Origin: Methanoculleus sp. MH98A
GTDB lineage: Archaea > Halobacteriota > Methanomicrobia > Methanomicrobiales > Methanoculleaceae
Length of the DNA: 41,239 nt
Direction of reading: 5' to 3'
Assembly (NCBI RefSeq): GCF_000691865.1
Contig: NZ_JMIO01000083.1
Coordinates: forward strand, 1-41,239
A program made the translations under genes and the position numbers. Positions 1 to 41,239 of the stretch are shown here, in pieces. The first letter of the stretch is position 1, and every line of letters begins with the position of its first letter. The notes beneath the pieces were generated by a model. The model was not told the DNA's origin. It saw only the letters and a list, made by a program, of their open reading frames with translations, and ran no database searches.

Positions 1-117
1 AAACAGAGTTTATATCTTTCGCTTCAGGACACTCTCTAATATTACGATGTTGTAAAAGAGTAGTACTTAATATCAGAATATCCGGGTCCCGTATAAAAAT
101 GTGAAATTATGCCGGAT
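1..117. other. AT-rich non-coding edge, downstream of mptA
   Basis: No convincing coding region is visible in this AT-rich edge. Just past the mptA stop codon, a run of five A at 95-99 reads as a T-run on the mptA strand. This is the kind of oligo-T signal at which archaeal RNA polymerase releases, so it may end the mptA transcript. What lies further left is outside the window. Confidence 0.35.
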
Positions 118-1059
118 TTACAGTGTGCCTTTGTCCATCTCCGAGACGAGTTCGGCTATCGTTGCCTTTCGCTCTGCGTATGCATTATGCTGGTGGATGC
201 TCTCCTCGTTCGTCTGCTTGATAGTGACTACGGAGTCTCCGGGCAGATCGTGGAACTGCGCGATCACCTTGCGAGCCATCTCGCGTACGCAGTCTTCGAC
301 GAACCGGGGATTCTTGTGAGCTTCCATCACCACGTAACTCTCGTCGCCCCGCTTGAGGAGCTCGTAGATACGTGCACTCATGGAGTCCTTCAGGATCTTG
401 ATGATCTTCTCGAGACTGATGTGCTGGTCGTCGTCGATCTCGATGCAGAGGAACCCCCGTCCACGCTGGTTGTGTGTGGCCATCGGCACCTCGTTGAAGA
501 ACGACTCGATCTTGTCCTCTTCCACCCCGAGGTTCTCGAGGACATGCAGGGCATGATCCTTCATGATGTTCTGGGCACAGGGGCAGGCGGTCATCCCGGT
601 CACTTCGGCGCCGATGCTCTTTCTGATGATCGGGTTCCCTTCGTTCCTCTGGGCTATTGCTCTCGCGTGGACGTTCACGACCTCGTGACAGCTCGTCTCG
701 CTGACAGGCGTCTCGCGCCGGACCATGAACTTGCTCCGCATCCGGACCTCGGTCCGTTCGGCGTATTCGTGCCGGTCGAGGAGTTTCCTCGCCACTGCGC
801 TGCAGAGTTCCTCGATCTCGTTCACGTCGCCGTCGATGGCCTGCTGCAGCACGTCGTCGATCACCTCGAAGTTCCGGGAGAGGTTCGCCCCCTTGAGGCT
901 TCCGGGGAGATCGACGAAGACGTCGAAGTTGGAGATGAAGATGACCGGCCGCTTACCTGGTCGGGCGACTTCAACGAGTTTTTGTACGTTCTTAACACCC
1001 ACCCTGGTCAGGTTGATACGGACCTCCGGCAGGCTGGACTGGACATCTGGCAGTTCCAT
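118..1059 (-). CDS. mptA: GTP cyclohydrolase MptA (type IV)
   Basis: This 313-residue protein matches the MptA/FolE2 family in length and along its whole sequence (N-terminal MELPDVQSSLPEVRINLTRV; middle HEVVNVHARAIAQRNEGNP; a TACPCAQNIMKDHA segment). Known role: an Fe(II)-dependent GTP cyclohydrolase that turns GTP into 7,8-dihydroneopterin 2',3'-cyclic phosphate, the first step of methanopterin synthesis in methanogens. The cysteine-rich TACPCAQ segment contains the family's metal/catalytic cysteine region. The ATG at 1059 is preceded by a GAGG about 8 nt upstream and is the natural start. The gene diverges from ilvC across a 129-nt region containing an inverted repeat. Identification is firm; the family also includes bacterial FolE2, but the host makes MptA the better name. 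Confidence 0.93.
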   Translation of the reverse strand: MELPDVQSSLPEVRINLTRVGVKNVQKLVEVARPGKRPVIFISNFDVFVDLPGSLKGANLSRNFEVIDDVLQQAIDGDVNEIEELCSAVARKLLDRHEYAERTEVRMRSKFMVRRETPVSETSCHEVVNVHARAIAQRNEGNPIIRKSIGAEVTGMTACPCAQNIMKDHALHVLENLGVEEDKIESFFNEVPMATHNQRGRGFLCIEIDDDQHISLEKIIKILKDSMSARIYELLKRGDESYVVMEAHKNPRFVEDCVREMARKVIAQFHDLPGDSVVTIKQTNEESIHQHNAYAERKATIAELVSEMDKGTL

Positions 1060-1086
1060 TACAAATCCTCAATAGCGTATTGAGAG

Positions 1087-1110
1087 TAAGGTTTCTCTTC
1101 ATCAACCTTA
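1087..1110. promoter_or_regulatory. Inverted repeat in the mptA/ilvC divergent region
   Basis: The perfect arms TAAGGTT (1087-1093) and AACCTTA (1104-1110) are separated by 10 nt, placing the arm centres 17 nt apart. The element lies 28 nt upstream of the mptA start and overlaps a TTTTAAGG TATA-like box on the minus strand (about 1107-1114). Dyads at this position are typical archaeal operators. No regulator is identified. Confidence 0.4.
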
Positions 1111-1144
1111 AAATGACCCTCAGTGCACCACCGAGGTTCTTTGA

Positions 1145-2178
<1,034 letters not shown>

Positions 2179-2188
2179 GGCCCTCCTC

Positions 2189-2194
2189 TTTTTT
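2189..2194 (+). terminator. Oligo-T terminator after ilvC
   Basis: Six T residues follow a C/T-rich stretch, 10 nt past the ilvC stop codon. Archaeal transcription ends at such T-runs without needing a hairpin. Confidence 0.45.
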
Positions 2195-2198
2195 CCGT

Positions 2199-2250
2199 CC
2201 TTCGCGTGAAACTACATCGCCGTCCTTGAACCGGTAACCTCACGCGAAGG
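2199..2250. repeat. 11-bp inverted repeat between ilvC and flavodoxin
   Basis: CCTTCGCGTGA (2199-2209) pairs perfectly with TCACGCGAAGG (2240-2250) across a 30-nt spacer. A partial third copy, GCGCGAAGG, follows directly. It could be a hairpin or an operator of the downstream flavodoxin. No TATA box is clear nearby. Confidence 0.4.
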
Positions 2251-2361
2251 CGCGAAGGGAAGTTGCCGGTACCTGCGCCGGAGTTCGTGTGAGGGCCGTG
2301 AGCATTGCTCCACGCGGCCCCACCCGATACCCGTTTATACCCGGCCGCGTCACCCTCCGGT

Positions 2362-2856
2362 ATGTCCGTCTGCATCATCTATCACTCGGAGACCGGCAAC
2401 ACCCGGGCGGTCGCCGAACAGGTCGCCGCTGCGTCCGGCGGCGATCTCATCGGGGTCAGGGACCTTGCGAACTACTCGAAGGTGGGGATGTACCTGAAGG
2501 GCGCTCGCCGGGCCATGAAGGGAGATTCTGCCGATATCGAACCCGCCGCCATCGACGTCTCCGTCTACGAGACGGTCGTCGTCGGAACCCCCGTATGGGC
2601 GGGGAACCCTACCCCCGCGATCAACGCCGCGGTCAATACCCTCCGGGGCATCGAGGGGAAACCCACGGTCGTCTTCTGCACCTCGGGCGGGTCACCGCGC
2701 AAGACGCTCGACACGTTGAAGGCGATGCTCGCGAAGAGGGGTGCTGACGTCCGGGGCGCGGTCCCGCTCACTGCACGCGACGCGAAGAAACCGGAGGCGG
2801 TGAAGCCCCTGGTCGATCTCGTCCGGGAATCGCGAAAAAAGATGGCCGTTCAGTAG
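2362..2856 (+). CDS. Flavodoxin family protein
   Basis: This 164-residue protein has a flavodoxin-like fold. The FMN-phosphate loop is at its N-terminus (HSETGNTRAVAEQ, residues about 7-19), followed by VVVGTPVWAGNPTPAINA, which matches the second FMN-binding loop, and FCTSGGSP. It probably carries FMN and transfers electrons or reduces a small substrate in the cytoplasm. The partner is not evident from neighbours. The ATG at 2362 is chosen because the fold begins immediately there; an upstream in-frame ATG at 2305 would add 19 residues with no family likeness. It is probably monocistronic. Confidence 0.85.
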   Translation: MSVCIIYHSETGNTRAVAEQVAAASGGDLIGVRDLANYSKVGMYLKGARRAMKGDSADIEPAAIDVSVYETVVVGTPVWAGNPTPAINAAVNTLRGIEGKPTVVFCTSGGSPRKTLDTLKAMLAKRGADVRGAVPLTARDAKKPEAVKPLVDLVRESRKKMAVQ

Positions 2857-3080
2857 CGCGCCGCACGGGTCGTCGTCGTAAGCGCCGTTTCCATCTCTTC
2901 GGGCTCTCGAAGCAGGCAACCTCGACGTCGGTTAAGTCGCGCCCGAGGGTTTTTTGCAGCAGCGCGAGGTCCTGTGTCGGCAGCAGACTGCAGAACCGGT
3001 GGGCCGCCCACCTTCGTGAGCGTGTGTAAGTCCCGGCGCAAGGTAACCACTTTTTGACGTCGCGCGATCAATAGTGAGGT

Positions 3081-3698
3081 ATGAGCCCGTCATACGAAGA
3101 CCTTCTGAAGAAGGCGTATACCAATATCACGGAACCGACGGAGTTCGAGGACCGGTTCACGGTTCCGACCGCCCGCGCCTTTATCGAGGGGAAGACCACG
3201 GTTCTCGAGAACTTCGCCGAGATCGCGAGTACCCTCCGGCGCGACCAGGATCACCTGATGAAGCATCTCCTCGGCGAGCTCGGCACCGCCGGCAAGGTGG
3301 AGGGGACGCGGGCGGTCTTCTCCGGGAAGTTCGAGCAGGAGCAGATTAACACGATCATCAAGGGCTACGTCGACGACTACGTCATCTGTTCGGAGTGCGG
3401 GAAGCCCGACACCCGCCTGGTCAAGACCGACCGTATCCTGACGCTCAAGTGCGACGCCTGCGGCGGTCACCGGCCGGTGCGGAAGCGAAAAGCGATAGTC
3501 GATCCCTCTGCAGCGTCGAAACCGACCGAGGGCGCCATCATGGACGTCACCCCGCAGTTCCTCTCGAAACGCGGCGACGGCGTGGTGAAGATCGACCGCT
3601 ACACGATGTACGTTGCGAATGCAAAACCGGGCCAGACCGTGAAGATAAAAATCACCCGGATCGCCGGGACGATCATCTTCACCGAGCGCGTGGACTGA
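3081..3698 (+). CDS. eif2b: Translation initiation factor aIF2 subunit beta with TRAM domain
   Basis: This 205-residue protein is archaeal initiation factor 2 beta, part of the aIF2 heterotrimer that delivers initiator Met-tRNA to the small ribosomal subunit. Residues 1-100 form the helical gamma-binding and core region. A zinc ribbon follows at about 105-135, with two cysteine pairs (CSECGKPD and CDACGGHR). The C-terminal 55 residues, ending [15 protein letters not shown], are a TRAM RNA-binding domain, an addition known in methanogen aIF2-beta. A GAGGT lies almost against the ATG, and a CTTTTTGA box is about 27 nt upstream, so the mRNA may be nearly leaderless. The 3' end overlaps the convergent methyltransferase by 20 nt. 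Confidence 0.95.
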
Positions 3699-4311
3699 TC
3701 GCGTCTTTTTTGATCTCCACCCACATCCCCTCTTCTTCTTCCCGGATGCGGGCACGGCCGACACCGCTCTCTGCAAGTTCCTTTTGGAGCGTATCGGGGG
3801 TCGCCCGCCCGCTCCGCCGGGCGACGTCGCTGTCCCAGTTCGGGTTTCGCCGCCGCATCTTTGTAAAGATCGCTTCCCGGAGTTCGGGCGTCCCGAAGCT
3901 GCCGCCGACGTACGCGACGCCGCCGGGCCGGAGTACGCGCTCGATCTCTAAAAATGCCCGTGCCCGGTCTTCCCAGAAGTAGATCGAGCCGCGGCTGACG
4001 ACGAGCGAGACGGTATTGTCGCACAGCGGCATGCAGTGGACGTCGCCGGTGACCGGGGTCACCCGGCCCACACACCCGGCGGCGGCCGTTCGGGCTATCC
4101 GGGACATCGCCGGATCGGCGTCGAGCGCGATGACGAAGAGTTCGCTTCTCTGTGCGAGCGCTACGGAGAGGAGGCCGGGGCCGCTCCCGAGATCGAGCGC
4201 GATCCCGTCCCGTATCCCCGACCACGCGAGCGCCTGCTCCGCGATGATGGGATAGATGGGAGCGAAGACCTCCCGGGCAACCCGGGCGAAGCCTTCGGCG
4301 CTCTTTGTCAT
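3679..4311 (-). CDS. Class I SAM-dependent methyltransferase
   Basis: This 210-residue protein has the Rossmann-like methyltransferase core. Motif I reads [15 protein letters not shown] (residues about 38-52), the acidic residue of motif II is in [10 protein letters not shown], and the post-I/IV regions are [27 protein letters not shown] and [13 protein letters not shown]. It resembles the UbiE/ArsM-like small-molecule methyltransferases. The substrate cannot be read from the sequence. It starts 7 nt after the rpoL stop, so it is almost certainly co-transcribed with that gene. Its 3' end overlaps the convergent aIF2-beta gene by 20 nt, which may create antisense overlap between the two mRNAs. 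Confidence 0.85.
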
Positions 4312-4318
4312 GGGACGC

Positions 4319-4597
4319 CTACGCGGTTTCGAGCGCTTCTATCTGGTGGAGGATTTCGCCGGCGTAGCCGGAGAGCCGCTTTGCCGCATCCGTAACTGCA
4401 AGAAGAGGAGACCGGCCGCCGACCGTGGTGACGACCAGTTCGGGGTCCGTGAACCGGAATGCCTGCTTGCGCTGCGCCACGTCCACCTGCGGATCGCGGA
4501 TGAGTTCGGCGGCGAGCGCGTCGATGTAGGTGTTGCCTTCGCCTTCAAAGAGGATCCGGGCTTTATCGTCGGTCAGATCCAGGAGTTTGAGTTTCAT
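4319..4597 (-). CDS. rpoL: DNA-directed RNA polymerase subunit L (Rpo11)
   Basis: This 92-residue protein matches archaeal Rpo11/RpoL, the small alpha-like subunit that pairs with Rpo3 in polymerase assembly. The N-terminal pattern MKLKLLDLTDDKARILFEGE followed by NTYIDALAAELIRDPQVDVA fits the family's dimerisation core. In-frame starts also exist at 4603 (ATG) and 4609 (GTG). The inner ATG at 4597 is preferred because it gives the usual MKLK start and has AGGTG 9 nt upstream. A TATA box (GGTATATAC, about 4631-4639) places transcription start near 4610. The downstream methyltransferase follows after 7 nt. Confidence 0.87.
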   Translation of the reverse strand: MKLKLLDLTDDKARILFEGEGNTYIDALAAELIRDPQVDVAQRKQAFRFTDPELVVTTVGGRSPLLAVTDAAKRLSGYAGEILHQIEALETA

Positions 4598-4609
4598 GGC
4601 CATACGCAC

Positions 4610-5002
4610 CTATGTTTTGGTTCCGGGAGGGGTATATACGTATGGGTGGGGCACGGCGCCGGACGGCTCGATGGTGAGCCCGGAGGCTTTCGCCGGTCTG
4701 CCCCCCCGAAGAACTACTCCATCCGGCCGTGAGCCGCCGCCGGAAGAAGGGCATACCGGTCGCCCCCTATCGGCGGGCGGAACTCCCGGTGCCGGCTCTT
4801 TTATCGTTCGGTTGCTGCGTGCTTCTCGATCGAAACGCCTCGACGTGTAGATGATCGTGACAGAAAACGGATATAGAGGAACGTTGAGCTCTCAACCATG
4901 GGTTTCGCAGGCGGCGCCTGCAACAGTGCGAACGTCCCGCGCCCGGAGGCGATGGGGGCGCGTGCCTCTCCGGCCTCCGAGAGATCCCTGAAGGTGTGTG
5001 AA
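4610..5002. other. Intergenic region upstream of the secreted protein
   Basis: Apart from the rpoL promoter at its left end, no gene is supported here. A TATA-like GGATATAG at about 4869-4876 would serve the secreted-protein gene. The right-hand third (4898-5002) is open in the frame of that gene and could be an N-terminal extension, but it has no recognisable content. Confidence 0.4.
4631..4640 (-). promoter_or_regulatory. TATA box of the rpoL-methyltransferase operon
   Basis: The sequence GTATATACC on the minus strand is a good archaeal TATA box. About 25 nt downstream lies position 4610, just before the rpoL starts, so the leader would be very short. Confidence 0.5.
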
Positions 5003-5941
5003 ATGAGCGGAAAAATTGGAATGCAGGCGTTCCCCGTCTCCCTCGCCGTGCTGCTGGTGAGCGTGATGATGGTGCCGGCGATGGCTACGGATGCCGGGGC
5101 ACTCGATATTGAGAAGCTGGACATCGTGGATGCTGCAACACTCCAGGAACGATCTCCTTCGTTCATCAGCGAACTTCGAAGTGAGGGGTGCTCCGAAGAA
5201 GAGATTGCCGAGGCAATCCGTAGCCTGCCGCGAGTTTCATACCTTGACGGATGGACGGAGGCGGACGACAAGCGGGTATCGTCCCTTTTGCAGCAGGCAA
5301 GGGATGAACTGAACTACTCGATGTACGGCGGGATAGATCTCCCGTCGGGGGATAGGGTCCCCGGGCCCGGGCATATCGACACGCCGGTTACAGAACCCGG
5401 TTCTCAAGCGGATGCGGCCGTCGTTGCCCTTTCCAATCCGGGGGCCGCTAAAACAATCCTGTGCCCCTCCGGAGGCCTCCGGGATCAGGAACCGGCAGTT
5501 TCCGCGAAACTCCAGCCGTCCCGGCCGATCTTCACCGGACCGGGGATCGAAGACCTCAAAGCCGCCCTGAACAGGCGGGAACCCGTCACCGTCACGTTCG
5601 GAGGGCTTCCCTTCTCGAAGGGTGGGAGCGGAATATCGTTCTCAGTCTTCACCGCCGCCACAGAGAGTCTGATACGGGAACGCTACCTCTACCCCAACGG
5701 GTCTCTCATCGGGTACGGCTACGGCATCGACGGGTATTTACGGGTGGGCATCTGGAACGGCCCGCCTCCGCCGGAGAACGTCTCATCGATAGACGCGGTG
5801 TATGCGATGCTCGATACGCGGGCAAGGGAGATGGGAATCGAGGATATTCCGGTGAAGTTCACGGTATTCATCTCCCCGCCGGAGCTCGTCATCGGTCCTC
5901 AGATGGATTCGTCGGGGTGGATGAGTCTATGCGGTGGGTGA
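5003..5941 (+). CDS. Secreted protein of unknown function
   Basis: No family is recognised. From the ATG at 5003 the 312-residue protein opens with a clear Sec-type signal peptide: MSGKIGMQ, a hydrophobic stretch of about 18 residues, and an AMA-type cleavage site before TDAGALD. There is no cysteine directly after the signal, so it is not an obvious lipoprotein. A helical, acidic region follows (residues about 35-100), then a proline/glycine-rich linker and a C-terminal part rich in beta-like Tyr/Gly segments (LIGYGYGIDGYLRVGIWNG). Only a few cysteines are present. The start at 5003 is favoured by the signal peptide. An ATG at 4898 would add 35 residues and sits about 25 nt after a GGATATAG box, so it is a possible leaderless alternative. 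Confidence 0.7.
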   Translation: MSGKIGMQAFPVSLAVLLVSVMMVPAMATDAGALDIEKLDIVDAATLQERSPSFISELRSEGCSEEEIAEAIRSLPRVSYLDGWTEADDKRVSSLLQQARDELNYSMYGGIDLPSGDRVPGPGHIDTPVTEPGSQADAAVVALSNPGAAKTILCPSGGLRDQEPAVSAKLQPSRPIFTGPGIEDLKAALNRREPVTVTFGGLPFSKGGSGISFSVFTAATESLIRERYLYPNGSLIGYGYGIDGYLRVGIWNGPPPPENVSSIDAVYAMLDTRAREMGIEDIPVKFTVFISPPELVIGPQMDSSGWMSLCGG

Positions 5942-6025
5942 GGCCATAATCCCCGGCCCCGCATCCCCCACGAACCCCCACGGTTTATCACCCGCCGCTC
6001 CCATACGTACAGGAGAGGCTATACC

Positions 6026-6844
6026 ATGGAGATCGCGTTCACCAAACTGCAGGGAAACGGCAATGATTTCGTCCTGATCGACGAGCACAACGGCGAGGTC
6101 ATCCCGGAGGATATGAAGGGGGCGTTTGCGGCGCTCTTCTGCGACCGCAGGTTCGGCATCGGCGCCGACGGCATCCTCTTCCTCCAGGCGTCCGGGGCGG
6201 CCGAGATCCGGATGCGGCTCTTCCAGCCCGACGAGAGCGAGGCCGAGATGTGCGGGAACGGTATCCGCTGCCTCGCGAAGTACGCCTACGACGCCGGATA
6301 CGTGAAAGAGTCCTGCTCGGTCGAGACCGGGGCGGGGGTCGTCCAGGTCTCGGCAGGCTACGCGGACGACGAGTTCACCGCGACGATCACGATGCCGACA
6401 CCGGCGTTCGAGCGGAGCGCCATCCCGGCCGCCGGGAACGGCGAATACAAGGAGGAGATCCGCAACTTCACCGTGTATGCCGCGAACACCGGCGTTCCCC
6501 ACGCGGTTGTTTTCGTCAAAGAAATAGGCGCAGTCGATATCGCTGCCGTCGGCCCGGCCATCAGGAACCACCCCTCCTTCGTAGAGGGCGCGAACGTCAA
6601 CTTCGTCGAAGAGGCCGGCAACGACACGATCCGGATCCGGACGTTCGAGCGCGGCGTCGAGGGCGAGACCGAGAGCTGCGGCACCGGCGCGACGGCGTCC
6701 GCCGCGGTTGCCCATCACCTCGGCAAAGTCGGGGATTCAGTAAGGGTAGAGACGAAAGGCGGCCCGCTCGTGATCCGGTTCGGCGAGACCGTCACGATGG
6801 AAGGCCCCGCCGAGACGGTCTTTTCCGGCGTTATACCGTTCTGA
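6026..6844 (+). CDS. dapF: Diaminopimelate epimerase
   Basis: This 272-residue protein has standard length for DapF, which interconverts LL- and meso-diaminopimelate without a cofactor in the lysine pathway. The two catalytic cysteines are in the expected half-sites: AEMCGNGIRCLAKYAYD (Cys in MCGNG, residue about 76) and ETESCGTGATASAAVA (Cys about 219). The N-terminal FTKLQGNGNDFVLID signature is complete. AGGAG lies about 10 nt before the ATG, and a GGTTTATC box at about 5979-5986 is a plausible TATA element. The gene ends convergent with radB, overlapping it by 14 nt. No anomaly is seen. Confidence 0.96.
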   Translation: MEIAFTKLQGNGNDFVLIDEHNGEVIPEDMKGAFAALFCDRRFGIGADGILFLQASGAAEIRMRLFQPDESEAEMCGNGIRCLAKYAYDAGYVKESCSVETGAGVVQVSAGYADDEFTATITMPTPAFERSAIPAAGNGEYKEEIRNFTVYAANTGVPHAVVFVKEIGAVDIAAVGPAIRNHPSFVEGANVNFVEEAGNDTIRIRTFERGVEGETESCGTGATASAAVAHHLGKVGDSVRVETKGGPLVIRFGETVTMEGPAETVFSGVIPF

Positions 6845-7505
6845 TCCCGTCTTCGGTGATCGTGAAGTCGAACGAGATTCCTTCCGGCCGGGACCGGTGC
6901 TTCCGGAGCATCGCCCGCCGGGCACCATCCTTCTTTTCAAGCCGTATGATGGCCTTCGAGAGATGCTCGAGCGCCGTCCCCCCGAGCCCCGCCACCCGGT
7001 CCCGCTCCACATCCATATAGATCTGGTTCGTGATCAGGACGGGGATGTCGTATTTCTTCGCGAGGCCGAGGAGTTTGATCATGTGATGCGAGAGTTTCCG
7101 TATCGCCTCCCGCCCGAGATCGAGTTCCGTCCGGTAGAGGGCGGTGGCCGAGTCCATCACCAGCAGCCCCACGGGGGCGTGGCCGTTCTTGAGCAGCCCT
7201 TCCGCATCGGCGATCATCGTCCCCTGCTGGGCGAAATCGAGTGGCTCGAAGAGGTAGAGCCTGTCCGCGAGCGCTCCGGCGTTCTCCCCGGCGATCTGCG
7301 TAAAGCGCTCCACCGAGAACCCTTCGGTGTCGATGTAGACGACCGAGTTCCCGGCCCGGAGGCAGGCCACCGCCGCCATCAGGCAGAGGGTGCTCTTGCC
7401 GCTCGCGGGCTCGCCGTAGATCTGGGTGATCGCCCGGCGTTCGAGCCCGCCGCCGAGCAGGTCGTCGAGGCCCTGGCTTCCCGTGCCGACCCGGTCGGTC
7501 TTCAT
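6831..7505 (-). CDS. radB: DNA repair and recombination protein RadB
   Basis: This 224-residue protein is the archaeal RecA/RadA paralogue RadB, which lacks the N-terminal helix-hairpin-helix domain of RadA and is thought to assist RadA and other recombination proteins. Walker A is GEPASGKST (residues about 31-39). Walker B is in PVGLLVMDSATALYR, and LITNQIYMDVE fits the L2-adjacent segment. The start is the ATG at 7505, which gives the typical opening MKTDRVGTGSQGLDDLLGGG. It overlaps the larC stop in an ATGA arrangement, so the two are translationally coupled. The longer upstream open frame is only larC read in another frame. Confidence 0.92.
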   Translation of the reverse strand: MKTDRVGTGSQGLDDLLGGGLERRAITQIYGEPASGKSTLCLMAAVACLRAGNSVVYIDTEGFSVERFTQIAGENAGALADRLYLFEPLDFAQQGTMIADAEGLLKNGHAPVGLLVMDSATALYRTELDLGREAIRKLSHHMIKLLGLAKKYDIPVLITNQIYMDVERDRVAGLGGTALEHLSKAIIRLEKKDGARRAMLRKHRSRPEGISFDFTITEDGIRTV

Positions 7506-8695
7506 GGTTCGAGCACACCCCGCTCGACGAAGAGACGGCGTGCGGCCGCCTCGACCGCTCCGGCGACCTCGCGGAACGGGAGCCCGGTCTCCCGTGCGCA
7601 TGCCGCCGCCTGTTCGTACTCGGCCTTGAACGAGACGATCTTCCCGCCCGACCAGCCGCATTTGACGTCGATCGTCGTCTCCTTCCCCCGCACGGTCACC
7701 GTGACCGGTTCGATGGTCCGTTCGGCGACGGCCCGGTGCACCATCGGGATGCACCGTATCCCGAGCGTCCCGAGTTCCCGCGCCATCACTCCCGTGAGGC
7801 GGTCGGTCGCGTCAGGGCGGCAGATCACCCGGACGAGGTGACCGCTCCGCCCCTTCTTCATCACGACGGGAGTAACGCTCGCGTCCCGTGCCCCTTCTTC
7901 CATCAGGCAGCCGATCGCGTAGGCGAGGGCTTCGCCGGTGACGTCGTCGACGTTCGTCTCGAGGATGTCGACCCGGTCGCCTTCGGGAGCCTCTTTTGCA
8001 GAGAGAAGCATCGAACGGATGACATTCGGCCTTCCCGGTGGATTCCTGCTTCCCGCCCCGTAGCCGACCGCCCTGATCTCCGTCGGGCCGAGGTCTTCGG
8101 GCCGGACGGTCGAGAACTCGGCGAGGAGCGCGGCTCCCGTCGGGGTGCAGAGTTCCCGCTCCTCGTCTCCGGAGACTGTCGTGAGATCCGATTCCGCGAG
8201 GATTGCCACGGTCGCCGGTGCAGGGACGGGGAAGGTGCCGTGGGCGCCGACTGCAAACCCCCGGCCGAGGGCGAGCGGGTGGACGGCGACCCCGTCGGGG
8301 GCGAGGGAGTGAAGGGCGGTGCAGGCCCCCACCACGTCGGCGATCGCGTCGTCCGCACCCACCTCGTGGAAGTGCGCCCCCTCTCCGTGGATACTCTCCT
8401 CGGCCCGGTGTATCCGGAGAAAGACCCGCCGCGCCATCTCTTGAGCCGGGGCGGGAGCGTCGCTCTCGGCCACCCGGTCGAGCACCTCGTCGAGGCTACG
8501 GTGGTGCACCGGGGCATGCGCTCTCACCTGGACGGCCCGGATCCCGGAGCGGTCTACCCGTTCGATTGTCGGTTCCCCGACGACGGAACGCATGGCTGCC
8601 CTGACAAGCCCCTCATCGGCTCCCAGATCGAGAAGGGTTCCGATGATCATGTCGCCTGCGGCTCCGTTGAACGGATCGAAGAGAAGTATAATCAT
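7502..8695 (-). CDS. larC: Nickel-pincer cofactor biosynthesis protein LarC
   Basis: This 397-residue protein matches the LarC (formerly DUF111) family in full length. In the known system, LarC inserts nickel into the pyridinium-3,5-bisthiocarboxylate mononucleotide made by LarB and LarE. The diagnostic N-terminus LLFDPFNGAAGDMIIGTLLDLG is present, with the histidine-rich EGAHFHEVGADDAIADVVG and the C-terminal VMKKGRSGHLV. larB and larE are not in this window, so the cofactor role here is inferred from family alone. A GGAGA site precedes the ATG. It is the first gene of a two-gene unit with radB and diverges from cdc48. Confidence 0.9.
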   Translation of the reverse strand: MIILLFDPFNGAAGDMIIGTLLDLGADEGLVRAAMRSVVGEPTIERVDRSGIRAVQVRAHAPVHHRSLDEVLDRVAESDAPAPAQEMARRVFLRIHRAEESIHGEGAHFHEVGADDAIADVVGACTALHSLAPDGVAVHPLALGRGFAVGAHGTFPVPAPATVAILAESDLTTVSGDEERELCTPTGAALLAEFSTVRPEDLGPTEIRAVGYGAGSRNPPGRPNVIRSMLLSAKEAPEGDRVDILETNVDDVTGEALAYAIGCLMEEGARDASVTPVVMKKGRSGHLVRVICRPDATDRLTGVMARELGTLGIRCIPMVHRAVAERTIEPVTVTVRGKETTIDVKCGWSGGKIVSFKAEYEQAAACARETGLPFREVAGAVEAAARRLFVERGVLEP

Positions 8696-8704
8696 GCGTC
8701 TCCA

Positions 8705-8741
8705 GTACTTATAAATCCCCGAAATATAAGAACTAGAGGTA
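8705..8741. promoter_or_regulatory. Divergent larC/cdc48 promoter pair
   Basis: Only 46 nt separate the two starts. CTTATAAAT at about 8708-8716 lies at TATA distance from a start near 8738 for cdc48 (ATG 8742). AAATATAAG at about 8722-8730, read on the minus strand, places larC transcription near 8702. The two boxes overlap face to face, so polymerase binding for one gene should exclude the other. GAGGT directly precedes the cdc48 ATG. Confidence 0.5.
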
Positions 8742-11159
8742 ATGCCCGAGATATACTTGAAGGTAGATAGCGCTTATCCGGAGGATCAGGGGGCAGGCAA
8801 GGCACGGCTTGACCCTGATACCATGTTGCAGCTCAGGCTTAACCCGGGAGACCTCGTCGCTATCGAAGGAAAGCGTCGCACCGTGGCCAAGGTCTGGCGC
8901 GCCATGGTGAACGACTGGCACCAGGGCAAGGTCCGGATCGATAATTTTACCCGGCTCAATACCGGTGCGAGCATAGGCGACAGGGTCAAGATACGAACGC
9001 TCGATGAGGAGGCCGAGGCGAAACGGGTCGTGCTTGCGCCGCCCGAAGACCTCCCCAAACAGCTCCCCATCAACTACGGCAGCGTCGTCAACAAACTGAT
9101 CGACTTTCCTGTCGTCAAAAACGACTCCGTCCCCATTCAGGCCGGGCTCCCGTTCATGCAGCCCCAGCTCGTCGCGTTCAAGGCGGTGGTGGTCGAGCCG
9201 GAGAACGCCGTGATCATCACCAAGAACACGAAGATCGAGTTCTCCGAGAAGCCTGCGGCCGGATTCGAGGGCGTGAAAAGGATCAGCTACGAGGATATCG
9301 GCGGCCTCAAGGGCGAGCTGCAGCGTGTCCGCGAGACGATCGAACTCCCCATGCGGCACCCGGAGATCTTTAGAAAGCTCGGGATCGAGCCGCCGAAGGG
9401 CGTCCTCCTCTACGGCCCGCCGGGAACAGGAAAGACCCTCATCGCAAAGGCCGTCGCGAGCGAGAGCGGCGCTCACTTCATCTCGATCGCGGGGCCTGAG
9501 GTCATCTCGAAGTACTACGGCGAGAGCGAGCAGCGGCTCCGTGAGGTCTTCGAGGATGCACGGCAGCACGCTCCTGCGATCATCTTCATCGACGAGCTCG
9601 ACTCCATCGCTCCCCGGCGGGAAGAGGTGACCGGGGAGGTCGAGCGGCGCGTGGTCGCCCAGCTCCTCACGATGATGGACGGGCTCGAAGAGCGGGGGCA
9701 GGTCGTGGTGATCGGGGCCACGAACCGGCTCGACGCCATCGACCCTGCGCTGCGCCGTCCCGGCCGGTTCGACCGGGAGATCGAGATAGGTGTTCCGGCG
9801 GAGGACGACCGGGTCCAGGTGCTCCACATCCACACCCGCGGCATGCCGCTTGCCGACGACGTGGCGATTGCCGACGTCGCCCAGCAGACCCACGGGTTCG
9901 TCGGGGCGGATCTCGCCGCTCTCGCCCGGGAAGCGGCGATCAAGGCGTTGCGGCGCTACCTGCCCGAGATCGATCTCGAAGCCGAGGAGATCCCTCCCGA
10001 GATCCTCGAGAAGATGGAGGTGCAGGCCAGGGACTTCCGCGACGCTCTCCGCGATGTGGGCCCGAGCGCCATGCGGGAGGTTCTCCTCGAGGTGCCCCAC
10101 ACCACCTGGGGAGACGTAGGAGGACTCGAAGAGGCGAAGCAGGATATCCGCGAGGCGGTGGAATATCCGCTCACCCAGGGGGAGCGGTTCGAGAACCTCG
10201 GTATCGAGCCGCCGAAGGGTGTCCTCCTCTACGGCCCGCCGGGCACGGGTAAGACCCTCATCGCAAAGGCCGTCGCGAGCGAGAGCGGGGCGAACTTCGT
10301 GCCGGTCAAGGGTCCCCAGCTCCTCTCGAAGTGGGTCGGCGAGAGCGAGCGGGCGGTCCGCGAGATCTTCAAGAAGGCCCGGCAGGTTGCGCCGTCCATC
10401 ATCTTCTTCGACGAGCTGGACGCCCTCGCCCCCGCCCGGGGCGGCGGCACCGAGTCGCACGTGGTCGAGAGCGTGCTAAACCAGATCCTCACCGAGATCG
10501 ACGGCCTCGAGGAACTGCGGGGCGTGGTGGTGATGGGCGCGACCAACCGGCCGGACATGGTCGACCCGGCGCTGCTCCGGCCCGGACGGTTCGACCGGCT
10601 CGTCTACATCGGCGAGCCCGGGCGGGACGACCGGGAGAAGATCCTTTCCATCCACACCCGCTACATGCCGCTCGAGGGCTCGACGATGGAAGACCTCGTG
10701 GCGATGACGGAAGGGCTCTCGGAGAACGGTCTCGAGGACCTGGTTCTCGCCGTGGGAGCCAACCACCACGTGACCGTCGAAGAAGTGAGAGAGCACCGCG
10801 CTGCGATCGAGGCGAGCGACGACGAAGGGCTCGCAGGCCACGTCCGGCGGAAGAAACTCGTCGACCTCCTCGCCCAGCAGAAGGTGACCGTCGACGACCC
10901 GGCGAGGGATCAACTCGTCAAGAAGGTGGCGACCGGCGCCGACGGGTTCGTCGGCTCGGACCTCGAGGCGCTCGCCCGGGAGGCGGCCATGCTCGCCATG
11001 CGGGAGGGTGCCGCCGTCGTGAAGCCGTCGCACTTCGAGCAGGCACGGGAGAAGGTGCACGCGACGATGAACGAGCGGCTGCGGCAGTACTACGGGAAGG
11101 TGCAGCAGCACTTCAAGGGCGGGCTGCCGAAGGATATCCAGCCCCCGGAATACCAGTGA
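8742..11159 (+). CDS. cdc48: AAA+ unfoldase Cdc48/VAT
   Basis: This 805-residue protein is the archaeal Cdc48/p97 (VAT) ATPase, a hexameric unfoldase that feeds substrates to the proteasome. The double-psi-barrel N domain (residues 1-90) and the CDC48 domain 2 region (about 100-185) precede two AAA modules. Walker A is GPPGTGKT at residues 225-232 (D1) and 498-505 (D2). Walker B segments are IIFIDELDSIAP and IIFFDELDALAP, and arginine-finger motifs RRPGRFDRE and LRPGRFDRL occur in each. The region between D2 and the C-terminus contains an insert-like stretch (residues about 680-725) that is charged and looks less conserved. An oligo-T run follows the stop. Confidence 0.96.
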   Translation: MPEIYLKVDSAYPEDQGAGKARLDPDTMLQLRLNPGDLVAIEGKRRTVAKVWRAMVNDWHQGKVRIDNFTRLNTGASIGDRVKIRTLDEEAEAKRVVLAPPEDLPKQLPINYGSVVNKLIDFPVVKNDSVPIQAGLPFMQPQLVAFKAVVVEPENAVIITKNTKIEFSEKPAAGFEGVKRISYEDIGGLKGELQRVRETIELPMRHPEIFRKLGIEPPKGVLLYGPPGTGKTLIAKAVASESGAHFISIAGPEVISKYYGESEQRLREVFEDARQHAPAIIFIDELDSIAPRREEVTGEVERRVVAQLLTMMDGLEERGQVVVIGATNRLDAIDPALRRPGRFDREIEIGVPAEDDRVQVLHIHTRGMPLADDVAIADVAQQTHGFVGADLAALAREAAIKALRRYLPEIDLEAEEIPPEILEKMEVQARDFRDALRDVGPSAMREVLLEVPHTTWGDVGGLEEAKQDIREAVEYPLTQGERFENLGIEPPKGVLLYGPPGTGKTLIAKAVASESGANFVPVKGPQLLSKWVGESERAVREIFKKARQVAPSIIFFDELDALAPARGGGTESHVVESVLNQILTEIDGLEELRGVVVMGATNRPDMVDPALLRPGRFDRLVYIGEPGRDDREKILSIHTRYMPLEGSTMEDLVAMTEGLSENGLEDLVLAVGANHHVTVEEVREHRAAIEASDDEGLAGHVRRKKLVDLLAQQKVTVDDPARDQLVKKVATGADGFVGSDLEALAREAAMLAMREGAAVVKPSHFEQAREKVHATMNERLRQYYGKVQQHFKGGLPKDIQPPEYQ

Positions 11160-11179
11160 GCGGCTCTCCCCGGAAATTC

Positions 11180-11186
11180 TTTTTTT
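11180..11186 (+). terminator. Oligo-T terminator after cdc48
   Basis: A run of seven T lies 21 nt after the cdc48 stop, just before the convergent acetyltransferase gene ends. It fits an archaeal oligo-T terminator. Confidence 0.45.
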
Positions 11187-11198
11187 CAGCGAACCTGT

Positions 11199-11663
11199 TC
11201 ATCGCGCCTGCGGCGGATATGCAATCAGCCCTTCCTTGACGCCCCGGACGAACCCCGCCTTCTCGTAGAGCCGGAAGACGTTTTGTTCGCGACGGCCGGA
11301 CAGAAGCATCACCTTGTAGCAGTTCTGCCGCCAGGCATGGCCCAGCGCATGGTCAAGGAGGGCCGTGCCGAACCCCCGGTTCCGGAACTCCCGCCGGGTT
11401 ACGACGTTCTCGATGAGCCCGTAGGGCCGTGCGCCCCGGGTGAGGTTTGCGAGGATGTGCAGGACACAAGACGAGACCGGCACGCCCCCGTCTTCGAGGA
11501 GGAAGAGGTGGGTTCGCGGGTCGGCAAGGATCTCCTGCCAGGCTCGCTCCAGCGCACGGTCGTCGGCCTTCTCGTCGACATCGTGCAGGTGGGTATAGAG
11601 GGAGAGGACGGCGGCCAGATCGCTCTCAACGGCCTCCCGGACGAGCGGCGTGTCGCTCTGCAT
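11199..11663 (-). CDS. GNAT-family N-acetyltransferase
   Basis: This 154-residue protein has the GNAT fold. Its acetyl-CoA pyrophosphate loop is in VTRREFRNRGFGTALLDHAL (R-x-x-G-x-G/A form), followed by NCYKVMLLSGRREQNVFRLYEKAGF, the usual motif B region. It probably acetylates a small molecule or a protein N-terminus; the substrate is unknown. The ATG at 11663 opens the domain directly. An upstream in-frame ATG at 11780 would add 39 basic residues unlike the family. The gene faces cdc48 and is separated from the acyl-CoA ligase by a repeat-bearing region. Confidence 0.82.
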   Translation of the reverse strand: MQSDTPLVREAVESDLAAVLSLYTHLHDVDEKADDRALERAWQEILADPRTHLFLLEDGGVPVSSCVLHILANLTRGARPYGLIENVVTRREFRNRGFGTALLDHALGHAWRQNCYKVMLLSGRREQNVFRLYEKAGFVRGVKEGLIAYPPQAR

Positions 11664-12002
11664 ATATCTCGATCTGCCTCTTTGGTAATCTGCTTTTGTT
11701 TTTGTCCGGGCTTTGTTGTGACCCTCTCTGGAGAAGTCTCGATTGTGTCCCGGACACGGATTCCGAGAGGATATCGCCATGAGGATATTTTCCCGTTTTG
11801 ATTACTCTGTTTGCCACACTTCGCATCTGCGGGCTCAAGCTCCTGCCCTTGGGCTGGTCGCACTTCGCATCTGCGGGTGGTGTGTCTCTATCCGCCGTCA
11901 CCCCCTGAGAATCAGCGCATCACACCCCCCGGGGCAACCTATTTACCGCCCCATGAACAAGCATATACATCAAAGCGCATACCTGCCGCCCGGAGCCTGC
12001 CC
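11664..12002. other. Intergenic region with a direct repeat and ligase promoter
   Basis: No gene is supported in this region between divergent genes. It holds a 17-bp direct repeat (11817-11833 and 11861-11877). It also has possible TATA elements for the downstream ligase (CCTATTTACC near 11938 and GCATATACATC near 11963), and a GGAG ribosome site 8 nt before the ATG at 12003. Confidence 0.5.
11817..11877. repeat. 17-bp direct repeat pair
   Basis: CACTTCGCATCTGCGGG occurs exactly at 11817-11833 and again at 11861-11877, 44 bp apart (about four helical turns). The 27-bp spacer contains GCCCTTGGGC, a near-perfect palindrome. It is too short for a CRISPR unit. It may be a paired binding site or part of an interspersed repeat. 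Confidence 0.6.
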
Positions 12003-13544
12003 ATGCCGAACTGCACCACGTTTCTCGACGCCAACGCCTGTAACCCCGAAAAGACCGCTCTCATCGTCCCCTCCACCGGAGAGTCCTACACCCGCGCCGA
12101 ACTCCTCGACCGGGTCTGCCGGGTCGGGCGCGGCCTCCTCGACCTCGGGGTCGGGCGCGGGGACCGCGTCTGCATCTACCTCGACAGTTCGACGGAGTAC
12201 CTTCTCAGTTACTTCGCCCTCTGGCGCATCGGCGCCGTCGCCGTCCCGACGAACCGGGTCTACCGCGAGAGCGAGGTTCTCTACGCCGTCCGCGATGCGG
12301 GGGCCGTGGCCGTCATCACCGACGTCGAAGGTGCGGCGCTCGTCGGCCGCATCCGGGACCAGGCATCGACCCTCCGGCACGTCGTCGCCGTCGGCGGGGA
12401 GGGCGCGGGCACGACGCCGTGGGCGGACCTCCTCCGGGCGCCGGCGGACTGCCGCGCCGTCCACTGCCGGTTCGACGACCTCTGCCAGATCCAGTATACC
12501 TCCGGCACCACCGGCAAGCCGAAGGGCGCCATGCTCACGCACGGGAACTGGATCGCCGCGATGGACGCCGAGCGGGACGTTCTCCGGATCACCGACGAGG
12601 ACGTCTACCTCGGGATCTATCCCATGGGGCACGTCGGCCTCAGCTGGGGGATCGCGACGCTCCGGGCCGGCGGAACCTACGTCGTCATGGAGCGGTTCGA
12701 TCTCGACCACTACCTCGACCTCGCCCGCGAGTACCGGGCCACGATCGTCGCCGGGATGCCGCCGGTGATCCACTCCCTCATCCAGACCCCGCCGGGAACC
12801 GAGGCGGCGCTCGCCACCGCCCGGGCGATGATCAGCGGCGGCGGCCCCCTGACGCCCGGCGTCTGGAAACCCTTCCACGAGCGGTTCGGTATTCCCGTCG
12901 TCAACGCCTACGGCCTCTCCGAGACGGTCGTCGTCGGGACCGGGACCGCCATCCGCCCCGAGCACTACGCGACCGCCGACGAGTTCCGGAGCGTCGGCAC
13001 CCCGGTCGGGTTCTCGGAGGTGAAGATCGTCGATGCCGGTGACCCCACGCGGGAACTGGAACCCGGCGAGGACGGCGAGATTGCCCTCCGGGGCCCGGGA
13101 GTGGCGCTCGGCTACTGGCAGATGCCCGAAGAGACCGCCGCCGTCTTCCTCCCCGACGGCTGGTTCCTGACCGGCGACGTCGGCCACCTGGACGCGGACG
13201 GGATGCTCTACATCACCGACCGCAAGAAGGACATGATTGTGATGTCGGGCTGGAAGGTCTACCCGACCGAGGTCGAGGACGTCCTCGTCCAGCACCCGGG
13301 CGTCCGCGACGCAGCGGTCTTCGGGTGTGCCGACGAGCACCGGGGCGAGGTTCCGGTTGCCGTGGTGGTTCCTGCAGGTAACGGCATCTCGCCCGACGAG
13401 ATCGTCGCCTTCGCCCGCGAGCGCCTTGCGGGGTATAAAGTCCCCCGCCGGGTCATCCTCGCCGGCGAGATCCCCCGGGTGAACGGGTGGAAACTTCTGC
13501 GCAAGCGGCTCCGGGAGGAGTACTGTGGTGCCTGCAACGAGTGA
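12003..13544 (+). CDS. Acyl-CoA ligase (AMP-binding, long-chain fatty-acid type)
   Basis: This 513-residue protein is an adenylate-forming ligase. The phosphate-binding loop is YTSGTTGKPKGAM (residues about 162-174). The A5 motif is NAYGLSETVV, and the A7/A8 region is GWFLTGDVGHLDADGMLYITDRKKDMIV. The C-terminal lysine-bearing EIPRVNGWKLLRKRLREE is complete, so both half-reactions should be possible. Close relatives activate fatty or aromatic acids to CoA esters; which acid is used here cannot be told. The ATG at 12003 has GGAG 8 nt upstream and begins the domain. Longer open frames upstream run through repeat-bearing non-coding sequence. Confidence 0.88.
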   Translation: MPNCTTFLDANACNPEKTALIVPSTGESYTRAELLDRVCRVGRGLLDLGVGRGDRVCIYLDSSTEYLLSYFALWRIGAVAVPTNRVYRESEVLYAVRDAGAVAVITDVEGAALVGRIRDQASTLRHVVAVGGEGAGTTPWADLLRAPADCRAVHCRFDDLCQIQYTSGTTGKPKGAMLTHGNWIAAMDAERDVLRITDEDVYLGIYPMGHVGLSWGIATLRAGGTYVVMERFDLDHYLDLAREYRATIVAGMPPVIHSLIQTPPGTEAALATARAMISGGGPLTPGVWKPFHERFGIPVVNAYGLSETVVVGTGTAIRPEHYATADEFRSVGTPVGFSEVKIVDAGDPTRELEPGEDGEIALRGPGVALGYWQMPEETAAVFLPDGWFLTGDVGHLDADGMLYITDRKKDMIVMSGWKVYPTEVEDVLVQHPGVRDAAVFGCADEHRGEVPVAVVVPAGNGISPDEIVAFARERLAGYKVPRRVILAGEIPRVNGWKLLRKRLREEYCGACNE

Positions 13545-13623
13545 AAAATCGCATCCGATAGAGTAGTTATTAAGGAAAGAGCGGCAAATCTCCTGTTTGA
13601 GGACACTTATCCGAGGTACAGAC

Positions 13624-14208
13624 GTGGCAGACACCACCAAACGTTCTACAGGAATCGCGGGTCTGGATCTGGCGCTTGACGGGGGATTCTCACCGGGCAC
13701 CCGCATCGTCATCTCCGGATCTCCGCTGAGCGGCCTTGAGCTCCTGGCACAGCAGTTCTGGCAGGAAGGGGAGGGGGCGGGAGCTTACCTGATGCTCGAT
13801 ACCGCGCCGGGAGAGAATATGATCGACGCACGGGGCATGAAGCCCGCAGCGATGACGGCGGCGATGGAAGGCGAGAAGATCATCGTGGACTCTCTCTCCA
13901 CGCTGATCGCCGCCTGGGGGATCGATACGGCCGCCAGGTTTGTCCTCGAAGACACCCGCCCGATCATCGAGGGGGGTGCAAACATCGTCTACCTCCTCTA
14001 CACGGGAACTCACAGCGCCTTTGAGGAGGCGCGGATCATGCGGGCCGCCGACACCTTCCTCTCTCTCAGGCAGCAGGTTCAAGGCAACGAGTTCGAGCGG
14101 GTGCTCGCCGTCGAGAAATTCAAAGGTTCGGACGTGCCGCAGCGCGTCATCCCCTACAACATCATGGCTGACGGCCTCGAACTCTCGACGACGAGCAGGG
14201 TGGTCTAG
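13624..14208 (+). CDS. KaiC/RadA-like ATPase-domain protein with degenerate P-loop
   Basis: This 194-residue protein resembles the RecA-like domain of archaeal KaiC-family proteins. It opens STGIAGLDLALDGGFSPGTRIVISG, which is the family's start, and has a Walker-B-like EKIIVDSLSTLIAAWG. The P-loop position reads SGSPLSGLELLAQQF, where Gly-Lys-Ser/Thr is expected, so the catalytic lysine is missing. It therefore probably does not hydrolyse ATP, or does so poorly. It may act as a sensory or scaffold protein, or as a partner of an active paralogue. The GTG at 13624 is preferred, with GAGGT 8 nt before it. A TTG at 13597 is an alternative. A TATA-like AGTTATTAAGG lies at about 13564-13574. Confidence 0.75.
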   Translation: MADTTKRSTGIAGLDLALDGGFSPGTRIVISGSPLSGLELLAQQFWQEGEGAGAYLMLDTAPGENMIDARGMKPAAMTAAMEGEKIIVDSLSTLIAAWGIDTAARFVLEDTRPIIEGGANIVYLLYTGTHSAFEEARIMRAADTFLSLRQQVQGNEFERVLAVEKFKGSDVPQRVIPYNIMADGLELSTTSRVV

Positions 14209-14224
14209 GCCGGACCCCTTCGTA

Positions 14225-14230
14225 TTTTTT
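14225..14230. terminator. Oligo-T between convergent genes
   Basis: Six T residues in the 39-nt gap between two convergent stop codons fit a terminator for the plus-strand KaiC-like gene. Confidence 0.35.
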
Positions 14231-14247
14231 CGCGTAAAACCAGCGGT

Positions 14248-15150
14248 CTAGCCGGTATGCTCGGCCCGGACCTCGCCCGTCGCAACAACCATATTCTTCA
14301 GTTTTCCGAGCGCCGCGTCGCGTGTCTGCATCCTGAGACCGCAGTCGGGGTCGACGAGCATGGTGTCGGGGGAGAAAACGTCGATACCGGCCTCGAGCCT
14401 TTTTTTGATCGTTTCTATGCTCTCGACGCCCGGATCGGCCGAGTCCACGCACCCATACCCGATCATCCGACCACCCAGGTCTTTTTCCGAGAGAACCTCG
14501 AGGTTTCCTGGGTTGTTCGCGAACTCGAAATCGAATGCTGCGACGTTTATCCGGAGGACGTCGTCGATGACGTTCCCGAGGTTGCCGCAGACGTGGAGGG
14601 AGGCCGGCACCCGGAGCCTCCCGGCGATCGCGTTCACCGCCTCGCGGCCGACGGCGAGGTTTGCCGCCCCCGTCGAGAAGATGGGCTCGTCGACCTGGAT
14701 GAGCGCAACACCGGCGTCCTGGAGGTAGTTCGCCTCGACCGCGAGCGCCTGCGCGATGTCAAGGACCAGTTCGTCTTTGTTCCGGTAGAACGGCGTCTCG
14801 ATCGAGAGGCCGTGCGCGAGCGTGCTCGGGCCGGTGAGGATACCTTTCACCTTCGGGTGCCGGGAGAGGGCGTATTTCGTGTCTGCGAGGGTGATGGGCC
14901 GGGCGGCAGGCTGGACCTTCCCGACGACAGAAGATCCCCGGATCCCGGGGAGGTGGGAGGTGAAGGCCCGGATCATGTCGCCCCGGACCTGACCGTCGGA
15001 GATGATGTCGATCCCGGCGCCGATCTGGTCGGCGACCGCTACCTCCACCGCATGTTTCAGCGGGTCCATGCGGGCGAAAAGCCCCGATCCTTTCACCACC
15101 GGGTAGCTCCCGACCACGGTGGTCGGGAGGAGCACGCTTGTCAGGGTCAT
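14248..15150 (-). CDS. Core methionine synthase (MetE-like methyltransferase)
   Basis: This 300-residue protein is the short, C-terminal-domain-only form of MetE found in methanogens. The known role is transfer of a methyl group from a corrinoid donor (methylcobalamin or a corrinoid protein) to homocysteine. Putative zinc ligands are all visible: His186 and Cys188 in LHVCGN, Glu209 in DFEF, and Cys270 in DPDCGLR. The 61-residue spacing from Glu209 to Cys270 matches bacterial MetE. The N-terminal folate-binding half of bacterial MetE is absent, as expected. AGGATG precedes the ATG at 15150. A CTTAATTAG box near 15198-15207 suggests its own promoter downstream of aspS. Confidence 0.87.
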   Translation of the reverse strand: MTLTSVLLPTTVVGSYPVVKGSGLFARMDPLKHAVEVAVADQIGAGIDIISDGQVRGDMIRAFTSHLPGIRGSSVVGKVQPAARPITLADTKYALSRHPKVKGILTGPSTLAHGLSIETPFYRNKDELVLDIAQALAVEANYLQDAGVALIQVDEPIFSTGAANLAVGREAVNAIAGRLRVPASLHVCGNLGNVIDDVLRINVAAFDFEFANNPGNLEVLSEKDLGGRMIGYGCVDSADPGVESIETIKKRLEAGIDVFSPDTMLVDPDCGLRMQTRDAALGKLKNMVVATGEVRAEHTG

Positions 15151-15211
15151 GGAAACATCCTGTGCCGGCTACGCAGGCACATCGATCCGTAGGTCGCCGG
15201 TCTAATTAAGT

Positions 15212-16501
15212 TCATGGCGTCAGCCTGTGCCGGTCGCGCGGGAAGAGCACCGCCTCGCGGATGTTAGCGAGGTCGAGCATCGTCATTACCAGCCGCTCGA
15301 TGCCGAGCCCCCATCCGGCATGCGGGGGCATGCCGTAGCGGAACGTCTTTAAGTAGAACTCGAAACTCTCGGGAGAGAGGCCCTTCGCGCGAATCCGCTC
15401 CGTAAGGAGGTCGGGGTCGTGGATACGCTGGGCGCCGGAGGAAAGTTCCATCCGGGGATGCATCAGGTCGAACGCCTTGCAGAACTCGGGGCGGTCGGGA
15501 TACGGCATCGCGTAGTAGGGCCTGATGTCGGTCGGCCAGTCGACGATGAAGTAGTGCTGCCCGACGGTATCCCCGATCGCCCGCTCGGCCGCCGGGGAGA
15601 GGTCGTCGCCGAAGGCGAGTTTCTCCTCGACGGTCTTGTTCGCGATCTCGATCGCTTCTGCGTAGGGTATCCGCGGGAACGGCTTTGCCGGAACCTTGAG
15701 GTCGACCCCGAGTTCCTCGAGCGCGTCGCTGCAGTTCTTCGCGACATGGTCGTAAACGTGGACGATCAGGTCTTCGAGGAGTTCCATGACGTCGTTGTGG
15801 TCGGCAAACGAGACCTCGACGTCGAGGCTCGTCGCCTCGTTGAGGTGCCGGACGGTGTTGTGCTCCTCGGCGCGGAAGATGGGGCCGATCTCGAAGACCC
15901 CCTCGAACCCGCCGGCCATCATCATCTGTTTATAGAGCTGCGGGCTCTGGTTCATGAACGCCTCCTTCTCGAAGTAGGCGATCGGGAAGAGTTCGGTGCC
16001 GCCCTCTGTCGCCGCCGCGACGATCTTGGGGGTGGCGATGTTGATGCACCCCCGGGAGGCGAGGAACGCGGTCGCGGCGCAGGTCGCGGCGGACCGGATG
16101 AAGAAGATGGCGCGAACACGCGGTTTTCTCGCGTCCAGGAACCGGGAGTCGAGCCTGGTGTCCATCTCGGCGGGAACCTTCTCGGCGACGTCGAGCGGGA
16201 GCGGGCTCTCTGCGGTGCTGATGAGCTCGAGTTCTTCGGGGACGATCTCGCGCCCGCCGGGTGCTTTCTCGATCGCTTTGACCGTGCCCCGGACCCGGAC
16301 CACGGACTCTCTCGAGACGCTTCGGGCGACATCGAGGATCTCTGCCGTGACCTTCTTCTTCGGGATGGTCACCTGGATGATGCCGGTCCGGTCACGGATC
16401 AGGAAGAACGCGAGTCCTCCGAGGTCACGAACCTCGTGCACCCAGCCGATGATCTCGGCAGATTCTGTTTCCGGGGTTACGGCCCGTATTGGTAGATGCA
16501 T
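15212..16501 (-). CDS. aspS: Aspartyl-tRNA synthetase, archaeal type
   Basis: This 429-residue protein is a class IIb synthetase of the archaeal AspRS type. The N-terminal OB-fold anticodon domain (residues 1-100, including [22 protein letters not shown]) precedes the catalytic domain. Motif 2 is [21 protein letters not shown], and motif 3 is [11 protein letters not shown] near the end. Bacterial-type insertion domains are absent. Archaeal enzymes of this kind are often non-discriminating and also charge tRNA-Asn, which is then amidated by GatCAB. That would need to be judged from the anticodon-binding residues. The ATG at 16501 gives the usual opening. The next gene on this strand is the methionine synthase, 61 nt away. 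Confidence 0.94.
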
Positions 16502-16574
16502 GTGAAAAACCTGGATACAGTGTGGGGGTCGGAAGGTATTTTGTTTTGCGCTCCAGCCCGGGAAGAAAGGTCGG

Positions 16575-16610
16575 CGGGGCGGTCACAGGAAAAAGGGAAG
16601 TGCCGCCCCG
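16575..16610 (-). terminator. Inverted repeat downstream of arginine decarboxylase
   Basis: The 8-bp perfect arms CGGGGCGG (16575-16582) and CCGCCCCG (16603-16610) flank a 20-nt loop that includes a run of A on the plus strand. It lies just past the decarboxylase stop on the minus strand. It may end that transcript or separate it from aspS. The support is modest. Confidence 0.3.
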
Positions 16611-16623
16611 GGAGGTGCGGGTC

Positions 16624-17166
16624 TTAGATGAAGACTGCTGCGGCGAGGACCGTCGTCCAGCGACCGTCCATGACCCCTTCCGCCGCCTGGCAGGTGTGGG
16701 TCGTGTTGATGATCCGGCCGCTCGCCTTGTAGATCTGTTCCCGCTCCTGCCACGCCTTGTCGGGGTCGAACTCGATCCCGAGCGTCGTTGCGAGCATGGT
16801 TGCCGCAAGGTCTTCAGCGTATTCGCCCGAGATCTCTTCCGTCTCCCCGAAGGCATGGTGCTCGGAGAGGTAGCCGTAAGCGTTGCTCTCCTTGGGCATC
16901 GCGTGTCCGATGGCGGCGGATGCGAGCCTGCTCGGTTCGTTGGTCTCGTTCCGGGCCATGACGACGTAGACGATGCTGCCCGGGGAGAGCTCCTTCAGGC
17001 CGTCCTCCTTCGAGACCAGCTGGCAGTTCGGGGGGAAGATACTCGAGACGTAGACCAGGTTGTACTTCTCGATGCCCGCCTGCCTGAGAGCCAGTTCAAA
17101 TGATGCCAGTTTGTCTTTGTGGATGCCCACACCTTTCGTAAAGAAACACTTGGTCGGAACGAACAT
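16624..17166 (-). CDS. pdaD: Pyruvoyl-dependent arginine decarboxylase
   Basis: This 180-residue proenzyme belongs to the PvlArgDC family, which makes agmatine from arginine, for polyamines and the agmatidine of tRNA-Ile. The expected self-cleavage site is visible at YVSSIFPPN: cleavage between Ser41 and Ser42 would turn Ser42 into the pyruvoyl group of the alpha chain. The family segments [17 protein letters not shown] and [15 protein letters not shown] are present. An AT-rich box at about 17187-17200 lies some 25-30 nt before the ATG, and no strong ribosome site is seen, so the mRNA may be leaderless. Identification is firm. Confidence 0.94.
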
Positions 17167-17443
17167 TAGGGATCTTCTTATCGCTTGAATTTTTTAATAT
17201 TTTCGGTTATAACAGTCACAAATCGAAAAAGGAGTGAGATTTCCTCCCATTTTGACATTAGGTGAGTGAAATTCCGGCAAATGGGAAATTACCCGGAAAA
17301 ATGCGGGTGGTTCGTATGCCCCTGAGTGACTGCGGCTACGCCGGATCAGTCCTTAAGACCGACCCGAACCGGGGTTTCCGCCATATTCGCCGGCACCCCG
17401 AAAAACCCCCGCGGATCCGCCGGGGCGGTGGGGAGCGCATCCG

Positions 17444-18616
17444 TCAGGCGAGACTTCCCCGCGCCTTGATCGCTTCCAGCGCCTCGAACGCCTCCCGCCG
17501 GACATCCCTGTCGGAATCCTGGAGAAGAGGCTGCAGCGCTTCGGACGCGCCGGGAGCACCGATCTCGCCGAGAACGATGGCGGACCTGCGCCGGGTTTCG
17601 GCATCGCCCCCGCCGGTAAGGTCGATCAGGGCCGGTGCCGCCGCCTCCCCGACCCGCCAGAGCGCCTCCATTGCCCGATGCCGGGCGCCCTCGTCGCCGT
17701 TTCCGAGAGCCTCGATGAGCGGGGCGACGGCGGGCGTGCCGATGCCCGCGAGCGCACCGCCGACGTGCCACCTCACCTCACGGTCGGGGTCGGCAAGCGC
17801 CTCGATGAGCGGCGCAATCGCCTCGCCGGCCCGGATCTCCCCGAGCACCCGGGCGGCCCACCGGCGGACGGACGGCCGTTCGTCGCGGAGAGCAGCCGAG
17901 AGGGAGTCGACGGTCGGCGTCCCGATGCGGCCGAGAACCGCTGCGTTTCGCCGCCGGAAGTCCTCGTCCTCGTCGCCGAGCGCCTCGATGCAGGACGAGA
18001 CTGCAGCCTCGCCGAAGGCGGCGAGCGCGTCGGCGGCGAGAGCCCTGACCTGCTCGTCCGGGTCGCGGAGGAGGGCGACAAGCCCCTCGATGCCGCGCTC
18101 GTCACGGGACCGCTGCACCCCGGCGATCGCGCACCGCCGCACCCGGGGTTCGTCGTCGCCGAGCGCCTCCAGGAAGACGTCTCCGGCCGGGAAGCCTTCG
18201 AGCGCCTCCAGCGCCCCGGAACGGACGGCCGCGTCCCCGTGGTGCGCCGCCTCCTTCAGGGCATCCACCGCCGGGTTCCCGAGCGCCCGGAGCGCCCGGA
18301 CGGCGTCCTGCCGCATGGCGTCGTCCGCGTTTGCGAACGTTCCGATGAGATGCGGGATCGCCGCCGGACCCACCCGGCCGAGGGCGGCCGCCGCTTCCCG
18401 CCGGACGCATCAGTCCTCGTCGCCGAGCCCTTTCATCAGCGGGAGCACCGCTGGTTCCCCGATCTCCCCGAGCGCCCGAACCGCTCTCCACCGGGTCACG
18501 ATATCCTCGCTCTCAAGCGAGAGAGCGAGTCCCGCTACCCGTGCTTCCTCCTCCGCATCGACTGATGCGTCCGTTTCCTCCCCCTTCCTGCGTCCGAGCC
18601 GGTTCCATAGTCCCAT
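17444..18616 (-). pseudogene. HEAT/PBS-lyase repeat protein interrupted by an in-frame TGA
   Basis: The same reading frame encodes HEAT repeats on both sides of a TGA at 18410-18412. Upstream it reads WRAVRALGEIGEPAVLPLMKGLGDED, then stop. Downstream it continues at once with CVRREAAAALGRVGPAAIPHL and about ten further repeats of roughly 31 residues. The stop falls at a variable position just before the conserved VRR, one substitution away from TGG, CGA or GGA. As read, the product is a 68-residue stub, with possible reinitiation at a GTG at 18373. Start: ATG 18616 has AAAGGAGG 6 nt upstream; an ATG at 18622 touches the ribosome site and is less likely. HEAT-repeat proteins serve as protein-protein scaffolds or as bilin-lyase-like proteins. 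The partner is unknown. Confidence 0.8.
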
Positions 18617-18750
18617 CGGCATCCTCCTTTCTATCGGTCTTCTCCGATGATGGTAGGTGGCAGGAGATGGAGTATAATCCTTCTGATCTTCTCCCGGATG
18701 CACGGGATCCGCCCGTTGCCGCCCTCTGCCGCCGGCACCCGCTGAGGAAC

Positions 18751-18759
18751 GCTTATATG
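18751..18759 (+). promoter_or_regulatory. TATA-like box upstream of the TusA-like gene
   Basis: GCTTATATGG is a reasonable archaeal TATA box. Transcription would start near 18780, upstream of the small reading frame at 18852 and the TusA-like gene at 18985. Confidence 0.35.
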
Positions 18760-18851
18760 GGATGGCACAGCATCCGGTGCTCCCGGGGGTGTGCCGCGGA
18801 CGGGTCACGGGGGCCGGGTTTCCATGCGCGCCCGCAACAGAAGGCACGGCG

Positions 18852-18974
18852 GTGGAGCCGGAGAGAGAACCTGCGGCGGTCGTGGCCTGCATCGGGCGAA
18901 CCGGGTGGCGCGAGCGTGTGAAGTTCGAGAAGGATGACGGAACCATGCGGTTCTCCATCCGGAAGATGAAGTGA
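18852..18974 (+). CDS. Possible small protein upstream of the TusA-like gene
   Basis: A GTG at 18852 opens a 40-residue product ending RERVKFEKDDGTMRFSIRKMK. Its stop is 10 nt before the ATG of the TusA-like gene, so it would be read from the same mRNA. The sequence is basic and shows no family that I recognise. An ATG at 18762 in the same frame would give 70 residues but lies only about 5 nt after the TATA-like box, too close for a leader. Real coding is uncertain. Confidence 0.35.
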   Translation: MEPEREPAAVVACIGRTGWRERVKFEKDDGTMRFSIRKMK

Positions 18975-18984
18975 GGTGAGACGA

Positions 18985-19233
18985 ATGTACGCGGATAGGA
19001 CGATTAGCTGTGTCGACGCCTGCCAGTCTCCCATGCTCCTGATCGAGGAGGAGATGGAGGTGCTCGAGAAGGGGCAGGTCCTGCAGGTGACGGCCGACAG
19101 GCACGACCTTGTCGAGATGGTCAGGTCATGGGCGGATGAGAGCGGGCATACGATCGAGGAAGAGTACGTCGCGAGCGGGGTGACGACCCTCATCGTGCGC
19201 AAGGGGGCGGCACCGGCGGCAAAAGCGGTCTGA
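18985..19233 (+). CDS. TusA-like sulfurtransferase-fold protein
   Basis: This 82-residue protein has TusA/SirA length and layout. The N-terminal cysteine motif is CQSPMLLIEEEMEVL (C-x-x-P, residues about 13-16), followed by LEKGQVLQVTADRHDLVEMVRSWADESGHTIEEEY, which fits the family's beta-alpha-beta-alpha pattern. Relatives carry persulfide sulfur for tRNA thiolation, molybdopterin or Fe-S chemistry. The extra Cys in SCVDACQ is a second candidate. AGGTGA lies 5 nt before the ATG at 18985, which decides the start over the GTG at 18976. iscU lies 270 nt downstream on the same strand, consistent with a shared role in sulfur traffic (inference). Confidence 0.75.
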   Translation: MYADRTISCVDACQSPMLLIEEEMEVLEKGQVLQVTADRHDLVEMVRSWADESGHTIEEEYVASGVTTLIVRKGAAPAAKAV

Positions 19234-19505
19234 CCGGCCGGAGGGAAAAGGAGCTGGCCGCGATCGCCTTTAACGATCTCGCGGTCGACGCGGAAGCGGT
19301 CGTCACGTTCCAGGGGTAGCGGGCGTCCTGCCGGGGTTGCGGGACAGAGGCCTGCCCGGCCGGCTACGCGAGTCTCCGCTTCTTTCGGGTCGATTGCCGG
19401 GATGCTCGGGCCCGGAAATGGCGAAGGGCAGGTGCCCCGGATCATCGGGGCCGTCGAAGAAACAGTTAAACGCCTGCGGGCTATTACACCGCTGCAGGTG
19501 GAACT

Positions 19506-19895
19506 ATGGCGGACCAGATCGGATACAGCCAGAAGGTGATGGAGCACTTCATGAACCCGCACAACGTCGGGGTGATCGAGAACCCGGACGGCTACGGCAA
19601 GGTCGGCAACCCCGTCTGCGGGGACATCATGGAGATCTTCATCAGGGTCAAAGACGACGTCATCGAGGATATCAGATTCCGGACGTTCGGGTGCGGGTCG
19701 GCGATCGCGACGAGCAGCATGGTGACCGACATGGCCAAAGGAAAGACGCTTGAGGAGGCGATGAAGATCACCCGCGACGACGTCGCGACCGAACTCGAGG
19801 GGCTCCCGCCCAGGAAGATGCACTGCTCGAATCTGGCGGCTGACGCGCTCCACGCGGCGATAGAGGATTACCGGGAAAAACAGAAGAAAGAGTGA
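19506..19895 (+). CDS. iscU: Iron-sulfur cluster assembly scaffold IscU/NifU
   Basis: This 129-residue protein is an IscU-type scaffold on which Fe-S clusters are built before transfer to apo-proteins. The three conserved cysteines are in place: VGNPVCGDIMEIF, FRTFGCGSAIATSS and PRKMHCSNLAADAL. The family opening YSQKVMEHFMNPHNVG is complete. GGTGG precedes the ATG with 5 nt spacing. No cysteine desulfurase (IscS/NifS) gene is beside it; the nearest sulfur-related gene is the TusA-like one upstream. The gene is convergent with the broken cofD. Confidence 0.95.
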   Translation: MADQIGYSQKVMEHFMNPHNVGVIENPDGYGKVGNPVCGDIMEIFIRVKDDVIEDIRFRTFGCGSAIATSSMVTDMAKGKTLEEAMKITRDDVATELEGLPPRKMHCSNLAADALHAAIEDYREKQKKE

Positions 19896-19904
19896 GGGGG
19901 CTTC

Positions 19905-20806
19905 TCAGCACCCGTAGACCAGGGTCAGGATGCTCTTTGCGAGGTCGAGGCTCTTGCCCCGGTTGACCATGAGTGTATCCTGGCGCAGCGCCCCTTCGAG
20001 TTCGACCGGGTCGCGGGTGTCCTGGATGAAGACGTCCACGAAGTCCTCGTAGAGATCGTAGGTTCCGGCGGACGAGGGCTCTTTTCCGAACGCCTGCATC
20101 AGGGCAGCCGCCGGGCCGCTGACCGGCGCATCCCCGATGAACGGGCTGACGGCGATGACGTTCTGCCGGCGGAGCGCCTCCCGCACCCCGGCGCACTCGA
20201 GGATCGGGGATACGCTCGTGACCGGGTTGCTCGGCCCGATCACGACGGCGTCGCTTTCCTCGATCGCTCGATGACTTCGTCGGTCGCGGCCGGCGGCTCA
20301 CTGAACTTCCGGACGACGCCGTCAATCGCGACGTCGCCCCGGTGCTTCACCCAGTACTCCTGGAAGTGTATCTCGCCCCGGAGCGTCCGGACGTAGGTCG
20401 TCACGACGGAATCGGTCATCGGGAGAATGGTCGCCCGGACGTCGAGCGTGCGGCAGAGTGTGCGGGTTATCTCCGTCAGCCCCATGCCGTTGCGGAGCAT
20501 CTCTCCCCGTGCTGCATGGATAGCCCGGTCCTGGTCGCCGACGGCGATATACTCTTCGATGCCGAGCCGTGCGAGGAGGTCGTGGGTGATGTAGGAGTCA
20601 TTGCGGATCCCCCACCACCGGTTGGTGTCGAGGATGCCCGCAAAGAGGTACATGACCGTGTCGATGTCGGGCGAGAGGTGGTTGCCGGAGAGCCAGGTGT
20701 CCTCGGCCGTGTTGACGACGACCGCGATATCCCGTTCGTCCAGCAGATCTCGCATCCCGCGGAGGAGTTTCGGGGTTCCGGTCCCGCCCGAGAGGAAGGT
20801 TATCAT
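19905..20806 (-). pseudogene. cofD: 2-phospho-L-lactate transferase CofD, canonical copy with frameshift
   Basis: CofD joins Fo to the activated phospholactyl group to give coenzyme F420-0. The N-terminal 180 residues read as canonical CofD ([55 protein letters not shown]) until [11 protein letters not shown] and a stop at 20240. The C-terminal 112 residues continue in another frame from [16 protein letters not shown] through [13 protein letters not shown] to the end. One missing base explains this: GAG-GCG-ATC-GAG-GAA is expected, and GAGCGATCGAGGAA is seen, a lost G (C on the plus strand) near 20267-20268. Repair restores [13 protein letters not shown], as in the intact neighbour. F420 is needed by methanogens, so a sequence error is quite possible. 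A TATA-like box (about 20835-20842) precedes the gene. Confidence 0.85.
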
Positions 20807-20879
20807 AGGATAATTAGCGTATCAAGTGCATCCGTATATGAATTTTCCCAAACTTTGCCCGGGGGTCAACGCCCCGAAT

Positions 20880-21782
20880 TCACGAAACGGCGTGGCGGAT
20901 GACCGCCATGATGTCCCAGGCGAGCGATTCGGCCTGCCGCTCGTGCATCAGGCGGGTTTCGAGGCGGAGCGATCCGGGGACGTCGTCGGGGTCGTGGATG
21001 TCCTGGACGAAGACGTCGACGATCTCCCCGTAGAGCCGGGAGACCGCCGGTGATGTGGGGGGCTCTCCGACGGCGTACATGAGGGCGGCGTCTTTTGGGT
21101 CCGGCGCGACGCCGCCCGAAAACGGCGAGACCGCGACGACGAACTTCTCAAGGAGGAGGTCCCGCATCCCGGCGCAGCCGAGGATGGGGAGGATGCTCGC
21201 CGCCGGGTTCGCGGGGCCGATCACGACGGCGTCGCTTTCCTCGATCGCCGCCCGCACCCCGTCCGTGACCGCCGGGGGCTTTCGCCCGACGAGTTCCCGG
21301 ACCTCTGTCCCGGGATCGGCGGCCATCCGGTACTCGAGGAGCGGGAGGAGATCGGTTCCGGTGTCGACGAAGAGGGCGGCGTCGCCGTCGGTCATCGGGA
21401 GGACGGTCGCCCCGATGTTGAGCGAGCGGCACTGGCGCTCGACCGCCCCGGTCAGGGTCAGGCCCTGGCGGAGGAGCGCCGCCCGGGCGATCTGGACCGC
21501 CCGGGCACGGTCGCCGACCGGGAAGGGTTCGCCGCCCGCCACCTTCGGGAGGTAGTTGTGGGTGGCGTAGGTGTCGCCCTTGATCCCCCACCACCGGTTG
21601 GTATCGAGGATGCCGGCAAAGAGGAAGACGGCGGTGTCGATGTCGGGCGCACAGTGACCGCCCGATACCCGGAGGTCCTCGGCGGTATTCGCGACCACGG
21701 CGATCTCGCTGTCGTAGAGGATCTGCCGGACGCCCCGGATGAGCGCAGGCGTCCCGGCTCCGCCGGAGAGGAAGGTGATCAT
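20880..21782 (-). CDS. CofD-like 2-phospho-L-lactate transferase paralogue, divergent
   Basis: This intact 300-residue CofD homologue lies 73 nt upstream of the broken copy on the same strand. It keeps [51 protein letters not shown] and [19 protein letters not shown]. At two places where canonical CofD is conserved it differs: FQEYW-KHRG becomes LLEYRMAADPG, and G-APVSGPA becomes SGGVAPDPKDA. These changes lie near the substrate pocket of the family, so it may use another phospho-acid or nucleotide substrate, or have lost activity. It arose by duplication, not recently, since the copies differ widely outside motifs. Confidence 0.82.
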   Translation of the reverse strand: MITFLSGGAGTPALIRGVRQILYDSEIAVVANTAEDLRVSGGHCAPDIDTAVFLFAGILDTNRWWGIKGDTYATHNYLPKVAGGEPFPVGDRARAVQIARAALLRQGLTLTGAVERQCRSLNIGATVLPMTDGDAALFVDTGTDLLPLLEYRMAADPGTEVRELVGRKPPAVTDGVRAAIEESDAVVIGPANPAASILPILGCAGMRDLLLEKFVVAVSPFSGGVAPDPKDAALMYAVGEPPTSPAVSRLYGEIVDVFVQDIHDPDDVPGSLRLETRLMHERQAESLAWDIMAVIRHAVS

Positions 21783-21848
21783 GGCTGGATGTCATGTATG
21801 TGGGGTGTCCGGGGGGTTAACGGTTTCAGTTGTTGTGGCTGACAGGTC

Positions 21849-22178
21849 ATGTTTGGATCTCTGGAAGTGTGTAATCTCACAGTGGCCGGCCTCGGCCAGT
21901 GGGATCACTATGAACAAAGGCTGGCTATACTCCAAGGCAGAAATCGAGGACTGCTACCAGTGTCGGATCCGCAGCTTACGGTGATGGCCCCAGCGGAGGT
22001 GCGGGAGATTCAATCGGAGTTCCGACAACGGATGCAGGCCCACTCGGAGATCCTGACGAGCCTGGTGAGTGAAAACATCCTGTTGAAGAAGGGATTGGAG
22101 GTGGTCAAGAAATTGCAGGTTCGGATGGATAGGATATCGATAATAGTTGCCGGGTACGAGATACAAGAGGAAAAGTAG
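21849..22178 (+). CDS. Hypothetical protein, C-terminal coiled-coil-like
   Basis: I do not recognise this 109-residue product. The C-terminal 64 residues (from an in-frame ATG at 21984: MAPAEVREIQSEFRQRM onward) look like a helical, coiled-coil-forming segment with regular hydrophobic spacing. The first 45 residues lack any such pattern. The ribosome site is weak at both starts. Base composition drops towards AT through this gene into the gene-poor stretch that follows, unlike the surrounding chromosome. It could be a remnant of acquired DNA. Confidence 0.35.
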   Translation: MFGSLEVCNLTVAGLGQWDHYEQRLAILQGRNRGLLPVSDPQLTVMAPAEVREIQSEFRQRMQAHSEILTSLVSENILLKKGLEVVKKLQVRMDRISIIVAGYEIQEEK

Positions 22179-23220
22179 TGACCTGTGAACGATGGCAAAT
22201 AACTTTCTAATCTTAAGTTACAATTAAATGCATTAACTTCATTCCTGAAGATTTGCCTCAGTTGGCCTGTGGAACCATCTGAGGCGGGTTTCTGATACTC
22301 TGGTCTCAGCTCGCTTGGCGGTAGATCACGTAGCGGATCCTGAAGATCCAAAGAATCCGTAACTCAAATTCTCTGTACATGACGTATCTCCTTAGTTTCG
22401 TTCGTATGGCTATGCTATCCCTCATGCTGTGGCAATCATCGGGACGATCAATATATAAAGAGTAACGAGTATTTAATTCTTCAAGCGCGACGAGATCATT
22501 GTCCATTAGAATGACTTTTCAGAATGACCTGATCCAGTCCGATGGGGTAAGATTTAATAACAATACCTCACAACACTACATCGTCCTTTTGAGTGTTTGT
22601 GAGCAAGCATTCAGAGGAACATGTACTATCAGAGTGTCAAAAGCGGTTGAAAAACGCTGGACATGACGTTAGATCCTTAGTTTGTGGAGGGGCTCCCGGG
22701 CCTAATCTGTGGTATGGCTTGGGAGCGAACTCCATTATTTCCCTGAAATTTCGCTGTGTTGATACTTGTAGACAGACGGAAACTCAGTATGGTTTTTTTA
22801 TAACTCAATCTCCCCTCTCCGCCGCATCCTCCATCGTGATAAACGGTAGGTAACCATCCCTGGAAACCCTGACTCTCTGTTCCCACACTCTGCTCCCAAT
22901 GATTGCAATAGCCATTGGAATGTAGTGCCTCACCGACACGGTTCCCGGCAATCAGCGTTGCGGTGCTGGTCAGGGGACGACCATTTATGGCAGGGCGTAT
23001 CGCCACCAATCGGCCCACCTCTCTCATGGGCAGAACGACTGGCCTGGAGGGTGGAGTTTGAGAAGATCGGAGATCTTCGGGAGGGCGAGACCCCCCACCC
23101 GCCGCCTGAGCGCTCAACCTCCACACCCACACTCCGCTCCCCCCAAAAGAAAACCGCCCCGCACGCCGCGCGCCTTCAAATACCTTTATCTTCCATCTCC
23201 CAAGAATCTTAACAGAACCG
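22179..23220. other. Gene-poor, AT-richer stretch
   Basis: About 1 kb without a convincing gene. From 22180 to about 22900 the DNA is visibly richer in A and T than the rest of the window. Short open frames occur on both strands (for example 22306-22506 minus and 22593-22853 plus), but none has a good ribosome site, host-like codon use or recognisable motif. A TATA-like CAATATATAAAG lies at about 22449-22460. No tRNA, transposase or terminal inverted repeat was found by eye. The right end contains the promoter of the HD-domain gene (AATACCTTTATC, about 23178-23190). It may be a decayed insertion. Confidence 0.5.
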
Positions 23221-24429
23221 ATGAAGATCATCAAAGATCCGGTGCACGGCTACGTCGAGGCGGACGCGACGGCACTCCGGCTGCTCGACTCGGGGGTCGT
23301 CCAGCGGCTCCGCCACGTCACCCAGCTCGGGTTTGCAAACCTCGTCTACCCCGGGGCAAACCATACCCGGTTCGAGCACTCGCTCGGGACGATGCACCTT
23401 GCGGGCCTGATGTCGGGCCAGCTCGGGCTTGATAGGGATGAGACGAAACTCGTCACCACGGCCGCCCTCCTCCACGACATCGGCCACGGCCCCTTCTCCC
23501 ACGTCACCGAGCCGGTGATGGAGGAGTTCACGGGAAGGAGCCACCACCAGATCGATCGCCTCGTCCGCGAGGGAGCGACCGCGGGTATCCTCGAAGGCGA
23601 CGGGCTCGACCCCGCTGAGGTCTGCGCCGTCGTTGCGGGAAAGCACCGCCTCGCGAGCATCATCCACGGGAGCCTGGACGTCGACCGGATGGACTACCTG
23701 ATGCGGGACGCCCACTACACCGGCGTCCCCTACGGGACGGTCGACGCACACCGGCTTATCCGGAGCACCATCTTCACCGAATCGGGCATCGCCCTGCACG
23801 AAGGCGGGATCAACGCCGCCGAGTCGCTCCTCATCGCCCGGACCCTGATGCGCCCGGCGGTCTACTTCCACCACGTGAGCCGGATCGCGACGAGCATGTT
23901 CGTCCACGCCCTCCGCGAGGAGGTGCAGAACACCCCGGGCACGGACGCACACGAACTGATGCGGATGGATGACGCCGCCTGCATGGAGCGGCTGAAGCAC
24001 TCTTCCTGCGAAATTACCCGCGACCTCGCCCGCCGGGTCTACGCCCGGGACCTCTACAAGCGGGCGCTGTATATCGGCGAAGACCGGGTGAACGCCGCAG
24101 CCCTCCGCCAGGAACTCGGCCCCGCGAGGGAGCGGGAGATCGCCCGCGAGATCGCCGAGACCGCCGGGGTCACGGAGGACGAGGTTCTCGTCGATATCCC
24201 CCGGCTCCCCCGGGCGCTCTCGATGGAGGTCCGGGTCAGGAACAGCCACGCGATGGTGGAGATCGAGGAGGTCTCCCCCCTCATCAATACCCTGAACGAC
24301 ACCCGGCGACAGCAGTGGCGCCTCGGCGTCTACACCATACAGGAGCACCGGGACACCGTGGAGCAGGCGGCAACAGAGGTGCTCCGGGTGAAGCGGGCGA
24401 CAAAACAGGATAAACTCGTAGTGACATAG
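23221..24429 (+). CDS. HD-domain phosphohydrolase (dNTPase-like)
   Basis: This 402-residue protein belongs to the archaeal/bacterial HD family related to dNTP triphosphohydrolases and SAMHD1. The metal-binding residues are visible: His in NHTRFEHSLG (residues about 46-55), the HD pair in LLHDIGHGPFSH (about 80-91), and Asp in GSLDVDRMDYLMRDAHYTG (about 150-168). The opening IKDPVHGYVEADATALRLLD is typical. The usual activity is release of triphosphate from dNTPs, but many members are uncharacterised. Only 14 nt separate it from the flavin prenyltransferase gene, so it heads a four-gene operon of prenyl-FMN and isoprenoid enzymes. A role in phosphate removal there is speculative. Confidence 0.87.
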   Translation: MKIIKDPVHGYVEADATALRLLDSGVVQRLRHVTQLGFANLVYPGANHTRFEHSLGTMHLAGLMSGQLGLDRDETKLVTTAALLHDIGHGPFSHVTEPVMEEFTGRSHHQIDRLVREGATAGILEGDGLDPAEVCAVVAGKHRLASIIHGSLDVDRMDYLMRDAHYTGVPYGTVDAHRLIRSTIFTESGIALHEGGINAAESLLIARTLMRPAVYFHHVSRIATSMFVHALREEVQNTPGTDAHELMRMDDAACMERLKHSSCEITRDLARRVYARDLYKRALYIGEDRVNAAALRQELGPAREREIAREIAETAGVTEDEVLVDIPRLPRALSMEVRVRNSHAMVEIEEVSPLINTLNDTRRQQWRLGVYTIQEHRDTVEQAATEVLRVKRATKQDKLVVT

Positions 24430-24443
24430 TATATGGAGTGCGC

Positions 24444-24998
24444 ATGAAGAAAGAATTCGTCGTCGGGATCACCGGGGCAAGCGGGGTCGTCTACGCCCGC
24501 CGCCTCCTCGAGGTGCTCTGCGACCGGGCAACGGTGCATATCGTCATCTCCGATACCGCCCGGCAGATCGCCGGGATCGAAGACATCTATCTTGAGGGGT
24601 TCGACGCCGTATACGCCGAGAACAGCAACCTCGCGGCCGATATCGCGAGCGGGTCGTTTTGCTACGACGGGATGGCGATCGTGCCCTGCAGCATGAAGAC
24701 GCTTGCCGCCGTCAGCAACGGGTTCGCCGACAACCTGATCGCCCGGGCGGCGGACGTCTGCCTCAAGGAGAAGCGCCCGCTCCTCCTTCTGCTGCGGGAG
24801 ATGCCGCTCTCCCGGATCCACCTCAAAAACATGCTTGCCGCCGACGAGGCCGGCGCGACCGTGATGGTCGCAAGCCCTCCCTTCTACCAGCGCCCGCAGA
24901 CCATCGACGACCTCGTCGACATGGTGGTGGCCCGGGTGCTCGACCACATGGGGGTCGAACACGACCTCGGAACCCGATGGAGCGGATACGATGCGTAA
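24444..24998 (+). CDS. ubiX: UbiX-family flavin prenyltransferase
   Basis: This 184-residue protein has UbiX/Pad1 length and motifs: VGITGASGVVYARRLLEVL at the N-terminus (FMN binding), PCSMKTLAAVSNGFADNLIARAADV, the RPLLLLLREMPLSRIHLKNM segment, and the C-terminal DLVDMVVARVLDHMGV. Known reaction: it attaches a dimethylallyl group to FMNH2 to make prenylated FMN, the cofactor of UbiD decarboxylases. The ATG at 24444 has GGAG 5 nt upstream. The gene overlaps the UbiD-family gene by 8 nt, so cofactor maker and cofactor user are translated together. Confidence 0.93.
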   Translation: MKKEFVVGITGASGVVYARRLLEVLCDRATVHIVISDTARQIAGIEDIYLEGFDAVYAENSNLAADIASGSFCYDGMAIVPCSMKTLAAVSNGFADNLIARAADVCLKEKRPLLLLLREMPLSRIHLKNMLAADEAGATVMVASPPFYQRPQTIDDLVDMVVARVLDHMGVEHDLGTRWSGYDA

Positions 24999-26232
24999 CT
25001 TTATCGAACTGATGCGCCAGCAGGGCAGGGTCGAGGAGATCGAGAGCCCCTGCTCGACCGTCTACGAGGCTCCCCGTATGGCGAGCCGGACGGATAAGAT
25101 CCTCTTCTTCCACGACCTCGACGGCCGCCGGGGAGTGATGAACCTCCTCTCCGACCGCCGATCGCTTGCGGCGGCGCTCGGCGTGGAGGAGCGGGACCTC
25201 GTCGGACACCTCGCGGGCATGACCTGCAGCGGCCGCGTCGTGGATGCCGGACGGCTTGAGGGCGGCATCCCTGCCGACCTCTCCCGCCTCCCGGTCATGA
25301 AACACTTCCCCGGCGACGCCGGGCGCTACTTCACCTCCGGGATCGTCTTCTCGCGCTACGACGGCGTCGAGAACGCCTCCATCCACCGGATGATGGTCCT
25401 CGACGACGGAAGAGTCGTCGCCCGCCTGGTGGAAGGACGGCACACCCATACCCTCCTCAAAGAGGCGCTCGCCCGCGGGGAGAAACTCCCGGTCGCGGTC
25501 ACCGTCGGCACCCATCCGCTGGTGACGTTCGCCGCCTGCACCCGCGTCCCGGAGGGCAAGGAACTCGCCTACGCGGCGGAACTGATGGGCGGGGAACTCG
25601 CTGTGCGGGAGTGCGAGAACGGCGTCCGGGTTCCCGACGCCGAGATCGTCCTCGAAGGCTACATCGGTGCCGAAAAGGCGACGGAAGGGCCGTTCGTCGA
25701 CATCACCGGCACCTACGACCCCGTGCGCCAGCAGCACGTGATCGAGTTCACGAAGATGTACTGCAAGGAGGACCCCATCTACCACGGCATCCTCCCGGCC
25801 GGCGACGAGCACAAACTCCTGATGGGAGCGCCGTACGAGCCGAAGATCTACCGTGCCGTGGGCGAGGTGACGACGGTCAGAGACGTCCTCCTCACGAAGG
25901 GCGGCGCCGGCTACCTTCACGGGGTGGTGCAGATCCGCAAAAATACGCAGGGAGACGCGAAGAACGCCATCATGGCGGCGTTCGCCGCCCATACGTCCCT
26001 CAAACACGTCGTGGTGGTGGACGAGGATATCGACATCCACGATCCCCACGACGTCGAATACGCGATCGCGACGAGGGTGCGGGGCGACACCGACATCATG
26101 GTCGTCACCGGCGTCCGGGGTTCGTCGCTCGATCCGACGCGGCTGGGTGACGGGACGAACGTGAAGGTCGGGGTCGACGCCACGATGGTCATGGGAAAAG
26201 AGGACGAATTCAGAAGAGCGGAGTGGGTGTAG
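24991..26232 (+). CDS. UbiD-family decarboxylase, probable anhydromevalonate phosphate decarboxylase
   Basis: This 413-residue protein is a UbiD-family, prenyl-FMN-dependent decarboxylase. It shows FTSGIVFSRYDGVENASIHRM in the flavin-binding middle and the active-site pair of glutamates in LEGYIGAEKATEGPFVDITG. In archaea, a UbiD homologue of about this length decarboxylates trans-anhydromevalonate 5-phosphate to isopentenyl phosphate in the modified mevalonate pathway. That assignment is favoured because the next gene, directly adjacent, is the aconitase-X protein that makes the substrate. The start at 24991 lies inside the end of ubiX. The alternative is an aromatic-acid decarboxylase of the same family, less likely in this setting. 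Confidence 0.87.
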   Translation: MRNFIELMRQQGRVEEIESPCSTVYEAPRMASRTDKILFFHDLDGRRGVMNLLSDRRSLAAALGVEERDLVGHLAGMTCSGRVVDAGRLEGGIPADLSRLPVMKHFPGDAGRYFTSGIVFSRYDGVENASIHRMMVLDDGRVVARLVEGRHTHTLLKEALARGEKLPVAVTVGTHPLVTFAACTRVPEGKELAYAAELMGGELAVRECENGVRVPDAEIVLEGYIGAEKATEGPFVDITGTYDPVRQQHVIEFTKMYCKEDPIYHGILPAGDEHKLLMGAPYEPKIYRAVGEVTTVRDVLLTKGGAGYLHGVVQIRKNTQGDAKNAIMAAFAAHTSLKHVVVVDEDIDIHDPHDVEYAIATRVRGDTDIMVVTGVRGSSLDPTRLGDGTNVKVGVDATMVMGKEDEFRRAEWV

Positions 26233-27393
26233 ATGTATCTTGACAACGATGACGAGAGGGTGCTTGCCGGCGAGTTCGGCGAGACCCGGCAGAAGATGAT
26301 GGAGATCCTGGTCGCGCTCGGGGAGGTCTACGGGGCGGAGAAACTCGTCCCGATCGCGAGCGCCCAGGTGAGCGGTGCGTCCTACAAGACCATTGGAAAA
26401 TGGGGGCTTGCCTGGCTGCAGAGCCTCAATGCCCGGGCGGCGGTCCCGGCGGTCTTGAACCCCATCGGGATGCCGCGGGAGGGGTGGCAGGAGTTCGGGA
26501 TCGGCGAGGAGTTCGCCCGCCGTCAGGCGGAGGTCGTCGAGGCCTACCGGAAGCTCGGGATCCGGGTGGAATGCACCTGCACGCCCTATTACCTGCGGAT
26601 CACGGAGTACGGGGAGCACCTGGCCTGGTCGGAGTCCTCGGCGGTCGCCTACGCGAACTCGGTTCTCGGCGCCCGGACGAACCGGGAAGGCGGACCGAGC
26701 GCCCTTGCGGCGGCGATCATAGGAAAGACCCCCTACTACGGCCTGCATATCGTCGAGAACCGGCGGCCGCAGGTCGTCGTGGAGGTCGAGTGTGGCACGG
26801 GCCCGCACGCCGGCCACTGGGGCGCCATCGGCCACGTCGCCGGGAAGAAGGTGGGGAACCGGATCCCGATCTTTGCCGGTATCCGGCCGGGCCGCGATCA
26901 CCTCAAAGCCCTCGGCGCCGCGATGGCGGCGACCGGCGCGGTCGCCCTCTTCCACGTGGATAAGATCACCCCCGAGGCAAGGGTATTCTCGTTTGATACC
27001 GACAGCCTCGACCGGGTGACGGTGACGGCGGACGAGGTCGAAGCCCTCTTTACCGAGACCGAGGTCGAGGCGGTCGCGGTCGGGTGCCCGCACTGCTCCG
27101 CCGACGAGCTCCGGGAACTCGCGGAACTTCTGCGGGGAAAGACGACGACGAAACCCTTCTACATCTTCGCCGCGAGGGGGGTCGCGAAGCACAACCCCGA
27201 CCTCGTGAGCGTCATCGAGCGGAGCGGCGCCCGGGTGATCCCGGACACCTGCATGGTTGTCTCGCCCCGGATGGACGAGTTCGCTTCGATCATGGTCGAC
27301 TCGGGCAAAGCCCTCGCCTACGTCCCCGGGATGTGCGGGGCGGTCGCCCGGATCGGGACGAGGAAAGAGTGCGTCGAAGTCGCGACGTCGTGA
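26233..27393 (+). CDS. Aconitase X, probable phosphomevalonate dehydratase large subunit
   Basis: This 386-residue protein is an AcnX catalytic-domain (formerly DUF521) protein. In archaea the large subunit of phosphomevalonate 5-dehydratase has this form and removes water from (R)-mevalonate 5-phosphate to give trans-anhydromevalonate phosphate, using an Fe-S cluster. Candidate cluster cysteines occur in VECTCTPYYLR, VGCPHCSADEL and PGMCGAVARIGT. The swivelling small subunit (AcnX small, formerly DUF126), needed for activity, is not in this window and must be encoded elsewhere. The ATG follows the decarboxylase stop with no gap, so the genes are coupled. Confidence 0.88.
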   Translation: MYLDNDDERVLAGEFGETRQKMMEILVALGEVYGAEKLVPIASAQVSGASYKTIGKWGLAWLQSLNARAAVPAVLNPIGMPREGWQEFGIGEEFARRQAEVVEAYRKLGIRVECTCTPYYLRITEYGEHLAWSESSAVAYANSVLGARTNREGGPSALAAAIIGKTPYYGLHIVENRRPQVVVEVECGTGPHAGHWGAIGHVAGKKVGNRIPIFAGIRPGRDHLKALGAAMAATGAVALFHVDKITPEARVFSFDTDSLDRVTVTADEVEALFTETEVEAVAVGCPHCSADELRELAELLRGKTTTKPFYIFAARGVAKHNPDLVSVIERSGARVIPDTCMVVSPRMDEFASIMVDSGKALAYVPGMCGAVARIGTRKECVEVATS

Positions 27394-27399
27394 GGGCGT

Positions 27400-28908
27400 T
27401 CACGCCCCCACCGCTCTGACGTCGAGCACCTCCATCAGGCTCTCGTCGAGCATGTAGCCCCGGAGCCGGTCGCGGTTGCCCCGCAGGCTCTCGATGCTGT
27501 TGATCCCGGCCGCACCCAGGAGTTCGGCGAGTTCGAGCGTCCACGCCCGGATCAGGTTCGCCACCTGTATTGAGGCCTCGTCGGGGTTCAACCGCGCCAC
27601 GAGATCGGGCTGCTGGGTGGCGATCCCCCAGGGGCAGAGGCCGCGGTAGCAGTTCCCGCAGACCCGGCAGCCCATCGCCGCGAGCGCCGCGGTGCCGATG
27701 TAGACCGCGTCCGCCCCGAGGGCGATCGCCTTCGCGACGTCGGCGCTTCCCCGGATACCCCCGCTCGCGATGACGGATATCTCGTTTCTGATCCCCTGGT
27801 CGCGGAGTTTTTTGTCCACGCTCGCGACCGCCGCCTCGATCGGGATCCCTACGTGGTCGCGAAAGACCGTCGGCGCCGCGCCGGTGCCGCCGCGGAACCC
27901 GTCGACGACGACCGCATCGGCCGGCGAGCGGGCGATGCCGGCGGCGACGGCGGCGACGTTGTGAACGGCGGCGATCTTCACAAAGACCGGTTTCTTCCAC
28001 TCCGTCGCCTCCTTGAGGCCGCGGACGAGCTGGGCGAGATCCTCGATGCTGTAGATGTCGTGGTGCGGCGCGGGGCTGATCGCGTCGCTGCCTTCCGGGA
28101 TCATCCTCGTCCTGGAGATATCCGCGCAGACCTTCTCCCCCGGGAGATGGCCGCCGATGCCGGGCTTCGCCCCCTGGCCGATCTTGATCTCGATCGCGGC
28201 GCCGCGCTCCAGGTAATCGATGTTCACGCCGAACCGCCCGGACGCGACCTGGACGATCATCCGGTCCTGGTAGGGGTGGAGGGCGGCGTGCAGCCCGCCT
28301 TCCCCGGTGCCCATATAGGTCCCGGTCTCCTTTGCCGCCCGGGCCATGGCCAGCTGGGCGTTGAGGCTGATCGCCCCGTAACTCATGTGCCCGATCATCA
28401 CCGGCGTCTCGATGCGGAGGTTCGGGGTGAGGCGTGTCCGAAGCTCGACGTCGCCGCCCTCCCGCCGCCGGAGATCGAGTTTCGCCGGCCTCTTCCCGAG
28501 GTGGGTCGTCAGTTCGATCGGCTCGCGGAGCGGGTCGAGGCTCGGGTTCGTGACCTGGCAGGCGTCCAGCACCAGGCGGTCGAAGATGACCGGGTAGTCG
28601 AGCGCGTTGCCCATCCCCGCGAGGATGATCCTGCCCGTCCGGGCCTGGTTGTAGATCGCCTCCCGCGCCTCCCGGGTCCAGAGCGGGTGGCTCCGGTAGT
28701 CGCAGGGGTGCTCTTCGAGGCTGATGGCGTCCCGGGGGCAGCAGGCGATGCAGCGGTGGCAGGCGGTGCAGTTCCGGGAGTTGACCTGGATTCGGTCGCC
28801 GTCCCGTGAAAAGACACCGTAAGAGCAGTTCTCGATGCACCGCCCGCACTCCATGCACCGGACGGGGTCGATACTGATCCGGTAGCGGGGAGGGAGACTC
28901 CCGATCAT
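27400..28908 (-). CDS. Glutamate synthase, FMN-binding subunit with ferredoxin domain
   Basis: This 502-residue protein carries two 4Fe-4S ferredoxin motifs at its N-terminus (CMECGRCIENC and CTACHRCIACCP, residues about 18-62), then the FMN-binding (beta/alpha)8 domain of glutamate synthase. Visible elements are MSYGAISLNAQLAMARAA, GTGEGGL, KIGQGAKPGIGGHLPGEKV, VVVDGFRGGTGAAPTVF and the cluster-binding CRVCGNCYRGLCPWGI. It reduces 2-oxoglutarate plus ammonia from glutamine to glutamate, probably with ferredoxin as donor. Its start overlaps the stop of the glutaminase-domain gene in an ATGA arrangement. The GXGXG (third) module of archaeal split glutamate synthase is not here. The stop lies 6 nt from the convergent AcnX stop. 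Confidence 0.9.
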   Translation of the reverse strand: MIGSLPPRYRISIDPVRCMECGRCIENCSYGVFSRDGDRIQVNSRNCTACHRCIACCPRDAISLEEHPCDYRSHPLWTREAREAIYNQARTGRIILAGMGNALDYPVIFDRLVLDACQVTNPSLDPLREPIELTTHLGKRPAKLDLRRREGGDVELRTRLTPNLRIETPVMIGHMSYGAISLNAQLAMARAAKETGTYMGTGEGGLHAALHPYQDRMIVQVASGRFGVNIDYLERGAAIEIKIGQGAKPGIGGHLPGEKVCADISRTRMIPEGSDAISPAPHHDIYSIEDLAQLVRGLKEATEWKKPVFVKIAAVHNVAAVAAGIARSPADAVVVDGFRGGTGAAPTVFRDHVGIPIEAAVASVDKKLRDQGIRNEISVIASGGIRGSADVAKAIALGADAVYIGTAALAAMGCRVCGNCYRGLCPWGIATQQPDLVARLNPDEASIQVANLIRAWTLELAELLGAAGINSIESLRGNRDRLRGYMLDESLMEVLDVRAVGA

Positions 28909-29945
28909 GCGACAACCCTCCCGATCACCGGCTCGCCCGCGGCGGGCATCCGGATCGACCCGACCCGCGGTTCCATCGCCCGGATTGCAGCCTCTTCACT
29001 CGAGATGTAGAGCCGGTCGCCGCACTCGCCGACGACCATCGGCCGGAGTTTGGTCCGGTCGGTGAACCCGACCATCATATCGGGGTTCGCGGCCACGATG
29101 GCGAACGGCCCGTTCATCATGGCGGATGCGTAGGCGAGCCGGAGGGCGGAGTTCCACTCCCGCTCGGCCGCGGGCATCCGGTCGATCTCCTCCCAGAAGG
29201 GCGGGGCGAGCGCCCGGACCGCGATATCGACGTCGAGGCTGTGCCGCCGCACCAGGAGGTCGACTAAGTAGGCGACGACCTCGGTGTCGGTATACATTGT
29301 GCAGGTGTAACCGAAACTCTCGATGTAGCGTCGGTTCGTCCCGTAGGAGGTGATCTCGCCGTTGTGCACGACGCTCCAGCCGAGGAGATTGAACGGGTGC
29401 GCGCCGCCCCACCATCCGGGGGTGTTCGTCGGGTAGCGGTTGTGCGCGAGCCAGATGTAGCCCTCGTAGTCCTCGATCCGGTAGAAGTCCGCGACGTCCT
29501 CGGGCCACCCGCCGGCCTTGAAGACCCCGAGGTTCTTGCCGGAGGAGAAGATGAGCGCGCCGCGGCGGGCGGCGTTGACCTGCATCACGAGGGCACTGAC
29601 GATCTCGTCCTCCGGTGCCGCAGGGGATGCGTCGGGCTTGAAGAAGTAGCGCCAGGGGGTGTGAACCGCCCGGAGGCCCGGCCGCTCGCAGGTGGGGATC
29701 GCCTCGTCGTGCTCGACTGTCCCCCACTGCGCGAGCGTCGAGTCGAGGAGCGGCTTGTTCTCGCGAGGGTTGTCGAAGAAGACGTGGAGGGCGTAGCAGT
29801 CCCGGAAGTCGGGGTAGATGCCGTAGGCTGCGTACCCCGCACCCTCGCCGCTGCCGCGCTCGTTCATCATGGAGAGGGCCTGTCGGATGCCGGAACCGTC
29901 CATCGTCCGGCGAGATCTGTCCATTACGCCAATTATGCCGCACAT
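28905..29945 (-). CDS. Glutamate synthase glutaminase (class II amidotransferase) subunit
   Basis: This 346-residue protein is the class II (Ntn-type) glutamine amidotransferase domain of split glutamate synthase, which frees ammonia from glutamine. The start at 29945 puts the catalytic cysteine at position 2 (MCGIIGVMD), as the family requires. Open sequence upstream up to 30053 would bury it behind 36 residues and runs through the divergent promoter, so it is rejected. Other family marks are WLAHNRYPTNTP, GWSVVHNGEITSYGTNRRYIE and YTDTEVVAYLVDLL. It is coupled to the FMN subunit by an ATGA overlap and diverges from glnA, whose product makes its substrate. Confidence 0.9.
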   Translation of the reverse strand: MCGIIGVMDRSRRTMDGSGIRQALSMMNERGSGEGAGYAAYGIYPDFRDCYALHVFFDNPRENKPLLDSTLAQWGTVEHDEAIPTCERPGLRAVHTPWRYFFKPDASPAAPEDEIVSALVMQVNAARRGALIFSSGKNLGVFKAGGWPEDVADFYRIEDYEGYIWLAHNRYPTNTPGWWGGAHPFNLLGWSVVHNGEITSYGTNRRYIESFGYTCTMYTDTEVVAYLVDLLVRRHSLDVDIAVRALAPPFWEEIDRMPAAEREWNSALRLAYASAMMNGPFAIVAANPDMMVGFTDRTKLRPMVVGECGDRLYISSEEAAIRAMEPRVGSIRMPAAGEPVIGRVVA

Positions 29946-30020
29946 AACCATCACGGTCGACCCGCCCCCCTCCACCTCCAGGTGGTCGGGGAACGCTCTG
30001 ATAGATCTATATCCGTCAAC

Positions 30021-30029
30021 TATATATAA
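30021..30029. promoter_or_regulatory. TATA box of glnA
   Basis: TATATATAA is a near-ideal archaeal TATA box. It places glnA transcription near 30046-30050, only a few nt before the ATG at 30054, so the mRNA may be leaderless. Because the box is nearly symmetrical, it could also drive the divergent glutamate synthase genes, with start near 30000. Confidence 0.6.
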
Positions 30030-30033
30030 TATT

Positions 30034-30051
30034 GGAAGGAAGTTTCCTTCC
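30034..30051. promoter_or_regulatory. NrpR-type nitrogen operator upstream of glnA
   Basis: GGAAGGAAGTTTCCTTCC is an 18-bp palindrome with a 2-nt centre. It matches the GGAA-N6-TTCC operator of the methanogen nitrogen repressor NrpR twice, in overlapping registers (30034-30047 and 30038-30051). It lies between the TATA box and the glnA ATG, across the expected transcription start, which is where a repressor would block initiation. The regulator itself is not in the window. Confidence 0.75.
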
Positions 30052-30053
30052 AT

Positions 30054-31382
30054 ATGAGTGCCGACAACATCTCAACGATGCTCGAGCGCATCGAACAGGA
30101 CAATGTCCGGTTCCTCCGGCTGCAGTTCACCGATCTCCTGGGCATGCCCAAGAACGTCTCCATTCCGGCGAAGCAGGTCGGGAAGGCACTTACCGACGGC
30201 ATCGGGTTCGACGGGTCGTCGATCGAGGGGTTCGTCCGGATCGAGGAGTCCGATATGGTGCTCAAACCCGACCTCTCGACCTACACCCTCCTGCCCTGGC
30301 GGCCCCGGGAGAAGAGCGTCGCCCGGTTCATCTGCGACGTCTGCAAACCGGACGGCAAACCGTTCGAGGGCGACCCGCGCTCCGTGCTCCGGCGGGCGAT
30401 GGAGGACGCGGCGAAGGACGGCTACGTCTTCAACACCGGCCCGGAGCTTGAGTTCTTCCTCTTCAAGATGCTCGACGGCCGGCCGACCACGCAGTTCGAG
30501 GACGTCGGCGGCTACTTCGACCTCGCACCGACCGATCTCGCGGAGGATCTCCGGCGCGAGGCGATTCTCGCGCTCACCGAGATGGGGTTCGATATCGAGG
30601 CGTCGCACCACGAGGTCGCCGAGAGCCAGCACGAGATCGACTTCAAGTACAGCGACGCGCTGCATACGGCCGACAACGTCATCACGTTCAAGTTCGCGGT
30701 CAAGACGATGGCGCTGATGCGCGGCCTGCACGCGTCCTTCATGGCGAAGCCGATTCACGGCATCAACGGGAGCGGGATGCACGTGAACTGTTCGCTCGCA
30801 AAGGACGGGGTGAACGCCTTCTACGACCCGGATGCGCCGCTGCAGCTCTCGAAGACCTGCATGCACTTCATCGGCGGGCTGCTCAAACACGCGCCGGCCA
30901 TCACCCGGATCGCGAACCCGACGATCAACTCCTACAAACGGCTCGTCCCCGGCTACGAGGCGCCCTGCTACATCAGCTGGAGCGCGAGCAACCGCTCGGC
31001 GCTGGTGCGGGTTCCGGCGCCCCGCGGCAACAGCACCCGGGTCGAGTTCCGCAGCCCCGACCCGACCTGCAACCCCTACCTCGCCTTCACGGCGATGCTC
31101 GCCGCCGGGATGGACGGAGTCCGGAGCGAGATCGAGCCCCCGGACGATGTTCACAAGAATATCTTCCACATGACGTCCGCCGAGCGGGGCCACAACGGGA
31201 TCGCGACCCTGCCCGGAGACCTCCACGAGGCCCACCGGGCGCTGCTTGCCGACGACCTCATCTGCAACGCGCTCGGCCCCCACGTCGTCGATGCGCTCAC
31301 GAGCGTTGCCGAAGCCGAGTGGGACGCCTACCGGACGACGGTCCACCCCTGGGAGATCGACCGGTACCTGGCGACCTACTGA
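30054..31382 (+). CDS. glnA: Glutamine synthetase type I
   Basis: This 442-residue protein is GSI-alpha, making glutamine from glutamate, ammonia and ATP. The opening MLERIEQDNVRFLRLQFTDLLG, the latch-like GFDGSSIEGFVRIEESDM, the ATP/metal-binding EFFLFK and NGSGMHVNCSL segments, and the NPTINSYKRLVPGYEAP loop are all present. The C-terminal part lacks the long bacterial adenylylation region. The ATG at 30054 directly follows the operator palindrome. It diverges from glutamate synthase, so the pair forms the GS-GOGAT ammonia-assimilation route under one control region. T6 at 31387-31392 follows the stop. Confidence 0.97.
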   Translation: MSADNISTMLERIEQDNVRFLRLQFTDLLGMPKNVSIPAKQVGKALTDGIGFDGSSIEGFVRIEESDMVLKPDLSTYTLLPWRPREKSVARFICDVCKPDGKPFEGDPRSVLRRAMEDAAKDGYVFNTGPELEFFLFKMLDGRPTTQFEDVGGYFDLAPTDLAEDLRREAILALTEMGFDIEASHHEVAESQHEIDFKYSDALHTADNVITFKFAVKTMALMRGLHASFMAKPIHGINGSGMHVNCSLAKDGVNAFYDPDAPLQLSKTCMHFIGGLLKHAPAITRIANPTINSYKRLVPGYEAPCYISWSASNRSALVRVPAPRGNSTRVEFRSPDPTCNPYLAFTAMLAAGMDGVRSEIEPPDDVHKNIFHMTSAERGHNGIATLPGDLHEAHRALLADDLICNALGPHVVDALTSVAEAEWDAYRTTVHPWEIDRYLATY

Positions 31383-31386
31383 ACTC

Positions 31387-31392
31387 TTTTTT
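31387..31392 (+). terminator. Oligo-T terminator after glnA
   Basis: Six T lie 4 nt after the glnA stop codon, fitting an archaeal oligo-T terminator. Confidence 0.45.
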
Positions 31393-31551
31393 CTTACGTG
31401 GCGGGAGCACCCGGCACCTCCGTTCGCCGAAAACCCGTGTAACGCTGTATCCTCATCCCGCCGCTATCGCTCACGCAAACCCGGCCGCCGCAGGAACGTT
31501 CATATCCCCCAAAAAGCATAGATGCGCGTATCGGCCGAACGGGGAAGCCAC

Positions 31552-31824
31552 ATGACACGAAGAATTGATATCGACACCATGCGAAGGCACCGGGACATCG
31601 ACGGCCTGGTTGCAGCACTTTTCGAGCCCGAAGAGATCGTGCGGCTGACCGCCGCCGAAGCCCTCGGCTCCGTCGGCGACGAACGGGCGCTCGAGCCGCT
31701 CGAGCGGCTGAAGTTCTCCGACCCGAACGCGGGCGTCCGGCGGGCCGCGTCGTTCGCGCACGCCCGGGTGGTGGGGAGGCTCGCGAACCGGAAGGCGGCG
31801 GAGGGGATGTCCAGCGAATCGTAA
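31552..31824 (+). CDS. Mini HEAT-repeat protein, copy 1
   Basis: This 90-residue protein consists of about two HEAT/PBS-lyase repeats. The conserved opening is IDTMRRHRDIDGLVAAL, then EEIVRLTAAEALGSVGDERALEPL and NAGVRRAASFAHARVVGRL. It shares this whole plan with the next gene, so the two are tandem duplicates. Its function is unknown; such small repeat proteins may bind a partner rather than catalyse. The ATG at 31552 has GGGGA about 6 nt upstream. An ATG at 31522 would add 10 residues without likeness to the paralogue. Confidence 0.75.
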   Translation: MTRRIDIDTMRRHRDIDGLVAALFEPEEIVRLTAAEALGSVGDERALEPLERLKFSDPNAGVRRAASFAHARVVGRLANRKAAEGMSSES

Positions 31825-31841
31825 GCCCGCACCCGGTAAGG

Positions 31842-31850
31842 CATATATAT
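31842..31850 (+). promoter_or_regulatory. TATA box of mini HEAT copy 2
   Basis: CATATATAT lies 39 nt before the ATG at 31889, giving transcription start near 31871. Copy 2 thus has its own promoter, even though copy 1 lies only 64 nt upstream. Confidence 0.5.
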
Positions 31851-31888
31851 CGCTGAGACGTCTACGCGAAACGACCAGGAAGATTGCT

Positions 31889-32143
31889 ATGCCGACAATC
31901 GATGAGATCGATACCATGCGGGATGCCCGGGACGTCGACGGGCTGATCCGGGCGCTCGCCGACCCGGACGAGTTCGTCCGGTCGCAGGCCGCCCTTTCGC
32001 TCGGGACGCTCGCCGACCCGAGGGCAGAGGAGCCGCTCGCGAGGGTAAAAAGCGAGGACCCGAGCGCCTCGGTCAGGGAGGCGGCCGCGACCGCGCACCG
32101 GTGGGTGGTCGGCCGGCTCCGGGAGATCGAGGCGACCCGGTAG
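31889..32143 (+). CDS. Mini HEAT-repeat protein, copy 2
   Basis: This 84-residue paralogue of the preceding protein shows the same IDTMRDARDVDGLIRAL opening, DEFVRSQAALSLGTLADPRAEEPL, and SASVREAAATAHRWVVGRL. AGGAAG lies about 8 nt before the ATG. No catalytic residues are evident, and the product should be a short helical solenoid, perhaps a dimer. It is convergent with the transporter gene, whose stop lies 8 nt away. Confidence 0.78.
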   Translation: MPTIDEIDTMRDARDVDGLIRALADPDEFVRSQAALSLGTLADPRAEEPLARVKSEDPSASVREAAATAHRWVVGRLREIEATR

Positions 32144-32150
32144 CACCGGC

Positions 32151-33431
32151 CTACAGGACGGCGAAGTTGAGATAGAGGATGGCGGTGCCGATCCCGACCG
32201 TGACGAAGAGCACGAGCATCCCCACCTTCAGGAACTCCAGAAACGAGATGGAGAGGTTGCTCCGTGCCGCGATCCCGATGACGACGACGTTCGCCGACGC
32301 CCCGATAGCCGTGCCGTTCCCGCCGAGGCACGCACCGAGCGAGAGCGCCCACCAGAGCGGGTAGGTGTCCATCGAGACGCCCATATCCTGGATCAGGGGG
32401 ATCAGGGTGGCGGTGAGGGGGATGTTGTCCACGATGGCCGAGGCGATTGCCGCGAACCAGGCGATGATCATCATGGCCTCGCCCTCCGAGTGGACGTTGT
32501 TCACGACGAACCCGGCGACGGCCGCGATCGTCCCGGTCTCGACGAGGGCGCCGACGACGACGAAGAGGCCGCCGAAGAAGAAGAGCGCCGGCCACTCGAT
32601 CTTCTCGAAGATCTCCTCCGGATTCTGCCTGCTCCAGAAGAGGAGGATCGATGCGCCGATCAGGGCGACGAGGGCGGGTTCCAGCCCGAGGAGATCGTGG
32701 ACGAAGAACATCCCGATGACGAGCGCGATGACGGCGACCGATTTTTTGAAGAGCGGCATGTCGCGGATCGCCTCCCGCTCGTTTAAGTCCGCAAACGTCT
32801 TCTCGATCCCCGCCTGCTCGTCGGGCGAGACGTAGAGGTCTTTTCGGTAGATGAGGGCGAGCATCCCCATGACGACGGCGAGGTCGACGACCATGATCGG
32901 GCCGAGGTTGACGATGAACTCGTTGAATGTCAGGCCGGCGGCCGACCCGATCATGATGTTCGGGGGATCGCCGATGAGCGTCGCCGCTCCGCCGATGTTG
33001 GAGGAGAATATCTCGGCGATGAGGAAGGGCAGGGGGGTTATCCGCATCACGCTTGCGATGTAGAGGAGCATCGGGGTGAGGAGGAGGACAGTGGTGACGT
33101 TGTCGAGGAACGCGCTCGTCACGGCCGTCACGAGCGAGAAGAGGAGCAGCACCCGCATCGGGCTCCCGTTTGCCAGTTTCGCCGTCTTGATGGCGATGAA
33201 CTCGAAAAGGCCGCTGCCGCGGGCGGTGTTGACGATGATCATCATCCCCATCAGGAGGAAGATGGTGCCGAGATCGATGTACTCCGGGATCTTCTCCCAC
33301 GGGACGATGTGGAGGAAGACGATGACGGAAGCGCCGAACATCGCCGCCACCGCACGGTGAATCCGCTCGTCGATGATGAGCGCGTAGGTGAAGAGGAAGA
33401 CCGCGACGGCGATCAGTTCCGGGCCGATCAC
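32151..33431 (-). CDS. ArsB/NhaD-type ion transporter (SLC13-like permease)
   Basis: This 426-residue membrane protein has about 11-12 hydrophobic helices in the ArsB/NhaD/P-protein pattern. Family marks are FLDNVTTVLLLTPM, the SSNIGGAATLIGDPPNIMIGSAAGL signature in the first half, and SAIVDNIPLTATLIPL with LGGNGTAIGASANVVVIGIA in the second half. It exports or exchanges an anion or Na+/H+; arsenite, sodium and dicarboxylates are all possible, and no ars genes are nearby. The start is GTG at 33431 with GGGTGGG about 6 nt upstream. A GTTTATTC box near 33518-33526 could be its promoter. Confidence 0.85.
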   Translation of the reverse strand: MIGPELIAVAVFLFTYALIIDERIHRAVAAMFGASVIVFLHIVPWEKIPEYIDLGTIFLLMGMMIIVNTARGSGLFEFIAIKTAKLANGSPMRVLLLFSLVTAVTSAFLDNVTTVLLLTPMLLYIASVMRITPLPFLIAEIFSSNIGGAATLIGDPPNIMIGSAAGLTFNEFIVNLGPIMVVDLAVVMGMLALIYRKDLYVSPDEQAGIEKTFADLNEREAIRDMPLFKKSVAVIALVIGMFFVHDLLGLEPALVALIGASILLFWSRQNPEEIFEKIEWPALFFFGGLFVVVGALVETGTIAAVAGFVVNNVHSEGEAMMIIAWFAAIASAIVDNIPLTATLIPLIQDMGVSMDTYPLWWALSLGACLGGNGTAIGASANVVVIGIAARSNLSISFLEFLKVGMLVLFVTVGIGTAILYLNFAVL

Positions 33432-33645
33432 GCGTTCCCACCCCGGCGAGGGTTGGGGCCGCGGACGGCGGGGTATGCCGCGAGAGATTGACGATATGCC
33501 ATGGAACTCTCCGAGAAGAATAAACTGCAGGATTCAGATATGCGCGTTCCTCCCATAATCGTGCCGGTCAGCACCGTTGCCGGGAGGATGGAACCGGGAA
33601 GATCCGGCGCTGAATTCCCGGGCCGGGCGAGGGCGTTCGCCCGGT

Positions 33646-36357
<2,712 letters not shown>

Positions 36358-36379
36358 ATGTTCCCGGTTCTGCGCCTGG

Positions 36380-36389
36380 CTATAAAAAG
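36380..36389 (-). promoter_or_regulatory. TATA box of the P-type ATPase gene
   Basis: CTTTTTATAG on the minus strand lies about 25 nt before the ATG at 36357. The transcript would begin almost at the start codon, suggesting leaderless translation. Confidence 0.5.
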
Positions 36390-36532
36390 GTATAGAGATC
36401 GCTCGTCCTGCCGCGAAACCGGCACAGCAGCGGCCGGTTCGTCCCGGATCTGCCGGACATCCGGCAGGATTATATCTTCCGGCCGAACCGATCCGGTGCC
36501 GGGCCGGGCGACCGGTCCGGGGAGGAACGAGA

Positions 36533-37087
36533 ATGAGCAGAATAGCAGTCCTGATCACGGATATGTTCGAGGATGTCGAGTACACGAAGCCCGCCGGGGC
36601 GTTCCGGGAGGCCGGCCACGATCTCGTCCACGTCGGCCTCTCCGCGGGAGAGACCGTGCACGGGAAGGCGGATAAAACACCGGTCACGATCGACCGGGCC
36701 GCATCGGATGTCTCACCGGACGACTTCGACGCACTCTTCATACCGGGCGGCTACTCGCCCGACAAACTCCGGGCTCACGATGCGCCCGTCGAGTTCGTGC
36801 GCCGTTTCGTCGAGAGCGGCAGACCGGTTCTCTCCATATGCCACGCACCGCAGCTCATGATCACCGCCCAGGTGCTCCGCGGCCGTAAAGTGGCGGGCTG
36901 GAAATCCGTCGCGCAGGATATCAGGAACGCCGGGGCGGAGTACGTCGACCGTGAGGTGGTCGTCGACGGCAACATCGTCTCGAGCCGGCAGCCGGACGAC
37001 ATCCCCGCTTTCATCGAGGCGTCGCTCGCGAAACTCGAGGAAGCCGCGGGAGGAAAAACCCGGGCTGCGGCTGCAGGGCAGCGGTGA
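36533..37087 (+). CDS. PfpI/DJ-1 family protein
   Basis: This 184-residue protein belongs to the DJ-1/PfpI superfamily. The nucleophile elbow is SICHAPQLMITAQVLRGRK (Cys in the ICHAP motif, residue about 103, followed by His). The acidic residue in LITDMFEDVEYTKPAGAF and the FIPGGYSPDKL loop are present. Members include intracellular peptidases, glyoxalase III/deglycases and chaperones; the exact activity cannot be read here. A GATTATATC box near 36469-36477 precedes it, and it diverges from the P-type ATPase. The last 15 residues are Ala/Gly/Arg-rich and probably disordered. Confidence 0.88.
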   Translation: MSRIAVLITDMFEDVEYTKPAGAFREAGHDLVHVGLSAGETVHGKADKTPVTIDRAASDVSPDDFDALFIPGGYSPDKLRAHDAPVEFVRRFVESGRPVLSICHAPQLMITAQVLRGRKVAGWKSVAQDIRNAGAEYVDREVVVDGNIVSSRQPDDIPAFIEASLAKLEEAAGGKTRAAAAGQR

Positions 37088-37144
37088 GAGGGGAACCCCG
37101 CCTCATAAACTCTTTATGGGTGCGGCCCGCACCTCCTCTTCAGG

Positions 37145-38345
37145 ATGAGTCCTGCAGGTCTGTCTGGAGGGGCATGGAGCAGGCCCGCAGTCATCGTCCT
37201 CGTCACGGCCCTCGCCGTTCTCCTGGATCTCGCCTTCGGCACGGTCGCGTACACCCATCTCTTCTACCTGGTGCTCATCCTCGCCGCGTTCTGGTACCGG
37301 CGGCGTGCAATCATCGTCGGGATTCTGCTCGCCGTGATCCACGTCACCGTCTATTCCCTCCTCTACGGCACCCCGGACGCCGGCATCCTCGTGAGTGCGG
37401 GGGCCTTCGTCGCCGCCGCATACCTCCTCGGCTACCTCTTCGAGATGGCGGGCAGGCGTGCCGGCGGTCTCCACTTTCGTATCGGCGAGCCTTCCGGCGA
37501 AGCCGTGTGCGACCGGGACACGAGACGGCTGATTGCCCGGCTCTCGAGCCGCGACCCCGACACCCGCTACCGGGCGGCCGGGTGCCTGGGCGACGCGGGC
37601 GATCCCGCTGCGGTCGAACCGCTCGCCGCACTCCTCGCGGACCCGGAGGTCGGCGTCAGGTGGAAGGCGACGGAGGCGCTCGGAAGACTGGGCTCTCCGG
37701 CCGTCGGGCCGCTCACGGAGAGCCTCAGGAGCGAGAATGTCGACGTCCGCTGGATGGCCGCGGTCGCTCTCGGCGAGATCGGCGATCCCGCGGCAGTCCC
37801 GGCGCTGATGGGCGCGCTCGACGACGAGGATACCTACGTCCGGAGCAGGGCGGCCCTGGCCATAGGCGCTATCGGCGAGCCGGCCCGTGAGGAGGTCATC
37901 GCCGCCCTCTCTGACGGCAACGAGCGCGTCAGGTGGGGAGCGGCGATTGCGCTTGGGAGCATCGGGGGGGAGAGCGGTATCGCGGCCCTCATCGAAGCGC
38001 TCCGCGACCCGGACGGGGAGGTGCGGCAGCGGGCCTCCGGTGCGCTCGCCGATATCGGGGGTCCCGCCGTCCGGCCCCTCATCGAGACGCTCGGGACGGA
38101 GAACGAACTCCTCCGGCGGGGCGCGATCGCCGCCCTCGCCCTCGTCGGCAAGCCCGCCGTCCCCGCGCTCGCCATGGCGCTCCGGCACGGCGACGACCGG
38201 CGCGTCCCGTGCGGGAGCCGCGCGGGTTCTCGGGGAGATCGGGGATCGCGGATCGGCCGACATCCTGATCCGGGCGCTCGAAGACGGGCAGGAGGAGGTG
38301 CGCGAGGCTGCCCGGGAAGCGCTCGGCAGCATCAGGAAGACATAA
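37145..38345 (+). pseudogene. Membrane-anchored HEAT-repeat protein with frameshift
   Basis: The N-terminal 105 residues hold four membrane helices (about 14-32, 37-51, 55-73, 81-100), in a style seen at the front of methanogen sensor kinases. About eight HEAT repeats follow, of the form VRWKATEALGRLGSPAVGPL. After ALRHGDDRRV the frame is lost: in-frame reading gives an Arg/Gly/Pro-rich stretch with no repeats, whereas the +1 frame continues AGAARVLGEIGDRGSADILIRAL and stops at 38345. One surplus C in the CCC at 38206-38208 explains it; its removal gives RRVRAGAARVLGEIG. As written, translation would instead run on into the next HEAT gene and end at 38899 as a 584-residue fusion. A CTTTATGG box near 37112 is a possible TATA element. 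Confidence 0.78.
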
Positions 38346-38371
38346 CAACCGCAAGTGTGCACCTGAACGCT

Positions 38372-38899
38372 ATGACTGACAGGACCCGGATCGAGGAACT
38401 GATCGCCGATCTCCGGGACGCCCCTCTCGCGGCGCGCCGGGCGGCGGCCGCCGAGCTCGGCGAGAGCGGGGAAGCGGCCGTAGAACCGCTCATCGCCGCG
38501 ATGCAGGCCGGGAATAACGACGTCCGGTGGTATGCCGCCCGTGCGCTGGTGCGGATCGGGGAGCCGGCGATCGATCCTCTCCTTGCGGCGATGCGCGCGG
38601 CGGACGACCACGACTTCCGGCGATACGTCACGGCGGCTCTCGCGGGGATCGGCGCCGCCGCCGTCGAACCTCTCGTCGCCGTCATCGAGAACGCCGATCC
38701 CGACCTCCAGCCGTTCGCCGCGATGGCCCTCTGCCGGATCGGCGATCCGGCGGTCGAACCGCTCCTCCGCCTGATGGAGAGCCCTGATGCGAAGACGCAG
38801 GAACGCGCCGCACTCCTCCTCTGGAAGATGGGAGAGACGGGAGCCGGGCCGCTCACCGAGGCGCTGGAGGCGAAAGACCGATCCGCGAACAATAAATGA
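38372..38899 (+). CDS. Soluble HEAT-repeat protein
   Basis: This 175-residue protein is made of about five HEAT/PBS-lyase repeats, such as VRWYARALVRIGEPAIDPLL-type units, with no membrane segment or signal. The ATG at 38372 opens MTDRTRIEELIADLRDAP, a natural start, 26 nt after the corrected stop of the membrane HEAT gene. The ribosome site is weak, so coupling to the upstream gene is likely. The histidine kinase gene begins 29 nt after its stop, placing it inside a signalling operon. It may be a scaffold for that pathway (inference). Confidence 0.78.
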   Translation: MTDRTRIEELIADLRDAPLAARRAAAAELGESGEAAVEPLIAAMQAGNNDVRWYAARALVRIGEPAIDPLLAAMRAADDHDFRRYVTAALAGIGAAAVEPLVAVIENADPDLQPFAAMALCRIGDPAVEPLLRLMESPDAKTQERAALLLWKMGETGAGPLTEALEAKDRSANNK

Positions 38900-38928
38900 T
38901 CGAGACGCCTTCAGATCTCTAAGGTCTG

Positions 38929-40794
38929 ATGGCATCTCGTACGACGGAGGGTCTCTTCCGGTTCCTGCAGGAAGGCGACCTCCGTAAACCCGGGAAAGTT
39001 CTGGTAGCCGGCGCTTCGGGCACGGCAATCTTAGCCGCCCTTCTCGTGGAGCCGCCCGGCACCAACCTCATTCTCTGGGCCCTTCTCTTCGTCCCCGCCG
39101 CGGCGGTCGGCTACCTCTACCGCGAGAAGGGGATCGTTGCCGCCACCGTGCTGGGGCTCGCCTATCTCGGCGTCACGGCAGGGCGCGCCTACCCCCCCAA
39201 TCCGAGCATATTTCTCCCCTTCGTTGCCATGGTCGCTCTTGCGTCGCTCGCCTCGACCGTCGGCTACTCGGCCCGGGAGCAGATCCACTACCGGGAGGCC
39301 ATGGAACGGGCTCCCGGCGGCGCGTTTCTTCTCAGGCGGGATGACGGAGCGATAGCGGACGCGAACCGCGACTTCGCGGAACTCCTCGGGTACGGGAGGA
39401 GGGATCTTGAGAACCTCCCGCTATCAAAGATCTGGCCGTACGCCGACGACCGCGAGCGGTTCTTTGCGCAGGCACAACCGGGCGCAGGCAACGTGGTCGT
39501 CGAGACGCGGTTCGTCGGCCGGGACGGCAGAACGCGCTGGCTCGTTCTCCGGGGGCGCTGCCTCGACGATGTCGTCGTCACCTGCCGCGTCTCGGAGATC
39601 ACCCGGTACAAGGAGGCGGAAGCGGCCCTGAACGCCGAACGCCGCCGTCTCTTCTCGATCCTGGACACCCTTCCCGCTTACGTCACCCTGCAGGGGGAGG
39701 ATCACACCATCCGGTTTGCCAACAGGGCGTTCCGGGAGACCTTCGGCGACCCGGAGGGCGGGCTCTGCTACGAGGTGCAGCGCGGCTCCCGGAGGCCCTG
39801 CAACCCCTGCAAGGGGGCGATGGTCTTCACCCTCCGGAGCCCGCAGCACTGGGAATGGGATCATATGAACGGGAAGACCTACGAGGTTCACGCCTACCCG
39901 TTCACCGATACGGACGGGTCGCCCCTGATGCTGCAGCTCGGGATCGATATCACCCAGCGGGTGCAGGCGGAAGAGGCGCTCAAAGGGTTTGCCGGGAACC
40001 TCCAGACGAAGAACCGGGAACTGGAGTTGTTGCGGAGCCAGCTCTCCGTCGTCAACCAGGAACTCGACGCGATGGTCAGGGAACGGACCGCCGACGTGGA
40101 GAAACTCCTCGCCCAGAAGGACGAGTTCATATCGCAGCTCGGCCACGACCTCAAGACGCCCCTGACACCGCTGGTCGCTCTCATGCCGAGGATCGCCGAG
40201 CGGGAGCAGGACCCGGATCTCCGGCGCCTCCTCGAGATCGCCGGCCACAACGTCACCTACATGAAGGATCTGGTCCAGAAAACCCTGCAGCTCGCCCGGA
40301 TGAACTCCCTCTACGTCGAGCTCGATCTCGAACCCCTCGACCTGCAGGCGGAACTCGACCACACGCTCCGGAACTACGCCGTCCTCTTCAAGACGAAGGC
40401 CATCACCCTCAACAACAACATCCCGGCCGGGATCGCCGTCAGGGCCGACCGGGTGCTCCTCGGGGAGGTCTTCAACAACCTGATCGCCAACGCCGTCAAG
40501 TACATCGAGGACGGGAAAGGGACGATCACCATCGACGCCGCCCGCGAGCAGGAGGCCGTAGCCGTCTCGGTCAGGGATACCGGGATCGGCATGACCCGCG
40601 AGCAACTCGACAAGGCGTTTGCCGAGTTCTACAAGGCCGACGCCTCCCGCCACGACCTCGAGTCGCCGGGGCTCGGCCTCACGATCTGCCGGCGGATCGT
40701 GGAACGGCACGGGGGGCGGATATGGGCCGAGAGCGCCGGCGAGGGGAGGGGTTCGACCATCATATTCACCCTTGAGGCGGTAGACGCGCCGTAA
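38929..40794 (+). CDS. Membrane-bound histidine kinase with two PAS domains
   Basis: This 621-residue protein has four predicted membrane helices (about residues 23-110), PAS 1 (about 122-230), PAS 2 (about 240-350), a coiled coil (about 350-395), and the kinase core. The H-box is QLGHDLKTPLTPL with His406. The N-box is EVFNNLIANAVKYIEDG (about 513-529), and the G-boxes are RDTGIGM and GLGLTICRRIVERHGG. All are intact, so autophosphorylation should work. PAS 2 has a cysteine cluster, CYEVQRGSRRPCNPC (C-x10-C-x2-C), which may bind a metal or sense redox state. It is followed by a response regulator gene and preceded closely by two HEAT-repeat genes. Confidence 0.9.
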   Translation: MASRTTEGLFRFLQEGDLRKPGKVLVAGASGTAILAALLVEPPGTNLILWALLFVPAAAVGYLYREKGIVAATVLGLAYLGVTAGRAYPPNPSIFLPFVAMVALASLASTVGYSAREQIHYREAMERAPGGAFLLRRDDGAIADANRDFAELLGYGRRDLENLPLSKIWPYADDRERFFAQAQPGAGNVVVETRFVGRDGRTRWLVLRGRCLDDVVVTCRVSEITRYKEAEAALNAERRRLFSILDTLPAYVTLQGEDHTIRFANRAFRETFGDPEGGLCYEVQRGSRRPCNPCKGAMVFTLRSPQHWEWDHMNGKTYEVHAYPFTDTDGSPLMLQLGIDITQRVQAEEALKGFAGNLQTKNRELELLRSQLSVVNQELDAMVRERTADVEKLLAQKDEFISQLGHDLKTPLTPLVALMPRIAEREQDPDLRRLLEIAGHNVTYMKDLVQKTLQLARMNSLYVELDLEPLDLQAELDHTLRNYAVLFKTKAITLNNNIPAGIAVRADRVLLGEVFNNLIANAVKYIEDGKGTITIDAAREQEAVAVSVRDTGIGMTREQLDKAFAEFYKADASRHDLESPGLGLTICRRIVERHGGRIWAESAGEGRGSTIIFTLEAVDAP

Positions 40795-40807
40795 AAAATC
40801 CGCAGGG

Positions 40808-40815
40808 TTATATAC
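40808..40815 (+). promoter_or_regulatory. TATA box of the response regulator gene
   Basis: TTATATAC lies about 60 nt before the ATG at 40871, giving transcription start near 40836. The regulator thus may have its own promoter in addition to read-through from the kinase gene. Confidence 0.4.
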
Positions 40816-40870
40816 TGTTCCGGCCGAGAGAACTTACTGAACAACCCGGCGGGTCCCGGGGAGGGAACAG

Positions 40871-41239
40871 ATGGCGGAGGAATCGAACCGGCGGATTATG
40901 GTCGTCGACGACGACGTGTTCATCCTCGAGGTGATGGAGGAACTCCTTGAACCTGAGGGGATCGAGGTCGTCGCCGCGGAGAGCGGCGATGAATGTATTG
41001 CACAACTCGCAGATGGGTTTCGGGGGGTCATCCTGATGGATATCATGATGCCCCGAAAGGACGGATGGGAGACGATCCAGGAGATGATCGACCGCGATCT
41101 CATGGAGGGGAACGTCATCGCGATGCTCACTGCAAAGGACGTCCCGGACGTGGAACTGGAGTGCCTCAAGGAGCACGTCATCGACTACATCACGAAGCCG
41201 TTCGAGCCGGACGAGATCGTGGCTCTCGTGAAGGGGTAC
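40871..41239 (+). CDS. Response regulator receiver protein (truncated by window end)
   Basis: The first 123 residues of a CheY-like receiver domain are present. The acidic pocket is VVDDDV (Asp13-15), the phosphoacceptor is Asp57 in LMDIMMP, the switch threonine is Thr87 in MLTAKD, and the conserved lysine is Lys109 in ITKPFEP. No stop codon occurs before the window ends, so an output domain or a short tail may follow. GGAGGG lies about 6 nt before the ATG. It is the natural partner of the histidine kinase 76 nt upstream. Confidence 0.92.
   Translation, partial: MAEESNRRIMVVDDDVFILEVMEELLEPEGIEVVAAESGDECIAQLADGFRGVILMDIMMPRKDGWETIQEMIDRDLMEGNVIAMLTAKDVPDVELECLKEHVIDYITKPFEPDEIVALVKGY

Follow-up and report, generated by a model that had tools for sequence, protein, structure and literature searches.

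Conservation of a divergent CofD paralogue beside the canonical cofD of Methanoculleus: a candidate non-catalytic partner in F420 synthesis

F420 carries electrons in methanogenesis, and no archaeal regulator of its synthesis is known to us. In the window, by which we mean the whole 41,239-nucleotide stretch of Methanoculleus sp. MH98A analyzed here, two genes for CofD homologues lie side by side, a canonical one (cofD1) with a broken reading frame and an intact one (cofD2) with divergent loops. The locus raises the question which of the two copies serves F420 synthesis and what the other one is kept for. Our best explanation, held with about even confidence, is that cofD2 encodes an old non-catalytic CofD paralogue which is kept by selection and acts on CofD1, CofC or the F420 supply. 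As part of this explanation cofD1 would encode the LPPG:Fo transferase that is at work in this Methanoculleus.

As listed in Table 1, the pair consists of three open reading frames of 300, 188 and 112 amino acids, all of which were matched by the cofD profile TIGR01819. According to the ORF list and the profile search both genes are encoded on the minus strand in head-to-tail order; with respect to transcription cofD2 comes first, followed by a 73-base gap and cofD1. The intact copy scored 229.5 bits and the two shorter frames, which are read in different frames, 224.2 and 111.5 bits; as these two match consecutive segments of the profile they are pieces of one gene. A preliminary description had located two head-to-tail homologues at 19905-21782, one broken and one divergent with altered loops, and the ORFs, the profile matches, the cofD2 translation and the alignment bear this out, coordinates included. 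No further cofD match was found by the profile search of the own genome (2.54 Mb in 306 contigs, one of which is the window contig), so that there is no intact spare copy.

Table 1 Features of the cofD locus (positions in the window)
Feature	Position	Strand	Evidence
cofD2, intact divergent CofD paralogue, 300 aa	20880..21782	-	ORF; TIGR01819 229.5 bits, under the curated cut-off of 257.45; predicted structure
cofD1 first part, canonical CofD, N-terminal ~180 residues ahead of the frame break	20240..20806	-	ORF; TIGR01819 1-189
cofD1 second part, other frame, C-terminal part	19905..20243	-	ORF; TIGR01819 193-300
32-base stretch of cofD1 identical to cofD2 21217-21248, ending at the frame break	20236..20267	-	sequence comparison
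Identical 32 bases within cofD2	21217..21248	-	sequence comparison
Promoter-like A+T-rich box GGGAAAATTCATATACG in the 73-base cofD2-cofD1 gap	20833..20849	-	gap sequences compared
NifU-type scaffold gene, convergent neighbour of cofD1	19506..19895	+	TIGR03419 211.9 bits
HD-domain protein gene, divergent neighbour on the cofD2 side	23221..24429	+	profile match

The box GGGAAAATTCATATACG in the gap resembles an archaeal promoter and is probably cofD1's own. Within 70 bases 5' of cofD1, AAAATTCATAT was found exactly in 20 of the 29 loci of relatives, and this conservation suggests that cofD2 and cofD1 need not be co-transcribed. At 23221-27393 the HD gene, ubiX, ubiD and an aconitase-X-like gene stand in a row, and such genes adjoin cofD in many loci of the order; ubiX, ubiD and the aconitase-X-like gene recall what we take to be the archaeal mevalonate route.

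The pair was compared with its relatives in 35 genomes of the genus and, by an order-wide profile survey, in 150 genomes of Methanomicrobiales, whose families are coded f1 (that of Methanoculleus) to f6. Full-length, unbroken cofD2 is present in 29 of the 35 genus genomes; it is partial in G022, G027, G032 and G033 and was not seen in G019 and G020. A gap was measurable in 29 loci, including L008 and L012 with their incomplete cofD2. In all 29 both genes lie on the same strand 66 to 497 bases apart, and 23 of these gaps are 66 to 73 bases long. In G021 some 3 kb separate the two copies, which are encoded on opposite strands. Close relatives with a single cofD, which the preliminary description had named, together with reads showing the missing base, as reducing the pair to an error plus a recent duplication, were not what the genus presented; the pair is genus-wide and probably older than the genus.

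Outside the genus, more than one cofD match was obtained for four of the five further f1 genomes (the extra matches of G122 being pieces of one cofD2), and G145 has one match, CofD2 not being seen there. In f2, 23 of 28 genomes gave at least two matches, one gave one and four gave none; the second match was confirmed as CofD2 in the eight f2 stretches read and in three further named loci. A single match was recorded for 83 of the 88 genomes of f3 to f6 (10/11 in f3, 11/12 in f4, 30/33 in f5, where two genomes gave none, and 32/32 in f6), with no match in four and two matches in one, the f5 genome G153, both of which are canonical. Thus cofD2 occurs in two families, f1 and f2, and because G145 and these 83 genomes have one cofD, CofD2 is unnecessary for F420 in general. 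In the tree Methanomicrobium mobile, with two copies, groups with f2, Methanofollis with f4 and Methanocorpusculum with f6. Among the open-access papers listed in literature searches on cofD and FbiA, a scope that mostly leaves subscription literature outside, no title or beginning of an abstract described a cofD pair.

A side observation concerns the f2 loci, in which cofD1 and cofD2 enclose a same-strand gene for a DUF7544-related membrane protein in all eight stretches L069-L076 as well as in L125 and L126. The three f2 DUF7544-like proteins scanned all matched PF24400, and no such gene lies between the cofD copies of Methanomicrobium (L127, L128). The genes of locus L125 are ordered as in f2, with which this locus also groups, and the name under which it is recorded, Methanoculleus sp. 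SpSt-1212, may be wrong.

For the residue analysis 73 canonical CofDs (45 from pair genomes and 28 single ones), 43 CofD2s (32 from f1 and 11 from f2), M. mazei CofD and FbiA were aligned. As repeats of included genomes, 20 Methanoculleus loci (L084-L103) together with L111, L130 and L133 were excluded, as were six duplicated rows, any row no longer than 250 aa and the loci above L133, which belong to other orders. Residues are numbered as in Methanoculleus CofD1, whose D47 corresponds in the alignment to D46 of M. mazei CofD and D57 of FbiA. Extracts of PMC7253369 assign the metal of FbiA to D45 and D57, its Fo pocket to residues 69-102 and 145-189 and the closure over GDP to residues 239-254, and a section of the review PMC8498797 names M. 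mazei D46, the equal of FbiA D57, as important for activity.

Thirteen positions are invariant in all 73 canonical CofDs: K13, N32, E/D35, D36, D47, D49, H147, Q149, W152, N194, S221, G231 and P232. With gaps scored as not kept, the 32 CofD2s of f1 retain K13 in 0, N32 in 23, E/D35 in 23, D36 in 27, D47 in 25, D49 in 30, H147 in 1, Q149 in 0, W152 in 8, N194 in 27, S221 in 32, G231 in 1 and P232 in 0 cases. For the 11 CofD2s of f2, one of which (L128) aligns poorly at its N-terminus, the corresponding numbers are K13 8, N32 2, E/D35 10, D36 0, D47 3, D49 9, H147 3, Q149 0, W152 0, N194 4, S221 3, G231 3 and P232 1. Thus Q149 is kept in none of the 43 CofD2s, P232 in one, H147 and G231 in four each and W152 in eight. 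In the window copy K13, H147, Q149, W152, G231 and P232 are gone and the rest of the 13 are kept, including N32, D36, N194 and both metal ligands, E35 and D47. The HFQxxW motif of the Fo-pocket subdomain is missing from it, PLLEYR standing in its place, and so is the SGPA lid over GDP, where DPKD is found. One or both metal ligands are changed in 20 of the 43 CofD2s (19 of 42 without L128), both of them in five, and the other 23 of the 43 keep the two; on the CofD2 tree D47 changed state eight times and E/D35 six times (nine and seven without L128).

Other parts of the protein are well preserved. All 43 CofD2s have R94 and G90, and the WWG and GD..RA segments occur in most f1 copies. Conservation is also seen in the f1 lid PDPKDA itself (D230 in 28, K232 in 29 and D233 in 28 of 32), so that this lid looks like a binding site in use. 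W291 of the C-terminal helix is found in all 41 CofD2s with a letter at this position, in 14 of the 28 single CofDs and in none of the 44 CofD1s of pair genomes; this pattern looks reciprocal between CofD2 and CofD1, and relatedness alone could explain it.

The preliminary description had offered two functional enzymes with different substrates as part of one of its cases. As a leading idea this is not supported, given the loss of Fo-pocket and GDP-lid residues that are invariant in 73 canonical CofDs and, in 20 of 43 CofD2s, of a metal ligand. The lost parts serve irrespective of the phospho-acid that is transferred. We nevertheless weighed, as rather unlikely, the reading of CofD2 as a functioning transferase for a different donor or acceptor, in which the rebuilt lid and the loop on the Fo side would accommodate another activated phospho-acid or another alcohol. 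A changed activity is conceivable because the window CofD2 and 22 others keep both metal ligands, and the conserved f1 lid, the constraint on the gene (dN/dS 0.28, see below) and the filtering between donors ascribed to CofD in passages of PMC8764529 point the same way. However, the metal ligands were lost repeatedly, with the eight D47 changes on the CofD2 tree, and the five loci with both ligands changed each lie beside an open cofD1. Furthermore, in the rows compared the f2 lids are unrelated to the f1 lid, so that no single new substrate fits all CofD2s.

The other F420 genes argue against this reading as well. Exactly one cofC above the cut-off was found in 33 of the 35 genus genomes and none has two; extra weak matches of 28-42 bits occur in 12 of these 33, one further genome has a weak match alone and one has none. 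For cofE, at least two matches were obtained in 139 of the 150 genomes of the order, and families with a single cofD are no exception. A separate alternative-substrate pathway for cofD2 was accordingly rejected, as there is no second cofC above the cut-off and the second cofE does not track cofD2. The own genome carries, outside the window, two cofE genes (G000:C24:17047-18378 and G000:C100:11075-11752), one adjoining cofC in convergent orientation and the other elsewhere with a higher score.

The predicted structure of CofD2 (pLDDT 95.4, pTM 0.93) is closest to M. mazei CofD (3c3d; TM 0.94, rmsd 1.8, 34-36% identity). The CofD2 sequence thus suits the CofD fold, with the reservation that the alignment behind the model includes true CofDs and the model is no independent proof. 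As to the profile scores, the window CofD2 misses the TIGR01819 cut-off (Table 1), and the full-length CofD2s among the matches listed reach 133-256 bits. More distantly, the model resembles structures of UPF0052 (2ppv, TM 0.61; 2o2z, TM 0.52-0.59), which we take to be the YvcK family. This common fold leads to a further reading, that CofD2 is a sensor or carrier which binds Fo, F420-0, GDP or another nucleotide and acts on proteins other than CofD1, like GlmR/YvcK with UDP-GlcNAc. Extracts of PMC7525490 and PMC6171935 provide GlmR as a precedent and extracts of PMC5091766 describe the likeness of YvcK to CofD. Against it, CofD2 reached 22.3 bits with the YvcK/GlmR model TIGR01826, far below the cut-off of 196, and its Fo pocket has lost HFQxxW; we regard the sensor or carrier reading as unlikely.

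Median dN/dS values, derived from 351 pairs of the 27 genomes with both genes, were 0.28 for CofD2 and 0.20 for CofD1. CofD2 evolves faster, and its value, well below 1, indicates purifying selection. Within f1 the segments 53-100 are conserved at 0.87-0.88 in CofD2 vs 0.80-0.85 in CofD1 and the C-terminal helix at 0.83 vs 0.82, and CofD2 is less conserved than CofD1 at the glycine loop, the metal strand, the Fo subdomain and the lid. The higher rate, a cofD2 in pieces in G122 and shortened in G033 (both draft assemblies) and the fact that cofD2 was not seen in G145 would fit a redundant, functionless copy in slow decay. Slow decay is improbable in view of the purifying selection, the full-length open gene in most of the genus, its occurrence in two families and the outer segments, which are conserved like those of CofD1.

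Regarding the frame break, the two cofD1 frames meet near 20267, and blastn of the cofD region against the complete genome G007 placed a frame-changing gap at 20268, in agreement with the single-base loss which the preliminary description had reported near 20267 in the canonical copy. Of the 35 genus genomes, the own one included, 30 carry a canonical cofD above the TIGR01819 cut-off which covers nearly the whole model without stops. Among the 31 Methanoculleus genomes that span the gene cofD1 is open in 30, this assembly being the sole broken one, and the open genes of the 30 relatives score 333-374 bits (that of L004 extends to 349 aa). The genus genomes without an open cofD1 are the own one, G019 (a short fragment), G020 (none) and G027 and G032, in which the cofD2 match stands alone at a contig end. 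The window cofD1 has canonical loops, and both of its parts gave dN/dS values of 0.11-0.30 vs four relatives, so the gene looks constrained like an active one.

The break adjoins the edge of the 32-base stretch that is identical in cofD1 and cofD2, a place where an assembly may fail. This is suggestive at most, since comparable shared stretches occur at this position in some intact relatives (36 bases long in L011 and L030). Compared with G007 the window has three more frame differences, near 31.8, 36.4 and 38.2 kb, which could be errors in either sequence or true changes. Because 30 of the 31 spanning genomes have cofD1 open, the break most probably reflects an error in sequencing or assembly, or else a mutation that arose very recently. 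Of the two cases offered by the preliminary description, a frameshift error with two normally intact genes fits best, without the two-enzyme idea attached to it; F420 synthesis that now depends on the divergent enzyme would need a real break, for which this assembly is the one case. That the break is real and fixed here is very improbable, for although the assembly is without another cofD and the window CofD2 has its metal ligands, the constraint on both cofD1 parts, the intact gene in all 30 other spanning genomes and the repeat edge at the site speak against it.

The origin of CofD2 was addressed by trees, all built by a quick method. The CofD2s of f1 and f2 lie on one side of a branch (SH-aLRT 96), and a single origin is likely. 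A recent duplication inside Methanoculleus was rejected on the same grounds. The tests disfavor a duplication within f2 (AU p 0.0035) as well as one within f1 (p 0.026), with the caveats that duplication inside f1 is not rejected when every f2 CofD2 is left out (p 0.161), that long branches meet among the f2 CofD2s and that f1 and f2 differ in gene order. When rooted on other archaea, the tree groups the CofD2s with the single cofDs of f4, f6 and G145, away from CofD1 (support 93, not starred). Placing every f1 and f2 copy in a single clade is disfavored (AU p 0.017), and one clade of the f1 and f2 CofD1s was neither recovered nor rejected (p 0.306). The gene order is HD, D2, D1 in f1 and HD, D1, DUF7544, D2 in f2. 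In f1, cofD2 thus sits beside the divergent HD gene, the place of the single cofD elsewhere. From this place and the rooted grouping the divergent cofD2 is likely the old resident of the locus and cofD1 another lineage; the HD-adjacent place of cofD1 in f2, the long f2 branches and the p value of 0.161 weigh against it. The C-terminal ESLAW motif was dropped as a derived mark of CofD2, W291 being present in half of the single CofDs; this residue is probably ancestral and hence no independent proof of one origin.

Taken together, the conserved pair, the lost active-site residues, the purifying selection, a sequence suited to the CofD fold, the conserved non-active-site parts and the single cofC lead us to the reading of CofD2 as a dead paralogue; loss of activity, a partner and a regulatory role are what we infer from them. 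CofD2 would retain the fold and the outer features of CofD, most likely without transferase activity, and selection would keep it as a non-catalytic partner. By analogy with dimeric CofD and FbiA it may bind CofD1, or it may bind CofC, whose activity needs CofD, and so tune the flux into F420. The main counter-evidence is the retention of both metal ligands in the window CofD2 and 22 others and the conserved PDPKDA lid; the promoter-like box, the faster evolution of CofD2 and the existence of single-cofD families also weigh against this explanation. A bolder version, which we put forward as an unlikely one, is a CofD of two subunits, a catalytic CofD1 without the C-terminal tryptophan and an obligate dead CofD2 that retains it; CofD2, the older resident, would have become regulatory once catalysis had passed to a second cofD lineage, and would now act as a gate through which Fo enters F420.

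If the dead-paralogue reading is true, a conserved, inactive-looking CofD beside an active one would offer a first handle on the control of F420 synthesis. It would also be a warning that not every CofD-like ORF should be annotated as a transferase and that the divergent loops of CofD2 should not be taken as the sign of a novel F420 type. The sole open cofD of this assembly is the divergent copy, and an annotation pipeline could easily mistake CofD2 for the F420 enzyme.

Among known systems, CofD itself (TIGR01819; M. mazei 3c3d/3c3e) shares with CofD2 the fold, the genomic locus and, in most f1 copies, the WWG and GD..RA segments, whereas CofD2 differs by its sub-cut-off score, the lost HFQxxW motif and SGPA lid and, in 20 of 43 cases, a changed metal ligand. 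FbiA, the phosphoenolpyruvate-using mycobacterial CofD (6uvx-6uw7), has the same fold (TM 0.84-0.90), and its metal aspartates map to E35 and D47; in contrast to CofD2 it keeps HFQ..W, and it is no nearer to CofD2 (75.2 bits) than to CofD1 (102.9 bits for the first part alone). According to extracts of PMC7253369, CofD and FbiA are dimeric in crystals, FbiA also in solution, with one subunit open and one closed in the FbiA crystals, and a section of PMC8498797 describes the activity of CofC as dependent on CofD. The UDP-GlcNAc-binding YvcK/GlmR (TIGR01826) has the distant fold in common with CofD2 and a sequence match far below the cut-off, and CofD2 is not known to have a connection to UDP-GlcNAc. 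In the extracts cited above, GlmR stands as a precedent for a CofD-like protein that is a regulator and not a maker of F420, the kind of part that CofD2 may play beside CofD1.
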